DNA of 64,000 nt from Victivallis vadensis. GTDB taxonomy: Bacteria > Verrucomicrobiota > Lentisphaeria > Victivallales > Victivallaceae. The translations under genes and the position numbers were made by a program. Under the pieces are notes generated by a model. The model ran no database searches, was not told where the DNA came from, and saw nothing but the letters and a program-made list of their open reading frames with translations. The stretch's first letter is position 1, and the number at the start of each line of letters is the position of its first letter. Of this stretch, positions 1 to 64,000 are shown in pieces. Location: the NCBI RefSeq assembly GCF_003096415.1, contig NZ_QEKH01000010.1:62001-126000 (forward strand), read 5' to 3'.

Positions 1-165
1 CTCGGGCAGGGGCGCGACCAGACCAAGGCGCTGATTGCCGCCAGTCCGGAGCTTCAGCAAAAACTGATGGACCGGATCAATGCCAAGATCAAAGGCGGAG
101 AAGCTTCCGCCCCGATGGAGCTTCCCGAAGAGTCAGCCGAACCGGCTCCCGCTCCGGAAGCCTGA
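1..165 (+). CDS. recA: RecA recombinase, C-terminal end (partial)
   Basis: An open frame enters from the left edge and stops at 163-165. The 54 visible residues begin LGQGRDQTKALI and continue with SPELQQKLMDRINAKI, which matches the C-terminal domain of RecA (compare IGQGKANATAWLKDNPE in E. coli). The tail is short, acidic and proline/alanine-rich, as in other RecA proteins. RecA is the strand-exchange ATPase and SOS co-protease. The ATPase core lies outside the window, so the call rests on the C-terminal signature alone. Confidence 0.75.
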   Translation, partial: LGQGRDQTKALIAASPELQQKLMDRINAKIKGGEASAPMELPEESAEPAPAPEA

Positions 166-192
166 TCCGGCCTGAACCGGAGAGCCGGCAAG

Positions 193-2706
193 TTGAAGAA
201 CTTCTTCACCATTACGGAAACGGCGTTCGCGGCGATGCTTCTGGCTTCCGCGGTCGCCGTCCATGCCGCCGACGAGGCGACCGAACGGCGGCTGGGCATC
301 CGGGCCGTCGCGAACGGCGATTATTCCAATGCCGTCAACTTCTTCAAGAGCGCCCTCGCTCTTTCCGGAGAGGATCAGGAGAAGTGGGCCGCCAATGCGG
401 TTGACCTCGCCGCCGCGAAGCTGCGCACCGGAGATCTGGCGGGGGCCAGGGAGCTGCTGGCGGAATTCCGCAGTCGTTTTCCTGCCCGTTCCGCCGGCTT
501 GCTTCCCGGTGAGATCATGATCGCGGAGCGCAAATACGACGATGCGGAAAAGTTCTTTCAGAGCCTTGCCGCCAGTGCGGCCGATCCTGAATTGAGCTGC
601 CAGGCACGCTATGCGCTGGCACTCTCCCGGCTCCATCAGAATAAGTTTCCGGCGGCGCTCGCCGATCTGGAACAGCTGGAACGGGAAAATGCCGATCTCC
701 CCTCCTGGGCGGCTCGCGCCCATCTGACCCGCATCTATACGCTGCTGGCTTCCGGGGATCTCAAAACCGCCGAGGAGTTGCTCAAACAGGACAAATACCG
801 CAAAGAGCTTCCGGACCGCTACCGCCGGCTGGAGCTGGCCCTGATGCTGAAACGGCGGCAGTTCGACTCCTTCTATCGGCTTTGGCCGGAGATTGCCGCT
901 GAAGCGGGCGACCGCCAGGACAAGCTGCTTTATGACCTTGCGGTCTCCGGGGCGTTGCAGGCGGCGGCGGCCAAACAGTATGACGCGGCGGTTCGGCTGT
1001 TGAACGACGGTTTCCGTTTTGCCGGAAACGATCTGGAGAGGCGCAATGCACTGCGCGAATTGATCAATGTCGACGCCGTGGTCGATCCGGAGCGGGCGGC
1101 TGATGCGATTAAACGTTACCTGGAATTTTTCCCGGAAGCGAACGACCGGACCGAACTTTTACTGCGCGGTGCCCGGCTGCTGGCTTCCGTGAAATCCTAT
1201 GACCGGGCGATTGCGCTTTTCACGCAGGTGACCGGGGACAACCGGATTCCGACTGAACAGCGGCTCGGGGCGGCGCGGGAAGCGGCGGTCACCGCGCAGG
1301 CGGCGGGCCGGCCGGAGGTCGCGCGCCGGATGTACCGGTATCTGATCGAACAGGCGGAGACGCCGGATCAGAGGCTGGAGGGAAACTATCTGTTCGGCGA
1401 GTACTCATTCCGGGAGAAAAATTTCCGCCAGGCCGCCAACCTGTTGAAAACAGTCGCCGATTCCGGTTCCAACCGGGCCGATGCGGCCCGTTACCGGCTG
1501 TTGCAGTCGCTGGTGGAGCTGAAGCGGTATAAAGAGGCCGAACCGGTTGCGGAGGCGCTGCGTCGTTCCCCGGTGCAGACTCATGCCACCAGTGCTGATT
1601 TCTACCGTGCGCTGCTGCTGGAAAAAGCGGGGCACAGCGCGGAGGCGCGCAGCGAATATCTGAAATTTCTGGTTGCGCATCCGGATTCGGAGTACAGTCC
1701 CCGGGCGTTGTTCAGTGCGGCGGAACTGGCGATGGAGCTGCGGGAGTATCCGGCGGCGGTCCGCGAGTTCTTTGAATTTGCCGAAAAGAATCCGAAATCC
1801 GACAGCGCTCCCGCCGCGCTCTATCAGGCGATGCAGTCCGGTTACTTCGCCAGAAACGCGGCGGAAACCCGGCGTGCGATCGAGCTGCTGGAGAAGAAAT
1901 ACCCGGAATCCCCGGTGGTGATCGAAAGCCGCCTGCAGCTGGCCGACTACCTGATCCGGGACGCAGATTACGACGGGGCGCTGGCGCAGCTGGCGGAAGT
2001 GGAAAAATATCCTGCCGCCAAATCTCCGGAGACCGCCTCCGAATTGCTGTATGATCACGCCAGGATTGCGCGTCTTCAGCGTCAGGATGAAGACGCTCTG
2101 AAGTTTCTGGAACAGCTGTTGAAAGAGCATCCCTCCAATGCGTTCGGCGCTGAGGCCGCGCTGTCCGCCGGAAACCTCAAGGCCGATCAGGGGAATTACC
2201 GGGAGGCGTTGAAATTCTACGAGCGCGCGCTGACGCTGGGGCCGGCGGGACGCAACGCCGAATTGACCCGGGGCCGGATCGCCGACGCCAGATACAACAT
2301 TTATGCCGAAACGCTCGATAAGAACGACCTGGACCAGGCGGCCGCGATCTACCGGGAGCTGGCCGACGGTTCGGGCAATCCGCAGGTGATGCTGCAGAGC
2401 CTGTACAAATACGGCAAATGCTGCGAATTGATGGATGAGCGCGAGGACGCGCTTCGCGCCTACGAGAAGCTGCTTTATCTGGCCGGAGACCTGCAGCGGC
2501 GCGGCATTGCGCCGGACCCGGTCTGGACAAGCCGGGGGGCCTATCAGGCGGTGCTGCTGAACCTGAAGGACGGCACTCCCGCCAGCGCCCGGCGCGCGCT
2601 CGAAGACATCCGGCTTTATGAGGAATTGAAACTGACCGGCGCCGGAGAGGACTTCGCCCGGATCAAACAGGAAATCAAACAGCGTTACAACCTCGAGGAG
2701 AAGTGA
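193..2706 (+). CDS. Exported tetratricopeptide-repeat protein
   Basis: The 837-residue product opens with a signal peptide (hydrophobic stretch ending near VHAADE, residues 1-26). It then consists almost entirely of degenerate TPR helices with repeated A-x-Y-x-x-A-x-x-x-F patterns, so it is probably a periplasmic scaffold. The frame begins with TTG at 193; an in-frame ATG at 235 would shorten the signal peptide to MLLASAVAVHA, so the start is uncertain. It lies six bases before an ExbB/TolQ gene and heads an ExbB-ExbD-TonB-like operon. By analogy with CpoB/YbgF beside Tol-Pal, it may link the energised inner-membrane complex to envelope partners. No enzymatic domain is visible. Confidence 0.8.
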   Translation: MKNFFTITETAFAAMLLASAVAVHAADEATERRLGIRAVANGDYSNAVNFFKSALALSGEDQEKWAANAVDLAAAKLRTGDLAGARELLAEFRSRFPARSAGLLPGEIMIAERKYDDAEKFFQSLAASAADPELSCQARYALALSRLHQNKFPAALADLEQLERENADLPSWAARAHLTRIYTLLASGDLKTAEELLKQDKYRKELPDRYRRLELALMLKRRQFDSFYRLWPEIAAEAGDRQDKLLYDLAVSGALQAAAAKQYDAAVRLLNDGFRFAGNDLERRNALRELINVDAVVDPERAADAIKRYLEFFPEANDRTELLLRGARLLASVKSYDRAIALFTQVTGDNRIPTEQRLGAAREAAVTAQAAGRPEVARRMYRYLIEQAETPDQRLEGNYLFGEYSFREKNFRQAANLLKTVADSGSNRADAARYRLLQSLVELKRYKEAEPVAEALRRSPVQTHATSADFYRALLLEKAGHSAEARSEYLKFLVAHPDSEYSPRALFSAAELAMELREYPAAVREFFEFAEKNPKSDSAPAALYQAMQSGYFARNAAETRRAIELLEKKYPESPVVIESRLQLADYLIRDADYDGALAQLAEVEKYPAAKSPETASELLYDHARIARLQRQDEDALKFLEQLLKEHPSNAFGAEAALSAGNLKADQGNYREALKFYERALTLGPAGRNAELTRGRIADARYNIYAETLDKNDLDQAAAIYRELADGSGNPQVMLQSLYKYGKCCELMDEREDALRAYEKLLYLAGDLQRRGIAPDPVWTSRGAYQAVLLNLKDGTPASARRALEDIRLYEELKLTGAGEDFARIKQEIKQRYNLEEK

Positions 2707-2712
2707 CGGTTT

Positions 2713-3360
2713 ATGCTTTATACGCAACTCATCGATGACGGCGGCCCGATCATGTGGGTCATTCTGGCGGGAAGCCTGATTGCGGTTTTCGTCTTTCTGA
2801 AAAAGGTCTTCCAGTTCCACCGCGAAGAGATCAACGTGCGCGAACTGCTGCGGGGACTTTTCAACGTGCTGAAACGCGACGGCTTCGTCGAGGCGATCAC
2901 ACTGTGCGACAATACGCCCGGCCCGGCGGCGCGGCTGCTCGGCGCGGCGATCCTGGCATACGAGCGCGGCGACGAGGACATCCGGCAGGCGATCGACGAC
3001 GCGGCCCTCGAAGAGATGCCCAAACTGGAGCGGCACATCAACCTGCTCGGCACCATCGGTTTCGTGATGCCGCTGATCGGCTTTCTCGGAACGGTGCTGG
3101 GAATGATGCGCGCGTTTCAGGTGGCGGCCAATGCTGAAGCACTCTCCGCGGAACGGATTTCCGAGGCGGTGAACATGGCGCTGATCACCACGGCTTCCGC
3201 GCTGGTGGTCGCGATTCCGTGCTACATCGCTTATAACTATCTGGTGGCCCGGGTGAATTCGATCACGCTGGACATGGAAAAGGCTTCTCTGGAAATCATG
3301 AATTTCTTTGAACGGCGCGAGGCCGAAAAGACGGGGGCTCTGCAGCATGATAAAAAGTGA
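2713..3360 (+). CDS. MotA/TolQ/ExbB family proton-channel subunit
   Basis: 215 residues with the ExbB/TolQ arrangement: one N-terminal membrane helix (about 12-30), a cytoplasmic loop with PGPAARLLGAA, then two adjacent helices (LLGTIGFVMPLIGFLGTVLGM and ALITTASALVVAIPC). The G-x-x-x-P-x-x-G-x-L-G-T-V pattern and the T-T-A motif of the third helix are hallmarks of the family. In the inner membrane such proteins pair with an ExbD/TolR partner and use the proton gradient to drive a TonB- or TolA-like protein. The next gene is the ExbD partner and overlaps its 3' end by 14 bases. ExbB and TolQ cannot be told apart by sequence alone. Confidence 0.9.
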   Translation: MLYTQLIDDGGPIMWVILAGSLIAVFVFLKKVFQFHREEINVRELLRGLFNVLKRDGFVEAITLCDNTPGPAARLLGAAILAYERGDEDIRQAIDDAALEEMPKLERHINLLGTIGFVMPLIGFLGTVLGMMRAFQVAANAEALSAERISEAVNMALITTASALVVAIPCYIAYNYLVARVNSITLDMEKASLEIMNFFERREAEKTGALQHDKK

Positions 3361-3817
3361 AATCGGCAAACGGCGCTACCAGACCCGGTTAAAGCCGCGT
3401 TCCGGCTGGCCGGAGCTGACCGCGCTGATCGACGTGATGTTTCTGACGCTGCTTTTTTTGTTTCTGTCGGCGTCGTTCGTGCGGGTTTCCGGGGTCAAGG
3501 TGGAGCTGCCGAAGGTGCGGGTTTCCAGCGCGGTCAGCCTGGAACGCTTCATTGTGACGGTGGTGCCGCCGGCTTCCGCCGGACAGCCGCACCTTTTCTA
3601 TTTCAATGACCAGCCGGTTTCGCTTGAAATGCTCAAGCAGCGGCTGGCGGAGGTCAGCGGGCGGTCCGGAAACGCGTCGATCATCATCCGGGCCGACCGC
3701 CGGGTGCCCTTTGAGCAGGTCGCGCAGGTGATGGCATTGGCGGAGGCGGCGAAGCTCTCCAGCTTCATCGCCGTGGTTCCCGCCTCCGCGAGTCAGGAAA
3801 CCGTATTCGGCCAGTAA
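3347..3817 (+). CDS. ExbD/TolR family protein
   Basis: 156 residues. The ATG at 3347 overlaps the ExbB stop and is preferred to an upstream in-frame ATG at 3308 inside the ExbB gene, because the product then starts MIKSEIGKRR. A short basic cytoplasmic tail precedes one membrane helix, LIDVMFLTLLFLFLSASF. It contains the Asp (residue 29) conserved in ExbD/TolR as the proton-translocating residue. The remainder is a periplasmic domain with the family pattern ADRRVPFEQVAQVMALAEAA. It should form the energising complex with the preceding protein and act on the TonB-like product that follows. Confidence 0.9.
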   Translation: MIKSEIGKRRYQTRLKPRSGWPELTALIDVMFLTLLFLFLSASFVRVSGVKVELPKVRVSSAVSLERFIVTVVPPASAGQPHLFYFNDQPVSLEMLKQRLAEVSGRSGNASIIIRADRRVPFEQVAQVMALAEAAKLSSFIAVVPASASQETVFGQ

Positions 3818-3830
3818 GGCGGAAAAAGTG

Positions 3831-4556
3831 ATGCGCAAGAAAATTCTGTTCAGCAAACCGGTGAATTATGCTCCGGTGATTGCGGCCGAAGCTGCGGCCG
3901 TAACACTGGCGGTTCACGCTGTGCTCTTTCTGGCGACCGGCTACCAGCCGGAAAAACGGAATTTGCCGAATACCGGGGAGAGCAGCATCACATTGCTCAA
4001 TCTCGACGCCCCCCGGGAGGGAGTGGAAAGCCTGAAGCACTGGCTGGCGGTCCATGATCCGGCCCTATTCTCCCGCAGTGACAGTCAGGCGGGTTACATG
4101 GCGCTGTTGCAGGCGCCTGTGCTTCGCGATTATACCGGAACCCGTCCCCGCCTGGAGGTGACCCTGCCGGAAGAACGCCTGCCCGGTTACAAGCCGCTGC
4201 GGCCGCTGCATATGGAGCAGGGGGATTCCTGTCAGGAGCTTCGGTACATTCCCCATAAAAATACGGTGGAAGCCGCGCCGCCGCAAAAGCCGCTGGTTTT
4301 CGACGCGGACAATCGTCCGCTGTCGCTTTCGCGGCTCGCGGCGCCGGTCGGACGCGGCGCGAAATTGCCGACGGTGGTGCAGTGCCGTAAAAGTGGGAAA
4401 GTGATGCGCCTGACGCTGATTTCCGGCTCGGGCGACGCCGGATTGGATTCCCGGGCGCTGCAGGCGCTGGCCCGTTCCGGCGATGAACTGCCGGAAGAGT
4501 CGGCGGTCATTACGGTTTACTGGCCGGGAACCGCCGGAGAGGAGAGTGGAAAATGA
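3831..4556 (+). CDS. TonB-like periplasm-spanning protein
   Basis: About 241 residues with one membrane helix near the N terminus (AVTLAVHAVLFLATGY). A long periplasmic segment follows, then a C-terminal region that reads like a diverged TonB fold (GKVMRLTLISGSGDAGLDSRALQALARSG, ending in VITVYW). GTG at 3828 and ATG at 3831 are both possible; ATG is chosen. It sits directly after exbB and exbD homologues and overlaps the next gene by four bases. It is therefore the likely energy-transducing partner. It lacks the long Pro-Glu/Pro-Lys linker of classical TonB, so the family call is by position and topology. Confidence 0.65.
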   Translation: MRKKILFSKPVNYAPVIAAEAAAVTLAVHAVLFLATGYQPEKRNLPNTGESSITLLNLDAPREGVESLKHWLAVHDPALFSRSDSQAGYMALLQAPVLRDYTGTRPRLEVTLPEERLPGYKPLRPLHMEQGDSCQELRYIPHKNTVEAAPPQKPLVFDADNRPLSLSRLAAPVGRGAKLPTVVQCRKSGKVMRLTLISGSGDAGLDSRALQALARSGDELPEESAVITVYWPGTAGEESGK

Positions 4557-4798
4557 TCGGAATGAGTTTCGCGGATGCGTTGTTCGTTTATTTCCTGCTG
4601 TGGCTGATTTTTCTGGCGATCCTGTGGTGGCGGGAGCTTTCCCGGGTCAAGAGTTATGAGTGGCACCTGAGCAACAGCCGGCTGTTCCATTGCGACAGCT
4701 GCCACCATTCGTTCATCATCAAGGAGGCGGTCAATCTTACCCGTTGTCCGCGCTGCAACTCAATCTGTATCTGCCGCAACCGGCGGGATCTGGAGTAG
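4553..4798 (+). CDS. Small membrane protein with a zinc-ribbon-like cysteine cluster
   Basis: 81 residues, starting in an ATGA overlap with the previous stop. Residues 8-26 form one hydrophobic helix (LFVYFLLWLIFLAILWW). The tail carries two CxxC knuckles, C47/C50 and C65/C68, plus C72 and C74, a rubredoxin- or zinc-ribbon-like arrangement expected in the cytoplasm. I do not recognise the family. Its place inside an ExbBD/TonB-like operon suggests an accessory subunit of that complex or a sensor of its state. Function is unknown. Confidence 0.75.
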   Translation: MIGMSFADALFVYFLLWLIFLAILWWRELSRVKSYEWHLSNSRLFHCDSCHHSFIIKEAVNLTRCPRCNSICICRNRRDLE

Positions 4799-4803
4799 CC
4801 GTC

Positions 4804-5226
4804 ATGAAATTATCCGTGCTTGTCCGTCTGGTTCCGGTCGCCGCGCTGCTGCTGGCCGGCTGCGAAAGCCTGCCGCCGGGAGTGCCCCCGAAGGATGACA
4901 TCGTCAAAAACGATCCGCCTGCCGGGGAGTTGTCGCCGCGCAAGGCGGAGAATCTGCTGATCACCGCACTTGGACTCTATACACTGCGGGAGATGCCCGG
5001 CATCGGGATTGCGCTGAACTCCGATCAGGCGACGCTGATACCGGCGGCGCGGATTCTGAAAGGGATGGGAGCGATGAGCGGCGTCAGGTTCGATTCGCAG
5101 GCGCAGGTGGAGTTGCGTTCCAGTGCCGACGGGAACAGCTGGAACTTTGAGTTGTTCGACCGCAAAAGCAAGACGGTCCTGTGGCATGAGGAAGTGCCGG
5201 TTGTGATGAATGGGCAGGACCGGTAG
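4804..5226 (+). CDS. Putative lipoprotein
   Basis: 140 residues beginning with a lipoprotein signal (MKLSVLVRLVPVAALLLAGCES). The lipobox is LAGC and Cys20 would be lipidated. The mature part is a small mixed domain (LSPRKAENLLITAL, then RSSADGNSWNFELFDRKSKTVLW) that I cannot place in a named family. It vaguely resembles small outer-membrane lipoproteins with a DUF-type beta fold. It is the last gene of the operon, five bases after the zinc-ribbon gene, so it may be the envelope anchor of the TPR/ExbBD/TonB-like system. Confidence 0.7.
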   Translation: MKLSVLVRLVPVAALLLAGCESLPPGVPPKDDIVKNDPPAGELSPRKAENLLITALGLYTLREMPGIGIALNSDQATLIPAARILKGMGAMSGVRFDSQAQVELRSSADGNSWNFELFDRKSKTVLWHEEVPVVMNGQDR

Positions 5227-5289
5227 CGGATCTGCGGGAACTGATGGAAAACACTCCCGACTTTTTTCCGTTTTTTTTACCTTCCCGAT

Positions 5290-5317
5290 TTGCAAAATTG
5301 AAAAAGTCTCCTATATT
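5290..5317 (+). promoter_or_regulatory. Predicted promoter of tRNA-Glu
   Basis: TTGCAA at 5290 and TATATT at 5312 are separated by 16 bases and lie about 20 bases before the mature tRNA. This is a sigma-70-type match in an AT-rich stretch between the lipoprotein stop and the tRNA. Confidence 0.5.
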
Positions 5318-5335
5318 AAGCACCATGTTCCAAAC

Positions 5336-5411
5336 GTCCCTATCGTCTAGAGGCCTAGGACACCGGGTTTTCATCCCGGCAACTCGGGTTCGAATCCCGA
5401 TGGGGATGCCA
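5336..5411 (+). tRNA. tRNA-Glu (anticodon TTC)
   Basis: A 76-nt cloverleaf. The acceptor strand GTCCCTA (5336-5342) pairs with TGGGGAT (5401-5407) using G-T wobbles, followed by discriminator G and an encoded CCA (5409-5411). The anticodon arm is CCGGG-TTTTCAT-CCCGG, placing TTC at positions 34-36. The T arm is CTCGG-GTTCGAA-TCCCGA, with the conserved GTTCGAAT. Decodes GAA/GAG. Confidence 0.95.
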
Positions 5412-5422
5412 TTTCGCATCAG

Positions 5423-5461
5423 TCGGTTACATCGGAAATAACGATGTGACCGATTTTTTTA
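5423..5461 (+). terminator. Rho-independent terminator after tRNA-Glu
   Basis: A 12-bp stem (5423-5434 with 5442-5453, one G-T pair) has a 7-base loop and is followed directly by an eight-base T run. It begins 12 bases after the tRNA CCA end. Confidence 0.9.
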
Positions 5462-5539
5462 TTTCAATCGGATCGATATTCCGTTTCAGTTGTTGTTCGC
5501 AATACAAAAAGACAAGCGCCCTGGTCGCCGACGGCGAAA

Positions 5540-6616
5540 TTACGGCGTGGATAACGGCGGCAGGGCCAGCAGGATGCGGGCCCGCCCGGTGAAGCGGGGG
5601 CGGGCGGAAGCGCCGACGGCGAAGGTGTCGCCGCGTTCGAGGGTGATGGTTTCAGCTCCGTCGGTGACGGCGGCGTGACCGTCGAGCATGGTTCCGGCCA
5701 TGAAGCAGTTCAGGGATCCGGGACGCTCCCACGTGCGGCGCAGCTTCAGTTCAAGCGAACCGAAATAGCGGACGGCGTCCCGGTCGATCAGGCGCATCAG
5801 CGTTGCGCCGTCATCCTCGCCGAGCGTGACGGGAGCCTGAAGCACTTTGGCGCGGAGCCGGTCGAGGGTCAGGATTTCACGGTGAAAGACGGAAAGGGCC
5901 GCGTCGGGATCGAGTCCTCCGAAACGGTCCTGCATGGTCAGGGGCTGTTCGCCGCAGCGGGCTTCGGGCTGGATCACCCAGTCGGTCGGTTCCATGATCT
6001 CCTGAACAAGTACGCCGGAGCCGATCGCGTGGGGGAAACCGCCGGGGATCAGGATTACCTCGCCGGGAGTGATCGGATAACGGTGCATCATGCCGAGGGT
6101 CTTTTCCATCACGCCCGTCAGCGCCTCGCGGCGGAACACCTCGAAGTCGAAACGGTCGTTGAAACCCATCAGCAGATACGGCTCTTCACCGTTGATGCGG
6201 CGCCCCTCCAGCACGATCCACGCCTCGGTTTTGCCGTAGGGGGAGCGGAAAAGCCGCCGCGAAGCCTCCCGGTCGGGGTGGGCCTGAACGGGCAGCCGGA
6301 TCGCGGAGTCGAGCAGCTTGGTCAGGAAGCCGGGCGTCCTGCTGGCGGAAGCGGGGTGGTCCGGCCCGAGCAGGGTTTCGGCTTCGCGTTCCAGCACACG
6401 GTCGAACCGTTCGGCGGAGCCGTCCGGCAGCAGCACCCGGCTGATCCCTTCGCCGGGGCAGTCGCGCTGCGGATTCAGCGCCGCCACGGTCGAAGCGATC
6501 CACTCCTCGGGGAAGGAGCCGTCCGCCGGATTCGCAATGCCGCGCAGCCGGTCCAGACAGGCGCCGCCGCGATAGACCCGCCAGACCCGGTTCGGAAGAA
6601 ATTTCAACAGCTTCAT
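5540..6616 (-). CDS. manA: Mannose-6-phosphate isomerase, class I-like
   Basis: 358 residues. It interconverts mannose-6-phosphate and fructose-6-phosphate, feeding mannose into glycolysis. Family signatures are present: the zinc-site QAHPD, GKTEAW, and the cupin strand PGGFPHAIGSGVLVQEI. The length is close to short bacterial ManA forms. It is transcribed divergently from the glycyl-radical operon. Since the window also encodes a GH130-type mannoside phosphorylase and a GH5-esterase, a role in mannan catabolism is plausible, although manA can equally serve GDP-mannose synthesis. Confidence 0.85.
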   Translation of the reverse strand: MKLLKFLPNRVWRVYRGGACLDRLRGIANPADGSFPEEWIASTVAALNPQRDCPGEGISRVLLPDGSAERFDRVLEREAETLLGPDHPASASRTPGFLTKLLDSAIRLPVQAHPDREASRRLFRSPYGKTEAWIVLEGRRINGEEPYLLMGFNDRFDFEVFRREALTGVMEKTLGMMHRYPITPGEVILIPGGFPHAIGSGVLVQEIMEPTDWVIQPEARCGEQPLTMQDRFGGLDPDAALSVFHREILTLDRLRAKVLQAPVTLGEDDGATLMRLIDRDAVRYFGSLELKLRRTWERPGSLNCFMAGTMLDGHAAVTDGAETITLERGDTFAVGASARPRFTGRARILLALPPLSTP

Positions 6617-6647
6617 CGGAAAACCTCGCTTTTTTGGGATTCAGGGG

Positions 6648-6681
6648 TTGATTTTTTCATGGTATTAAGATATAATACCAT
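6648..6681 (+). promoter_or_regulatory. Promoter with overlapping operator for the glycyl-radical operon
   Basis: TTGATT (6648-6653) and TATAAT (6671-6676) are 17 bases apart. The -10 box sits inside a perfect inverted repeat, ATGGTATTA (6659-6667) and TAATACCAT (6673-6681), with a five-base centre. The GT...TA...TA...AC layout resembles GntR-family operators. The most likely binder is the GntR protein encoded at 9065, which would repress by covering the -10 box. Confidence 0.75.
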
Positions 6682-6716
6682 AAAGAGGATTGCAACCCTC
6701 CAACAAGGAAAAAGAA

Positions 6717-9068
6717 ATGAAAAATCCGGCGGAACTTTTCAATGCGGGGCTGGAGCAGCTGTTTGCGGCCAAACTTCGGCAGAAGCAGTTGACCGGCTGG
6801 TTCGAGTATCAGGAGATCCGGATGCGCGAGCGCGAGGCGATGCGCGCGGCGGGGCGCGACCCGGACGAGGCGCGCCACGCGGGTGAACTGCTGTGCCGCT
6901 GCGTGGAGCGAATGCCGCTGTCGATTCCGGCGGGAAGCGTGTTCGCGGGCACACAGGACGATGCGTTTTCGCCGAGCTACGCGCTGATCAACCCGAGTTT
7001 TCAGGTGGAGTCCTTCGTCGGATACTGCGATCCGGTCGCGATTTACGCCGATATTGAACCGTCCGAAGCGATTCCGGCGGAGCGGATCGAAGCGGTCAGG
7101 AACTACTACCGCGAAACTCCGTATGTGAAGCGGTTGACCGCGATCTATGAAAAGACCGCGGCGCTGACCGACGAGGTCACATTCTTCATGGAGCCGGTCA
7201 CCGGTCACATGATCCCGGATATGCGCCCCATTCTGGCGCAGGGGCTGGAGGCGTTCGTCGCGGCGGCTCCGGCGGACACCCCGTTCGTCGCGGTGATGCG
7301 CGAGGCGGCGCGCGCGGCGGCGATTCTGGCCGGGCGCTACGCCGAACTTGCCGAAACGCTGGCGGAGGAGCGCGCGGCAATGCCGGGCGAGGCGGAGCGG
7401 CTGAAGCTGATCGCCGCGAACTGCCGGCAGGTGCCGGTGCGGAAAGCCCGGAATCTGCATGAGGCGATGCAGTCCTATTTGCTGCTGTGGCAGTTGATGT
7501 GCCTTGAGCAGGCGCCGAATCCCTATGCGTTCTCGGCGGGCAACCTCGACCGGGTCTTTGAACCCTATCTGGCCGGAACCGGTTTCGAGAGCGCGGTGGC
7601 GCTGACCCGGCATTTGCTGGTGTTCTATATGGTCGGCGCGCGCGGCTGGGCGATTTCGCAGAATCTGCTGCTCGGCGGCCGCGATCTGGCGGGGAACGAC
7701 CTCGGCTGCGGGATGACCGATGTGATTCTTGAGGCGTTCTTCCGCTCCAACCAGCCGCAGCCGGCGCTGTCGGTGAAAATTCACCGCAATTCGCCGGAAC
7801 GTTTGTTCCGCAACATGGGACGCTTCTACTTCACGCCGGGACACTCCACGCCGTCGCTGTTCAACGACGATATGATGTTCCGGGTGCTGAAGTCCAAGGG
7901 GATCGCCGACGCGGACATCCCGGACTGGGCGGTCGCGGGCTGTCAGGAGCCGCTGATCATGGGCAAGGAGAACGGCAACACCACCAACAGCTGGCTGAAT
8001 CTCGCCAAAGTGCTCGAACTGGTGCTGAACGACGGCTGCTCGCTGCTGACCGGGCGCAGAATCGGCCTCTCCGCCGCCGAACTCGGCTATGATTCGCCGG
8101 AAGCCGCATACCGTGACCTCGAAACCGCGTTCTTCCGGCAGCTCGACCATGTGCTGCCTTTCATGGAGGCGGCGGCCAACCGCTGTACCCGCGCGATCGG
8201 GGGCTGGGCGACGCCGTTCGGCTCGCTGCTGTTCGGCGGACTGGAAAGCGGGCGCGACATGCGCGACCCGGAACGGCCCGGCACCCGTTACAGCGGCAGC
8301 GGCTGCCTGATCCACGGTCTCGGCGTGGTCGCGGATTCGCTGGTCGCGGTGAAGCACTTTCTCGCCGAACAGCCGGGCGGAGCGGATTCGCTGCGCGCCG
8401 CGTTGCGGAATAATTTCGCGGACGCTCCGGCGCTGCGCGCCCGTCTGCTCGCCTATCCGAAGTATGGCAGCGTGCTGCCGGAGCCGGATGAAACCGCCGC
8501 CCGGATCGCCTCTGTCGTCAGCGACAAGGTGTATGCGCTGCGCAATCCGGCGGGACGGCCTTTCATGCCGGACTTCTCCACGCCGAGCACTCACCTGCTG
8601 TACGGCTACTGGGTCGGCGCGACGCCGGACGGTCGGCCCGCCCGCGCGATGCTCGGCTACGGCGTCGATCCCCGCCCGGAGGTCACCAACAGCGAGCTGA
8701 CCGACCAATTGCTTTCGGAACGCGGGCTGCCGTTCGGCAAGATGGTCGGCGGCTACGCCTCGCACATCGGCCTCGCCCCGGCGGCGTTCGCGGACCGGGC
8801 GGAGCTGGAGGAAAAGGGCGTGGCGATGCGCGACCGGGTGATCCGTCCTCTGTTTGCGGCGGGAGCGGAGGGCGAGGCCCCGTATTACGTCTATTTCAAC
8901 ATCGACAGCGCGAAGCACCTGCGCAAAATCCTGACCGATCCGGCCAGGTACGTCCCTTCGGGCATCTACATCATGCGGATTCACGGCACTTTCGTAAACT
9001 TCCTCGATCTCGCTCCGGCGATTCAGGAAGATATCATCAAACGGCTGGAACGGAGCGAGTGTGCATGA
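6717..9068 (+). CDS. Glycyl radical enzyme (pyruvate formate-lyase-like family)
   Basis: 783 residues, starting at ATG 6717 behind AAGGAAA. The C-terminal glycyl-radical loop is RIHGTFVNF, with Gly757 the predicted radical site. The catalytic thiyl Cys is in AVAGCQEP (Cys409). The mid-protein PFL-domain pattern ARNLHEAMQSYLLLWQLMCLE is also present. The enzyme should carry out oxygen-sensitive radical chemistry after activation by the SAM-radical protein encoded two genes downstream. The substrate is unknown: the PFL, glycerol/diol dehydratase, choline lyase and sulfolyase subfamilies are all possible. A co-encoded FGGY sugar kinase hints at a carbohydrate or polyol-derived substrate. There is no microcompartment gene nearby. 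Confidence 0.85.
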   Translation: MKNPAELFNAGLEQLFAAKLRQKQLTGWFEYQEIRMREREAMRAAGRDPDEARHAGELLCRCVERMPLSIPAGSVFAGTQDDAFSPSYALINPSFQVESFVGYCDPVAIYADIEPSEAIPAERIEAVRNYYRETPYVKRLTAIYEKTAALTDEVTFFMEPVTGHMIPDMRPILAQGLEAFVAAAPADTPFVAVMREAARAAAILAGRYAELAETLAEERAAMPGEAERLKLIAANCRQVPVRKARNLHEAMQSYLLLWQLMCLEQAPNPYAFSAGNLDRVFEPYLAGTGFESAVALTRHLLVFYMVGARGWAISQNLLLGGRDLAGNDLGCGMTDVILEAFFRSNQPQPALSVKIHRNSPERLFRNMGRFYFTPGHSTPSLFNDDMMFRVLKSKGIADADIPDWAVAGCQEPLIMGKENGNTTNSWLNLAKVLELVLNDGCSLLTGRRIGLSAAELGYDSPEAAYRDLETAFFRQLDHVLPFMEAAANRCTRAIGGWATPFGSLLFGGLESGRDMRDPERPGTRYSGSGCLIHGLGVVADSLVAVKHFLAEQPGGADSLRAALRNNFADAPALRARLLAYPKYGSVLPEPDETAARIASVVSDKVYALRNPAGRPFMPDFSTPSTHLLYGYWVGATPDGRPARAMLGYGVDPRPEVTNSELTDQLLSERGLPFGKMVGGYASHIGLAPAAFADRAELEEKGVAMRDRVIRPLFAAGAEGEAPYYVYFNIDSAKHLRKILTDPARYVPSGIYIMRIHGTFVNFLDLAPAIQEDIIKRLERSECA

Positions 9069-10087
9069 AGAGCCTGACCGAACAGGTGCGCGCCGCATTG
9101 GCCGGGGAGATCCTCGCCGGGAAATACGCCCCCGGTGACCGGCTTCCCCCGGAACGGGAGTACGCCGAACACACCGGCACCAGCCGGGTCACGGTGCGCC
9201 GCGCCTACGACCAGCTCGAAGCGGCGGGGATCATCGTGCGCCGCCGTCCGCATGGCACCTGCGTGGCCGACACCTTCCGCGCCCACACGGGGCCGCTGGA
9301 GAGCGTCGGGCTGATCACCACGCTGCCGCACGAATTTTCCGGCCGGTTCGTCGCGGCGGTCAGCCGTTGCTGCCGGGAGCTGGATGCGCTGCTGGTGCTC
9401 GGCATCCCGGAGCCGGACACCGGGCCCCAGCAGCTGGAGATCGCGGTGCGCATGGCCACGCGCGGCGTGAAGGACCTGATCGTGTGGGGGGCCGACCGCA
9501 ATTTCGACTTCCGGGTTTTCGAGCGGCTGCGGATTCTCGGCGTGAATCTGGTCTTTTTCGACCAGGTGCTGCCGGGGGATTTCGCGGACTACGTCGGGCT
9601 GGACAACCGCGCCGCGATCCGGGCGTTGCTGGCGAAAGCGAAAGCCGACGGGGCGGAACGGATGATCTTCGTGAACTACTCCGACCTCGACGTGGACACC
9701 AACGCCGAACGGCAGCAGGCGTTTGAAGCCTGTCTCGCCGAAACCGGATGCCGGGGCGAGGTCAGGCTGCTTTCGCGCGGCGCATCCGCCGCCGAATGCC
9801 GGCTGTTCGCGGCGGAACTGGCCGCTGCCGGGGCGGAAGCGCCGAGCGCGGTGATCGGGGTGAACGCTCCGGTATTGCAGATGCTTTTCAGACACCCCGT
9901 CGCCGGGCTCGGGCTGTACTGCGTGGACCATGTCCCGCAACTGGCCGAACTCGGCGCGGTCGGCTTGCGCCAGCCGATCGGAGCGATGGCGGAGGCGGCT
10001 GTCCGGGCGCTTCAGGAACAACGCAAAAAAGGCGGGAAGTGGCGCGCTGGAGTCCGCCGCTTCGCCGGGGAGCTGGTGGAACCATGA
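9065..10087 (+). CDS. GntR-family regulator with LacI-type sensor domain
   Basis: About 340 residues. ATG 9065 overlaps the stop of the glycyl-radical enzyme gene (ATGA); a GTG at 9059 is also in frame. Residues 3-75 form a GntR winged helix (GKYAPGDRLPPEREYAEHTGTSRVTVRRAYDQLEAAGIIV). The remainder is a periplasmic-binding-protein-like domain with the pattern FFDQVLPGDFADYVGLDNR. This is the AraR-like GntR/LacI hybrid design. It is sandwiched between the glycyl-radical enzyme and its activase, so it is presumably the ligand-responsive regulator of this operon, acting at the inverted repeat at 6659-6681. Confidence 0.85.
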   Translation: MKSLTEQVRAALAGEILAGKYAPGDRLPPEREYAEHTGTSRVTVRRAYDQLEAAGIIVRRRPHGTCVADTFRAHTGPLESVGLITTLPHEFSGRFVAAVSRCCRELDALLVLGIPEPDTGPQQLEIAVRMATRGVKDLIVWGADRNFDFRVFERLRILGVNLVFFDQVLPGDFADYVGLDNRAAIRALLAKAKADGAERMIFVNYSDLDVDTNAERQQAFEACLAETGCRGEVRLLSRGASAAECRLFAAELAAAGAEAPSAVIGVNAPVLQMLFRHPVAGLGLYCVDHVPQLAELGAVGLRQPIGAMAEAAVRALQEQRKKGGKWRAGVRRFAGELVEP

Positions 10088-10980
10088 GAATTTTCGCACA
10101 GGGCTGGTCGGACCGCAAGGACGGTCCGGGGCATCGCCGGATCTACTACCTCAAGGGGTGCAACCTGCGCTGCCGCTGGTGCGCGTCGCCGGAGAGCATC
10201 GCCGCGCAGCCGGAGCTGCTGTTCTATCCCGAACGGGCGGTCGGCGAGACGCTGGACTATCTTTGTCCGCACGGCGCGATCAAAGAGCGCACCCTCGACC
10301 GCTCCGTCTGCAGCGGCTGCGCCGACCGCGCCTGCAGGCAGTTCAGGCACTCCGCGCTGGAGTGGGCCGGGCGCGAACGCACCCCGGAGGAGCTGGAAAA
10401 GGAGGTGCTGCGGCTGTCGGCGGGCTGGGATGATTTCGGCGGCGTGACCTTCGGCGGCGGAGAACCCACCCTGCAGGCTCCCGAGCTGCTCGACTGCATC
10501 AATCGGCTGAAAAAACACCGGATTCACACCGCGATCGAAAGCAATGCGACCACGCCGGAGTTTCCGGACGTCGCCCGTGAAGTCGATCTCGCCATCGCCG
10601 ACCTGAAGGCGGGGACGCCGGAGGTTTTCCACGACTGCACCGGCGGCGAACTGGCGCCCGTGCTGGACCATCTGGCGGAGGCGGCGGAACGCGCGCCGTC
10701 GCTGCTGGTGCGTGTTCCGGTGATTACCGGCATGAACGATTCGCCGCAGGAACTTGACCTGATTGCGGAACACCTTTCCGGACTTCACCGCCGCCGCCTC
10801 GCGGCCAGGTCGGAACCGCTGGCGGTGGAGGTGCTGAAACTCCACCATTACGGAGAGCCCAAATATCAGGCGCTCGACCGGAAATACGAACTTGCCGACC
10901 GGCCGGAGCCGGAGCCGGAGGTGATCCGCCGCTTTGAACAGGCGCTTGCCGCGGCCGGCCTTACCCTGCAAAGGAACTGA
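10084..10980 (+). CDS. Glycyl-radical enzyme activating protein (radical SAM)
   Basis: 298 residues, coupled to the regulator by an ATGA overlap. The radical-SAM cluster motif CNLRCRWC gives Cys26, Cys30 and Cys33 (CX3CX2C), and the SAM-binding GGGEP motif follows. It should abstract a hydrogen from Gly757 of the upstream enzyme. Most activases of this type carry a two-cluster ferredoxin insert. Here it is eroded: the first site keeps only CPHGAI and the second keeps CSGCADRAC without the final Cys-Pro. The insert may therefore bind one cluster or none. Kinase and enzyme context make the assignment strong, though the substrate enzyme is inferred by position. Confidence 0.85.
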   Translation: MRIFAQGWSDRKDGPGHRRIYYLKGCNLRCRWCASPESIAAQPELLFYPERAVGETLDYLCPHGAIKERTLDRSVCSGCADRACRQFRHSALEWAGRERTPEELEKEVLRLSAGWDDFGGVTFGGGEPTLQAPELLDCINRLKKHRIHTAIESNATTPEFPDVAREVDLAIADLKAGTPEVFHDCTGGELAPVLDHLAEAAERAPSLLVRVPVITGMNDSPQELDLIAEHLSGLHRRRLAARSEPLAVEVLKLHHYGEPKYQALDRKYELADRPEPEPEVIRRFEQALAAAGLTLQRN

Positions 10981-10983
10981 ACG

Positions 10984-12312
10984 ATGCTGACCCTCGGAGT
11001 CGATCTCGGCACCACCAAGGTTGCCGCCGTCCTGTACGATCCGGATGCTTCCGGGGCGGGGCGCGCCGTCTCGACGGAGCACCATGCCGCCCTTCCCGCC
11101 GCCCCCGGCCATGCCGAACAGGACGGCGAAAAGATGTATGCCGCCGTCCTCCGGCTGCTGGCGGAGCTTCCGCCTCGGGAACTGGGCCGGGTCGAAGCGG
11201 TCGGCCTGACCGGGCAGATGCACTCGGTGATCCTGTGGAGCGGCGGAGAGCTTTCCCCCGCCGTGACCTGGCAGGACAAACGCGCTTCGGCTGCCGGGCA
11301 TCTCGACGAATTCCGCACCTTGAGCGGCCGCCCGCTGGCCGACGGCTTCGGCGCGGTCACGCTGGCCGAACTGGCGCGGCAGGGGGAATTGGAACGCTGG
11401 CGTTATGCGGCTTCGCCCGCCGACTGGCTTGCAACCCGGCTGACCGGCAATCCGGCGCCGGTGACGGACCCGACGTTTGCCGCGTCGTGGGGGATTTTCG
11501 ACTCGGCTTCGGGCGGCTGGGACCTGAAAGCGGCGGCGGCGCTCGGCATCCCGCCCGGGCTGCTGCCTCCGGTCGTCGCTTCCGGCAGCATCGTCGGAAC
11601 GACCCGGAACGTGCCGGGTATCCCGGACGGAATCCCCGTCGCCGCGCCGTTCGGCGACAACCAGGCTTCGGTGGTCGGCACTGCCGTGGAGCTGGACCGG
11701 GAACTTTTCCTGACCCTCGGCACCGGCGCGCAGCTCTCCTTTGTGATTTCGCCGGAGTCGGCGGCGGGCTGGACGCCTCCGCCCGCCGTGGAGCTGCGCC
11801 CCTTCCTCGACGGCAAACTGCTCGCGGTCACCGCGCCGCTGTGCGGCGGGCGGGCGTGGGCGTGGCTCGGAGGCGCGGTCAACAATTTTCTGACTTCGCT
11901 CGGACTGGAATCGTTGCCGGAAAAACTGCTGCTTGACCGGCTGGATGCGCTGGCGCTGGAGGTGGACGGAGAGTCCGCGCCGGTGGTCGCTCCCCATTTT
12001 CTCGGTGAACGGCACAACCCGGCGGAATTCGGGAGCATCACCGGAATCACGCTGGAAAACTTCACCCTGCCGAATCTCGCGCGCGGCCTCGCCGCCGGAA
12101 TCGTCCGCAACCTCGGCGACAGTTTCCCGCCGGAGTTTTACCGGAACCGGGAACGCGTGGTCGGCTCCGGCAACTGCGTGCGCTTCTGCGGCTCGATCCG
12201 GCGTGAGATCGAGCGGCAGTTCGATCTGCCGCTGGAAATCCGTTCTGTCCGCGAGGAAGCGGCGGTCGGCGCGGCCAGACTCGCGGCGCGTTCCGTCCGA
12301 AAAGCCGGGTGA
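10984..12312 (+). CDS. FGGY-family carbohydrate kinase
   Basis: 442 residues beginning LTLGVDLGTTKVAAVLYD, the phosphate-1 loop of the FGGY/actin-like ATPase fold, with AAGGAAC just upstream. Further family segments are VGLTGQMHSVILW, WQDKRA, PFGDNQASVVGT and LGTGAQLSFV. It phosphorylates a sugar or polyol with ATP. Overall length and the GDNQASV segment are closer to sedoheptulokinase-like members than to glycerol kinase, but the substrate cannot be read from sequence. As the last gene of the glycyl-radical operon it probably primes the substrate or product of that pathway. Confidence 0.8.
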   Translation: MLTLGVDLGTTKVAAVLYDPDASGAGRAVSTEHHAALPAAPGHAEQDGEKMYAAVLRLLAELPPRELGRVEAVGLTGQMHSVILWSGGELSPAVTWQDKRASAAGHLDEFRTLSGRPLADGFGAVTLAELARQGELERWRYAASPADWLATRLTGNPAPVTDPTFAASWGIFDSASGGWDLKAAAALGIPPGLLPPVVASGSIVGTTRNVPGIPDGIPVAAPFGDNQASVVGTAVELDRELFLTLGTGAQLSFVISPESAAGWTPPPAVELRPFLDGKLLAVTAPLCGGRAWAWLGGAVNNFLTSLGLESLPEKLLLDRLDALALEVDGESAPVVAPHFLGERHNPAEFGSITGITLENFTLPNLARGLAAGIVRNLGDSFPPEFYRNRERVVGSGNCVRFCGSIRREIERQFDLPLEIRSVREEAAVGAARLAARSVRKAG

Positions 12313-12415
12313 ATCACGGGACGGGGGGATACACATCCGCCCCGTGTTACAGATCACAGAAAAGCTCATGGCCGGAAAATTCCGTTTTTTTATTTTTTCC
12401 TCTTGTATTTCCTGT

Positions 12416-12440
12416 ATCACTTTTACATAATATAAGTGAT
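12416..12440 (+). promoter_or_regulatory. Candidate operator upstream of the regulator at 12464
   Basis: A perfect 7-bp inverted repeat, ATCACTT (12416-12422) and AAGTGAT (12434-12440), is separated by an 11-base AT-rich centre containing TACATAATA. It lies 24 bases before the regulator start, in the only non-coding stretch ahead of the regulator/prepilin/GH42-like operon, so autoregulation is the simplest reading. Confidence 0.5.
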
Positions 12441-12463
12441 GCAAACAGGGAAATCGGTGGAAT

Positions 12464-13543
12464 ATGGCGAAAAAACGGGATCATCTGGTCAAGGAGATGC
12501 GGGAATTGGCGTGCTGCCGGCAGCCCGGCTCGCGCTTTTTCACGATCCGGGAATTGATGAAGCGTTTCAGCGTCAGCCAGCTGCTGGTCTATAAAGCGTT
12601 GGATCAGCTGAAAGCGGACGGGCTTCTCGTGACTCACGATGGAAATGAGCTTTATGTGACCGAAGAATCGGCGCTGCGGCAGCATCTGCGGCTGCCGAGC
12701 ATTCTGGTCGCGATTCCGCACTGGAAATCCTGGGTGACTGATCAGGTAATCCGGCTGGTTGCGGAACCAAAGCCGCTCTGCCCCGGTTACCGGACCGAGT
12801 TGATCGAATACGATCCGTTGAAAGCCGTCCCCGATGTCCTGCCGATCGAGCGGGAAAAAGCGGTCGGAGCGGTGCTGTTCGCTTCCGGCGCCCCATTGAC
12901 GCCGGAGGATATCGCGCGAATGACCGAGTTTTCCCGGCAGTTCACCTTCACGGTGATCGGCCAGCATCTGGAGGATTTCGGCATCCCGTCAGTCGGCGTG
13001 GACGACGCATTCGCGGCGAACCTCGCGATGAACCACCTGATCCGGGGCGGACACCGCAAAATCGGAATCCTCTATTGCGAACCGCACAGCCGGGTGATGG
13101 AACTGCGCTGCCGCAGCGCGGTTGACTATGCCAGGCTTCACGAGGTGGAAGTCGACCTGATCGACTGCGGCATCCGGGCCGGAGAGCCGGCTAACGCCAA
13201 AACCTATGACAGGATGCGCGGCGTCATCCGGCGGGGATTCGATTTCACGGCTTTGCTCGGGCTCTCCGGCGAACCGCTGCTGAGCGCGGTCGAGGCTCTT
13301 GAGCAGGCCGGTATCGATATTCCGGGAAAACTCAGTGTGGCCGCCATCGCGGCCGAGCAGCTCACGGCGCGCCACGATCCGCCGATCGACACCGTCGGCG
13401 TGCTGATGGAACGCCAGCTCCGCACCGCGCTGCAGATGGTCACTCCGAATGCCGTTCCGGTGCTTTCCGGCGTGATCCGCCCCGAACTGTTCCGGTTCGG
13501 TTCCGTTCAGAATCTCAATTCCAAGCAAGGAGAAACGAAATGA
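12464..13543 (+). CDS. GntR/LacI hybrid transcription regulator
   Basis: 359 residues. The N terminus is a winged helix ([32 protein letters not shown], about 25-60). The remainder is a LacI/GalR-type sugar sensor with the typical [29 protein letters not shown] segment and a GKLSVAAIA strand. It overlaps the prepilin-like gene by four bases and heads the operon regulator, prepilin, GH42-like protein. This is the first of four regulator/prepilin/glycosidase modules. The inducer is presumably an oligosaccharide released by the enzyme it controls (inference). Confidence 0.85.
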
Positions 13544-14247
13544 AAAAACGGTATTTTACTCTTATTGAGCTGCTCGTGGTAATAGCGATCATCGCGATTT
13601 TAGCCGGGATGCTGTTGCCTGCGCTGAACCGGGCGCGGGAGAAGGGCAGGGCGATCTCCTGCGTCAACAACCTGAAGCAGTTCGGGCTGGCGAACGCTTT
13701 TTACAGTCAGGACAGCAATGTGTTTCCGCCGGTATGGTATCAACCGGCGGGAGCGACCTACCGCTGGGCGCGGCTGTTGATGCCGTATCTGGGCGGTGTC
13801 AGCTACGGCGATTCCAATGCGGCGGATTACATTAAAAACGTCAAATACTTCCGGTGTCCCGGCGATTCGCTCAAGCGCAATCAGGCGAATGTCGCGCCGT
13901 GCACCTATGCGCTGACCTACATGGTGCAGGCAACCGATCTGAGCAACATCACGCCCGGCGGCGGTGCGACCGGCGGAACCAATCCGAGCGTCGCATTCAG
14001 CCGGGTGGCCAGCCCGTCGGATACGATCATTCTGGCGGAGCGCCCCCGTCCCGACAACGATGTGAACAACGCGCTCGGCAGCGATCCCAGCCGGGTGGCG
14101 GGCGCGAACAACGTGCTGACTGAGGAGGTTCACAGCCAACGCAGCAATTACCTGATGGGAGACGGGCACGTCAGCTCTTACCGCTGGGGGGAAACCTATC
14201 TCGACAACGGCCGCATGTGGAAATTCAAGAAATGGGAAACAAGATGA
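13540..14247 (+). CDS. Prepilin-like (type II/IV pseudopilin) protein, module 1
   Basis: 235 residues. After MKKRY comes the class III signal [19 protein letters not shown] and the LLPALN...A.E continuation of the N-terminal pilin helix, with Glu at mature position 5. The residue before the cleavage site is Tyr rather than the usual Gly. The soluble part has CPGDS and ends with [15 protein letters not shown], the DGHV motif typical of the large prepilin-type family in Lentisphaerota and Planctomycetes. It overlaps the regulator before and the glycosidase after by ATGA junctions, so all three are translated together. It probably inserts in the inner membrane and may join a type II/IV-pilin-like fibre. 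Confidence 0.88.
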
Positions 14248-17200
14248 AATCATTGATCGGAACCATTCTCTCCGCCGGAATCCTGAGCTCCGGCGTGTTC
14301 TGCGCAAGCGGTGTGGAAACCGAACCGGCCGCCGCCGTTTCCTGCTTCCCGTTCCAGCCGGGCGGGGCGGAGGTCGTCAGCGGCGAACCGCTGCTGAAGG
14401 CGGAGGTCCGGCCGGGAGCCAGCAACACCCGCGGCCCGCTCTTTTTCTTTCAGCCGGCCCGCAGCGGCAAGACCCAGAGCATCCTGCTCAAAAGCGACCT
14501 GCCGCTGCCGGAATCGGTCCGCCGCATCGGCTACTGGATTCTGTCGCGCGGCTCCGGCTGGTGCGAGGTGAACGTACTGGTGCAGGAACCGGATGGAAAC
14601 ATCTACGCCTATCGCGCCCCGGCCAGCGGCGACAGCCCGTGGACCTTCTACGAGTGGGAGATGCAATCCCCTTCCGAAGCGGTGAAGAAGTTCGCGGTTC
14701 AGCCCAATCCGGGAAAACTCCGCAGATTCAGGGGGCTGCTGGTCAACCTGCAGCCGTTCTCCGGCGGCGGCTACCGGTTCGGAGACGTGGTGCTGGACAG
14801 CGCCGAGCGTCCCGCGCCGCGCACCTGGGCCTGGACGCTGCGCGATGTGGCCGAGGACATCAGCTACCAGTCCGCGTTCACCGGCTTCAGGCTCGCCTAT
14901 GCCGGAGTCGAAGCAAAGGCGCGCCTGCCGCTGGTACTGTTCTTCAACACCCCGGACGTGCGGCGCCTCCGCGGGATGATCTACGATTCGGCGGGGCGGG
15001 TGTACGACAACTTCGAGCTGGAATCGGACGATGTCGCCAAGCTGAGGAGTACCGATCTGATCCTCCCGGCTCTGCCGCGCGGCAATTACTGGATCGACCT
15101 CCACCGCTTCGGAGCCGGGGGAGAGCTGCTGAACCGGCAGAAGCTCTCCTATCTGGTGCAGTTTTCGCCGGTCACGGAACTGCCTCCTGCCGTGGAGCCG
15201 GAGATTTCGGCGATCTTCCCGGACCAGGCGCTGCCGATGGCGGAAGTTTCGCCGGGAAATGGAAAACTCAGGCTGAAGATCGCTTCGCAACCCGGCGATA
15301 TCGTCAAATACAGCTGGTTCGACCAGTACAAACAGCCGTGCGGCTCCGGCATCGCCCGTGAAAACGAACTCGATGTGCCGCAAGGCATCGCCACCCCGGC
15401 GCTTGTCCGGCTGGAGCTGGAACTGGAGCGGGCCGGGAAAACGGTTGACCGGCGCGTGGTCCGGGTGAAACTGCCGGGCGGAAAGCCGCCGGTCGCCGGT
15501 GTGCCCGCGGTTCCGCAGCAGTTTTTCCCGCTGGACGAAACCGAAACCATTTCGATCACCCAGCCGCTGCTGAAAGAGAGTTTCAGCGACCATCTGCCCG
15601 CGAACGGCAGCAATTGGAGCATTTCGCTGTACTGGGACGAAATCGAACCGGTTCGCGGCGAAATCCAGTATCCGGTCATCGACCGTTACCTGAAACTGGC
15701 GCGGGAAAAGAAGATTCCGGTGAACCTCACCTTCTTCATCCACCTCGACCACCTGCCGGAGTGGGTCTGGTATGACCAGCTGCTCGACCAGAACGGGCAG
15801 AATATGCACTACAGCGCGAGTTTCACGCGCAAGTTCAGTCCCTGCTCCGCCCGGACGGTGGATGCGCTCTGCAATATGATTTCGCAGGTGGTGAAAACTT
15901 ACAAGGATTGCCCGGAGATCGTCGGCTGGAATTTTTCGCAGGGAGTCGAGAGTTTCTGGAGCGACGCTTCGCGGAACCGGCTCGTGGTCGGCTATGACGC
16001 GGCGACCGTGGAAGCCTTCCGCAATTACCTGAAGGAACGCAAATTCCCGCTTGCCGGAACCGGCGCGGCTTCCTATGACGAGGTACAGCCTCCGGTTCCG
16101 GTCTTCGACGGCAGGCTCGACCTGCGTGCGCTCTATCTGGCGTGGGAGGAGTTCCGGCAGCAGGTGGTGAACTCCTATTTTGAACGGATTTTTTCCACAA
16201 TCCGCGCGGCAGGAGCCACCCAGCCGATCAAGAGTTATGCGGGCATGGGGGTCGGCGACATCACCCGGATGCTGCCGGTCTACCGGAAGTACGGCGCGGA
16301 ACTCTGCTTCGGCGGCGGGGATTCCCCGGTCCATGCCTTTCTTCAGTCACAGGCGCGCAACGCCGGGGTGCCGCTGATCGGGGAGAGTTTCGCGCTGCCG
16401 CCTTTCAGCCCTACTCTGCAATTCGTGATGTTCACAGAAATCGCCTACGGCGCGATGACCGGCGGGACCAATATCATGTGGGGACGCCACTTCTCCCCGG
16501 GCGAAGTGCGCACCGAGGCGCTGGAGGCTTCGGCCGCTGCCGCTTCTCTGGCGAAGAAAATCCGTTCCCTCGGCCGCAGCGAACTTGTGACCGCCAACGG
16601 CGCGGTGATGTTCGGCATGCTGAGCATGGTCAACCGCTCGCGTTCTTCGATGTGGATCGACTGGACGAACCTGAACACCAACGGCTTTTCGGATGCGTTG
16701 AACGCGGTGATCGGCAACAACCTGCAAATGACGTTCCTGACTGACGCCACCCCGCTGGAGATTCTGCGGCGCAACAGGCTGATCGTGCTGAACGACTCCC
16801 CGCTGCTCCGCGACGAGTCGGCGCTCCGCCTCGCGGAATACGTGAAAACCGGCGGCACCCTGATCCTGATGGGCGAAGCCGGGCGTTTCAACCAGGACGG
16901 AAAAGAGTGCTGGACCCTGAAGAAAAGCCTGGGCGAAGAGGCCGCTCCCGGAAAAACATTCCGGTTCGGACAAGGCAAGGTCGTGTGGCTCGCCAGGCCG
17001 TTGGACTGGAATCGGGAATTGATGCCTCTGATCGGAGCGAACGGCTTCACGCGCCCGGTACGCCCCTCCGGCGGCGCAATGCGCGCCGCCCTGCGCCGAA
17101 ACGAAACCGACGGCAGCTATCAGCTCTTTTTATTTGGTAAAACCTGGAATGGCGGCAATCCCCACGCCCGCGAAATCGCCGGAAAAACCGTCACCGCCAG

Positions 17201-17357
17201 AGTTGAAATCCGCCTCCCCGCCGGCAGTTGGCTCCTGACCGACGTGTTCGACGGCAAACCTCTGGGAAGTTATACAGCTCAGGAGCTGTCCGGAGGAATC
17301 GAGCTCTCCGCAGACGCCGGCAAACTGAAAATGATCGAATTAAAACGGCGAAAATAG
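14244..17357 (+). CDS. Secreted GH42-like beta-galactosidase-family protein
   Basis: 1037 residues with a signal peptide (about 1-23). N-terminal beta-rich modules precede a GH42-like barrel with [39 protein letters not shown] beta-galactosidase trimerisation-like domain follows ([20 protein letters not shown], about 880-910). At the place where GH-A enzymes carry Asn-Glu (acid/base), this protein has GWNFSQG, Asn563-Phe564, while a Glu remains in [10 protein letters not shown]. It may therefore be inactive or use another residue. It is the third gene of a translationally coupled module; a substrate of beta-linked galactose or a related sugar is only a family guess. Confidence 0.7.
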
Positions 17358-17526
17358 CCCTTTCCGCCGCAAGCGGCGGGGAATCCGAGATTTCGCCTTC
17401 GGCGACCAGAGCACTTCGTTCCTGGACCCCGACCGACAAGGTGCCGGCGCCGTATACGAAATTGTTTTTCGCATTGCGAAAAACAATTTCGGAACTTTTA
17501 AAAGTCGCCCCAAGGGGCGAGGTGGG
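17358..17526. repeat. Hairpin-rich intergenic element with conserved box (inverted copy)
   Basis: A non-coding stretch between two convergent genes. It contains CCGCCGC-AA-GCGGCGG (17364-17379), a box at 17427-17458 with GACAAGGTGCCGGCGCCG, a perfect 16-bp stem (17457-17472 with 17476-17491, loop ATT) and TCGCCCC-AAG-GGGCGA near 17504-17520. The box is the reverse complement of the one in the repeats at 33165 and 33496. The neighbouring hairpin has the same design but different sequence. Confidence 0.75.
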
Positions 17527-18909
17527 TTATTTCGTCGGCAGGGGCGCGCAATAGCGGTCGGGGCCGCCGTGTTTTTTCCAGCCGCGGTACAGGACCGCGA
17601 AAGAGAGCAGCGCCCCGATCGTGAACAGGAAGTCCCAGGCGTAGATGTACTGGTAATCCTTCAGCCGGTCGAACAGCATGCCGCCGCCTGCACCGCACGC
17701 TGCCATGAACGCGGCCCGCAGCAGCGCATTGGCCGAGCTGAACTGGCCGTAGTACGCCTTGGGCAGGATCGCGACGAAGCACGGCAGCGTCGCGGCCCCC
17801 TGAATCGTGTAGACCACCGCCAGCAGCAAGCTGGAGATGTAGAAGCTCGTGAAATCCCGTACCAGGAAAAAACTGACCGCATTCACGATCACCACTAGGA
17901 GCAGCCCCGCAGCGTAGACCCGCAGCGCGTGAAATTTATCCACCAGCAGCCCCACCGGCAAACTCAGCGCCACCCCGATCACGCCGCCCCAGCTCATCAC
18001 CGCGCCGAATTCGGCGTAGGTCAGGCCGAGGTTTTTCTGGGCATACAGGAAATTGAACATCATCCGGCACACCGTCGACACGTCGCTCAGGGCCATCATG
18101 ATGAAAAAACTGTAATAGAACGGGATGCTGTAGCACTCCCGGAAGTAGCTCCGCACCATCCCGGCCGGTGAGAACGATTCACCGGAACGGTCCGCCGGGT
18201 AACTCCCCTCGCGCACCGCCCGGCACATGAAGACGATCGTGACCAGGTAGAACAGCGCGACTCCGGTGAAGAGCCAGTTCACATGCCGTTCCCCGAGCGG
18301 CAGCAGATAGCGGGGGAACAGGAAACCGACCAGCGAGCCGGTCAGGTTGAAGACCGCCATGAACCGCCCGATGAACTTTTCCGGGATCACATCCGGGAAC
18401 AGGTAGTAGATCACCGAGCCGACGATCAGGAAGAAGATCTGATATCCCACCGACAGCCCTCCCAGCAGCGCCAGCGGCAGCCAGTGCGGCAGCGCGGCGC
18501 GGGCGCAAACCGCCGGCGTCCAGCCGATCAGCACCAGAAACAGCGACACGAACGGCGCCGACCACAGGATGTACGGAATCCGCCGTCCCAGCGCCGTCCT
18601 CAGCCGGTCGCTGCGGAAGCTGACGACCGGCGTGATGATCATATTCAGGATATACGGGATCGAAGTGATGAAGACCGCGATCAACGTATTGGAGGCCCCC
18701 AGCTTCTCCATCTCCACCGGCAGCAGCGCCCCGACCAGCGAAGACATCAGGAAGAATCCGAACGCCCCGACCGTGATGAAAAAGACCGTCAGCAGCAGCC
18801 CGCGCCCGGTGTACAGCAGCGAGCCGGCCCGGTATTCCGGATCGCGGTTCTCCGCCGGGACGGTGCGGTAACCGCGTCCGTCGCGCATCAGCAATGTTTT
18901 CGATTCCAT
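17527..18909 (-). CDS. MFS sugar transporter
   Basis: 460 residues from the ATG at 18909, chosen because AAGGACAG precedes it; an upstream ATG at 18930 would add seven residues. About twelve hydrophobic helices are visible. The cytoplasmic loop after helix 2 carries SFRSDRLRTALGRRIPYIL, close to the D-R-x-x-x-x-GRRRP motif of SLC45/GPH-type sugar transporters. It is the last gene of the minus-strand operon of prepilin, glycosidase, MBL protein, GH130 phosphorylase and transporter. It most likely imports the oligosaccharide that the GH130 enzyme then phosphorolyses. A proton- or cation-coupled mechanism is inferred from the family. Confidence 0.82.
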   Translation of the reverse strand: MESKTLLMRDGRGYRTVPAENRDPEYRAGSLLYTGRGLLLTVFFITVGAFGFFLMSSLVGALLPVEMEKLGASNTLIAVFITSIPYILNMIITPVVSFRSDRLRTALGRRIPYILWSAPFVSLFLVLIGWTPAVCARAALPHWLPLALLGGLSVGYQIFFLIVGSVIYYLFPDVIPEKFIGRFMAVFNLTGSLVGFLFPRYLLPLGERHVNWLFTGVALFYLVTIVFMCRAVREGSYPADRSGESFSPAGMVRSYFRECYSIPFYYSFFIMMALSDVSTVCRMMFNFLYAQKNLGLTYAEFGAVMSWGGVIGVALSLPVGLLVDKFHALRVYAAGLLLVVIVNAVSFFLVRDFTSFYISSLLLAVVYTIQGAATLPCFVAILPKAYYGQFSSANALLRAAFMAACGAGGGMLFDRLKDYQYIYAWDFLFTIGALLSFAVLYRGWKKHGGPDRYCAPLPTK

Positions 18910-18963
18910 CTTTCTGTCCTTAACTGTCATGGCCGGCCGGGAAACCGGCGCGGACCGCGGCGG

Positions 18964-19929
18964 TTATTTCTGTTTTTTCAGATGTTCCAGCACGTTGTCG
19001 AGCGTTGTGAAGGCCAGGCCCGTACAGGTGTCGGCGCAACCGTAGTAGATCGCGATACGCCCGGTCGGTGCGTCGGCGAGCGCCGCACACGGGAACACCA
19101 CATTCGGGGTGTCTCCGACACATTCATACAGGGTTTGCGGCGACATCAGGTAATGTCGGTCGCGGGCGATCACCTTCCACGGTTCTTCCGGGTCAAGCAG
19201 TGCCGCTCCGAAGCTGTAGGTCATGCCGTTGCAGCTGGTCAGTACGCCGTGGTAGAAAAGCAGCCAGCCTTCGCTCGTTTCGATCGGCGTCGGGCCGGCT
19301 CCGATTTTGGTTCTCTGCCAGCCGCCGCCGGTCTTCATCACCAGCCGGTGCTCGCCCCAGAAGGTCAGGTCGGGACTGCGGCTCAGGAAGATGTCGCCGA
19401 ATCCGGTATGGTTGTTGTCGCTCGGACGGCTCAGCATCAGGTACTTCCCGCCGATCCTCCTCGGAAACAGCACGCCGTTGCGGTTGAACGGCAGGAAAGC
19501 GTTTTCCAACTGGCGGAAGGTTTTGAAATCGGCGGTTTCCGCAATGCCGATGGTCGGATAGTCGGCGTAGCCGTTACACCAGGTCACGATATATTCGCCG
19601 TCGATGCGGCACACGCGCGGGTCGTAACCGTATTCGAAGGAGAGCACGCCGGTGAATTCGATCGGCTCCGGGGACAACTCCCATTGGACGCCGTCGCGTG
19701 AAAAGCCGGTGTGCAGCGCACAGCGGCGCGCCCGGTCATCGCAGCGGAACACTCCGGCATAGCCGGCGCCGAAGGGGACGACCGCACTGTTGAAAATGCT
19801 GTTGGAATCCGGCAGCGCATCGCGCCGGATGATCGGGTTGCCGGTGTGCCGCCAGACGGCATCGGAGCAGTCGGCGGGGCGCTCCTGCCACGGCATGTCC
19901 GGCAGGGCCGGGCCGGTGATGGTTGCCAT
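18964..19929 (-). CDS. GH130 family beta-mannoside phosphorylase
   Basis: 321 residues without a signal peptide, so cytoplasmic. GH130 signatures are [21 protein letters not shown] at the N terminus, [17 protein letters not shown] (catalytic Asp region) and [21 protein letters not shown]. Enzymes of this family phosphorolyse beta-1,4-mannosyl-glucose or manno-oligosaccharides to mannose-1-phosphate and a shortened sugar; some members act on beta-1,2-mannosides. It lies between a transporter and a secreted glycosidase, which fits intracellular use of imported mannosides. The exact linkage is not determined by sequence reading alone. Confidence 0.85.
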
Positions 19930-19934
19930 GATGG

Positions 19935-20834
19935 TTACTCTTTCGCGGGTTCGAGTTGAATGCGCATGCCGTCATAGGATGGCTCCATGCCGAGCGGCAT
20001 CAGTATTTGTTCGAGTTCGGAGTGCAGCCGCGCCCCCTTACCGTGCGCGAAGTGGACCGGCACGATCCGGGTGCGTCCGTCGGCTGCGCCGACGGAACGC
20101 AGCCGTTTTGCGAGTTCGACGACGTTCGGGATGCCGAGATGGCTTTCATGGCGGTCCTCCATGCCCCAGGTTGCATCGACGGTGACCGCGGTCAGCTTGA
20201 AATCCTTCAGGAATTTCCAGCTCGCTTCCGGGAATACGTCGGTGTCGCCGGTGACCAGCAGCTTCCAGCGGGGAGCCTCGAAGGCATACATCAGTGACTG
20301 CTCCGGGGAGGTGTGGTTCGCGGCCAGCGGCGTCACCCGAAGGTTTTCGCCGGGGAGCTCGATGGTTTTGCCGGGTTCGGCGAGCACCGGGGTCAGGCGG
20401 TTCTTTTTCCAGTCGCCGCCGATCATGCGGCCGATTGCGGCCAGCACCTGCCGGTTGCCGTAGACGGTCACCCAGCTCTCCTCCGGGAGTTGGGATACAC
20501 CGCGCACCCAGAAATCCATCGGGAAAAGATGGTCCTCGTGGCTGTGGGTGATGAAGACATGGCGCAGCTTCCACGGTTCGAGCCGGAACCGGAATGCCTG
20601 CGCGACCGCGTCCGGTCCCCAGTCGATCCGGATGGTTTCGCCGAGCTGGAACGCGGTGCGGAACCGGTAGTTCCTGCCCCCCTCCGTCCGCGCCCTCCGG
20701 CAGAAGCCGCACACACAGTACTGCGACGGCATCCCTTCGGAAGCGCCGGAGCCGAGCACCAGCAGTTCCGATGGCGGCGCGGCGGCGACTCCGGCGGCCA
20801 GCAATGCGGACGCAAGCAGAGTGGATCGCTTCAT
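19935..20834 (-). CDS. Secreted MBL-fold metallohydrolase, PhnP-like
   Basis: 299 residues with a signal peptide ([19 protein letters not shown]). The mature part begins [22 protein letters not shown]; the C-x-C-x-x-C cluster resembles the extra zinc site of PhnP-type phosphodiesterases. The metallo-beta-lactamase motif HSHEDH, the aspartate in LLVTGDTD and a late HFAHGKG complete the metal centre. It lies one base after the glycosidase and five bases before the GH130 gene. PhnP homologues are cytoplasmic, so an exported version inside a sugar locus is unusual; a role in cleaving phosphodiester or ester decorations on the glycan is a guess. Confidence 0.75.
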
Positions 20835-20835
20835 T

Positions 20836-22863
20836 TCAGTTCACCTTCCAGTCGATTGCATTGCCTTTGACGGTCTTGTCGGGATAACGAATCTCCCAAT
20901 CGCCGCTGTCCTGGTCGACAGTCACGATGGTGCCGTCGGCGTAAGTCGAACGCTGTTTGCGCCCATCGGCGGAAAGCATCTCATGGTTGGTCATTTCCTG
21001 CAGCCCGACTCGCTTATGGAGTTCGGCGACGAGCCTGACCGCTTCCATATCCTGCGCATTCGCGTCTATGGAAAGGTAGGGCATTCCGGCGGAAATCAAT
21101 GCATGAAGAAACGGTATTTCAGTTTTGGCGTAGTAGTAGGAACCGCGTTCCCGGGTGGTTTCAAACGGCACGACGATCGCGTCGTGATAAACCAGCGTGA
21201 ACAGTGGCAGCGGAATGCCGAAGTTGTTGCGTTCGCCATCAACAGCCCAGACGGTATGATGCACCAGGTGAAGGGTGCGGACCGCCCAGTCCACCGGCTC
21301 CTCGGAACTGACGATTCCGAGGTTGTTTTTGATATAGTCGAAGCAGCGGCGGCGCTGCTCGTAGCATTGGGTGCGGCTCATCCGGTGGTCCGGATGATAG
21401 CACTCGTCGCCCGGCACGACCGCGAACACATCCAGGTAACAGCCGTCGGATTGTGCGCCGATTCTGCGCAGGTAGGTGTTGTTGCGCCGGACGTAATCCA
21501 GCGCCCGGGTCGCGCAGACCAGCGCGTTGGCTCCGCCCGCCCAGGTGTCCTCGACGTGGTGGGTGCCGTCCTCGCGGGTGACCAGCAGCTCCTTGTTGTA
21601 GCTCGGTGCGTCCAGATACATGTCGCGGTACTGCTGATGGTAGACCACGAGATAGTTGTTCCGGTGTGCGAAATCGAGGAATTTCCGCAGGCCCTCCTTG
21701 CCGCCCGCCTTTTTTCCGACCGGAAGCTGGTCGGGTTCGAGGTTGTCGTAGCCGCGGTAACCGATCCCGTCAATGTGGATGTAGGCCTGCGGCAGGCTGA
21801 ACTCCTTTTGGAGACGTTCGATCTTGCGGGTCAGTCCGACATAGGGGGTGAACAGCGCGTCGACTTTGTTGCGCGCGTCATACTGCCGGGCGGTCACGTG
21901 CAGGATCGGCGAACCGATCAGTTTGGCATAAGAAGGGGTTTCCGCAATTTTTTCGGTAATGGAGCGGAACGTGCCGTTCTCCTTGGCCGTTCCGCGGTAC
22001 GCCTTGGCCATCGCGACGTAGCCGCCGTCGATGAATTTCAGCCGCGCCCGGCGGGTGTATCCCATCCGGCCGAGCGTATGCAGCCATTTGGGCGTGACGG
22101 AGGTGCCCTCTTCCGGAGAGTGGAAGAGCCGGATTCCGGCGTCATCCGGAGTTTCGATCAGGAACATCGCCGACTTGTCCTTGCTGGTGACTCCCCACCA
22201 CGGCATATAGAGTGAACGTCCGTAGACGAGGCCGATCTTGCCCTGGTCGGTGTATGGCGCATCGATCACCTTCGGCCAGTTGCGCGGGATCAGGATACCC
22301 TGCGTGTGCGGCATTACCGTCGCGTCGACATCCCGGCCGTCAAGCGCGCCCGGCCAGGTTGCCAGGCGCAGCGTGGTCTCTTTTTCTTCCGGACGCAGCT
22401 CGAAAACCGCATCCCCGGTCGCATAGTCCACTCCGGCGAAGAGGCGGACCTTCAGGTCCAGGGGCTTGCCGTCGGCCTTGAAGCCGGAGAGTGCCAGAGC
22501 GATGCCGCGGATCCCGGCCCACTGTTCGGGAACGGCGATGACCGACTGCGCATCCTGCAGCTGCAGGCTTTTTTCGCTGCCATCCTGCAGCCTGACCAAC
22601 GCTTCTTCGGGAGCGCGGAACGTAAACGACGCGCCCTTCCCGCTCACCGTGATTTCAAAGCTTCGGGGATTGAGCTGAAGCACGGTATCGCCGCAGATAA
22701 GCTCAAGCATCCCGGAATCTGCCTTTCGGAACGCGACGAAGCGGTCGGCCTTCAGTTCTTCCGGGGTCACGGCTGCCGTCATCTGTTCCGTCCACGGCAG
22801 TCCGGCGGCGGCAGGCAGGATCGGCAGGGCGCAGAGTGCAAATGTCACAATCAGTTTTTTCAT
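20836..22863 (-). CDS. Secreted putative glycoside hydrolase (GH101/GH129-like barrel)
   Basis: 675 residues from ATG 22863, with a signal peptide (MKKLIVTFALCALPILPAAA). An N-terminal beta-sandwich is followed by a TIM-barrel section with QAYIHIDGIGYRGYDNLEPDQ, GCYLDVFAVVPGDECYHPDHR and GIVSSEEPVDWA. Asp478 in YLDVF and Glu521/Glu522 in SSEEP occupy the positions expected for nucleophile and acid/base in GH101/GH129-type alpha-N-acetylgalactosaminidases. The similarity is structural in flavour rather than a full motif match, so the specificity is open. It is the second gene of the operon, 19 bases after the prepilin-like gene, and thus follows the module pattern. Confidence 0.55.
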   Translation of the reverse strand: MKKLIVTFALCALPILPAAAGLPWTEQMTAAVTPEELKADRFVAFRKADSGMLELICGDTVLQLNPRSFEITVSGKGASFTFRAPEEALVRLQDGSEKSLQLQDAQSVIAVPEQWAGIRGIALALSGFKADGKPLDLKVRLFAGVDYATGDAVFELRPEEKETTLRLATWPGALDGRDVDATVMPHTQGILIPRNWPKVIDAPYTDQGKIGLVYGRSLYMPWWGVTSKDKSAMFLIETPDDAGIRLFHSPEEGTSVTPKWLHTLGRMGYTRRARLKFIDGGYVAMAKAYRGTAKENGTFRSITEKIAETPSYAKLIGSPILHVTARQYDARNKVDALFTPYVGLTRKIERLQKEFSLPQAYIHIDGIGYRGYDNLEPDQLPVGKKAGGKEGLRKFLDFAHRNNYLVVYHQQYRDMYLDAPSYNKELLVTREDGTHHVEDTWAGGANALVCATRALDYVRRNNTYLRRIGAQSDGCYLDVFAVVPGDECYHPDHRMSRTQCYEQRRRCFDYIKNNLGIVSSEEPVDWAVRTLHLVHHTVWAVDGERNNFGIPLPLFTLVYHDAIVVPFETTRERGSYYYAKTEIPFLHALISAGMPYLSIDANAQDMEAVRLVAELHKRVGLQEMTNHEMLSADGRKQRSTYADGTIVTVDQDSGDWEIRYPDKTVKGNAIDWKVN

Positions 22864-22882
22864 TGCGGATATGCTCCTTAAC

Positions 22883-23605
22883 TCAGTATGTACCGGGCAT
22901 GACCGGACTGCCGCTGCTCTGCCATGCGCCGGCTGTGGCGTTGTATGCGCCGACGACTCCGGGCGCCGCCGGCAATTCTTCGGGATAGAACGCTTCCCAT
23001 TTGTCGTAGATATCCTGACGGCTGCGGGTTTCCACATGGCCGTCGACGAAGGAGACGTTCGCTTTTCCGGCATGGCGGATTTCGAGGTCATGGGCGACGA
23101 GAAATGATGGCGACATCCACCCCTCCGCCGTCAGCATCACACTCGACGCGCTTTTGACGCGGGGGGCCGGAACTCCATAGTAGAAGAATGCGGCGGAAAA
23201 CGGATAATCATTCTGGATCCGCGAGCAGAGCGGATAATCCGCCCGCGCTCCGGACAGCGGGCAGGTGAAGGTTTTCGGGGAATGGACATACGCGTTGACC
23301 AGCGGTTGGAGTCCGCCGCCCCAATCATTGCGCCAGGACCACTGTGAAGCGTCTTCGGTAAATCCGGCAAGCTCCCACAAATAGATATTGACCATATTCG
23401 CACCGCCCTTGATTCCGGGGTAGAGGCCCTGATTGTCGTCGCTGTACATGTTCATTCCGAGCGCGACCTGTTTCTGGTTTCCGGCGCAGGTGATCGTGCG
23501 GGCCCGGTCGCGCGCTCCGTTCAGCGCCGGCAGCAGCATCGCGGCCAGAATCGCTATAATGGCTATCACAACGAGCAGCTCAATTAATGTAAATCTTTTC
23601 AACAT
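22883..23605 (-). CDS. Prepilin-like (pseudopilin) protein, module 2
   Basis: 240 residues, AAGGAG before the ATG. MLKR is followed by [19 protein letters not shown] and [12 protein letters not shown]; the residue before the predicted cleavage point is Arg, not Gly. The globular domain contains CPLSGAR and ends near [17 protein letters not shown], the DGHV motif. It is the first gene of the minus-strand operon continuing into glycosidase, MBL protein, GH130 phosphorylase and transporter, and is divergent from the regulator at 23872. The role is probably the same as in the other three modules. Confidence 0.88.
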
Positions 23606-23676
23606 AATCAGTTGGCTCCTTTTGCATCATTTTGTGTTTCTGACCTTCTCTGGCCGGGAGTCGGTCGTCAGTGTTT

Positions 23677-23705
23677 ATTATACCAAACTCCCGGCGCAAA
23701 AGCAA
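23677..23705 (-). promoter_or_regulatory. Promoter of the prepilin/GH130 operon
   Basis: Read on the minus strand: TTGCTT (23705-23700), 17 bases, TATAAT (23682-23677). It lies 72 bases upstream of the prepilin-like start in a short AT-rich gap. Confidence 0.7.
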
Positions 23706-23764
23706 GAGCGGCAGCCGTTCCGCCGGTACGATTCGAGCGGAAAATGAAAAAACAACACAGAAAA

Positions 23765-23825
23765 CTGTGCCGTTTTCAACAAAACAGCACAGCATAAAAA
23801 TAAATCATGCACAGATTTGCAAATC
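23765..23825. promoter_or_regulatory. Two palindromic candidate operators in the divergent promoter region
   Basis: A 12-bp inverted repeat with one mismatch (CTGTGCCGTTTT at 23765-23776, loop CAAC, AAAACAGCACAG at 23781-23792) is followed by the perfect palindrome GATTTGCAAATC (23814-23825). Both lie between the prepilin operon promoter and the regulator at 23872, where a LacI/GntR-type repressor would control both directions. Confidence 0.55.
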
Positions 23826-23871
23826 GTTGAAAACGTGTTATGATAAAAAAGAAAACGAAAAGGAAGAATCG

Positions 23872-24954
23872 ATGAACGCCAACGGAATCCGCACCCAGAA
23901 GCAGCTTCAGGCTGACCGCTTTCTGCGCAACAAGGTGATGCCGCTGCATGAGGGAGAGGCGCTTCCATCCATCCGCAAGTTAATGGAACAAAGCGGCTTG
24001 AAACGTGTGGTTCTGGAAAATTCCCTGCAGGATTTCTGCCGGAACCGATTGCTGCGGGCAGAGCCGAGGCGGGGGTATTTCCGAACCGGCCACCGCGAAC
24101 TTGAACTTTACCGTGACACCGTCGACATCATCGCCGGCAGCGAGATCAACTATATGGAAAGCCGCAATTCGTTTCAGAACGACCTGACCCAGCAATTGTT
24201 CAAAATCGGCACAGAGTATCACATCAATATGCGTATTCACCGGGTCAAGAACCATGAGCCTGTGACCGCTTATGACACGCTGATCAAAAAGCAGCAGTTC
24301 CGCGCCGCATTCCTGCTCGCTCCGGCCAGCATCGAAATTGAAAAGCTGATCCGGGACGCCGGAGTGCGCTGTGTGGTGGTCTGTCCGCGCTATCCGGCGG
24401 TGGACGGTCCCGCCGTGACCGACGGCGACGATATGATGGAATTGCAGTTGAACCATCTGTTCCGCAACGGCCACCGCCGGATCGCCTACCTGCACGGGGT
24501 GGAACGCGAGATACCGCAGTTCACGCCGCTGCTGCGCCGGGAGTGCTTCTACCGGATGATGTGCGAACGGGGCTACCGGGTGCCGCCGGAATTCGTGATT
24601 TCGGTGTGGACCTCCGAGGAGGAGCTGCGGCACAATCTGGAGCGGATGTTCAACCGCGGAGAACCGCCGACCGCGCTGATTTCGGACTGCATGCACCTCG
24701 CACAGGTCTACTCCTTTTTCAAAAGCCGCCGGCTGGTGCTTGGCCGCGATGTGTCGCTGATCGCCGAAGGAGAGGAGTTCGATCTGCGCCCCCGGCCGAC
24801 CGCCGTGCTGAATTCACACTCCGCGATGGCGAAACTGGCCTGGGAGATGATGGAAAACCTGCTCGCGGGCCGGAACGAGGTCCGCATCGCCTCCGCGCCG
24901 TTGTCACTGCTCGACGGCGATACCGTCGCCAACCTTTCGCGCTGGAACTCCTGA
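23872..24954 (+). CDS. GntR-type winged-helix/LacI-sensor regulator
   Basis: 360 residues from ATG 23872, preceded by AAAAGGAAG; longer upstream starts would run through the palindromic control region. The N terminus is a winged-helix domain (MPLHEGEALPSIRKLMEQSGLKRVVLENSLQDFCRNRLLRAEPRRGYF). The C-terminal 270 residues are LacI/PBP-like, with LFRNGHRRIAYLHGVERE and GRDVSLIAEGEEFD. It is divergent from the prepilin/glycosidase/GH130/transporter operon and should be its sugar-responsive regulator. The DNA-binding domain is diverged, so assignment to GntR rather than another winged-helix family is tentative. Confidence 0.78.
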   Translation: MNANGIRTQKQLQADRFLRNKVMPLHEGEALPSIRKLMEQSGLKRVVLENSLQDFCRNRLLRAEPRRGYFRTGHRELELYRDTVDIIAGSEINYMESRNSFQNDLTQQLFKIGTEYHINMRIHRVKNHEPVTAYDTLIKKQQFRAAFLLAPASIEIEKLIRDAGVRCVVVCPRYPAVDGPAVTDGDDMMELQLNHLFRNGHRRIAYLHGVEREIPQFTPLLRRECFYRMMCERGYRVPPEFVISVWTSEEELRHNLERMFNRGEPPTALISDCMHLAQVYSFFKSRRLVLGRDVSLIAEGEEFDLRPRPTAVLNSHSAMAKLAWEMMENLLAGRNEVRIASAPLSLLDGDTVANLSRWNS

Positions 24955-25041
24955 CCGTTCAAAGGAATTGTTTTTTCGCCGGCGGCGGCAAGTTGAAGGT
25001 GATCCAACTGAAGCAACCGCAATAAACCTCTACGGGCGGGA

Positions 25042-25062
25042 TTTCGCTCCAGAGGAGCGAAA
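25042..25062. other. Hairpin between convergent genes
   Basis: A perfect 9-bp stem, TTTCGCTCC (25042-25050) and GGAGCGAAA (25054-25062), with a three-base loop, fills the short gap between the regulator stop and the glycosidase stop. There is no long T run in either direction, so it is a weak or Rho-assisted terminator at best. Confidence 0.5.
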
Positions 25063-25064
25063 GC

Positions 25065-28000
25065 TCATTGCCGGGTCAGGCGATACACGCGGGTCTGGCA
25101 GAGCCGGAACGGCGTCACAAGGCCCGAGGCGATTTCCGATGCGGAACGGATTGCGGGGGATGTGCCCGGAGCGGTCAGCTCCTCGATCCGCCAGTTTCCG
25201 GCGGGAAGCCCCCTGATGTGCCATTTCGCGGAAAGTTCCGGCTGTCTGGCCAGCTCCTCGCGGTCGAGCTTCGGAGCGTGGGGGCGGAAGCTGTCCGGGA
25301 GCCGGTGCACGATCGCGTAGTGCACCTCCCCCTTGACCAGATGGTTCACCATCACGCTCGGCGTATCGGTGCCGGCGGCGCGGCTGCTTCCCGCCCATTC
25401 GGCGACCGTCCGCAGGAATCCGGGTACACGCGCCCAGTCGGGATGGCCGGCGATGAACAGGACCTCGCCTCTGCCGTAATTCCAGCGCAATGCGGCGGCG
25501 GAGCCGTCCGGGAATTTTCCCAGCACCTCCGTTCCCGCCGTCGCCTGGGTCACCGGGGCGGGATTGTTGACCCGCAGCTTCTTCAACGCGGCGAACGGGG
25601 CGGCGGAGAAAACCAGTTCCGCCGCTTCCGGGCGCATCGCGGAAAAGCCGCTGTTGCCGTTTTCGGTTTCGACGCGGCTCAGCGGCGCCGGGGCCGCCCC
25701 CTGCCAGCCGAGGCGGCGGAGCAGGCCGAATTCCCGTTCCGGCTCCTCGACGATCCAGCGTCCCGAATCCGGGAAGAGCAGCACCTTGCCGCCGTCCTGC
25801 ACGAACTTGCGGATCAGCTCCGCCGTCGCCTGCGGCAGCACCTGCCCGCCGGAAGCGGGGACGATCAGCAGTTTTTTACCGTCCAGCACGGTCCCGGGCG
25901 CATTTTCCGAGAACCAGTCCGGCCAGAGCTGGTCGCGGTAGAGCGCCGCCGCCAGCCGGGTCACGAAGTCGTCCTGACGCATCGTGAAAAAGCTGCGTTC
26001 GAGGTACTGCATCGTGCTCCACGCTGAAAGTACCGCGATATCCGACGGTTCCGCCGGGGCCGCGTCGCGCAGTTCGCGCCACAGCGGCCGCCAGAGTTTC
26101 CGGAACTCCTCCAGTCCGGCGTTGCGGTCGGGAGTCCACTGGCCGGTGCGGATCGTGTCGCGCCAGTAGTAGTTCCAGTGCAGTCCGTCGCCGCCGGCGG
26201 AAGTGATCTGGAAGGTGGCCTGCTCCAGTTCCGCCGGAACCGGGGTCATCAGATGAACCTCCTGCGGGAAGCTGTAACCGGTGTCCGAAACCGAACGGCG
26301 GCCGTATACCTGCATCTGGTAGTAGAGCGCGCAGCCGCCGGAGTGGCGCCGCCAACGGTCTTTCCGGGCGGACTCCGCCAGCCGGGGCGACGCGAAGTCG
26401 AGGCCGAAGTAGCAGACGATCGAACGGCGCTTATCCAGCTCGCGCAGCGGCTTGACCACGTAATCGATCATGTAGTCCTCCAGCGCGGTGCGCCGGAACT
26501 CCACCCAACAGCGCCAGGTTTCGGAGAGGTCGGGGCGGGAGAAATCATCGCTCGAACGCGGAATCCCCGGCTCTTTGTCTTTGTACCTGCGGTGGAACGC
26601 CTCCAGCGCGGTCGCGGAAAAATCCACCTGCTTGCCGAGCCACGGCCGGTCGAGGTTGGTCCAGTCCAGCGAACCGGGCAGCCCCCAGATGTGGTAGCCG
26701 GCGATGCCCGGATTGTCCCGGTAGCGCCCGGCGGCGACCCGGGTGAAGCTGCGGATCGCGTCGAGCATGCCGGGCGTCTGGATCGCCGGAATGCGCCCGA
26801 CTTTGTTGCTGCGCCAGATGTCGGCGCGGCCGTAACCGTCGAGCTGCGGATCGAAGTCGAGCCACGCAGGCGCTTCGTAACGCAGTTCGAGGATCGCTTT
26901 GCCGCCCTGCCGGATCACCTCGTCGAACGCCCGGTCGACCAGCGTGAAATCATAGACGCCCGGCCGCGGTTCGATCCAGTTCCAGTCGAGGCGGATGCGG
27001 AAGAGGTCGAAACCCGCTTTGCGGCCGTCCGCCACCCACGCCTTGATCCGTTCGAGGTGGTCCGGCTCGTCGGGGTGATTCTCGTAGACCGCCCAGGTGA
27101 AATAGTTTTTCCCGGGGCCGAACAGGTCGGCTTCCGCCGGAATCTCTCCCTCCCCCTGCCGGGTCAGCGGCTTCGCGGGAAGCGTCCCCTGCACGCCGAG
27201 CTGCAGCTCCTTGCGGTCGAGTTCAAGGTCGCCGTTCTTCAGGATCGCGGCAAATCGGTAGACGCCGGGCTGGTGCGGAGCCTGCCACTTCAGTTCCCGG
27301 CCGTCGAGCCTGCCCGAATCGATCACTTTGCCGTCCGGCCCGGTGATCTCCCATACCCTGCCGCCGCTGCGTTCATTCCAATCCGGCAACGGAATGGTCA
27401 GAGTGCCGCCGGGTTTCACCGTCGACGCGAAACGCGGGTACGGCGGCAATTGCGAGGTGGAAGCGATCACGAAAAGCGGCATGCGGAGCTGTTTCAGCAC
27501 CGCCCCTTTTTCCGCGTTGCCGTTCGGCAGCACATTCTGTCCGCCAAGGTTCAGCTCGACATTGTCGAATTCGGCTTCGCCCGGTTTCATCGCCATCAGA
27601 TAGACGTAGACCTGATCGGTTTCCGGCGGCAGCGCGACCGGCGCTTCCAGTGTCTGCCAGTCGGCGGAGCTTTTGAACCGCAGCGGAATCGACGGCCCGA
27701 TCGAATTGCGGTCGCGCCCCAGTGGCACCACCCACGCTTCGGGAGCGCCGTCGCCGCGCGCGCTGGCCCTGAATACGCCGGAGCCGGGCTGCGGAATCCG
27801 CCGCGTCAGCCGCCATCCCGCATACCCCTGGCCGGATTTCTTCCTGCCGATGAAACTGCGGGAACCGCCGACGCCGGACTCCTGTCCCCACACCGCTTCG
27901 CCGTCGGCACGCCAGACCAGTTTATTCCAGTCGGCGGGGCCGGATTTGCTCAAGTCCTGCGGAACGAGGCTCGCAACCACGGTGTAACTGCCCGCCGGGA

Positions 28001-28814
28001 GTTCGCCGAGATCGATTTTCCGCTCGCGCGCCCGGTAGTCGCCCGGCGTGAAATCGAGAAGCGCCTCGCCGCAGCGGATCGCTGGGCCCTGTTCTCCGCG
28101 CACCAGCTCCCAATTCAGCCTGACCGCGCCGTCGTCCATATTCATCCAGTCGGCGGGCAGATACGGCGCGACGCCGCTCTGGATCAGCGCGGTGGTCATC
28201 CAGTACCGTTCGCCGGGCAGGTTCAGCGCCCAGTGGTCGGTCGCGGAGCCGAGCCGGTACGCGTCGCTGCGCACCTCATCCAGCAGCCAGCTTCCCGCGG
28301 CATCCGCCGGAGCCTCGATCCGCACCCCGGCGAACTTCAGCGGCCTGACCGGCAGCGGGCTGCCCGGCTTGTCCGCTTTGCCGACCAGCGGGTGCATCCG
28401 TCCCATCTCGTTGGCGTCGAAGGCGTAGGTGTCGATATAACGCCAGTTGCGCGCCCACTTCTCCAGTTCGGGCAGCGGATAGGTGAACCGGGTGCCTTCG
28501 CGGTCGGTGAATACCAGCGAGAGCTTGTTCCGGTCCATCGGGGTTTCCACGAAAAGTTTGAGTCCGGCGCGCTGCGCCTCCGGTTGGACTGGAACCGGTT
28601 CCTTGAGGTTCAGCTCCACCACGGAGGGCTTGTCCGCCTTTTTCCAATCCAGTCGGAGCAGGCCGTCAGGGCGGAACGAGACGGAAACCTGTGCCGGCGC
28701 TTTCACCTCCCACCGTTCCGGCGTGCGGAAATCCGCGACGGTGCGGACCGGCGAAGCCGCCAGCGTGCCGAACAGCAACAGCAGCAAAGAACAGGACAAC
28801 GTTGTTTTCTGCAT
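25065..28814 (-). CDS. Large secreted GH42/GH-A-like glycosidase family protein
   Basis: About 1249 residues. ATG 28814, with GAAAGG upstream, is preferred over an in-frame TTG at 28820. After a signal peptide come beta-sandwich modules, probably carbohydrate-binding (about 25-500). A GH-A barrel follows with FRIRLDWNWIEPRPGVYDFTLVDRAFDEVIRQGGKAILELRYEAPAWL, then a Rossmann-like trimerisation domain (LLIVPASGGQVLPQATAELI). The acid/base Asn-Glu pair is missing: the segment reads GYHIWGLPG around residues 707-714. It is encoded 13 bases after a prepilin-like gene and is module 3 of the repeated pattern. Activity and substrate are uncertain. Confidence 0.65.
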   Translation of the reverse strand: MQKTTLSCSLLLLLFGTLAASPVRTVADFRTPERWEVKAPAQVSVSFRPDGLLRLDWKKADKPSVVELNLKEPVPVQPEAQRAGLKLFVETPMDRNKLSLVFTDREGTRFTYPLPELEKWARNWRYIDTYAFDANEMGRMHPLVGKADKPGSPLPVRPLKFAGVRIEAPADAAGSWLLDEVRSDAYRLGSATDHWALNLPGERYWMTTALIQSGVAPYLPADWMNMDDGAVRLNWELVRGEQGPAIRCGEALLDFTPGDYRARERKIDLGELPAGSYTVVASLVPQDLSKSGPADWNKLVWRADGEAVWGQESGVGGSRSFIGRKKSGQGYAGWRLTRRIPQPGSGVFRASARGDGAPEAWVVPLGRDRNSIGPSIPLRFKSSADWQTLEAPVALPPETDQVYVYLMAMKPGEAEFDNVELNLGGQNVLPNGNAEKGAVLKQLRMPLFVIASTSQLPPYPRFASTVKPGGTLTIPLPDWNERSGGRVWEITGPDGKVIDSGRLDGRELKWQAPHQPGVYRFAAILKNGDLELDRKELQLGVQGTLPAKPLTRQGEGEIPAEADLFGPGKNYFTWAVYENHPDEPDHLERIKAWVADGRKAGFDLFRIRLDWNWIEPRPGVYDFTLVDRAFDEVIRQGGKAILELRYEAPAWLDFDPQLDGYGRADIWRSNKVGRIPAIQTPGMLDAIRSFTRVAAGRYRDNPGIAGYHIWGLPGSLDWTNLDRPWLGKQVDFSATALEAFHRRYKDKEPGIPRSSDDFSRPDLSETWRCWVEFRRTALEDYMIDYVVKPLRELDKRRSIVCYFGLDFASPRLAESARKDRWRRHSGGCALYYQMQVYGRRSVSDTGYSFPQEVHLMTPVPAELEQATFQITSAGGDGLHWNYYWRDTIRTGQWTPDRNAGLEEFRKLWRPLWRELRDAAPAEPSDIAVLSAWSTMQYLERSFFTMRQDDFVTRLAAALYRDQLWPDWFSENAPGTVLDGKKLLIVPASGGQVLPQATAELIRKFVQDGGKVLLFPDSGRWIVEEPEREFGLLRRLGWQGAAPAPLSRVETENGNSGFSAMRPEAAELVFSAAPFAALKKLRVNNPAPVTQATAGTEVLGKFPDGSAAALRWNYGRGEVLFIAGHPDWARVPGFLRTVAEWAGSSRAAGTDTPSVMVNHLVKGEVHYAIVHRLPDSFRPHAPKLDREELARQPELSAKWHIRGLPAGNWRIEELTAPGTSPAIRSASEIASGLVTPFRLCQTRVYRLTRQ

Positions 28815-28827
28815 ATTCAAAAACCTT

Positions 28828-29586
28828 TCAGTAACTTTTGCCGAGCGGCAGATTCGCCATTTTCGTATCGGGATTATGGCCTTTGGAAAAATAACCGAAG
28901 TCCATGCGCCCCGATTCGGAGTGACCGTCGTAAAACAGCACGTTCCCCTTATCCATGTGATTCAGCCCGAAGCTGTAGTGGCGGGCGTGGCCGAGCTGGT
29001 AGTAGTTTTCAAAGGAATCATGAGTGGTCACAAACTGCGACGGACCGTATTTCTCCTTCTGGTCGCTGTTGTCGGGATTCTCGGTTACAACCGAAAAACG
29101 GCCTCCGGCGTATTTCCAGAACGCATCGTCATTGGAGCCGCCCTTGCGGTAGCCGCGTTTCCCGTAGGTACGTTCCCGGTGGTCCGCCACAAAGGGAAAA
29201 GCGGAGGGGCAGATTCCGACATGTTTTTTGCCCTTCGTCCATTGCGGCAGGTAACCGAGGTTCCCCATGCTGGAAACCCAATATTTGTTTTCGGTTCCGT
29301 CCGGGTTGCTCACTGCGAGCTTCGGCCCGTACAGCCAGCCGTCATAATCATTCATATACTGGGCGTCGGCAAGGCCGATCTGCTTGAGCTGGCTGGTGCA
29401 GGTCACCTGTCTGGCCCGGTCCCGCGCCTTGTTCAGCGCCGGCAGCAGCATTGAGGCGAGAATCGCAATGATCGCTATTACCACGAGCAGCTCAATGAGA
29501 GTGAAATATCCGTACATAATGCCGGGTATGGTATGGTAAGGGCGGGCGAGCTTTTCATGTTGCATTTGGTTTCGCTCATTACACAT
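28828..29586 (-). CDS. Prepilin-like (pseudopilin) protein, module 3
   Basis: 252 residues from the ATG at 29586, which has a strong ribosome-binding site (ACGGAGGT) just upstream. The leader is unusually long (about 27 residues, [19 protein letters not shown] onwards) before [19 protein letters not shown] and [12 protein letters not shown]. The residue before the cleavage point is Tyr, with Gly one further upstream. The C-terminal motif is [16 protein letters not shown], with His-Ser in place of His-Val. It precedes the GH42-like gene by 13 bases. A later in-frame ATG (MYGYFTLIE) would give a short leader but lacks the Shine-Dalgarno match. Confidence 0.85.
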
Positions 29587-30186
29587 TTTTACCTCCGTTT
29601 TAAATCGGCTATACTTTTTTTCAAAGGCTGTTACAGGCAACAATTTTAAAGTCGTGCGCCCTGCTGTCCGATGTCAACTTTGGAGTGCGGAGATTCATCT
29701 CCGCTTTCCAATCGCGCGTGACCCTGTAATAATACTTAAGTTTAATTCGCCTTTCCGTACCATTACCGGCCACAAACTGGGTGCCAGTCATTTGCGGATG
29801 GCTCCGGAGGGCCACTCGCCCTCCGGACCTCCCCGCTCGCCTCGGAACTCCCGTTGACTTGCGAAGCACTTCCATTCGCGGGCGGCCCTAGCGGGCCTTA
29901 CTTGTCCGCCTGCGGCGGCCAACTCCTCATCGTTCGCTGCGCTCACTACGCCGGAGGGGCTTCGCTCACTACGTTCGGCTTCGTCACTATCGTTCCTCGT
30001 TACTTGCTGCCGCAAGTAATGCCCTCACATTCGTTCGCGGCGCTGACCGCGCTTGTTGTGCGCCGCGGAATGGTCATGGAGGCCAACCAATGCTTGCCTG
30101 TACCAGCAGCCGCACGCCCCCCGTAGGGGCATTGGCGTGCGTACCCGGCAGCGGCACCTTGCCGCCCGCCTGTATTAAGCTCCCCA
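29587..30186. repeat. Non-coding, hairpin-dense island
   Basis: 600 bases between the prepilin-like gene and the LacI regulator with no credible gene. It carries many perfect stems: GCGGAGA/TCTCCGC (about 29686-29703), CCGGAGGG/CCCTCCGG (about 29804-29826), TTACTTGC/GCAAGTAA (30000-30019), CGCGGCGC/GCGCCGCG (30036-30067), and a nested GCACGCC...GGCGTGC around 30112-30140. GGCACCTTGCCG near 30153 is shared with the 33-kb repeats. The first 60 bases must hold the module 3 promoter; I see no convincing -35/-10 pair. Confidence 0.65.
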
Positions 30187-31242
30187 TTATCCGGCAACGC
30201 CATCGCTGACCGATTCATGGACAACGATCTCCCCGTTGACCATGCGGAATGTCGGCCCGGTGGCGGAGTCACCATGCTCAATCATATCGATAATCCATTC
30301 GGCGGCTGCCGCGCCCATGCCGCGCATCGGGGTTTCGTAGCTGGTCAGCCGGGGACGCAAAAACAGATTGGCGAGGTGGTCGAAGCCGACTACGCTCAGG
30401 TCCTCCGGCACCCGCAGCTTGCGCTGCTCCATCGCCTCATAAAATCCGGCGGCCATCCAGTCGTTCGCGGCGATCACGGCGGTCGGCGGTTCCGGCAGGC
30501 GCAGCAGGGCTTCCAGCGGTCCGCTCATGTCTGGAAACTCCTTTTCCGGCAGGTTCGGATTGGGACCGGGAAGCGCGCTCTGAACCAGTTCGGGATCGAA
30601 TGCGTCGCGGGCGCGCAGAAACTCTTCATACCCCTGCAGCCGCGCCAGAAACATCCGGTGATGGCAACGCATCGACACGAAAGCGATCCGGCGGTGCCCC
30701 CGCTCCCACAGATAGCGGCACACCTGTTCTCCGGCCCGGTGGTCATCGGTCGAAACCTGGGCGATCGGGATATCCCGCTCCAGCATGGAAAGGCCGATCA
30801 CCGGCAACTGCCGGGCGAGTTCGCCCAGCACCGGCGGAATGTCGTTGACCGCCTTTACGATCAACCCGTCCACCTTACCGTCATGCACGCAGCGCGGAAT
30901 CCCATCCGCGGCGCTGGTATGTTCCAGCAGCACATGGCAGCCGCGCCGGGCACACACCTCCTCGATGCCGGAGAGGTAGTTGATGTAGATGGAATTGCTG
31001 CTCCATTCGTTGCCCATCTCCGCCATCCACAGTCCGATATTGCCGGTGCGGAGCCGGGAACCGCCGCGCCGTCCGGCCAGCAGCTGCGCCGCCGAATTCT
31101 TACGGTAGCCGAGCACCCGGATCGCTTCACGCACCGCATCGATCCGTTCCGGCGCGATATTGTCGAAGCCGTTGATCACCCGACTGACGGTGCCGACCGA
31201 AACCCCGGCCATTTTCGCGACGTCCCTGATGCTGCAAGCCAT
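30187..31242 (-). CDS. LacI-family transcription regulator
   Basis: 351 residues from ATG 31242 (AGGGGAG upstream); a longer frame begins 36 bases earlier. The N terminus is a classical LacI helix-turn-helix, SIRDVAKMAGVSVGTVSRVINGFDNIAPERIDAVREAIRVLGY, with the hinge after it. The sensor domain has QVSTDDHRAGEQVCRYLWERGHRRIAFV and the late PEDLSVVGFDHLANLFLRPRLTSYETP segment. It is the probable regulator of the prepilin/GH42-like genes downstream on the same strand, although the hairpin island separates them. It appears autoregulated through the site at 31269-31281. Confidence 0.92.
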   Translation of the reverse strand: MACSIRDVAKMAGVSVGTVSRVINGFDNIAPERIDAVREAIRVLGYRKNSAAQLLAGRRGGSRLRTGNIGLWMAEMGNEWSSNSIYINYLSGIEEVCARRGCHVLLEHTSAADGIPRCVHDGKVDGLIVKAVNDIPPVLGELARQLPVIGLSMLERDIPIAQVSTDDHRAGEQVCRYLWERGHRRIAFVSMRCHHRMFLARLQGYEEFLRARDAFDPELVQSALPGPNPNLPEKEFPDMSGPLEALLRLPEPPTAVIAANDWMAAGFYEAMEQRKLRVPEDLSVVGFDHLANLFLRPRLTSYETPMRGMGAAAAEWIIDMIEHGDSATGPTFRMVNGEIVVHESVSDGVAG

Positions 31243-31268
31243 GCGGCGCTCCCCTGTTGAACGATCAT

Positions 31269-31320
31269 TGAAACGCATTCATTCTTCTTTAATTATACCG
31301 GAAAACCCCCTCCGCGTCAA
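31269..31320 (-). promoter_or_regulatory. Promoter and candidate operator of the LacI regulator
   Basis: On the minus strand: TTGACG (31320-31315), 17 bases, TATAAT (31297-31292). Just downstream, at the expected transcript start, lies TGAAACGCATTCA (31269-31281), a cre/LacI-like pseudo-palindrome. A second TTGAACGATCATT-like half lies next to it. Confidence 0.65.
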
Positions 31321-31368
31321 GAGGCAATTCGATTTTTTCCGATTTTTTTATTTCGGCGGCAGCCGGAA

Positions 31369-31397
31369 TTGACTTTTCCTGAAATCGGGGATATGTT
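31369..31397 (+). promoter_or_regulatory. Promoter of the PHP-family gene
   Basis: TTGACT (31369-31374), 17 bases, TATGTT (31392-31397). The gene starts 24 bases after the -10 box, with AAGGAGG positioned for ribosome binding. Confidence 0.65.
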
Positions 31398-31420
31398 GAA
31401 CGGATTAAGGAGGCGACATT

Positions 31421-32233
31421 ATGAAATTCGGCAAGCGGGTCAATCTGCATACCCATACTTTCCGTTGCAAACATGCGGTGGGAGCGCCGCGCGAGTACTG
31501 CGCCGAAGCGGTGCGGCAGGGACTTTGCACACTCGGTTTCTCCGACCATCAGCCGTTTCCGGACGGGCGCTTTGACGAGTCGCGCATGCCGTTCGGCGAC
31601 CTTGAGGCCTATGCGCGGGAAATCGAGACGGCAAGACAGGAATTTCCCGAATTGAACATCCTGACCGGGCTGGAGGCGGATTATGTGCGGGCGCTCGGAA
31701 AATCCTTCTACGAGGAAGAATTCTTCAACAAACGCAAGTTCGACTACCTGATTCTCGGCCCCCACTTCAACGATCCGCCGGAGGCCGGAGCCGGGGCGGG
31801 AGCGGCGGAGAATGTGCGGCTGCGCGTGGAGTCGACGATCCGCGCGATGGAAACCGGCCTGTTCGCCTATGTGGCACATCCGGATATGTTCGCCTGTACC
31901 GGCCTGAGCTGGACGTCCGAAATCGAAGCACTCTGCAAAGAGCTGGTTTCCGCCGCCGTCGCGCTGAAAGTTCCGCTTGAGATCAATGCCTATGGACTGC
32001 GCAAACCGTGGATCGATACCGCCGAAGGGCGGCGGCCGCAGTATCCGTGGCGGCCTTTCTGGGAGCTGGCCGCCGAACTCGGGGCAACGATGGTGGTCGG
32101 AGCCGATGCGCACCGCCCCGAAGACGTCTGGAGCAATGCGGAGCAGGCGGCTGCGTGGGGAGCGCAGTTCGGACTCGTCCCTGCCAACGCCGCCGTCGCC
32201 GCCGCAGTCGTCAACGGGCGAAAGCCGCGTTGA
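31421..32233 (+). CDS. PHP-domain phosphatase, histidinol-phosphatase (HisK)-like
   Basis: 270 residues with a strong Shine-Dalgarno (AAGGAGGCGAC). The PHP metal-binding motifs are visible: NLHTHTFRCKHA at the N terminus, LGFSDHQPF, a glutamate in LTGLEADYV, AHPDMF and late GADAHRPEDV. The family dephosphorylates histidinol phosphate or other small phosphoesters using two or three metals. No other his genes are nearby, so the substrate may instead be a sugar phosphate. Its 3' end overlaps the end of the convergent isomerase gene by 23 bases. Confidence 0.82.
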   Translation: MKFGKRVNLHTHTFRCKHAVGAPREYCAEAVRQGLCTLGFSDHQPFPDGRFDESRMPFGDLEAYAREIETARQEFPELNILTGLEADYVRALGKSFYEEEFFNKRKFDYLILGPHFNDPPEAGAGAGAAENVRLRVESTIRAMETGLFAYVAHPDMFACTGLSWTSEIEALCKELVSAAVALKVPLEINAYGLRKPWIDTAEGRRPQYPWRPFWELAAELGATMVVGADAHRPEDVWSNAEQAAAWGAQFGLVPANAAVAAAVVNGRKPR

Positions 32234-32933
32234 TATTCTTCACGCAGGCCTGAAGGTTCGGAACCGGATTTTCCGGTTCGCCTTCGTATTCGAGCGTGAG
32301 ATAGCCGTCGAACTTGCTGTCGGCCAGATAATGCGCGAAACCGTCGAGCGCGAGTACGCCGGTGCCGCTGATCACATCCTCCGCATTGCCGGCGCGGTCG
32401 AATACGAAATCCTTGATATGGACGCCGTAGAGCCGGTCACGGAACTTCTTCGCGACCGCCAGCGGATCTTCGCCGGAGTCCAGCATCCAGCCGGTGTCGA
32501 GGCAGAGCCCGACGTTGGCGCTGGAACGATTGAACAACGCTTCCAGTTCCCGGACGGTGCCGAGCGCGTGGCGGCGGCCGTGATTGTGAATCGCGACCTT
32601 CTTGCCGTACTCCGCGCACAGCTTTTCGACCAGGTCGAGCGAATCGTAATTGAGATCGGCGCTGATCGCCGGGAAACCGGCCAGCGCCGCGAATTCAAAC
32701 ACCTTGCGGTTGGCCGCTTCATCCGGCCCGAAGAAGTTCACGCCGAAAGAGGAGATCGTGATTCCGGCGTCGCGGTACAGCTTCAGCGATTCGGCGGGGC
32801 GGTCGAGGTCGATATGGATTCCGCACGCTTCCAGCCGGTCGACGCCGCAGGCGTTCAACGCCGCGATGATTTCCGGCGTGCCCTTGAGGCCGCGAAAGCA
32901 CCAGCTCTGGATTCCGAGAGTCGAATTGATCAT
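32211..32933 (-). CDS. Sugar phosphate isomerase/epimerase-like (xylose isomerase-type TIM barrel)
   Basis: 240 residues. The AP-endonuclease-2/xylose-isomerase-like TIM barrel shows GIQSWCFRG, GVDRLEACGIHIDL, KVAIHNHGRRHA, NVGLCLDTGWML, YGVHIKDFVFD and a final YLTLEYEGE. The His, Asp and Glu residues at these strand ends normally bind the catalytic metal. Members isomerise or epimerise sugars, inositol derivatives or hydroxypyruvate; the exact substrate cannot be told. It has its own strong promoter at 32968-32996 and overlaps the PHP gene tail to tail. Confidence 0.82.
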   Translation of the reverse strand: MINSTLGIQSWCFRGLKGTPEIIAALNACGVDRLEACGIHIDLDRPAESLKLYRDAGITISSFGVNFFGPDEAANRKVFEFAALAGFPAISADLNYDSLDLVEKLCAEYGKKVAIHNHGRRHALGTVRELEALFNRSSANVGLCLDTGWMLDSGEDPLAVAKKFRDRLYGVHIKDFVFDRAGNAEDVISGTGVLALDGFAHYLADSKFDGYLTLEYEGEPENPVPNLQACVKNINAAFAR

Positions 32934-32967
32934 GGAGTTTCCTTTCCTTTCAGTTGGTTACCGGAAT

Positions 32968-32996
32968 ATTATAACAAACCGCAACCCAAAAGTCAA
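32968..32996 (-). promoter_or_regulatory. Promoter of the isomerase/epimerase gene
   Basis: On the minus strand: TTGACT (32996-32991), 17 bases, TATAAT (32973-32968), 34 bases before the ATG. This is the best sigma-70 match in the region. Confidence 0.75.
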
Positions 32997-33117
32997 TCCG
33001 GAATTTCACGGAAATAAGGATTATCAGAGTTGTCCGGCCATGGCATTTAAAATAACGGATTGGCAAGCATATTGTTATAAACAAGTTGTGTAAATGGTGG
33101 ATAAATAACGGATCGGC

Positions 33118-33146
33118 TTCCGGCAACCAGAGGCGAATTGCCGGAA
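33118..33146. repeat. Hairpin at the edge of the 33-kb island
   Basis: A perfect 9-bp stem, TTCCGGCAA (33118-33126) and TTGCCGGAA (33138-33146). Bases 32997-33117 upstream are AT-rich with no gene. Confidence 0.6.
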
Positions 33147-33164
33147 AGCCTGCCGTTAGAACCG

Positions 33165-33291
33165 ATAAACTCATAGACAACAACCCCGGTTTTGAATTTT
33201 TACTGCGTAAAAATTCAAAACCGTATCCGGCGCCGGCACCTTGCCGGTCGGGGGGGCGGGGGTGAAGCGCCCCGGGCCGCCGGAGGCAAAG
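33165..33291 (+). repeat. 127-bp direct repeat, copy A
   Basis: Nearly identical to 33496-33623. The order is: ATAAACTCATAGACAA leader, a perfect hairpin with a 16-bp stem (33187-33202 with 33208-33223, loop CTGCG), the box CCGGCGCCGGCACCTTGCCGG, a G-run, then GAAGCGCCCCGGGCCGCCGGAGGCAAAG. An open frame across it is present in both copies only because they are repeats; there is no ribosome-binding site or family match. Confidence 0.85.
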
Positions 33292-33304
33292 CCCCGGAGG
33301 GGAA

Positions 33305-33472
33305 GCCTGCCGTTTTAAAGGCAGGCGGATCTGCCTGCCCTGACGGGCGGCAGACCTTGTGCGCTACGCGGCCTGATTTTCAATCAGGCTCCTGTAGCTG
33401 GGCGCTGTAGCGCACAAGTGTCTCCGACGGCCAACGCTTTCGCCGTTGGATCACGACCGGCAACGTGCCGGT
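33305..33472. other. Chain of nested stem-loops between the direct repeats
   Basis: In order: GCCTGCC/GGCAGGC (33305-33326); a nested structure with a perfect 12-bp outer stem, CTTGTGCGCTAC (33356-33367) and GTAGCGCACAAG (33407-33418), enclosing GCCTGATT-TTC-AATCAGGC (33371-33389); CCAACG/CGTTGG (about 33431-33449); and ACCGGCA-ACG-TGCCGGT (about 33455-33472). It reads as a structured RNA or a DNA cruciform rather than a gene. Confidence 0.6.
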
Positions 33473-33495
33473 GCGGAGTACCACCGGTAGACCAA

Positions 33496-33623
33496 ATAAA
33501 CTCATAGACAATAACCCCGGTTTTGAATTTTTACTGCGTAAAAATTCAAAACCGTATCCGGCGCCGGCACCTTGCCGGTCGGGGGTTCCGGGGGCGAAGC
33601 GCCCCGGGCCGCCGGAGGCAAAG
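33496..33623 (+). repeat. 128-bp direct repeat, copy B
   Basis: Second copy of the 33165 repeat, 331 bases later. Hairpin stem and CCGGCGCCGGCACCTTGCCGG box are identical; it differs in the G-run (GGGGGTTCCGGGGGCG) and single bases. Its right end abuts the pgk terminator. Confidence 0.85.
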
Positions 33624-33647
33624 AAAAACCCCTCCGGATGGAGGGGG
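33624..33647 (-). terminator. Rho-independent terminator of pgk
   Basis: On the minus strand a GC-rich 7-bp stem (33640-33646 with 33629-33635, four-base loop) is followed by five T residues, 16 bases after the pgk stop. Confidence 0.85.
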
Positions 33648-33661
33648 TGAGCGCGTGACAA

Positions 33662-34915
33662 TTACTTGTCGGAGAGAGCGACCACGCCGGGGAGGGCCTT
33701 GCCTTCGAGGTATTCGAGGGAAGCGCCGCCGCCGGTGGAGATGTGGCTCATCTTGTCCGCAAGGCCGGACTTGTTGACCGCGGAGACGCTGTCGCCGCCG
33801 CCGATGATCGAAATGCCGCCGTTGGCCTTGACTTCGGCAACCGCCGCGCAGACGCCGAAAGTGCCTTTGGAGAACGCGGGCATTTCAAAGCAGCCCATCG
33901 GACCGTTCCAGACGACGGTCTTGGCGCCCTTGATCGCATTCGCGTAGAGTTCGGTGGTCTTGGGACCGATATCGAGCGCCATCCAGCCGGCCGGGATATC
34001 GTCGCCGGTGATCTGGGTGTTCGCGTCGGCGGCAAACTTGTCGGCGGCGACGTTGTCGACCGGGAGCAGGAAGTTCACGCCGAGTTCCTTGGCCTTGGCG
34101 ATCATTTCCTTGGCATATTCGAGCTGGTCGAGTTCGCACAGCGAGTTGCCGACGTCGTGGCCCTGCGCCTTCAGGAAAGTGTAGGCCATGCCGCCGCCGA
34201 TGATCAGGGTGTTGACCTTGGTCAGCAGGTTCTTGACGACCGCGAGCTTGTCGGAAACCTTGGCGCCGCCGAGGATCGCGACGAACGGGCGAACCGGGTT
34301 TTCGACCGCGCTGCCGAGGTATTCAATCTCCTTTTCCATCAGGAAACCGGCGACCGAAACCGGCACATACTTGGTGATCACGGCGGTCGAAGCGTGGGCG
34401 CGGTGAGCGGTGCCGAACGCGTCGTTGCAGTAGATGTCGCCGTAGGAAGCCAGCTTCTTCGCCAGTTCCTGCTGCTTTTCCTTGAGCTCAGCCTTCTTCG
34501 CCTTGAACTCCTCGTCGGACTGGCCTTCCTTCTGCTTGAGCTTGCCCTGTTCTTCCTTGTAGAAGCGGGTGTTTTCGAGCATCAGCACATCGCCCGGCTT
34601 CATCGCGGCGACTTCCTTGTCGGCGTTGGCGCAGTCGGCGGCGAACGCGACCGGCTTGCCGAGCATCTTCGACAGGTATTCGGCAACCGGTTTCAGGCTG
34701 AAATCGGCTTCATAGCCCTTTTCGGCGGGACGGCCGAGGTGGCTCATCAGCACGAGGCTGCCGCCGTTGTCGAGCACATATTTGATCGAGGGCAGCGCGC
34801 CCTTGATGCGGGTGTCGTCTTTGATCACGCCTTCTTTGATCGGAACGTTGAAATCGACGCGCATCACAACGCGCTTGCCTTTGAGGTCGACATCACGCAG
34901 AGTTTTCTTGTTCAT
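33662..34915 (-). CDS. pgk: Phosphoglycerate kinase
   Basis: 417 residues from ATG 34915; upstream in-frame codons run through the gap-pgk terminator and are rejected. It transfers phosphate between 1,3-bisphosphoglycerate and ADP in glycolysis. Signatures: [13 protein letters not shown] at the N terminus, [10 protein letters not shown], the substrate-binding arginine segment [14 protein letters not shown], and the C-terminal GGGDSVSAV and [10 protein letters not shown] highly charged insertion ([17 protein letters not shown], about 123-150) makes it some 20 residues longer than typical bacterial PGK. It follows gap on the same strand, with an intrinsic terminator between them. Confidence 0.97.
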
Positions 34916-34949
34916 TTGTTTTTCCACTTCATAATTAAGGATTGAAAAC

Positions 34950-34981
34950 AAAAAGGGCGGGCGGCCTTGTACCACCCGCCC
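34950..34981 (-). terminator. Intrinsic terminator/attenuator between gap and pgk
   Basis: On the minus strand, a 10-bp GC stem (34981-34972 with 34964-34955, one G-T pair, seven-base loop) is followed by TTTTTGTTTT. It lies after the gap stop and before the pgk start, so pgk would depend on read-through or on a promoter of its own, which I could not identify. Confidence 0.8.
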
Positions 34982-35004
34982 CTTCAGGGAATCAAGCAAC
35001 CTGA

Positions 35005-36027
<1,023 letters not shown>

Positions 36028-36062
36028 TTAAGGGAGCACAATTTTCAACTTCATTTCTAAGA

Positions 36063-36090
36063 AATATACCGCCAAAAAAATAAAAGTCAA
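36063..36090 (-). promoter_or_regulatory. Promoter of gap
   Basis: On the minus strand: TTGACT (36090-36085), 16 bases, TATATT (36068-36063), giving an untranslated leader of about 45 bases before the gap ATG. Confidence 0.7.
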
Positions 36091-36314
36091 GTTTTCAACC
36101 ATCAGGCTCTTACAAAAAAGAGCAGATTCGGCTGAGAGCAGGACACGGGAGCGGAAAACCGCCGGCAGTCCGCAGGTTTTATGATCCGCACCGGTATGAA
36201 AGCGCGCTTCATGGCCGGTATCGGCGATTGCCGCAGGTGAAATCGGTTTGATCCTTTGATCCTGCCCTCCCGGACGATGTTCCGTTTATATTATGCAGTC
36301 CCTGTTTTTCCGTA
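36091..36314. other. Intergenic stretch without a gene
   Basis: Between the gap promoter and the regulator control region. I see only an imperfect hairpin, ACCGGTATGAA/TTCATGGCCGGT (36190-36219), and a tandem TTTGATCC at about 36247-36263. No open frame with a ribosome-binding site. Confidence 0.5.
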
Positions 36315-36420
36315 AAAGTAGTACAGTTGTTAAACTTTTTTCGAAAATAATGGCGTCCGGCTCTTGGCAAATATGAAAAACTTTGCTATAATATAAAAAG
36401 AGAAACAACTGTACTACTTT
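36315..36420 (+). promoter_or_regulatory. Promoter bracketed by perfect 17-bp inverted operator arms
   Basis: The arm AAAGTAGTACAGTTGTT (36315-36331) is repeated exactly in reverse complement at 36404-36420. Between them lies TTGGCA (36364-36369), 17 bases, TATAAT (36387-36392). The right arm falls just after the expected transcript start and the left arm about 35 bases upstream of the -35 box. This arrangement suits a repressor that binds both arms and loops the promoter, probably the regulator encoded at 36431. Confidence 0.8.
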
Positions 36421-36430
36421 CAGGATGCTC

Positions 36431-37552
36431 ATGAAACCTTATGTAAAAAGCAGCAAGATATTGGAAGAACTCCGTTTGCTATTGCGCGAACGGCAGTGCC
36501 GGGGCGAGTTGATCCTGCCCGGCATACGGGAACTGGCAAAAGAGTTCGACGCCAGCTGCGGAACCGTCATCAAGTCGCTGAACCAGTTGCGCGACGAGGG
36601 GCTGATCTATCAGGAGAAAAAGTCAACCCGCATCCGGCCGGCGGCCGGGCAGGCGCTGCGTTACGGTTTCGTCTACACCGGGCACCGCGGCAGCGGCTGC
36701 TGCTGGTTTGCCGCTTATGACCGGCTGCGGTTCCTGCTCGAACGGATGATGAACAAGCAGCACCTCCAGCTTGAATGTTTTCTTTACGACCCGGAAGACC
36801 CCGCGGAAACGCCCGAATCATTCGCCGCCGGGCTGGCCGGAGTCGACGTGCTGTTCGTATCGTTGATTTCCGATCTCCGCGTGATGCCGCTGCTGCGGCA
36901 AGTGTGTTCCCGGTTGGTGATTCTGGATCCATGCAACTCGGAAGATAACCGGGACGCCTCCTGCATCCAGCTCGACAATCGCGCCGTGGGGAGGATCGCG
37001 GCGGAATTGTTCATTCAGGCCCGGTGCCGGAATATCCTGTGCGTAATTCCGCAGGCAAAATCAACTGATATCCTGTTCCGGCTGCGTCTGGAGGGTTTTG
37101 CCGAGCTTTTCGCAAATGAACAGCGCCGCTTTTCCGTGGTGGAACACCAGAATGCCGACACACTCAAGTCATTGCAGATGTTCCGGGACCGTATCGATCA
37201 GGCGGTTTCCGAAGGTGGTGACGGTATTTTCTGCGTCTCCGATGAAAATATTTCGGAAATCTCCGAAGAACTCTTTCGATCGGGGAAAGTGCCGTCCGAG
37301 GTCTCAATCGTTGCATTTGACGGCGCCAATCGTGCAATCCGGCACTCTCCGCCGATCACGACGATCTCACACGGCGACGAACAGATTGCCGTCGAGTTGT
37401 TGAAACTGGCTCTCCGGCTGGAGAGCAATCCCCGGCAGTTCCCCGTGATCACCCGGCTGATTGCTCCGCAGGTTTATCCGGGAGCAACCGTCCGTAAAGT
37501 TATGAAAGAACGTCACAATGCGCAGCTCATTGCAGGTTCGCTGCAGGTGTAA
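36431..37552 (+). CDS. GntR/LacI hybrid transcription regulator
   Basis: 373 residues from ATG 36431, chosen because AGGA lies correctly upstream; the ATG at 36425 would have no spacing to it. The N-terminal winged helix is ELILPGIRELAKEFDASCGTVIKSLNQLRDEGLIYQE. The C-terminal LacI-like sensor includes SCIQLDNRAVGRIAAELF and PSEVSIVAFDGANRA. It heads module 4: the prepilin-like gene starts 36 bases after its stop, followed by the GH5-esterase and alpha-galactosidase genes. The inducer is likely a galactomannan-type oligosaccharide (inference from neighbours). Confidence 0.85.
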   Translation: MKPYVKSSKILEELRLLLRERQCRGELILPGIRELAKEFDASCGTVIKSLNQLRDEGLIYQEKKSTRIRPAAGQALRYGFVYTGHRGSGCCWFAAYDRLRFLLERMMNKQHLQLECFLYDPEDPAETPESFAAGLAGVDVLFVSLISDLRVMPLLRQVCSRLVILDPCNSEDNRDASCIQLDNRAVGRIAAELFIQARCRNILCVIPQAKSTDILFRLRLEGFAELFANEQRRFSVVEHQNADTLKSLQMFRDRIDQAVSEGGDGIFCVSDENISEISEELFRSGKVPSEVSIVAFDGANRAIRHSPPITTISHGDEQIAVELLKLALRLESNPRQFPVITRLIAPQVYPGATVRKVMKERHNAQLIAGSLQV

Positions 37553-37588
37553 TCAAAAAGAAGGAAAAATAAGGAAAGGACGCCTCTG

Positions 37589-38281
37589 ATGAAAACAGAA
37601 AAAAGATATTTTACACTGATTGAACTTCTTGTAGTAATAGCGATCATCGCCATCTTGGCCGGCATGTTGTTGCCGTCACTGAACAAGGCGCGCCTCAGCG
37701 CCCGAACCACGAGCTGCATTTCACAGATAAAGCAAAATGGTACCGCTTTAAATATCTATTCGGATGATTATAAAGGACTACCTCCAACCTATTACACTTT
37801 AGGCGGAGCGCTAGGGAATGACCCTACTTGGTGTGCCACCGATAATAGTTCATACGCAGGTTTGATGCTGGTTGCAAGTTTAAACTATTTGGGAAATGTT
37901 GATATTGAAGCAGCGAAAAATACCAAAATCAGCCCTAAAATTCTCAATTGTCCGGTCTGTAACCCTGTCAAGCCGCAAACTGACGGAAATGCCTGGAGGC
38001 GGATCAGCTATATCTATGGACGGGACTCCTACAATGACAATGGATTCTTTACTCCCAAGTTGAAACCCTATCCTCAATTAACCCGGGAAGTACTCATTTA
38101 CTGTTTCGGCAGCAATACTGTTATGGATTATGGGAAACAGGACGTTCACGGTGGTTATACCGTTCTTTATAGGGCAAATGGATCAGCAGGAAAATTATCA
38201 AAAAATGCGATTTGGAATGGTCAGAAATCTTATCCGTGGAATCACAAGACCGAATTACTGCCACACGTTGATTCACTCTGA
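37589..38281 (+). CDS. Prepilin-like (pseudopilin) protein, module 4
   Basis: 230 residues. MKTEKRY is followed by [19 protein letters not shown] and [12 protein letters not shown]; Tyr precedes the cleavage point. The globular part has CPVCNP and a Tyr-rich middle. Unlike the other three, it has no DGHV near the end: it finishes [16 protein letters not shown]. Past about 37730 the DNA is clearly poorer in GC than its neighbours, so this part may be recently acquired or recombined. It lies 14 bases before the GH5-esterase gene. Confidence 0.83.
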
Positions 38282-38295
38282 AAGGATCGATTACG

Positions 38296-41200
38296 ATGAA
38301 ATATAGAATTTTACTTATTTTCGCTTTGCTCAGCTTGAGCTTGCAACTTGCCGCCGAAATCGCCATCCCTTTTGACCGAAACTGGAAACTTCCGCCGAAC
38401 GGGACGATCTCCGAATCGATTTTGACCATTTCGGCGACAGATTCGGCTGTACCCCAACTGGCATCGCATCCGATTGATCCGGAACCATACTTCGGCCGCT
38501 CCCTGATCGTGCGCTTCGAGGTGAAATACTCCGACGTCAGCAAGCCGAAGGAATCGTATAACGGCGTTAAACTGATGATCCATTATTTTGCCAACGGGAA
38601 ACAGTACTGGACCAACTGTCCGCCGCTTTACGGTTCCTCTGACTGGAAGACAGTCACCGTGGAGCAACAGATACCCGGCGATACGGAATGGATTTTCCTG
38701 GAAACCGGACTGCAGGGAAGCACCGGCAAATTGCAAGTCCGCAATGTCGAATTGGTGGATTGGGATCCCAAAGAACTTCATCGTCCACCGGTTCCGTTAC
38801 CGGAAAATTTCCGCTGTGAATATACCGAACGGGTTTTATCCCTGCCGCAATTGCGTGGAATGATGTCCCCTGTTGTATATCGAAGCGCAGATTTCCCGGT
38901 GATGCGGGAATGGAATGTCAATCTTCTGCGTTGGCAGTTGCGTCCAGAACCTCGTGAGGGGGAAAAATATGCTGACTTGCTTGATCGTGACATGAATATT
39001 CTCGACAAAGTTCTGGAGCAATGTCAAAAACTTGGAATTATGGTCATCATTGATCTTCACCGTGTTCCCGGCGGCAAGGAATTCAATCATGGCGCGGTTC
39101 AGGAAGAGGCGAAGCTGTTCGACAATCCGGAACTCGCGGAAGAATTTGTGGAGTCATGGCGAAAAATCGCCCGCCGCTACCGCGATTGTCCGGCGGTTTA
39201 CGGGTACGATCTTTTCAATGAACCCAATCAGAAGACGCCCCGCCGCATCGATTATCTGGAATTGCAGTACCGCGCCGCGAAAGCGATCCGGGAAATCGAC
39301 CCGGAAACGCCGATCTGCGTTACCTCAAACGATTGGAGCAGTCCGCGGTATTTCTCCTATCTCCATCCGCTGCCGCTCAAAAATATCATTTACAACGTTC
39401 ATATGTACCGTCCGTTGACTTATACCCATCAACGGGTCGTCCCCGCATTAACCAGAATCTATACCTACCCCGGCAATGTTGACGGAAAATATTGGGATAA
39501 GGAGGCGTTGCGCCGTTGCCTGGCGCCGGTGCGCGAGTTTCAGCAGAAATACGGCGCCCGGATCGTGATGAGCGAGTTTTCGGTCATCCGCTGGGCTCCC
39601 GGCGGCGAACGGTATCTGGCCGACCTGCTGGCGTTAGCCGAGGAATACCAATGGGATTGGTGTTACCACTCTTTCCGGGAGTGGGATGGCTGGGATCTGG
39701 AATACGGCAATCAATACCGGGACACTTCCTGCAAAGATCCGGAAAACCCGCGGTTGAAGCTGATTCTGAATCTGCTGGCGAAAAACCGGCAGCTCGACCT
39801 TGCCGGCGGCAGCTGGAAGCCGCAGGCTGCGCCGCTTCCCGCGATTGACCTGATGTCCGAAGCAGTGAAAAAGCAGCTGACCGACGGGCGGCGGCTTGAT
39901 GAAACGGCAGCGGTTCCCACGCTGGAAATCACCCGGAAAACTCCCGGAAACACCTTCGTCGCCATTCCCCTGTCGCTCTCCGTTCTGGGCGGGCAGGAAG
40001 TGGTTTTGAGCGGGGAAATCGCGCATGAAGCGATTTCCAAAAAGCCGAAATCCCACAATGGCGTAAAAATGATGTTGGTCATTACCAGTTTCCACGGCAA
40101 TACCCGCTATCTTCAGGTGCCGACCCGGGAAGGTGACTCCGATTGGAAAAGGTATGCGCTTAAAGTTGAAATTCCCAGCGACGCCCGCAAACTCGAATTA
40201 TATCTCGGGCTGGAAGGGGTTTCCGGTACGGCGAAATTCCGGAACATTCGATTTTCCGAACCCAAACCGCAGATTGACCACAGCCGGTCAATCATAACCG
40301 GAGAGCTTGACCGGAGCAATGCCGTTTCCTATAAGCCCGGAGAACCGATGAAGTTCCGTTTCCGCATCCTGCAGTCAGGCAAACCCATAGGAGGGCGGCT
40401 CCGGGTAATCGTGGCGGGGGATGACGGCAGCCGCCGGGAGGATGAATATGATCTGTCGGCAGATCGTCCGCTGGAGTTGACCGCGTCGCTCAATCAGCCC
40501 GGTTTCGTGATGGCGGAAGCCAAACTGATCGACGATTACGGGAATGAGATCCGGCGGAAACACGGAAACGGCATGAAAGCAGTCCAGTTCGGACTCGCCG
40601 CCGGGGTTCAACCGGAAAAACTGACTCAGACAGTAGCCGAACCGGTTGATTTCGACAAATTCTGGGAGAGTGCCGCAGCGGAATTGAAGGCGGCTCCGCT
40701 GCGCGTGCTGGAGCGCAAACTTTTCAAAACAACGCAGAATTCCCATATTTACGATGTGAAACTCAGCGCCCCCGGCCCGCGGCCGACGGTCGGTTCGCTG
40801 GCAATTCCCAGGGATGCGCAAAAGAAATCCCTGCCGCTTCACATCCAGTTTGACGGTTACGGCGTACGGGACATCGTCGCACAGGACGAGCCCGGAAAAA
40901 TCGTCTTTTTCGTGGGGCCGCATGGCGTTGATCTGCACCGGGAACCGGCGTTCTATGACAAGCTGTTCAACGGGGAACTTTACGGCTATGGGTTCGACGA
41001 CCGGCAGAATGAAAATCCGCATGACTGTTATTTCAAGTACATGATTCTGCGCGATTTGAGAGCTGTGCAGTACGCCATGACCCTGCCGGAGTGGGACGGG
41101 CGCAACCTGACGATTGCCGGCGGCAGCCAGGGTGCGTTTCAGGCGGCGGCGGTGACGGCGCTTACCCCGGAAGCCACGCGATGTGAATTGGAGATTCCCT

Positions 41201-41490
41201 GGTTCTGCGAGCTGGGCGGCATAACCGCCGGACGGATTCGCGGCTGGCGGCCGAACTGGAAAAAGGGACTCGGTTACTATGACACGGTCAATTTCGCCAG
41301 ACGGATCAAATGCCCGGTTCAGATTGAAGCCGGCCTGTCGGACTGGGTTTGTCCTCCGTCCGGGGTCTGGTGTCTCTATAATGTATTGCCGGGTTCCAAG
41401 CGCATGAAAATGTTTCAGGGGCGGAACCACGGCCCGTATTTCGGATACGATCAGAAAAAAGCGCCTTTCGTGGAAATAAATCAGCAGTGA
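38296..41490 (+). CDS. Secreted GH5 glycosidase fused to CE7-like acetyl esterase
   Basis: 1064 residues with a signal peptide (about 1-20). A beta-sandwich module (25-155) precedes a GH5 barrel with acid/base Glu309 in DLFNEP and nucleophile Glu427 in VMSEFSV. A second copy of the sandwich module follows (about 545-655; both share an SxNGVK(L/M)M motif and an SDWK motif), then a linker. The C-terminal CE7/acetyl-xylan-esterase-like domain (about 775-1064) has Ser944 in GGSQG, Asp1016 in LSDWV and His1045 in NHGPY. It would cut a beta-glycan backbone and strip acetyl groups. With the alpha-galactosidase next door, acetylated galacto(gluco)mannan is a likely substrate, but GH5 specificity is unproven. 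Confidence 0.85.
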   Translation: MKYRILLIFALLSLSLQLAAEIAIPFDRNWKLPPNGTISESILTISATDSAVPQLASHPIDPEPYFGRSLIVRFEVKYSDVSKPKESYNGVKLMIHYFANGKQYWTNCPPLYGSSDWKTVTVEQQIPGDTEWIFLETGLQGSTGKLQVRNVELVDWDPKELHRPPVPLPENFRCEYTERVLSLPQLRGMMSPVVYRSADFPVMREWNVNLLRWQLRPEPREGEKYADLLDRDMNILDKVLEQCQKLGIMVIIDLHRVPGGKEFNHGAVQEEAKLFDNPELAEEFVESWRKIARRYRDCPAVYGYDLFNEPNQKTPRRIDYLELQYRAAKAIREIDPETPICVTSNDWSSPRYFSYLHPLPLKNIIYNVHMYRPLTYTHQRVVPALTRIYTYPGNVDGKYWDKEALRRCLAPVREFQQKYGARIVMSEFSVIRWAPGGERYLADLLALAEEYQWDWCYHSFREWDGWDLEYGNQYRDTSCKDPENPRLKLILNLLAKNRQLDLAGGSWKPQAAPLPAIDLMSEAVKKQLTDGRRLDETAAVPTLEITRKTPGNTFVAIPLSLSVLGGQEVVLSGEIAHEAISKKPKSHNGVKMMLVITSFHGNTRYLQVPTREGDSDWKRYALKVEIPSDARKLELYLGLEGVSGTAKFRNIRFSEPKPQIDHSRSIITGELDRSNAVSYKPGEPMKFRFRILQSGKPIGGRLRVIVAGDDGSRREDEYDLSADRPLELTASLNQPGFVMAEAKLIDDYGNEIRRKHGNGMKAVQFGLAAGVQPEKLTQTVAEPVDFDKFWESAAAELKAAPLRVLERKLFKTTQNSHIYDVKLSAPGPRPTVGSLAIPRDAQKKSLPLHIQFDGYGVRDIVAQDEPGKIVFFVGPHGVDLHREPAFYDKLFNGELYGYGFDDRQNENPHDCYFKYMILRDLRAVQYAMTLPEWDGRNLTIAGGSQGAFQAAAVTALTPEATRCELEIPWFCELGGITAGRIRGWRPNWKKGLGYYDTVNFARRIKCPVQIEAGLSDWVCPPSGVWCLYNVLPGSKRMKMFQGRNHGPYFGYDQKKAPFVEINQQ

Positions 41491-41492
41491 CG

Positions 41493-43364
41493 ATGAAAAC
41501 CATACTCTTTCCGCGGCTGTACCCGGAGGCCGTCGTCGACGGTTCTTCCGTATTGCCGCCCGGCCTTGAACTGGAAGTCAAAACCGTGACGGGGGATCGT
41601 GAAGTCCGTTATCTTGCCGTATTTCACAACCGCGGCAGTGTCGCGCGGCATCTGGATGCGATCCGTTTTACGGCCCGGCCGGAACCGGGGGATTTTCTGT
41701 CATTCCCCGGCCGGGAATACCGGATTTTCCTCGAAGGCTGGACGATGGTCACACCGGCCAAGAGCGTCCGTTACGGGGAGAAAGACAACTTCTGCAATCC
41801 CGATTATCTGCCGGCGGCGGTTTCGGACCCGGTTCATTACAATAATGCGGCCGAGCCGAACCGCTTCTCCGGCGAATACGTCGGGCTGCTGAACCACCGG
41901 CCTTCCGGCAGCATACTGCTGGCCGGATTCATCACCTCCCGCCGGATGATGTGCCGCCTCACGATCGAACTGGCCGAGTCCGGAGTGGCGCAGCTGGAAC
42001 TCTGCTGTGACGCGGATCATATTCTCGTCGAACCGGGCGAGTCCGTCGAATCCGAGGAGCTGCTGCTGACCTGCGGAAGCGATTCGCAGGCCCTGCTTAA
42101 GGAATTCGCCTCCCGCTGGGGAGAAAACATGAATGCCCGCACCTGGGATCATGCTCCGACCGGCTGGTGCAGCTGGTATTATTATTTCGAGAACGTCACC
42201 GCCGCCGACATCGCCGAGAATCTCGAAGAACTGGCGGCCCGCCGTTCTGATTTCCCTCTGGAATACATTCAGATCGACAACGGCTGGCAGTCCGCTTACG
42301 GGGACTGGCTTCATACCAACGCCAGATTTCCGGAAGGACTGCGGGCGCTGGCGCACTCCATCGCCGAAAAGCGATTCAAACCCGGTTTGTGGCTGGCGCC
42401 GTTTCTGGTGGAGAAAAACAGCCGCCTCTATTCGGAGCACCCGGAGTGGACAATCCGCACTCCCGAAGGAGAAACGGTCTGGCTCGATCCGTGGGGCAGT
42501 ACGGAACTGGCCGTTCTCGACGGCACCCATCCCGGAGTGCAGGCGCATTTCCGGAATTTATTCCGACGGCTGGCGGAGCTGGGATTCGAGTATGTCAAGC
42601 TGGATTTCATGATGTATGCCTGCACGCCCGGCAAGGGCCGTTACTTCGATCCCAAAGCCACCCGGCTGGATGCGCTCCGGCGCGCCCTGACCGCGATCCG
42701 CGAGGGTTTCGGGGAAGAACGGTTCATTCTGGGATGCACCACCGTTCTCGCCGGCGTCGTCGGCCTGATCAACGCCGAACGCATCAGCACCGACATTACG
42801 CCTTACTGGGAGCGGAAGGAATCCGGGCGCGACCGGTACCGCGAAGACTGCTGCGTGCCGAACGTCTGCCGCAACATCATCAACCGCACTTACATGCACC
42901 GGCGGCTGTTCCTCTGCGATCCCGACGTGCACATCGCCCGCCGGGACCGGAATGAATTGACCGATGCCGAGGTCCGGCTCTGGACTTCGGCGCTGCTGCT
43001 GGCGGGCGGGCTGAAACTGCTGGCGGACCGCTTTTCCACGCTGGAACCGGAACGGGCGGAACTCTCCCGGCTGCTTCTGGCGGCCCCCGACCGTTTCCGG
43101 CTGCGGCCGCTGGACCGGTTCGACCGGGAATATCCGGCGGTCTGGTTCGGAATCGATCGGGAAAGCGGCGCTCCGGCGCTGGGAATTTTCAACTTCGCTG
43201 AAACTTCAATGCGCCTGCAAGTCACCTTGCCGGATGCGCCGGCGGGCACGCTGCGGAACCTCTGGGGGAATGAAACATTGAAGTGGGTGTCCGGTGCGCC
43301 ATGTGAATTTCAGGTGGAGCCGCACAACTGTCTGCTTTTTCTGCCTTCCACTCAATCAAAATAA
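41493..43364 (+). CDS. GH36-type alpha-galactosidase
   Basis: About 623 residues; ATG 41493 is used, with GTG 41487 also possible. The N-terminal beta domain precedes a barrel with PTGWCSWYYYF, YIQIDNGWQ, GLWLAPFLVEKNS, nucleophile Asp371 in YVKLDFMMYA and acid/base Asp434 in RISTDITPYW, the pair expected for GH36/melibiase enzymes. There is no obvious signal peptide, so it may work in the cytoplasm. It removes alpha-linked galactose side chains or hydrolyses raffinose-type sugars. It follows the GH5-esterase by two bases, in the same operon. Confidence 0.88.
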   Translation: MKTILFPRLYPEAVVDGSSVLPPGLELEVKTVTGDREVRYLAVFHNRGSVARHLDAIRFTARPEPGDFLSFPGREYRIFLEGWTMVTPAKSVRYGEKDNFCNPDYLPAAVSDPVHYNNAAEPNRFSGEYVGLLNHRPSGSILLAGFITSRRMMCRLTIELAESGVAQLELCCDADHILVEPGESVESEELLLTCGSDSQALLKEFASRWGENMNARTWDHAPTGWCSWYYYFENVTAADIAENLEELAARRSDFPLEYIQIDNGWQSAYGDWLHTNARFPEGLRALAHSIAEKRFKPGLWLAPFLVEKNSRLYSEHPEWTIRTPEGETVWLDPWGSTELAVLDGTHPGVQAHFRNLFRRLAELGFEYVKLDFMMYACTPGKGRYFDPKATRLDALRRALTAIREGFGEERFILGCTTVLAGVVGLINAERISTDITPYWERKESGRDRYREDCCVPNVCRNIINRTYMHRRLFLCDPDVHIARRDRNELTDAEVRLWTSALLLAGGLKLLADRFSTLEPERAELSRLLLAAPDRFRLRPLDRFDREYPAVWFGIDRESGAPALGIFNFAETSMRLQVTLPDAPAGTLRNLWGNETLKWVSGAPCEFQVEPHNCLLFLPSTQSK

Positions 43365-43392
43365 CGGTATAAAATAAAATTCCGGGAACGGT

Positions 43393-44307
43393 TCACAAAT
43401 CAATACGGGAGACGGCGGCGGTCGGCGGCAGCTGTTTGAGCCGCTCGAAAAAGGGGTTGGCACTTCCCCACAGGAAGTTGGAAAGCTCGATTGCGCGGCA
43501 GACTTTGAATCCCTGTTCCAGCACGCACCGGAAAAGCCGGTGCCGGGCCTCATCGGCCGAAGGCAGCCCGGAATTGTCCCTCCGCCCCTGCCGGATGCGG
43601 TTCAGCAGCAGCGGATCGCGCAGCCATCCCCGCGCGCACATCACGCCCGCCGCGCCGGTCCGTTCCAGCAGTTCCGATGCGTCATCCGGGGAATCGATGT
43701 CGCCGTTGAGCACGACCGGCACCGGAGCGGCGAGCCGGAGACCGGCTTCAAACCGCTCCTCACGTCCGGAAACGGGGCGGTACTGCTCCCGCACGGTGCG
43801 AAAGTGCAGGAAAAATGCCGAAACGCACCCCGTTTCCGCCAGCGCGGGCAGGATGCGCTGCATCTCATCGGGCGACTCCCAGCCGGTCCGCAGTTTGACC
43901 GACAGCGGTGAAGCGGGGATAGCCTTTTTGACCGTTTCAACCGTCGTCACCATCCCCGCGAGGTCGCGCAGCGCCCCGCCTCCCGCTCCGCCCGAAGTCA
44001 CCTGACGGCTCGGACAGCCGAAATTGAGGTTGATTCCGGCGGCTCCCAGCTCCATGAAGCGGGCGGCGGCGGCCGCGATCACTTCGGGGCGGTTCCCCAT
44101 CAGCTGAACCGTCACCGGCAGGCCGGACTCCAGAAACGGCGCGGCGAACTCCGCGAGTTTCCGCGTTCCGGGTACGGCGGTGGAGAGCCGCAGGAACGGC
44201 GTCATCCACCGTTCGGTCAGCCCGAGGGCGTCGGCGGCCCGGATCAGTTCGGGGGACATCACTCCCTCCATCGGTCCGGGCCAGAGTTCGGGCGAAGCGG
44301 TCAGCAT
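43393..44307 (-). CDS. tRNA-dihydrouridine synthase
   Basis: 304 residues of the Dus flavoprotein fold. Motifs: PMEGVMSPELIRA at the N terminus, INLNFGCPSRQVTSGGAGGGAL (FMN and catalytic-cysteine region), LSVKLRTGW, VVLNGDIDSPDDA and GVMCARGWLRDP. It reduces uridines in tRNA D-loops using FMN and NAD(P)H. It overlaps the end of pyrD by seven bases, the last gene of the minus-strand operon. Which Dus class (A, B or C) it belongs to is not decided. Confidence 0.88.
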   Translation of the reverse strand: MLTASPELWPGPMEGVMSPELIRAADALGLTERWMTPFLRLSTAVPGTRKLAEFAAPFLESGLPVTVQLMGNRPEVIAAAAARFMELGAAGINLNFGCPSRQVTSGGAGGGALRDLAGMVTTVETVKKAIPASPLSVKLRTGWESPDEMQRILPALAETGCVSAFFLHFRTVREQYRPVSGREERFEAGLRLAAPVPVVLNGDIDSPDDASELLERTGAAGVMCARGWLRDPLLLNRIRQGRRDNSGLPSADEARHRLFRCVLEQGFKVCRAIELSNFLWGSANPFFERLKQLPPTAAVSRIDL

Positions 44308-45221
44308 TCGACCTTGCCGATGATATCCGCCACGCTCGCGCAGCCGTGGCGGTCGAGATAAGCGCTGATCCCGTCGATCACCTTCAGCGGAGCATAGGGA
44401 TCGACGAAGTTGGCAGTGCCGACCGCAACCGCCGAAGCGCCCGCCAGCAGGAACTCCACCGCATCCTCGCCGGTCATGATCCCCCCCATGCCGATCACCG
44501 GAATCTTCACCGCGCGCGCCACGTCGTAGACCATGCGCACCGCAATCGGCTTCAGGGCGGGGCCGGAGAAGCCGCCGGTCCGGTTCGCGATCTTCGGGCG
44601 GCGGGTTTCGATGTCGATCGCCATCGCGGTGATCGTGTTGATCAGCGAAACCATGTCGCTGCCCGCCGCTTCGACCGCCCGCGCGAATTCGGCGATGTTG
44701 GTCACATTCGGGCTGAGTTTGGTGATCAGCGGGAGCGTGGTCGCGCGGCGCACCGTCGAAACCACCTCCGCCGCCAGCACCGGATCGGTGCCGAATGCGA
44801 CGCCTCCCGCTTTCACATTGGGACAGGAGATGTTGATTTCCAGCGCGGTGATCCCGTCGCGCTCCGCGTCGAGCCGGGCGGCGACTTCGCCGTATTCGGC
44901 GATGGTCGTGCCCCAGATGTTCACGATGGTCGCGGCGCCGACCTTGCGCAGGAACGGCATATAGCGGTCGCCGTGCAGGAACTTTTCCACGCCCGGCCCC
45001 TGCAGGCCGATCGCATTGAGCATCCCGCCGGTGACTTCGGCGACGCGGGGCGTCGGGTTGCCGTGCGACGGCTTCATGCGGATTCCCTTGACCACCACCG
45101 CGCCGAGGCGGGAGATGTCGTAGTAGTTGTGATATTCAAAGCCGTAGCCGAAGGTGCCGGACGCGGTCATCACCGGATTTTTCAGCGTGACGCCGCCGAG
45201 TTTCGTTGTCAGGTCAGCCAT
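44301..45221 (-). CDS. pyrD: Dihydroorotate dehydrogenase, class 1B catalytic subunit
   Basis: 306 residues from ATG 45221; longer frames run into pyrK and are shadows. It oxidises dihydroorotate to orotate in pyrimidine synthesis. FMN/active-site segments: PVMTASGTFGYG, NAIGLQGPGVE, EINISCPNVKAGG (catalytic Cys), KLSPNVTNI, NTITAMAID, GGFSGPALKPIA and PVIGMGGIMTGEDA. The partner pyrK ends five bases upstream, which makes this the NAD-linked PyrDB/PyrK heterotetramer type. Confidence 0.95.
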   Translation of the reverse strand: MADLTTKLGGVTLKNPVMTASGTFGYGFEYHNYYDISRLGAVVVKGIRMKPSHGNPTPRVAEVTGGMLNAIGLQGPGVEKFLHGDRYMPFLRKVGAATIVNIWGTTIAEYGEVAARLDAERDGITALEINISCPNVKAGGVAFGTDPVLAAEVVSTVRRATTLPLITKLSPNVTNIAEFARAVEAAGSDMVSLINTITAMAIDIETRRPKIANRTGGFSGPALKPIAVRMVYDVARAVKIPVIGMGGIMTGEDAVEFLLAGASAVAVGTANFVDPYAPLKVIDGISAYLDRHGCASVADIIGKVEC

Positions 45222-45226
45222 TGTCG

Positions 45227-46006
45227 CTACTCCACATAAACCGTATCGAGATTGAAAACCGGGCCGTCGGTGCAGGCGCGGGCGTACTGCCACCCCTCCG
45301 GCGTATCCGCCTTGACCTTGACCACGCAGGCGAAGCAGGCGCCGACGCCGCAGCACATCAGGTGGTCGATGCTCAATTCGCCTTTCTGATTGCGGGCGTT
45401 CAGGATTTTCGCGAGCGCCATCAGCATCGGATGGGGGCCGCAGCCGTAGAAGAAGAACTTCCGGCCCGGATTCTCCGCGAGCAGCTTTTCAACCAGCACG
45501 GTCACAAATCCCTTCGTGCCGACCGAGCCGTCGTTGGTCGCGACCTGCACCTCGTATCCGGCCTCGCGGTACACATCAGTCAGCAGCACATCGGCCTCGC
45601 CGCGCGCGCCGATCAGGAAAATGCCCCGCTGCGGAAGCTGTTTCGTAATCAGGTAAGTGGCCGCCGCGCCGTAGCCGCCGGCGACCAGCACCGGCGTCGC
45701 GTCCTCCGGAGCATCGCTGAATGAGGTGCCGAGCGGGCCGAGCAGGTCGCAGACCGTCCCGGCGGGGAGCCTGGAAAGCTCGCGCGTGCCGTGGCCGACG
45801 ACCTTGTAGACGACGGAAAGCGCGCCGTCGGCTTCGACGTTGTGAATACTGAAGGGACGGCGCAGGATATGGTCGCCGTGGCGGTCGATCCGGACATGGA
45901 CGAACTGTCCGGCCCGGGCGGCGGCGCAGATTTCCGGCACATGGAATCTGACCAGGAAATAGTCATTCTGCAGCCGTTCGTTGCTGATGATTTCGCCTGT
46001 TTTCAT
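45227..46006 (-). CDS. pyrK: Dihydroorotate dehydrogenase electron-transfer subunit
   Basis: 259 residues of the ferredoxin-reductase type. FAD-binding RRPFSIHNV, an NAD-binding Rossmann part (LVAGGYGAAATYLI, FFYGCGPHPMLMAL) and a C-terminal 2Fe-2S loop, CCGVGACFACVVKV with a later Cys in RACTDGP, are all visible. It passes electrons from PyrD FMN to NAD+. It lies immediately before pyrD and 11 bases after the MBL gene. Confidence 0.94.
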   Translation of the reverse strand: MKTGEIISNERLQNDYFLVRFHVPEICAAARAGQFVHVRIDRHGDHILRRPFSIHNVEADGALSVVYKVVGHGTRELSRLPAGTVCDLLGPLGTSFSDAPEDATPVLVAGGYGAAATYLITKQLPQRGIFLIGARGEADVLLTDVYREAGYEVQVATNDGSVGTKGFVTVLVEKLLAENPGRKFFFYGCGPHPMLMALAKILNARNQKGELSIDHLMCCGVGACFACVVKVKADTPEGWQYARACTDGPVFNLDTVYVE

Positions 46007-46017
46007 ACTGTGTTCTG

Positions 46018-46623
46018 CTATTGAATATATGGGTTGGAGCGGCGCTCGGCGCCGACAGTGGTTTGAGAGCCGTGGCCGGGATAAATCGTCAATTCGTCCG
46101 GCAGCGTCAGAATGCCGTTCCGGATCGAATCGATGATCGTGCCGAAGTCGCCGCCCGGGAAATCGGTGCGGCCGATCGAACCGGCGAAGATCGTGTCTCC
46201 GGCAAACAGCGCCGGGCTTTCCCGGAACAGGAAACCGCTGCCGCCGGGCGTGTGGCCGGGAAGCGGAATCACCGTAAAATCGTCGTTCGGCGCGAAAACG
46301 GCAGCTTCCGGCAGGTTGCGGGCCGCTTCGAGGTAGGGGAGCAGCGCATTGTCCGGGCTGCGGTAAAGCTCGTGATCCTCCTCCGCGAGAAACACGCCGT
46401 CAACCTGCAATGCCGCGGCGACTTCGGCGACCGCCGAAATATGGTCGACATGGGCGTGGGTCAGCAGGATGCTCGCACGCCTGAAATCGAAGCGGCGGGC
46501 GGCGCGGACGATCTCCGGCGCATCGGCGCCGGGATCGATCACATAGAGGCGGCGGCTGGATTCGACATAGACTAAATAACAGTTGGTGTCGAGCAGTCCG
46601 ACCGGGATGGTGACGATCTTCAT
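46018..46623 (-). CDS. MBL-fold hydrolase, glyoxalase II-like
   Basis: 201 residues. The metallo-beta-lactamase motif is LLTHAHVDHISAV. Further metal ligands are in PLPGHTPGG, LFAGDTIFAGSIGRTD and IYPGHGSQT. These are the signatures of the hydroxyacylglutathione hydrolase-like family common in bacteria. It cleaves thioesters or related esters; the true substrate is not known. It overlaps the upstream DUF3857-type gene by four bases and precedes pyrK. Confidence 0.88.
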   Translation of the reverse strand: MKIVTIPVGLLDTNCYLVYVESSRRLYVIDPGADAPEIVRAARRFDFRRASILLTHAHVDHISAVAEVAAALQVDGVFLAEEDHELYRSPDNALLPYLEAARNLPEAAVFAPNDDFTVIPLPGHTPGGSGFLFRESPALFAGDTIFAGSIGRTDFPGGDFGTIIDSIRNGILTLPDELTIYPGHGSQTTVGAERRSNPYIQ

Positions 46624-49600
46624 CGTTTCTGTTCCGTGGTTGGCGCTTTCCGGTTGGTCAGGATGATCCGGCCGGAAGCGAGTTTGGAGAGCTCACGCTG
46701 CAATTCGGTGAGCTTGTTGTAATCCAGCGGCGGCACCAGTTCGACCGGCAGCGTCAGGCCGCAGTCGATCCGCAGCGTGCTTTCGCCGGGCTCGAAATAC
46801 TCGTAAAACGCGGAAGAACCGAAGCTGCCCAGCTCCTTGCGCTCGGGGCGGTCCGCCACCACCCGGTAGCCGGAGGGCAGGTGGATCCGGTACTCCAGCG
46901 AAATCCGCGACGGCTTGTTGCGCCATACCGGGGTGCGGCGGCTTTTCTCCGCCGTCGCGACCCGCTGCGCCAGCTCCGAAAAGCCGGGCAGTTCGAACTG
47001 CATGTAACCGTCCGCCGCCGCCGCGAAATCCGGCACCCTGACCGTGTATTCGAGTCTGCCCGGATAGCTGTCGAAGTCGATTTTCGGCTTGCCCGCCAGT
47101 TTCGCGGATTGCGAAAAGCCGGAGACCAGCTCCTCAAAGAAGATCCGCTTCTGCTCCGGCGTCATTTCGGCGAAGCGGCGGTTTTCGTTTTCAAAATCGG
47201 TGCCGGTCACCTGTCGCCGCACCTGAATTTCCGCCGAGCCGTTGGCGCGCAGATCGATCGCGTAGGAGAGTGACACCGAGCTTTCCGATTTGCGGCGCGG
47301 CCGGATCACCTGAAGCCGTCCGTCGGAGAGGTTCAGCCCGATCTGCTCCTCGCTGCGCGCCGCGCCGACCTTCGCGTATTCGCTGGTGTCGTTCAAATAG
47401 GTTTCATACGCCGGTACGTAGACCAGCACCTCGCTGAACCAATTCGCGGGGTAGCGGCTCAGCAGCTTCAGCGTGGCGGGAGCGTAACCGAACGGAGTCA
47501 CGGCCACAAACCGGCTTTCGATTCCGGCGGCTTTCAGGATCGCTGCCAGCAGGATCGCCCGGTCGGCGCTGTTGCCGTAGCCGGAAGCGAGGGTGGTTTC
47601 CGGCAACGAGAAGCAGCTCCACGGCAGCTGGTTCAGGCCGGGGCCTGCCGAACGGATATTACGGGCCACGTAGTCGCGCAGCCGCTTCAGCTTGGCTTCA
47701 CGCTCCGAAGCGAGCGGGCGGACCGCCGGATCGTCGACCAGCTTCAACTCCCCGACCAGCGCTTTGATCTTTTCTCCGGGGCGGACTTTGGCCTGCAAAG
47801 CGGCGGAAAGCGCCTTCGCAAAGCTGCCGTAATTTCCGGCGGAGAGGTACAAAGTCGGAGCGAACATCCAACGCGGCGCCTGTCCCGGTTCGCGCGGCAG
47901 CTGCGGCGTATCGCCGCTCTTCCAGATCCGGGTCAGCCGGTTGGAATCCACAAATTCCTGCACGGCAAGGTTGGTGTCCGGTGCGCCGACGCGGCAGTCG
48001 AATTTGAACGGGGCCGTCAGCGCGAAACTGCTCCGCACTACCGGAGCATCTCCGGCCAGCGGCACATAGCGGCTGAAAAAGGGGCGCTCTTTGACCTTGC
48101 GGGTCACGGTGCTCTCGATCACCGCACCCGGCACAACACCCGGCAGACTGGCGACCAGCACCTTTTCGGCGGGATAGCGGGGGGCGGAACTCACCCACGG
48201 CGCATCCATCAGGTTCAATTCCTTCTCTCCCAATTCCTGTCTGCTCCCGTCCGGCGCGGTTACGGTCGCGGCGACGGAGACCTCCTCCCAGACCGGATTG
48301 TAGGAGAGCTTGAGCTCGGAACAGCTCTTGACCCCGGCGTAATTCAGCACCCTGCGGCGCTCCTTCGCCACCGAAGTCCAGCTCGAAGCATCGTGGATCG
48401 TGACGGTTTCGGCGCTGTCGAGCAGAATGGAGTCGGCGCCGGGGAACGCGGAGGCGACCAACTGCTCGGGCACTCCGGCAAAATCGATCTTCGCGATCGG
48501 CAGCTGCCGTTCGAGCGAATCGATCTTCCGCAGCGCCTGCTTGAGTTCGACGTACTGCGCCGGTTTGATTTCAACGGTATCCAGCGACAGCCTCGAACTG
48601 CCGGAGACCATCGCGGCGCCGGCGGAGAGCGAGCGCCGGTAGTCCAGCACGCCCGGCACCTTTACCTCAAGTCTGCCCGGCACCGAAACCAGCCGGCACA
48701 GCGGCGGCACCGCGAGGTCGAACTTCTCCTCGACCGCGCAGGTCGAAAAGAGCAGCAGGTTGAACCGGCGCTTTTCAAGGCCGAACGATCCCATCATAAA
48801 TGAGACCGCGCCGAAGCCGGAACCGAATTCCGGCAGCTGCAGCAGGAACTCCGCCGGATTCTCCGGCAGGAACTCCGTGGCCCGGAAGGTTAGTTTCACG
48901 GCCAGCGGCACACTCATGTCGCGCACGTCCGCCGGAGTTACCTCCAGCGTCTCCAGCGTCGCACCCGGAATCGCCCGTTTCAGCTGCGCCGCGAAGAACT
49001 GCTTGCGGTAATCGACCGGCCAGCGGGAAAACGCATCGCGGTAGATCTGGTCGTTGATGCCGCCGAAGGCCAGTTCGGTGGCGCCGGAGAGCACCCCGTC
49101 CGGCGCCACCGCGGCGCGGGTCGCGATCTTCATCACGTTTTCGGCGGCGGGCGTCACCTCGGAGCGGCGCAGTGCGTCCCCCTCCGGCTTCGCGACCAGA
49201 AAACTCATATTGCCCATCGACGACGGGAAAAGTTCGGTGGTGGTCTCGTAGGTCGGGTCCATCAGCTGATATTTGCCGGGGGCAAGCTCCACCGCGACGA
49301 CGGCATGGTTGAAGTAGTTGTTCGGCACCTCGTCATCCTTGGGCGGCCCGGCCATGAACAGCACCGGATACGCCTTGAAACCGGCCAGCTCCAGCATCGA
49401 CACCAGCAGCGCCGCCTTGTCGCGGCAGACGCCGTAACGCTGGTTGAAGGTCATCGACACGTCGTGCGGCTCATAGCCGGGGGCCTCGGCTTCGGCGGTG
49501 ATGCCCATATAGCGGATCTGCTGGGAGACGAACTGGAAGAGCGCCATTACCTTCTGCTCCGGCGTCTTCGCGTTTTTGGTCAGCTCACCGACTTTGGCTT

Positions 49601-50444
49601 TGATTTCGGGAGTCACCGCATCCAGCCGGGGACGGCAGAGCGCGTAGTACCATTGGGAAATCTCGTTCCAGTTGGCGGCAGTGCTGACCGCCAGGCGCTG
49701 TACGCAGGTGTAAAGCTCCGGCATGTCCGGTTCGGGAATTACCTGCGGCACATCCGTCGCGACCCACGAGTAGAGAATGCGGCCGTCCTTCTTCTCCTCC
49801 GAAAACTTCACGGAGCCGCCGACCGGGTCTTTGACCGCGATGGACTTGAGCGGCCGGTCCGCCGGTCCGTCGATGGTGATCCGGTACTCCAGCACCGGGG
49901 AGTCGCTCTGCAGCAGATAGAGGCCGCACCAGACGCCGGCCACCCGCGGCTTGATCTCCTTTTCCACCGCCCGGAGCCGGATGATGTCGCCGACCTCCAG
50001 CTCCGGAATCGTGACGGTCATGATCTTGTTGGCGGGGTCGTAGATATTGGAACCCATCTGGCCGGGGCTCACCGCGATTTTGCTGTTCTCCGCGACATCC
50101 AGCCGGACCGTCTTGCCGTCCGGCTTCAGCACGTCGCAGAGTTCCAGTTTGAACTCCTCGTAGGTGGTGTTGAAATAGAAGCTCTGCGTCCCCATCGCGC
50201 GCCGTCCGGCCTCGGTCAGCACTTTCACGAAATAGTCGTCGGTGGTGACGGCGGTGCCGTCGGCCTGATAGACCACGTGCTGCTCATCGTACAGCAGCAC
50301 GCTGTCGGCGTTCGGGAAGCGTTTCGCACTTGCCTGTTCGGACAGTTTCAGCGCCTGCGCGACAGGGGCCGGAACCGCTTCCGCAAATAAATGGAACGCC
50401 AGTATCGCCAGCAGCAGCGGCAGGAATTTCTTGAAACGGATCAT
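46620..50444 (-). CDS. Large exported DUF3857/transglutaminase-like protein with two tandem units
   Basis: 1274 residues from ATG 50444, behind AGAGGAG; the open frame upstream is not coding. A signal peptide (FLPLLLAILAFHLFAEA) is followed by a DUF3857-like beta domain and a transglutaminase-like fold with a plausible triad Cys340 (YGVCRDKAAL), His380 (NHAVV) and Asp396 (LMDPT). A second copy of the same pair follows. There the matching motif reads YGNSADRAIL, with Ser959 in the Cys position and no matching His, so that half is probably not catalytic. Probably a periplasmic or outer-membrane-facing protein; function unknown. Confidence 0.8.
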   Translation of the reverse strand: MIRFKKFLPLLLAILAFHLFAEAVPAPVAQALKLSEQASAKRFPNADSVLLYDEQHVVYQADGTAVTTDDYFVKVLTEAGRRAMGTQSFYFNTTYEEFKLELCDVLKPDGKTVRLDVAENSKIAVSPGQMGSNIYDPANKIMTVTIPELEVGDIIRLRAVEKEIKPRVAGVWCGLYLLQSDSPVLEYRITIDGPADRPLKSIAVKDPVGGSVKFSEEKKDGRILYSWVATDVPQVIPEPDMPELYTCVQRLAVSTAANWNEISQWYYALCRPRLDAVTPEIKAKVGELTKNAKTPEQKVMALFQFVSQQIRYMGITAEAEAPGYEPHDVSMTFNQRYGVCRDKAALLVSMLELAGFKAYPVLFMAGPPKDDEVPNNYFNHAVVAVELAPGKYQLMDPTYETTTELFPSSMGNMSFLVAKPEGDALRRSEVTPAAENVMKIATRAAVAPDGVLSGATELAFGGINDQIYRDAFSRWPVDYRKQFFAAQLKRAIPGATLETLEVTPADVRDMSVPLAVKLTFRATEFLPENPAEFLLQLPEFGSGFGAVSFMMGSFGLEKRRFNLLLFSTCAVEEKFDLAVPPLCRLVSVPGRLEVKVPGVLDYRRSLSAGAAMVSGSSRLSLDTVEIKPAQYVELKQALRKIDSLERQLPIAKIDFAGVPEQLVASAFPGADSILLDSAETVTIHDASSWTSVAKERRRVLNYAGVKSCSELKLSYNPVWEEVSVAATVTAPDGSRQELGEKELNLMDAPWVSSAPRYPAEKVLVASLPGVVPGAVIESTVTRKVKERPFFSRYVPLAGDAPVVRSSFALTAPFKFDCRVGAPDTNLAVQEFVDSNRLTRIWKSGDTPQLPREPGQAPRWMFAPTLYLSAGNYGSFAKALSAALQAKVRPGEKIKALVGELKLVDDPAVRPLASEREAKLKRLRDYVARNIRSAGPGLNQLPWSCFSLPETTLASGYGNSADRAILLAAILKAAGIESRFVAVTPFGYAPATLKLLSRYPANWFSEVLVYVPAYETYLNDTSEYAKVGAARSEEQIGLNLSDGRLQVIRPRRKSESSVSLSYAIDLRANGSAEIQVRRQVTGTDFENENRRFAEMTPEQKRIFFEELVSGFSQSAKLAGKPKIDFDSYPGRLEYTVRVPDFAAAADGYMQFELPGFSELAQRVATAEKSRRTPVWRNKPSRISLEYRIHLPSGYRVVADRPERKELGSFGSSAFYEYFEPGESTLRIDCGLTLPVELVPPLDYNKLTELQRELSKLASGRIILTNRKAPTTEQKR

Positions 50445-50480
50445 CACATTCTCCTCTTTATGACAGCACCACACAGATAC

Positions 50481-50509
50481 ATGATATAAAATAACAGTTT
50501 TGAAGCCAA
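50481..50509 (-). promoter_or_regulatory. Promoter of the DUF3857-MBL-pyrK-pyrD-dus operon
   Basis: On the minus strand: TTGGCT (50509-50504), 17 bases, TATCAT (50486-50481), about 37 bases before the ATG. Confidence 0.6.
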
Positions 50510-50566
50510 TTGCAAAACGCATCGGGCCGTTTCCGATAATTTTGGAATGAAATTGTTTATCTTTAT

Positions 50567-50594
50567 TTGAATTTTCCGCATCCTGCACTATATT
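50567..50594 (+). promoter_or_regulatory. Promoter of the 35-residue basic protein gene
   Basis: TTGAAT (50567-50572), 16 bases, TATATT (50589-50594), about 50 bases before the start codon. Confidence 0.55.
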
Positions 50595-50644
50595 TAACAT
50601 TCAAACTGGTAAATTCTTAAAAAGTTTTATTCCAAGGAGTCGAA

Positions 50645-50752
50645 ATGGGACAGCAGCTGAATAAGATCGAAAAGCGTCGCCGCCGCAAAGCCTATCTGGA
50701 GCGTTGCAAGGAGAAAGTCCGCGCCGCGATCGCCCAGGCCAAGAAGAAGTAA
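50645..50752 (+). CDS. 35-residue highly basic small protein
   Basis: A short gene starting ATG 50645 behind AAGGAGTCGAA and ending TAA 50750-50752. The product begins MGQQLNKIEKRRRRKAYLER and ends in AQAKKK: about 40 percent Lys/Arg and predicted to be one long amphipathic helix. It has its own promoter, a good ribosome-binding site and a strong terminator 13 bases after the stop, so it is a real transcription unit. Composition suggests RNA, ribosome or nucleoid binding. I do not recognise the family; it differs from the known PVC small basic protein, which starts MSIDKSLK-like. Confidence 0.75.
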   Translation: MGQQLNKIEKRRRRKAYLERCKEKVRAAIAQAKKK

Positions 50753-50764
50753 TTCTTCCGCTTT

Positions 50765-50813
50765 CAACGAAAAAGCCCGATATGCACACTTCGCATACCG
50801 GGCTTTTTCGTTG
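50765..50813. terminator. Bidirectional terminator with a 21-bp stem
   Basis: The arms at 50765-50785 and 50793-50813 pair over 21 positions with one mismatch around a seven-base loop. Each strand ends in a run of five T. It serves the small basic protein on the plus strand and coaB on the minus strand. Confidence 0.92.
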
Positions 50814-50850
50814 CCTCGGGCGGCCGGGAACGACTCGCCTTTGTCGTCCG

Positions 50851-51480
50851 TTACTTTTCCGTTATTTTCCGGAGAAGCTCCAGCGCGACCTCGAATTTCG
50901 GGGCGGGGCCGATCTCAAAACGGCTTCCGTCACTTCCGAGCAAAGTGACGGCATTGCGGTCGCTGCCGAAACCGATATCGGAACGGCTCACATCATTAGC
51001 GGCGATCCAGTCGAGATTTTTGCGGGCCAGTTTTTCCGACGCATAGGTGATCAGGCTGGTGGTTTCGGCGGCGAAACCGACCAGAAGCTGTCCCGGCCGT
51101 TTCCGTTTTCCGAGCGACGCCAGAATATCCTCGGTCCGTTCAAATTCGATCAGGAGCGATCCGTCGGATTTTTTCATTTTTCCGTCAATTACCCGTTTCG
51201 GACGGTAATCCGCGACGGCGGCGGCCATCACGATCAGGTCGGAATCCGCCGCTTCGGCGTGAATCGCATCCGCCATTTCCGCCGCCGATTCCACGTGAAT
51301 CACGGAAATTCCGGCGGGATCCGGCAAATTGACGGGCCCCGCGACCAGCACGACCCGGTGGCCCAGCCGCCTGGCGGCTTCGGCCAGAGCGTAACCCATC
51401 TTGCCGGTCGAACGGTTGGAGAGGAAACGGACAGCGTCGATCTTCTCCCGGGTCGGCCCCGCGCTGATCAGGACTTTCAT
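50851..51480 (-). CDS. coaB: Stand-alone phosphopantothenate-cysteine ligase
   Basis: 209 residues from ATG 51480. It joins cysteine to 4'-phosphopantothenate in coenzyme A synthesis. The family core is seen: [35 protein letters not shown]-like [21 protein letters not shown], and [19 protein letters not shown]. In most bacteria this domain is fused behind the CoaC flavoprotein; here only the CoaB half is present and overlaps the upstream glycosyltransferase gene. A separate coaC must lie elsewhere. Confidence 0.88.
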
Positions 51481-52442
51481 TCTTTTTCTTCTTTGCGGCC
51501 GATGATCGATTCGATGAAATAGCGGGGACGGTTGCGCACATCGGTGTAGATGCGGCCGATGTATTCGCCGATCATGCCGATGCCGACCATCTGGATTCCC
51601 ATGAAGACGAACATCACCGCGAACAGCGTGAACACGCCGCCATTGGTCCAAGTATCGCCGTCGGTGATACGGCGGATGATGATGTACAAGCTCAGCAGGA
51701 AGCCGCAGAAGGCCGCCAGCATCCCGAACCAGGTCAGTACACGCAGCGGAGCCGTCGTCATGCAGGTCAACATGTTGAACTGCAGGTTGATCAGCTTCAT
51801 CAGCGAATACTTGGAGTCGCCGACCGCGCGCTCGCTGTGGGCGACCGGAATTTCGCAGGTGTTGCGCGCGAAACTGTTGCCGAGCACCGGGATGAAGGTG
51901 CTGCGCTCGTTGCACTGCAGCATCGCCTTGACCACGTGGCTGCGGTAGGCGCGCAACATGCAGCCGTAGTCGTGCATTTTAACGCCGGTGGCTTTCTGGG
52001 CGACACGGTTCACGATCTTGGAGGCGGTGCGGCGGAACCAGGTGTCCTGCCGGTTCTGGCGCACGGTTCCGACCACGTCGTTGCCGCGTTCGGCGGCGGC
52101 GACCAGGTTCGGAATCTCCTCCGGCGGATTCTGCAGATCCGCATCCAGCGTGATCACCAGATCGCCGCGCACCAGCGAGAATCCCGCCATGATTGCGGAG
52201 TGCTGCCCGTAATTGCGGTTCAGGATGCAGGCGATCACCTGATCCGGCTTCGCCTCGGCGGCTTTGCGCATGATCTCGGCGGAGGCGTCGCGGCTGCCGT
52301 CGTCAACCAGGATGAATTCGTACTTTTTGCCGGTCGAATCAAGCGCCCTGATTGTACGGTCGATCAGTTCCTGAAGGCAGCCTTCCTCGTTGTAAACGGG
52401 GACGACCACGGAGATATACTGGATGATGTTGGGGTTTTCCAT
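51477..52442 (-). CDS. arnC: Family 2 glycosyltransferase, ArnC/DPM1-like
   Basis: 321 residues. The GT-A fold shows [29 protein letters not shown] and the DXD-type [12 protein letters not shown]. Two C-terminal membrane helices ([19 protein letters not shown] and [20 protein letters not shown]) end in [17 protein letters not shown]. This matches enzymes that load a sugar onto undecaprenyl phosphate. The adjacent ArnT- and ArnB-like genes favour the ArnC role (4-deoxy-4-formamido-arabinose), but other polyprenyl-phosphate sugars are possible. Confidence 0.8.
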
Positions 52443-52457
52443 AGCGGGTTTCCTGCG

Positions 52458-54233
52458 TTATTTTCCTGTTGCTTGCGTTGGTGCGCGTCCGGGCAGCTCC
52501 AGGACCCACACGACTCTTTTATTCGAACAATCCCGGACTCCGGGAGTCGGTTTCTCGGAATAATCCGGCTTCTGCACATCGATTTTCAATCCGATCCGCT
52601 TTGCGGCTTGTTCCAGCTCCGCCAGTTCGGAGGGAGTGTTGACCGCGATGATGACGACCCGCTTTCCCGCATGGTCGGCCACAAACCGGCGCAATTCGGC
52701 ATAGTTTTCCTCCGGATTCCGGGAGGAGGTGTCCCGGACCGGTTCACGCAACTCCAGATAGAACAGGTATTTTTCATCCGCATTGTCCTGCCAGAACAGC
52801 ATTGCATCCGGCGGAATTCCGGCAAGCGCGCCTTTCAGCTCCAGATAGAACGGCTTTTCCGTGCGGAACTGAGTCAACGACGGCAGCACGCAGCCGAACA
52901 ATGTGCCGATCAGAATCGCTCCGCCCAGCACCGTCGCCGCGATCCGGGGCGGCATGCCGGTGAGTCGTTCCACCGGCATATTCGGCTGATTGTCCAGCAG
53001 CATCACGATCAGCGAGAGAATCCCGGCCGCGGTCAGCCCCGCGATCAGCAATCCCGGCGGCTGCACCCGTACCACCCGGTTCCACAGCGGCAGCGCGATC
53101 AGCGAAGCCAGGCAGAGCGAACCGGCGACAATCACCAGATAACGCATCAGGACCAGAGCGGGGCGGTTCCAGCCGTCATACCCGAGCCGGGTCATTCCCG
53201 CTGCTCCCAGCAGGGCACAGAACGGCGTCATCGGCAGAATGTAGTACCAGCGGCGGGTTCCGGCTGCGCAGAACAGCGCGAACATCAGCAACGTGCCGAC
53301 CAGCAGTTGACGCACCACCGGCGGAAGTTCCTTCCATTGCCGGATCATTCCGGCAATGCCGACGCCGATCACCAGCGTCCACGGCAGCAGAACGCGGGGC
53401 AGGCTGTAGAAGTACAAAAACAGCGAGTCGGCATCGAATACGAACGCATTCAGCACGTTTTCCCGCCACACCTGCTGCAAGCCGGAATAATCCACCGCGC
53501 CCGACAGCGGCTGACCCGCGACCGGCAGCACGATTTTCGCCAGATAGAACGGCGTCAGGTAAAGCGCCGCCGCCAGGCCGAATGCGGCGATGTTGCCGAA
53601 ACGCAGATGGCGCTTCCACCGCTTCTCCGCCAGCAGATGAGGAAGAATCAGCGCCAGGGGCAGAATCACCGCCGGCAGCCCCTTCGCGAGCGCCCCTGCG
53701 AAGCAGATCAGGTAAAAGCCGAGGTAGTGGAAAAATCCGGCGCGCTCCTCCACCTGGAAGAAGTAGGCCACCGCCAGAATCACCGCCGCCAGATTCGCCA
53801 TATCCGCCGCCGCCGTCCGTCCCCAGAACAGGAAGCCGTAGCTGCCGAGCAGCAGCCAGCCGCCCAGCAGGGCGGTCTGCCGGTCGAACAGCCGCTTGCC
53901 GAGCGTAACCGTACCGAACAGTCCGACCAGTGCGGCCAGCGCACTGGGCAGACGCACGGTGAATTCGTTCACCCCGTTCAGCACATGGGCGAACGGCACG
54001 ATCAGCCAGTAGGAGAGCTGGGGCTTGTCGAAATAGATCTGCCAGTTCAACGACGGATGCAGGTAATCACCGGAGGCGATCATCTCGCGGACAATCTCCG
54101 CCCATCTTCCCTCTGAGGTCCACAACGCGTTGCGCCCCAGGAAGATCAGAAGCACCACCACGGCAAATGCCCAGAAAAACAGTTCGTTTCTCCGCCGGGC
54201 GACCGCTTCGGATGGATCCGTATTGCCAGCCAT
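52458..54233 (-). CDS. arnT: Membrane glycosyltransferase, ArnT-like (GT83)
   Basis: 591 residues from ATG 54233 (GGAGGG upstream). The first periplasmic loop carries LWTSEGRWAEIVREMIASGDYLHPSLN and FDKPQLSYWL, the acidic and Lys-Pro motifs of ArnT/PMT-family transferases. About twelve hydrophobic helices follow, then a soluble C-terminal domain. It would move a sugar from undecaprenyl phosphate onto lipid A or another acceptor outside the membrane. It lies between arnB- and arnC-like genes. Confidence 0.82.
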   Translation of the reverse strand: MAGNTDPSEAVARRRNELFFWAFAVVVLLIFLGRNALWTSEGRWAEIVREMIASGDYLHPSLNWQIYFDKPQLSYWLIVPFAHVLNGVNEFTVRLPSALAALVGLFGTVTLGKRLFDRQTALLGGWLLLGSYGFLFWGRTAAADMANLAAVILAVAYFFQVEERAGFFHYLGFYLICFAGALAKGLPAVILPLALILPHLLAEKRWKRHLRFGNIAAFGLAAALYLTPFYLAKIVLPVAGQPLSGAVDYSGLQQVWRENVLNAFVFDADSLFLYFYSLPRVLLPWTLVIGVGIAGMIRQWKELPPVVRQLLVGTLLMFALFCAAGTRRWYYILPMTPFCALLGAAGMTRLGYDGWNRPALVLMRYLVIVAGSLCLASLIALPLWNRVVRVQPPGLLIAGLTAAGILSLIVMLLDNQPNMPVERLTGMPPRIAATVLGGAILIGTLFGCVLPSLTQFRTEKPFYLELKGALAGIPPDAMLFWQDNADEKYLFYLELREPVRDTSSRNPEENYAELRRFVADHAGKRVVIIAVNTPSELAELEQAAKRIGLKIDVQKPDYSEKPTPGVRDCSNKRVVWVLELPGRAPTQATGK

Positions 54234-54246
54234 CGATGACCCTCCG

Positions 54247-55392
54247 CTACGCGTGAGCGAGCACCGTCTTGATCGCTTCCGCCACGTCGCCGACATCTCC
54301 CGCGGTCATCGCCGGAAAGAGCGGCAGCGAGCAGATCCGGTCGCTGTTGTATTCGGTCGCGGGCAGCATGCCGGCCCGGAACCCCATCGTTTCACGGTAA
54401 TATTTCTGCAGATGGGCGCAGCGGAAGTGCAGCCCGGTGCCGATGTTCTGCTCCTTGAGCTTCGCCATGAAGGCATTGCGGTCGATTTTCGGAGTATCCA
54501 CCCGCACCACGAACAGATGCCACGCGTGCGTGAAATCGTAACCGGAAGGATCGGCCAGCGGCCGGATCTCCGGAATCTCCGCCAGCTTCTCCCGGTACAG
54601 CATCGCCAGCTCGCGCCGCTTCGCGTTGATCTGGTTGAGCCGTTTGAGCTGGCTTACGCCGATTGCGGCGCAGATGTCGGTCAGGTTGTATTTGAATCCG
54701 GGCTGCAGCACCTCCGCCTGCGGCGAACGTCCCCGGTTCTGCCGGTCGAACGCATCCATGCCGATGCCGTGGAATTTCCAGAGCCGGATCTGGTCGGCCA
54801 GCGCCTTGTCGTCGGTCACGAACATGCCGCCCTCGCCGGTGGTGATGTTCTTGATCGCGTGAAACGAGTAGATCGCCGAACCGGTCGAACCGATGTGCCT
54901 GCCCTTGTAATATGTGCCGAGGGCATGCGCGGCGTCCTCCACCAGCGGGATGTCTCCCGCGACAGCGCGCAGGCCGTCCAGATCGAGCGCGGCTCCGGCG
55001 AAATGGACCGGGACGATCAGCTTCGTGCGGGGAGTGATCGCCGCTTTCAGCGTCTCCGGCGTGACCAGCATCGTATCTTGGTCGATCTCCGCGAAAACCG
55101 GAGTCGCCCCCGCCAGCACGATCATATTCACGATCGAAACCCAGGTCATCGACGGTGTGACCACCTCGTCGCCGGGACCGATGTTCATCGCCTTGAGCAG
55201 GATGTGCATCGCGGCAGTCGCCGAGGAAAGCGCCACGCCGTACTGATTGCCGGTGTAGTCGCAGATTCCCTGTTCCAGCGCGGCATTCTGCGGACCGTTG
55301 GTGATCCAGCCGGAGCGGAGCACGTCGGTTACGGCCTGAATGTCGTCCTCGTTGATCGCGGGTTTGGTAAACGGCAGAAATTCTTTACGCAT
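54247..55392 (-). CDS. arnB: PLP-dependent sugar aminotransferase, ArnB-like
   Basis: 381 residues of the DegT/DnrJ/EryC1 family. The start is ATG 55392; upstream extension runs through mazG. Motifs: [17 protein letters not shown], the substrate segment [40 protein letters not shown], and the PLP lysine in [15 protein letters not shown]. It transaminates a UDP-4-keto sugar. ArnT/ArnC neighbours suggest UDP-4-amino-arabinose, but the ArnA decarboxylase/formyltransferase and ArnD are not in the window. Confidence 0.85.
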
Positions 55393-56218
55393 CTTCTTTT
55401 TCTCCTCCGGCGGCCTCTTTTTCCGCCTGTTTGGCCGCCTGCCACAATGCTTCCATGCGGTCGATGCCGGCCTCTTCGAGCGGAATGCCCGCTCCGGCGA
55501 GTTCACGCTCGATATAGCGGAACCGCGTTTCAAATTTACGGTTGGACTGCCGCAGCAGTTCCTCCGAAGTTTTCCCGTTGCGGAACCGGGCCAGATTGCT
55601 CGCCGCAAACAGCAGATCGCCGAATTCATCGTCGATTGCCGCCGCATCGCCGGAAGCGAAGGCCTCTTTCAGTTCCTCCAGCTCCTCCTCGATCTTCGCG
55701 AGAATCTGCGCCTGATCGTCCCAGTCGAAGCCGACCTTCGAAACTTTCTTCTGGAGCTTCTCCGCCCGGTTCAGGGCGGACAGATAGGGCGGCACCTTGT
55801 CCAGAATCGATTGCGGCGCGGGCTTGTCTTTGCGTTCCCCGGCCTTGATCTTCTCCCAGAGCTGTGCGACATCCCCGGCGGTTTCCGCTTTGGCGTCGCC
55901 GAAGATATGGGCGTGGCGGCGGATCATCTTGTCGATGATGCCGCCGCAGACGTCCTGAAAGGTGAATTCGCCGCGCTCTTCGGCCACCACCGCCTGAAAG
56001 ATCACATTCATCAGCAAATCGCCCAGCTCGTCGCAGATATCCGGCGCGTTGCCGCGGTCGATCGCATCGAGCACTTCGGCGGCCTCCTCGGCGAGGCTGC
56101 GGCTCAGGGTTTCACGGGTCTGCTCGCGGTCCCACGGGCAGCCGCCGGGAGCGCGGAGCCGTTTCAGGATCCGTTCCAGCGATTCCGCATCGGGAGTATA
56201 TTCAGGCCGGGGCGTCAT
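55385..56218 (-). CDS. mazG: Nucleoside triphosphate pyrophosphohydrolase
   Basis: 277 residues with two MazG domains. The first has [30 protein letters not shown] and [14 protein letters not shown] (the EExxE and ExxD magnesium motifs). The second has [13 protein letters not shown] and [16 protein letters not shown]. It hydrolyses NTPs to NMPs and pyrophosphate, clearing abnormal nucleotides. Both ends overlap neighbours (ATGA with bamA, eight bases with arnB), so it is translationally coupled in the operon. Confidence 0.94.
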
Positions 56219-58542
56219 CAGAAGGTGAACCCCACGTTGAAGTGGAACCGCAGCCGGCTCGGCTCGTCGTCCACATTGTTGACCACCGGGTAGGCGAGGT
56301 CCAGCCGGATCGGCGCATTGATCACGGGCAGCCGGATCCGCAGGCCGTAGCCGACGCCGACGTTCATCTTCGAAAATCCCATGCTGTAGGAGTTGCGCCA
56401 CGCGTTGCCCGCATCCACGAACGCGGCGCCGCGCACCGGTCCCCAGATCGGATGGGTCACTTCGGCGGTCAGCAGCAGCATGGTCTGGCCGCCGATGCTC
56501 TCCCCGTCGTATTTCGGGGAGACCGTGCGGTATTCAAAGCCGCGGATCGAGTCGCTGCCGCCCATGAAATACCGCTCGAAGATCGGCACGTCGTCGTCGC
56601 GGTCGAAACTCGCGACCGTGCCGATCTTGCCGCCGACCATCGCGACGATCGCCTTGTCGAAGAAACTGTAGTAATAGCTTCCCTTGCCTTCCAGCCGGTA
56701 GTAGTCATTGCTGGAGCCGAGCGCCTTCGGCGTGATCGAGCCGAAGAAGTTCAAATTGTAGCCGCTGGTCGGATCCATCAGGTTGTCGCGGGTGTCGCGG
56801 CCGATCATGATCGACGGCTGGCTGACCCACTGGCCGCCGTCAAGATCGTTGGTGCGCATATACTCCTTGAGCCGGTTGCTGATGCGGTTCACATTCACAT
56901 GCTCAAACTTGTAACCGATCGAAATCTGGGTGAAATCGTCGAAAACGCGGCGCGACAGCGAGGTGCGCACGCCGATGCGTTCCTCATTCCAGTGATCGTA
57001 TTCAACCATGTTCATATAGCCGGAAAGCTCGAAGCGAAGCGGCAGGTCGAACAGCCACGGCTCCACGAAGTCGATGTTGAAGCCGTTGTTCTCAATACCG
57101 ACGATCCCCTGCAGCCGCAGCCGCTGGCCGCCGCCGTAGAACCAGTTGCCCGGATTCATGATGTCGAAATTGTCGGTGGAGAGTTCGGCCATGCCGAACA
57201 GGCTGTTCACGTCCGACGCGCCCGCGCCGACGCGGAAGTTGTAACGCCCCTCCTTTTCCTGCACCCGGATCTGGACGTCCTTCTCATTCAGCGCATCCGC
57301 GCCAACCGCCGCGATTTCCACCTTTTCAAAGTAACCCATGCCCATCAGCCGCTGCTTGCTCGCTTCGATGCGGTTGCGGTCCACCGGATCGCCGGGCTGG
57401 ATCGCCATTTCGCGCAGGATCACCTTGGTCTTGGTGTCGGTGTTGCCGATCACCGGAGTGTCGCGCACCGTATATTTGCGTCCTTCCACGATCTCGAAGT
57501 CGATATCGACCAGATGCTTTTCATAATCCTCGCTGCGCACCGGGCGCACCGTCACATCGGCATAACCGAGCACATCATAGCGCGAGGCGATATTGCGGAC
57601 GCTCTGTTGCTCCAGCGCCTGCGAGAAAACCTCGCCCGCCGACAGCAGGATCAGCGGCAGCAGCTCTTCCGCGGTATACACGGTGCTGCCGGAAACCGAG
57701 ACCTTGCCGACCTTGTAAGGTTCCCCTTCGCTGAGCTTGAAATCAACATTGACATACTCAGGATCTTCCGGATCGGGGGTCAGCTTGATATCCTCCACCT
57801 TGAAGTCGAGATAACCGGCGTCGTGGTATTTGTCGCGGAGCCGCGCCTTGTCCATCTCCAGCTCCTGTTTGTTCAGCAGTCCCCGGTTGAGATAGTCGTT
57901 CAGGAAAGGCACCCAGTTGAGGTAACTGTACTGATTGGCGATCGCATGACGCAGGTCCCACTGCGAGAAAACCGTCGCGCCCTCGAAGTTCACATCATTC
58001 ACCTTCTGCTTCAGGTGTTCGGCGATCTGAAAGGTGATTTTGACCTGGTCTTTGCCGTCGTTTTCGATTACCGGCGAGACGGTCGCCTGCAAATACCCCT
58101 TGTCCGCATAGAACTTGCGCAGCTTCTGCGCGCTTTCGCGCAGGTCGCGGTCGTTCAGCAGCGCTCCGTCCATCACGGAAATCTCCTTGGCGAGCTCAGG
58201 GGTGGAAAATTTCGCGTTTCCCTGAAACAGCACCCGGGTCACGCGCGGCTTGAGCCGCAGCTTGAAAGTGACTTCCACCTGATCGTCCGGCAGGCGCTTC
58301 ACCTCGGACACCACGTCCGCGAAATTGCCGGTGTTGAAGAGCCGCTTCACATCCTCGTCGAGGATCTCCTGCTTGAACTCCGCTCCGGGACGGAGTTGGA
58401 TGTTGAACCGCAGTTGCTCCGCCGGCAGCTGCTGAATCCCCTGCTGATCGAATTTGACGTCGGACACCTTCGCCGCGAAAGCGGAAGCCGCCGTCAATAT
58501 CAGAGTGACCGCCGCGCGGCCCCATAGTTTGATGCAGTTCAC
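56218..58542 (-). CDS. bamA: Outer-membrane protein assembly factor BamA
   Basis: 774 residues with a signal peptide (ending AASAFAAK). Five POTRA domains follow (about 25-430, visible as repeated VxFxGN/YY-like cores such as VLFQGNAKFS and DVNFEGATVF). The C-terminal beta-barrel of the Omp85 family spans about 440-774, with the loop-6 signature SIRGFEYRTVSP and a final FNVGFTF (aromatic C terminus). It inserts beta-barrel proteins in the outer membrane and is direct evidence that the organism is Gram-negative. Confidence 0.95.
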   Translation of the reverse strand: MNCIKLWGRAAVTLILTAASAFAAKVSDVKFDQQGIQQLPAEQLRFNIQLRPGAEFKQEILDEDVKRLFNTGNFADVVSEVKRLPDDQVEVTFKLRLKPRVTRVLFQGNAKFSTPELAKEISVMDGALLNDRDLRESAQKLRKFYADKGYLQATVSPVIENDGKDQVKITFQIAEHLKQKVNDVNFEGATVFSQWDLRHAIANQYSYLNWVPFLNDYLNRGLLNKQELEMDKARLRDKYHDAGYLDFKVEDIKLTPDPEDPEYVNVDFKLSEGEPYKVGKVSVSGSTVYTAEELLPLILLSAGEVFSQALEQQSVRNIASRYDVLGYADVTVRPVRSEDYEKHLVDIDFEIVEGRKYTVRDTPVIGNTDTKTKVILREMAIQPGDPVDRNRIEASKQRLMGMGYFEKVEIAAVGADALNEKDVQIRVQEKEGRYNFRVGAGASDVNSLFGMAELSTDNFDIMNPGNWFYGGGQRLRLQGIVGIENNGFNIDFVEPWLFDLPLRFELSGYMNMVEYDHWNEERIGVRTSLSRRVFDDFTQISIGYKFEHVNVNRISNRLKEYMRTNDLDGGQWVSQPSIMIGRDTRDNLMDPTSGYNLNFFGSITPKALGSSNDYYRLEGKGSYYYSFFDKAIVAMVGGKIGTVASFDRDDDVPIFERYFMGGSDSIRGFEYRTVSPKYDGESIGGQTMLLLTAEVTHPIWGPVRGAAFVDAGNAWRNSYSMGFSKMNVGVGYGLRIRLPVINAPIRLDLAYPVVNNVDDEPSRLRFHFNVGFTF

Positions 58543-58605
58543 CGTCTGTTCTCCTGAAAAAGCAGTTTTAAGTTGATACGATCAATAACGCGGCGAGTGT
58601 CCGTT

Positions 58606-60027
58606 TTATTGCGGACAATCCTCCTCATCATACGGAGCCGCCGGCAGAAATTCCATCCGGGTCGGGAAAAAGTTCAGTTCGATCACGCCGGTCCGGCCGT
58701 TACGGTTCTTCTCCACGATCCACTCCGCCTTCACGCTCTGGTTCGGGTCGCTGACCTCCTTGGCGTCGTCGCGGTTCCGGTGCAGGAAGGTCACGATGTC
58801 GGCGTCCTGCTCGATGGTTCCGGATTCACGCAGGTGCGCCAGCTTCGGCCGCATGCCGGCCGGACCGTTGGATTTGTCCACTTCGCGGTTCAGCTGCGCC
58901 AGCACCAGCACCGGAATTTTCAGGTCCTTGGCCAGCGCCTTGATGCCGCCGGAGATTTCACCGACCTCCTGCTGGCGGTTGTCGGTGCGGCCGTCGGCGT
59001 GCATCAGCTGCAGATAGTCGATCACGATCGCGTCGATATCCTCTTTCATTTTCAGGCGGCGGGCTTTGGCACGCAGTTCGGCGATGGTGATGCCGCCGGT
59101 CGGGTCGATGAAGAGCTTCGCTTTCTGGAAAGCGGAAACCGCACCGGTCAGCTTGGTCAGGTCGGAACTCTGGAACGTCTTGTTCCAGAACACCGATTCG
59201 GAGATTCCCGCTTCCGTGCAGAGCAGTCGGCGGGCGATCTGCCCCTCGGTCATTTCCAAGCTGAAGAAAGCCACCTTGCGCGGATGCGGCGAACGGGTCG
59301 GCAGCACCAGGTTGCGGATCACGTTCAAGGCGAGACTGGTCTTGCCGATCGAAGGGCGGGCCGCCAGCACGAACATCTCGCCGGCCTTGAGTCCGCCGGT
59401 ATACTTATCCAGCTGGGTGTAACCGGTCGGGATGCCGACCTCGGTCTTGCCGTCGAGCAGGTCGTACAGTGCGTGAAACTCCTGCTCGATGGTGTCCTTG
59501 ATTTCGACGATACTGTTGGTGTTCTCTTCACTGCGGACCTTGAAGATGTCGGTTTCGATCTGTTCGACCAGCTGGGCGGCGTCGGCATCCGAATCGTAGC
59601 ATTTGAGCAGCGATTCCGAACAGACGTCGATCATCCGCCGCAGCGTCGCGTACTTGCGCAGGATCTGGCACCATGCGTCGAGGTTCACTGCGGTGGCGAT
59701 GCTGGTGTACAGTTCGCCGAGGAACACCTCGCCGCCGATCATGTCGAGCTTTTCCATCGTCTTGAGCCGATGGGCGACCGAAATCAGGTCGACCTTCAGC
59801 TTGGGATCGTTGTGCAACTCGACAATCGCTTCAAAAATCGTGCGGTGAACATGTGAATAGAACACTTCCGGATCCCGGAAATGCTCAATCACGACGTCCA
59901 CACAGGTCGCGGGCTCCCGCAGCATCGCCGCGAGAACCGCACGTTCCACAGTGTTGTCATGCGGCTGCGCCCGGTCCGCGATATTCGCGGGGTCCGGGCG
60001 GCGGGCCGCTCTTGCGTCTTCAGCCAT
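58606..60027 (-). CDS. dnaB: Replicative DNA helicase DnaB
   Basis: 473 residues. The N-terminal domain begins PHDNTVERAVLAAML. The RecA-like ATPase has Walker A SIGKTSLALN (Lys229), FFSLEMTEGQIARRL, the Walker B region DAIVIDYLQLM and the late HLRESGTIEQDADIV segment. It is a hexameric helicase at the replication fork. Its place after rplI in the S6-SSB-S18-L9-DnaB order is ancient and widely conserved. Confidence 0.97.
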   Translation of the reverse strand: MAEDARAARRPDPANIADRAQPHDNTVERAVLAAMLREPATCVDVVIEHFRDPEVFYSHVHRTIFEAIVELHNDPKLKVDLISVAHRLKTMEKLDMIGGEVFLGELYTSIATAVNLDAWCQILRKYATLRRMIDVCSESLLKCYDSDADAAQLVEQIETDIFKVRSEENTNSIVEIKDTIEQEFHALYDLLDGKTEVGIPTGYTQLDKYTGGLKAGEMFVLAARPSIGKTSLALNVIRNLVLPTRSPHPRKVAFFSLEMTEGQIARRLLCTEAGISESVFWNKTFQSSDLTKLTGAVSAFQKAKLFIDPTGGITIAELRAKARRLKMKEDIDAIVIDYLQLMHADGRTDNRQQEVGEISGGIKALAKDLKIPVLVLAQLNREVDKSNGPAGMRPKLAHLRESGTIEQDADIVTFLHRNRDDAKEVSDPNQSVKAEWIVEKNRNGRTGVIELNFFPTRMEFLPAAPYDEEDCPQ

Positions 60028-60033
60028 TCAGAC

Positions 60034-60486
60034 TCAGCCCCGGACAACCCAGACGCTGAGTTTCGCCGCGACATCGCTGTGCAGCTTCACATCGACCTCG
60101 AACTTGCCGAGGGTCTTGATGGCCGGTTCGACCTTGATGCGGCTGTGCTCGACCTTGATGCCCTGGGCGGCCAGCAGATCGGCGATCATGCGGTTCGTGA
60201 CCGAACCGAAGAGCTGCTCGTCTTCCGTCGCCTGCATCGGAATCGAAAGCTCGATTTCGGCGAGCTTGGCGGCCAGCGCCTGAGCGTCCGCCAGCTCCTG
60301 CTGGCGGCGCGCGGCGATGATCGCCTTGCGGGACTCGATCAGACGCAGTGTGCCCGGAGTGGCTTTCGCCGCCAGACCGCGCGGAATCAGGTAGTTGCGG
60401 GCATAACCCGGAGCGACATGCACCTCATCCCCGGCCAGGCCGAGCTTCTCGACGTCATCGAGGAGGATCAAACTTACGTGAGCCAT
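60034..60486 (-). CDS. rplI: 50S ribosomal protein L9
   Basis: 150 residues beginning with the L9 signature: SLILLDDVEKLGLAGDEVHVAPGYARNYLIPRGLA. A long connecting helix (ESRKAIIAARRQQELADAQ) and a C-terminal domain follow. Complete, six bases before dnaB. Confidence 0.97.
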   Translation of the reverse strand: MAHVSLILLDDVEKLGLAGDEVHVAPGYARNYLIPRGLAAKATPGTLRLIESRKAIIAARRQQELADAQALAAKLAEIELSIPMQATEDEQLFGSVTNRMIADLLAAQGIKVEHSRIKVEPAIKTLGKFEVDVKLHSDVAAKLSVWVVRG

Positions 60487-60509
60487 ATTATACTTCCTCC
60501 CTTACTCAA

Positions 60510-60743
60510 TTAGTAGACCAGAGCGATGATGCGGGCCCGCTTGATGGCCGTCGCGAGCATCTTCTGGTGATCCAGGCACGTACCGGTGATCCGGCGCGGC
60601 ATGATCTTGCCCTTTTCGGTCTGGAACTTCATCAGCGTTTCCGCATCCTTGAAGTCGATGTACGAAACCTTCGCTTCGCAGAAACGGCAAATTTTCGGCT
60701 TCGCCGGCGATCTGCGGCGACCTTGTCTCTTCGCACCCTGCAT
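60510..60743 (-). CDS. rpsR: 30S ribosomal protein S18
   Basis: 77 residues from ATG 60743, rather than the TTG four codons earlier. [54 protein letters not shown] is the S18 core. Two zinc-type cysteines (CRFC) place it in the C+ form of the protein. Between ssb and rplI. Confidence 0.96.
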
Positions 60744-60821
60744 AATAAACTGCAACCTTTCGTTATGAATTCACTGATTCAATTTCTTTTTTTAAATCAT
60801 TCACCCGGACCATTCCGCGAC

Positions 60822-61478
60822 TTAAAACGGAATGTCGTCCTCCATCCCCTCGTCGGGATTGAAAGCGCCTTCCGGCGGCATCGGCGGCATCTGCTGCTGG
60901 GGAGCACGCGGCATGCTGCCCGGCGCCTGCGGAGCAACCTGGCGCGGCATCTGAGGAGCCGCGCTCCGCTGCTGGTAATTGTTGACGCGGGGCATCTGGG
61001 GAGCTCCGCCGTCATTCTGGGCATATCCGCCGCCGTAACCGCCCTGCTGACCGTAATTGCCGCCCTGAGGCTGTCCGTAATTACCGCCGGCCGGAGGAGC
61101 GTTGTAACCGCCGTCGCCCTGCCCGTAATTACCGCCGCCGTCGCTGCGGCGGCTCATGAACTGAACCTGATCCGCAACCACGCGCAACCGGGAGCGTTTA
61201 CCGCCGCCGTTACGGTCTTCCCACTGGTCGAACTGGAGCCTTCCTTCAATCAGCGCCTGAGAACCCTTTTCCAGAAACTGCTTGCAGTTCTCGGCGGCCT
61301 TTCCCCAGACGACGATGTCGACGAAACAGGTCTCGTCGATCTCCTTGCCGTTGCTGACGAACCGGCGGTTCACGGCGAGTCCGAATTCACAGACGCCGGA
61401 ACCGTTCGGCAGATAGCGCAGATCGGGGTCCCGGGTCAAGTTACCCAACAGAAATACCTTATTCAGTGATGATGCCAT
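60822..61478 (-). CDS. ssb: Single-stranded DNA-binding protein
   Basis: 218 residues. The OB-fold region has LNKVFLLGNLTRDPDLRYLPNG, VCEFGLAVNRRF and TCFVDIVVWGKAAENCKQFLEKG. A long linker rich in Gly, Asn, Gln and Pro follows (about 115-205), ending in the acidic tip DDIPF, which docks partner proteins. The linker holds several YGQ/NYGQ repeats. Between rpsF and rpsR. Confidence 0.97.
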   Translation of the reverse strand: MASSLNKVFLLGNLTRDPDLRYLPNGSGVCEFGLAVNRRFVSNGKEIDETCFVDIVVWGKAAENCKQFLEKGSQALIEGRLQFDQWEDRNGGGKRSRLRVVADQVQFMSRRSDGGGNYGQGDGGYNAPPAGGNYGQPQGGNYGQQGGYGGGYAQNDGGAPQMPRVNNYQQRSAAPQMPRQVAPQAPGSMPRAPQQQMPPMPPEGAFNPDEGMEDDIPF

Positions 61479-61539
61479 GCCACGTTCTCCCGGTTTGATG
61501 GTTCAAGTTTTCAATTCCGTATTGCGACACCGGAACGGA

Positions 61540-61869
61540 CTACTCCATATTCAGCGCAACCGGAGCGTTCTCCGTCGCCGCGGGGCGGTCGTAGATCACG
61601 ATCAGATTGCGCAGAATGCGCTCGTCGAGCTTATACTTCTCTTTGATGTCCTTGACCTTGGCGGTTTCGAGCTCGAAGACGAAGTCGAAATAGATTCCGG
61701 CCTTGCGCTTGTCGATCTCGTAGGTAAACTGGCGGCGGCCCATCGGGGTCGTCGATTCCAGCGTGCCGCCCAGCGACGCGATCAGCTCGGAGAACTCCTT
61801 GCAGAACGCCGCTCCCTCATCATCCGTGCGACGGATGTCCAGAATGAATACCGCTTCGTATTTTTTCAA
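61540..61869 (-). CDS. rpsF: 30S ribosomal protein S6
   Basis: 109 residues with the S6 pattern: YEAVFILDIRRTDDEGAAF, GRRQFTYEIDKRKAGIYFDFVFE and YKLDERILRNLIVI. First gene of the S6-SSB-S18-L9 set, 15 bases after pth. Confidence 0.95.
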   Translation of the reverse strand: MKKYEAVFILDIRRTDDEGAAFCKEFSELIASLGGTLESTTPMGRRQFTYEIDKRKAGIYFDFVFELETAKVKDIKEKYKLDERILRNLIVIYDRPAATENAPVALNME

Positions 61870-61884
61870 GATAAAACCTCTTTT

Positions 61885-62502
61885 TTATTGGTTTGTTTCA
61901 CTTTTTTCCGGTGGCGCCCAGGCGTTGAACTTGTTCATCGCCCGGCTCATGCCGCCCGTCAACACCGCGCGAACCGCGTCAGCCGATGCCGCCAGCACCG
62001 CTTCAAACGTCTCCGCGTCGCCGCCCTCGAACTTCGAGAGCACATAATCGACCGTTTCCCCGGGTTTCGGCCGCCCGATTCCGACCCGCAGCCGCTTGAA
62101 GGAAGCGCTGCCGAGTTCCGCAATGATCGACTTGAGGCCGTTGTGGCCGCCGTCCGCGCCTCCCGCCCGGAGCCGCAACCGGCCCAGCGGAAGATCCAGA
62201 TCGTCGGAGATCACCAGAATCGCTTCAGGTGCGATTCCCAGCTTCCTGGCGAGGGGAGCCACCGCATTTCCGCTCAGATTCATGAACGTCAGCGGCTTCT
62301 GCAATATCAGGCTCCGGCCGCGGAAATTTCCGGTGAAAACCCGGCTTTCCGCCACGTGCTTTTCCTCAAACCTTCCGGCCGGAAAAGCGGCCAGCAGTCG
62401 ATCGATCACCATGAATCCGACGTTATGACGGGTGCCGTCGTATTCGGAACCGGGATTTCCCAGCCCCACGACCAGCCTGATCTCTTCTCTGCCGTCATTC
62501 AT
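61885..62502 (-). CDS. pth: Peptidyl-tRNA hydrolase
   Basis: 205 residues. It frees tRNA from stalled peptidyl-tRNA. Signatures: LVVGLGNPGSEYDGTRHNVGFMVID (catalytic His), LQKPLTFMNLSGNAV, ILVISDDLDLPLGRLRLR, and GGHNGLKSIIAELGSASFKRLRVGIGRP. Downstream of rplY, as in many bacteria. Confidence 0.97.
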   Translation of the reverse strand: MNDGREEIRLVVGLGNPGSEYDGTRHNVGFMVIDRLLAAFPAGRFEEKHVAESRVFTGNFRGRSLILQKPLTFMNLSGNAVAPLARKLGIAPEAILVISDDLDLPLGRLRLRAGGADGGHNGLKSIIAELGSASFKRLRVGIGRPKPGETVDYVLSKFEGGDAETFEAVLAASADAVRAVLTGGMSRAMNKFNAWAPPEKSETNQ

Positions 62503-62548
62503 CGCCGAACTCCCGCCGGGGCCTCACGCGGCCGCGGCGCATCCAAAG

Positions 62549-63178
62549 TTACTTTTCGTCAGCCTTCTTTTCCTTGATCGCTTCCGGCTCGGCCGGAGCT
62601 TCTTCGGCGGGCGCTTCCGCCTCTTCCTTCGGCAGGCCGACGTGGAAGACGATGGTTTCGCCGTCGACTTCGGTGCGGACGCCCTGCGGCAGCACGAGGT
62701 CTTTCACGCAGAGATGCTCGCCTTTGTCGAGCTTGGTCACGTCGGCGGTCACCGCTTCCGGCAGGTCGGCCGGGCGGCAGATCACTTCGAGCTCGTGCAG
62801 CTCCTGCTCAAGGATGCCGCCGTGGGCCGCGCCGACGGACTCGCCGTGAGCGTGGACCGGAACCGCCGCGACGATTTCCTTGTCCATGTCGACTTCCTGG
62901 AAATCGATGTGGTACACATAATTCTTCAGGTAGTTGAACTGAACTTCCTTGATCAGCGCGTGAATTTCAGCGTCGCCGTTCTTCAGCGTGACCATGTGCG
63001 AGCCGTGATGGCCGGTCAGGACCTTCCACGCATCCGCATCGACCAGGAACGACTTGCTTTCCTTGCCCTTGCTGTAGACGGAAGCCGGAATCTGGCCGGC
63101 TTTACGGGCGCGGCGGGAAGCGTTCTTGCCGAAATCCTTACGCTCCTGCACCGCAATTTCATTGCTTACATTGCTCAT
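62549..63178 (-). CDS. rplY: 50S ribosomal protein L25, long CTC form
   Basis: 209 residues. The 5S-rRNA-binding L25 domain (ERKDFGKNASRRARKAGQIPASVYSKG) is followed by the beta-rich TL5/CTC domain (FQEVDMDKEIVAAVPVHAHG) and an acidic/alanine-rich tail. Between prs and pth, the usual order. Confidence 0.95.
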   Translation of the reverse strand: MSNVSNEIAVQERKDFGKNASRRARKAGQIPASVYSKGKESKSFLVDADAWKVLTGHHGSHMVTLKNGDAEIHALIKEVQFNYLKNYVYHIDFQEVDMDKEIVAAVPVHAHGESVGAAHGGILEQELHELEVICRPADLPEAVTADVTKLDKGEHLCVKDLVLPQGVRTEVDGETIVFHVGLPKEEAEAPAEEAPAEPEAIKEKKADEK

Positions 63179-63234
63179 GGAACCCCTTTCCTTAATCTTG
63201 GTAATTTTATGAGCCGTTTAAAATATGATATTTT

Positions 63235-64000
63235 CTAGTGATTGATATAGAACAGCGACGACACCGATTTGCCGTCATGGATGCGCCGGATCGCTTCGCC
63301 GAGCAGCGGCGCGATGCTGATCACCTTGATCCGGCCGCCGAGGTCATCGACGATCGGAACCGCGTCGGTGGTGATGATCTGCTCGATTTCCGGAGTCGCC
63401 AGCAGCTTCTCCTTGCCGACCTCGCTGAGCAGGCAGTGCGAAACTGCGCAGTAAACCTTGGCCGCTCCGTGCGCGATCAGGATCTTGGCCGCGGCGCACA
63501 GCGTACCCGCCGTGCTGGTCAGGTCGTCTGTGATCACACAGATCCGGCCCTTCACGTCACCGACCAGATGGCTGGAAGCCACGGTGGTCGCGTTGATGCG
63601 CCGCTTGGTCACCACCGCGAAGCCGGCTTCGAGCATGTCGCCGTAGTTCATCGCCATTTTGGCGCTGCCCGAATCGGGGGCCACCACCACGCCGTTGTCG
63701 CCGATCAGTTTCTTCAGGTACGGCACCAGAACCGGACGGGCGTACAGATGGTCGACGGGGATGTCGAAAAATCCCTGGATCTGCTGGGCGTGGAGGTCCA
63801 TGGTGATGATGCGGTCCGCACCGGCGACGGTCAGGAGGTTGGCCACCAGCTTGGCGGTAATCGGAACCCGCGGCTTGTCCTTGCGGTCCTGCCGGGCGTA
63901 GCCGAAGAAAGGAAGCACGGCCGTGATCCGCGCGGCGCTCGCCCGCCGGGCGGCGTCGATCATGATCAGCAGCTCCATCAGATTGTCGTTCGGCGGCTTG
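63235..64000 (-). CDS. prs: Ribose-phosphate pyrophosphokinase (5' end outside window)
   Basis: The C-terminal 255 residues are visible. The frame continues past the right edge (KPPNDNLMELLIMIDAARRASA). FFGYARQDRKDKPRVPI, MDLHAQQIQGFFDIPVDHLYA, VVAPDSGSAKMA and the PRPP-binding loop DDLTSTAGTL are diagnostic. It makes PRPP from ribose-5-phosphate and ATP. The DDLTSTAGT loop differs slightly from the common DDMIDTAGT. An internal Met (63978) is not the start. Confidence 0.96.
   Translation of the reverse strand, partial: KPPNDNLMELLIMIDAARRASAARITAVLPFFGYARQDRKDKPRVPITAKLVANLLTVAGADRIITMDLHAQQIQGFFDIPVDHLYARPVLVPYLKKLIGDNGVVVAPDSGSAKMAMNYGDMLEAGFAVVTKRRINATTVASSHLVGDVKGRICVITDDLTSTAGTLCAAAKILIAHGAAKVYCAVSHCLLSEVGKEKLLATPEIEQIITTDAVPIVDDLGGRIKVISIAPLLGEAIRRIHDGKSVSSLFYINH

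Follow-up and report, generated by a model that had tools for sequence, protein, structure and literature searches.

Near 17.4 kb in the window (the whole stretch of 64,000 nucleotides of Victivallis vadensis DNA analyzed here), two genes converge, and between their ends lies a perfect hairpin behind a short box that recurs near 33 kb in front of other hairpins. The initial annotation took this locus for a third, inverted copy of the 33-kb repeats, in which the hairpin had kept its pairing while changing its sequence, and saw in this the mark of a functional structure. The locus thus raises the questions of what kind of element the hairpin belongs to, whether its pairing is indeed maintained, and whether the fold works in RNA or in DNA.

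Copies at 17.4 kb and 33 kb

Both the shared box and the position between convergent genes, which end at 17357 (+) and 17527 (-), were borne out. The box ACAAGGTGCCGGCGCCG differs by one mismatch from the boxes at 33 kb, and is followed by TATA and the perfect hairpin, referred to here as hairpin D. The extent given earlier (17427-17491) misses the front of the element, as the module begins at about 17387 with two further hairpins (A and B) before the box. The features in the window are as follows:

17364..17379 (+): extra front hairpin CCGCCG-CAAG-CGGCGG, adjoining the stop codon at 17355-17357 (sequence)
17387..17457 (+): conserved module of hairpins A and B and box (covariance model R1; cmsearch 83.3 bits, E 1.5e-19, the score of a training member, as this copy is among the 15 used for building the model)
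17393..17405 (+): hairpin A, TCGCC-TTC-GGCGA (sequence; covariation, helix 1)
17406..17425 (+): hairpin B, CCAGAGCACTTCGTTCCTGG, imperfect in this copy (sequence; covariation, helix 2)
17433..17451 (+): stem C, CCGACA/TGCCGG (17433-17438 with 17442-17447), loop AGG at 17439-17441, the GG of which pairs with CC at 17450-17451 (covariation, helices 3 and 4)
17436-17452 (+): box
17457..17491 (+): hairpin D, perfect 16-bp stem, loop ATT (scan; covariation among eight copies of the 17.4-kb type)
17494..17519 (+): trailing palindromes ACTTTTAAAAGT and CGCCCC-AA-GGGGCG (sequence; similar in copy L193)
33223..33295 (-): second 33-kb module (model match), hairpin D at 33187-33223
33412..33481 (+): inverted partner module, loop pairing in the CG/CG version (model match)
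33554..33627 (-): first 33-kb module, A, B and C (model match), hairpin D at 33518-33554
33228-33244 and 33559-33575 (-): the 33-kb boxes (box search)

The extra front hairpin is probably part of the 17.4-kb module as well, and similar ones are found in two other home-genome copies of this type (L193 and L200). The earlier reading of a box followed by a perfect hairpin of equal length holds for the 16-bp stem at 17.4 kb, but the 33-kb stems have 17 bp and the loop GCA (or, alternatively, 16 bp and a 5-nt loop). Behind hairpin D of the window copy stands GGAACTTTTAAAAG without a T-run, so that this copy lacks the form of an intrinsic terminator. The first 33-kb module follows the gene at 33662-34915, at a distance of 34 nt from its stop. 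Perfect hairpins of at least 12 bp with loops of 3-8 nt number only three in the 64-kb window (the 17.4-kb one and the two at 33 kb), as opposed to 0.05 expected per Markov-shuffled window, and a chance hairpin was rejected on this count.

A family of folded modules

The 17.4-kb hairpin belongs, as one copy among many, to a family of folded DNA repeats that had not been filed before; the family is present in many related bacteria with up to hundreds of copies per genome, usually right behind genes. The count of three copies was therefore wrong in scale: near-matches to a 16-mer number 340 in the genome and 35 for the reversed-pattern control, and the 5.2-Mb genome has 211 instances of the 22-nt box core GACCGGCAAGGTGCCGGYGCCG with at most two mismatches, compared to none in the reversed control, i.e., some 200 boxes. 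Within the bacterial family, covariance model R1, built from 15 copies, gave matches in 43 of 78 genomes, representing 14 of 19 genera, with the counts in the copy-richest genomes to be read as "at least". In the 388 phylum genomes sampled, the model reached E 1e-4 (its E-values being rough) only within the same order (family f1 and three further ones, f2, f4, and f7), and no genome outside this order matched. Copies within one genome are related, and copy counts are therefore not counts of independent events. The matches are not limited to the three copies of the window but number hundreds, from dozens of genomes. No Rfam family convincingly matched the module. That the repeat in the window is due to chance, or is strictly local without a wider family, is, in our judgment, next to impossible: after the searches nothing is left in its favor, exact 22-mer matches in contigs being scattered single ones in unrelated bacteria, and against it stand the copy counts, on which it was rejected, the spread over genomes and over the order, and the covariation described below.

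Many copies are solo, including the one at 17.4 kb, and inverted pairs are frequent, spanning about 700 bp (655-961) in type 1 and less in type 2, G014, and G031; mosaic types also occur. In G011, G028, G061, and G007, numerous matches to the model fall about 200 bases or less from the end of a contig, which suggests that assemblies are probably broken by these repeats and that true copy numbers are higher. Besides this family, another mosaic repeat, about 500-1000 bp long and likewise in high copy number, was observed, with a box variant CGGCAAGGTGCCGCTGCCG and many hairpins of the GTAGTGAGCGAAGC type (window 29676-30176; L088 3026-4057; L101 17713-18464); at the one locus tested it had no Rfam match.

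Alignment of the copies placed hairpin A, hairpin B, the box, and hairpin D in that order. In full, the module runs from hairpin A through hairpin B and the 6-bp stem C to the variable, usually perfect hairpin D. The loop of stem C reads aXY; the dinucleotide that follows the stem at a distance of two bases is complementary to XY, giving a predicted pseudoknot-like pairing of 2 bp only. It takes the forms AGG..NGCC, ACG..NGCG, AGC..NGGC, and ATG..NGCA (GG/CC, CG/CG, GC/GC, and UG/CA respectively). Two G062 copies carry one mismatch in this pairing, and seven copies scored as unpaired have a 4-nt loop and probably pair once shifted by one.

Among 94 distinct copies from relatives, aligned by fitting to the model (which favors A, B, and C and leaves the loop pairing outside), compensatory changes altered 17 of 21 pairs on both sides. 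Doubly changed cells numbered 250, as opposed to 66 after shuffling (reached in 0 of 500 shuffles), and 96.9% of cells were paired, compared to 80.9% in shuffled and 23.6-51.9% in slid controls. The innermost pair of stem C, for example, is AU in 33 copies, UA in 27, GC in 26, and CG in 3. Covariation is thus strong among many matches, and is present even within the box, which had been treated as constant sequence. Across the family, folds have thus been kept while letters changed.

The hairpins for which this was initially proposed, however, are not a valid example. The 17.4-kb and 33-kb stems are of different subfamilies, between which hairpin D cannot be aligned, so their comparison amounts to a module swap and not to base-by-base covariation, which was rejected for this pair of stems since the bases are not homologous one by one. 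The claim holds instead for hairpins A and B, the box, and stem D among copies of the 17.4-kb type. This subfamily comprises eight copies (four in the home genome, two in G062, and one each in G031 and G014), in which 4 of the 16 pairs of stem D show double changes, e.g., U-A to C-G and A-U to G-C. Doubly changed cells were 7 compared to 2.3 when shuffled (0 of 500), while the count of doubly changed pairs alone is weaker (reached in 26 of 500 shuffles) over these few, related copies. In type 1, identical stems carry loops that are reverse complements of each other (TTC/GAA and TTT/AAA), which fits inversion at the DNA level. Separately, the inverted arms of the ~700-bp type-1 element enclose its center in one orientation or the other, with the arms unchanged (L009, L018, L025, and L013), suggesting that the center is inverted by recombination.

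Genomic position and the nature of the fold

Based on codon-trained gene calls made in this analysis on 864 kb of the home genome (800 kb plus the window), a same-strand stop codon is found within 40 nt of 22 of the 43 strong modules, which start -7 to +34 nt from it, and only one module has a start codon within 40 nt. In other genomes, 93 copies were all clear of called genes. Modules can point either way relative to gene ends; in genus g15 and in G005, the gene next to the copy is on the opposite strand, and its stop codon is faced by the D end instead of the A end. The element was absent behind orthologs of two genes flanking one type-1 copy at 11 of 11 congener loci, and the model had no match at the loci of the window's transporter in G005 and G006; because gene order differs, these are comparisons of position and not of exact empty sites. 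Positional conservation was rejected given this absence. A regulon was likewise rejected, the genes upstream of the 17.4-type copies being unrelated by eye (glycosidase-, esterase-, AraC-, and Maf-like).

A separate observation concerns a module subtype that lies antisense before prepilin-like leaders (FTLIELLVV) at 12 distinct loci in about five genomes of two genera (G000 C1:216446, C1:221258, C1:277982, C3:27809, C3:48281, C3:56992, C3:141489, and C7:57618; L034, L041, L042, and L048). In 13 of 13 cases the pilin frame is open through the module for 90-323 codons, and several frames begin from a second, upstream partial leader, so that these modules are apparent in-frame insertions. The window itself has four prepilin-like leaders (13544-13697, 23464-23608, 29376-29520, and 37599-37734) sharing 71-81% DNA identity over about 95-145 bp.

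An RNA acting from one strand would be expected to tolerate G-U pairs far more than A-C mismatches. Over the 18 unambiguous pairs of A, B, C, and the loop pairing, about 1,530 cells comprised 1482 Watson-Crick, 9 G-T, and 16 A-C combinations, part of the last being alignment slips from the 4-nt loops. Similarly, hairpin D (copies mostly from the home genome) had 659 Watson-Crick, 3 G-T, and 12 A-C cells, several of the A-C cells representing one inherited change. As G-T is no commoner than A-C, the constraint looks strand-neutral, which favors a fold needed in DNA or a mutation process that perfects palindromes. The functional structure proposed at the outset is supported in part, as far as maintained pairing goes; in the sense of an RNA it is not favored, given these mismatches, the two orientations, and the absence behind orthologs.

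The main rival is a structured RNA at mRNA 3' ends, which would serve as a terminator, a barrier to RNases, or a stabilizing element, would have spread through recombination, and would have its fold, including D, at work in the transcript. The start of home-genome copies just around same-strand stops and the strong covariation with its pseudoknot-like pairing speak for such an RNA, and in several genomes hairpin D looks like an intrinsic terminator, with a T-run behind it in G007, G073, and some others; in genus g15, T-runs come immediately after the box. It is weakened by the strand-neutral mismatches and by the reversed orientation to the gene in g15 and G005; moreover, the window copy has no T-run after D, the genes upstream of 17.4-type copies are unrelated, and copies are not retained with orthologous genes, leaving this explanation unlikely. 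Alternatively, the perfect but changing D stems might be a product of mutation, in which template switching at quasi-palindromes copies one arm into the other and yields apparent compensation without selection. The near-perfection of D (about 25 mismatched cells in all, strand-neutral) and the type-1 loops in both orientations on one stem speak for it, but it leaves unexplained the 2-bp loop-to-flank pairing, the compensatory changes in the short hairpins A and B across genera, and the conserved A-B-C-D order, and we regard it as distinctly unlikely.

Spread of the element and comparison with known systems

With modest confidence, we consider the 17.4-kb feature probably a solo copy of a non-autonomous dispersed (REPIN/MITE-like) structured DNA element with folded ends. 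One strand of each end module would fold into A, B, the 6-bp C with its loop-to-flank pairing, and the variable D; this fold would be needed in single-stranded DNA, where a putative recombinase or transposase may recognize it and spread the element, as at REP/REPIN and IS200/IS605 ends. The position behind stop codons would then reflect target choice or tolerance, and use as a transcription barrier, if any, would be later and secondary. A more specific version, speculative and unlikely, is that a non-Y1 enzyme recognizes the folded single-stranded ends, with the loop/flank dinucleotide pairing serving as a short guide code that changed between lineages while the pairing was kept.

Regarding candidate mobilizers, no Y1 transposase (PF01797) was found in the copy-rich genomes G000, G002, G014, G031, and G097, the home genome included, and Y1 does not track copy number across the family, so a RAYT/REP system was rejected. 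An IS91-type Y2 enzyme, absent in the home genome and nearly all relatives, was rejected too. No autonomous copy with the same ends was seen in 864 kb of the home genome, nor was any transposition event; the transposases searched by name covered two families. Around 14 type-1 copies, the direct-repeat score was not above that of shuffled flanks (p 0.39), nor were flanking inverted repeats above shuffles; target duplication or insertion into palindrome loops thus gave no signal, with one exception. Around the copy at G000:C11:54926-55628 lies a near-perfect inverted repeat of 13 nt (CACTCCGACATCG / CGATGCCGGAGTG), not seen in the 13 others, and this copy sits as if inserted into a terminator loop between convergent genes.

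The change of letters under lasting pairing (that of loop to flank included), repeated over hundreds of copies from dozens of genomes, amounts to a natural experiment, and an element that no known transposase accounts for could reveal a mobilizer outside the REP/RAYT paradigm. Further, the family explains contig-end repeats in draft assemblies of the order, covariance model R1 is a ready annotation tool for them, and the open-reading-frame subtype before prepilin leaders ties the element to protein evolution.

Among known systems, integron attC sites likewise keep structure while sequence varies and lie just behind stop codons, but six 17.4-type copies have no GTTRRRY / RYYYAAC core and the copies are scattered instead of arrayed; attC was rejected for lack of the core sites. 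MITEs, including Correia-type elements, ERIC, and Rickettsia palindromic elements, are short, non-autonomous, intergenic inverted-repeat elements, and the Rickettsia palindromic elements also lie inside open reading frames, as does one subtype here. The ~700-bp type-1 elements resemble MITEs in having terminal inverted repeats without a coding gene. However, the family conserves structure and not terminal sequence, and no partner transposase was found among the two families searched by name. The 14 copies show no target-site duplication, so a classic MITE is not supported. Acido-Lenti-1 RNA (RF01687) is a structured candidate from Acidobacteria and Lentisphaerae (PMC2864571); its best match in the genome scored 18.6 bits, compared to a gathering cut-off of 37, and no known Rfam family accounts for the module.

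REP/REPIN sequences are high-copy extragenic palindromes, often in inverted doublets with a spacer and in species-specific versions (PMC3116915), and in REP/RAYT systems the ends are bound as folded single-stranded DNA, with short complementarity picking the cleavage sites (PMC8266576). The repeats described here are also high-copy, extragenic, and palindromic, and form inverted doublets with a spacer (the type-1 and type-2 pairs) besides the many solo copies. Their modules, however, are far larger, with three or four hairpins plus the loop-to-flank pairing; the GTAG foot is absent in six 17.4-type copies (CGTC occurs in three, at no common place), and the home and other copy-rich genomes have no RAYT gene. 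Lacking both the foot and the Y1 gene, the family is not a member of REP/REPIN-RAYT, which is nonetheless its nearest working analogy.
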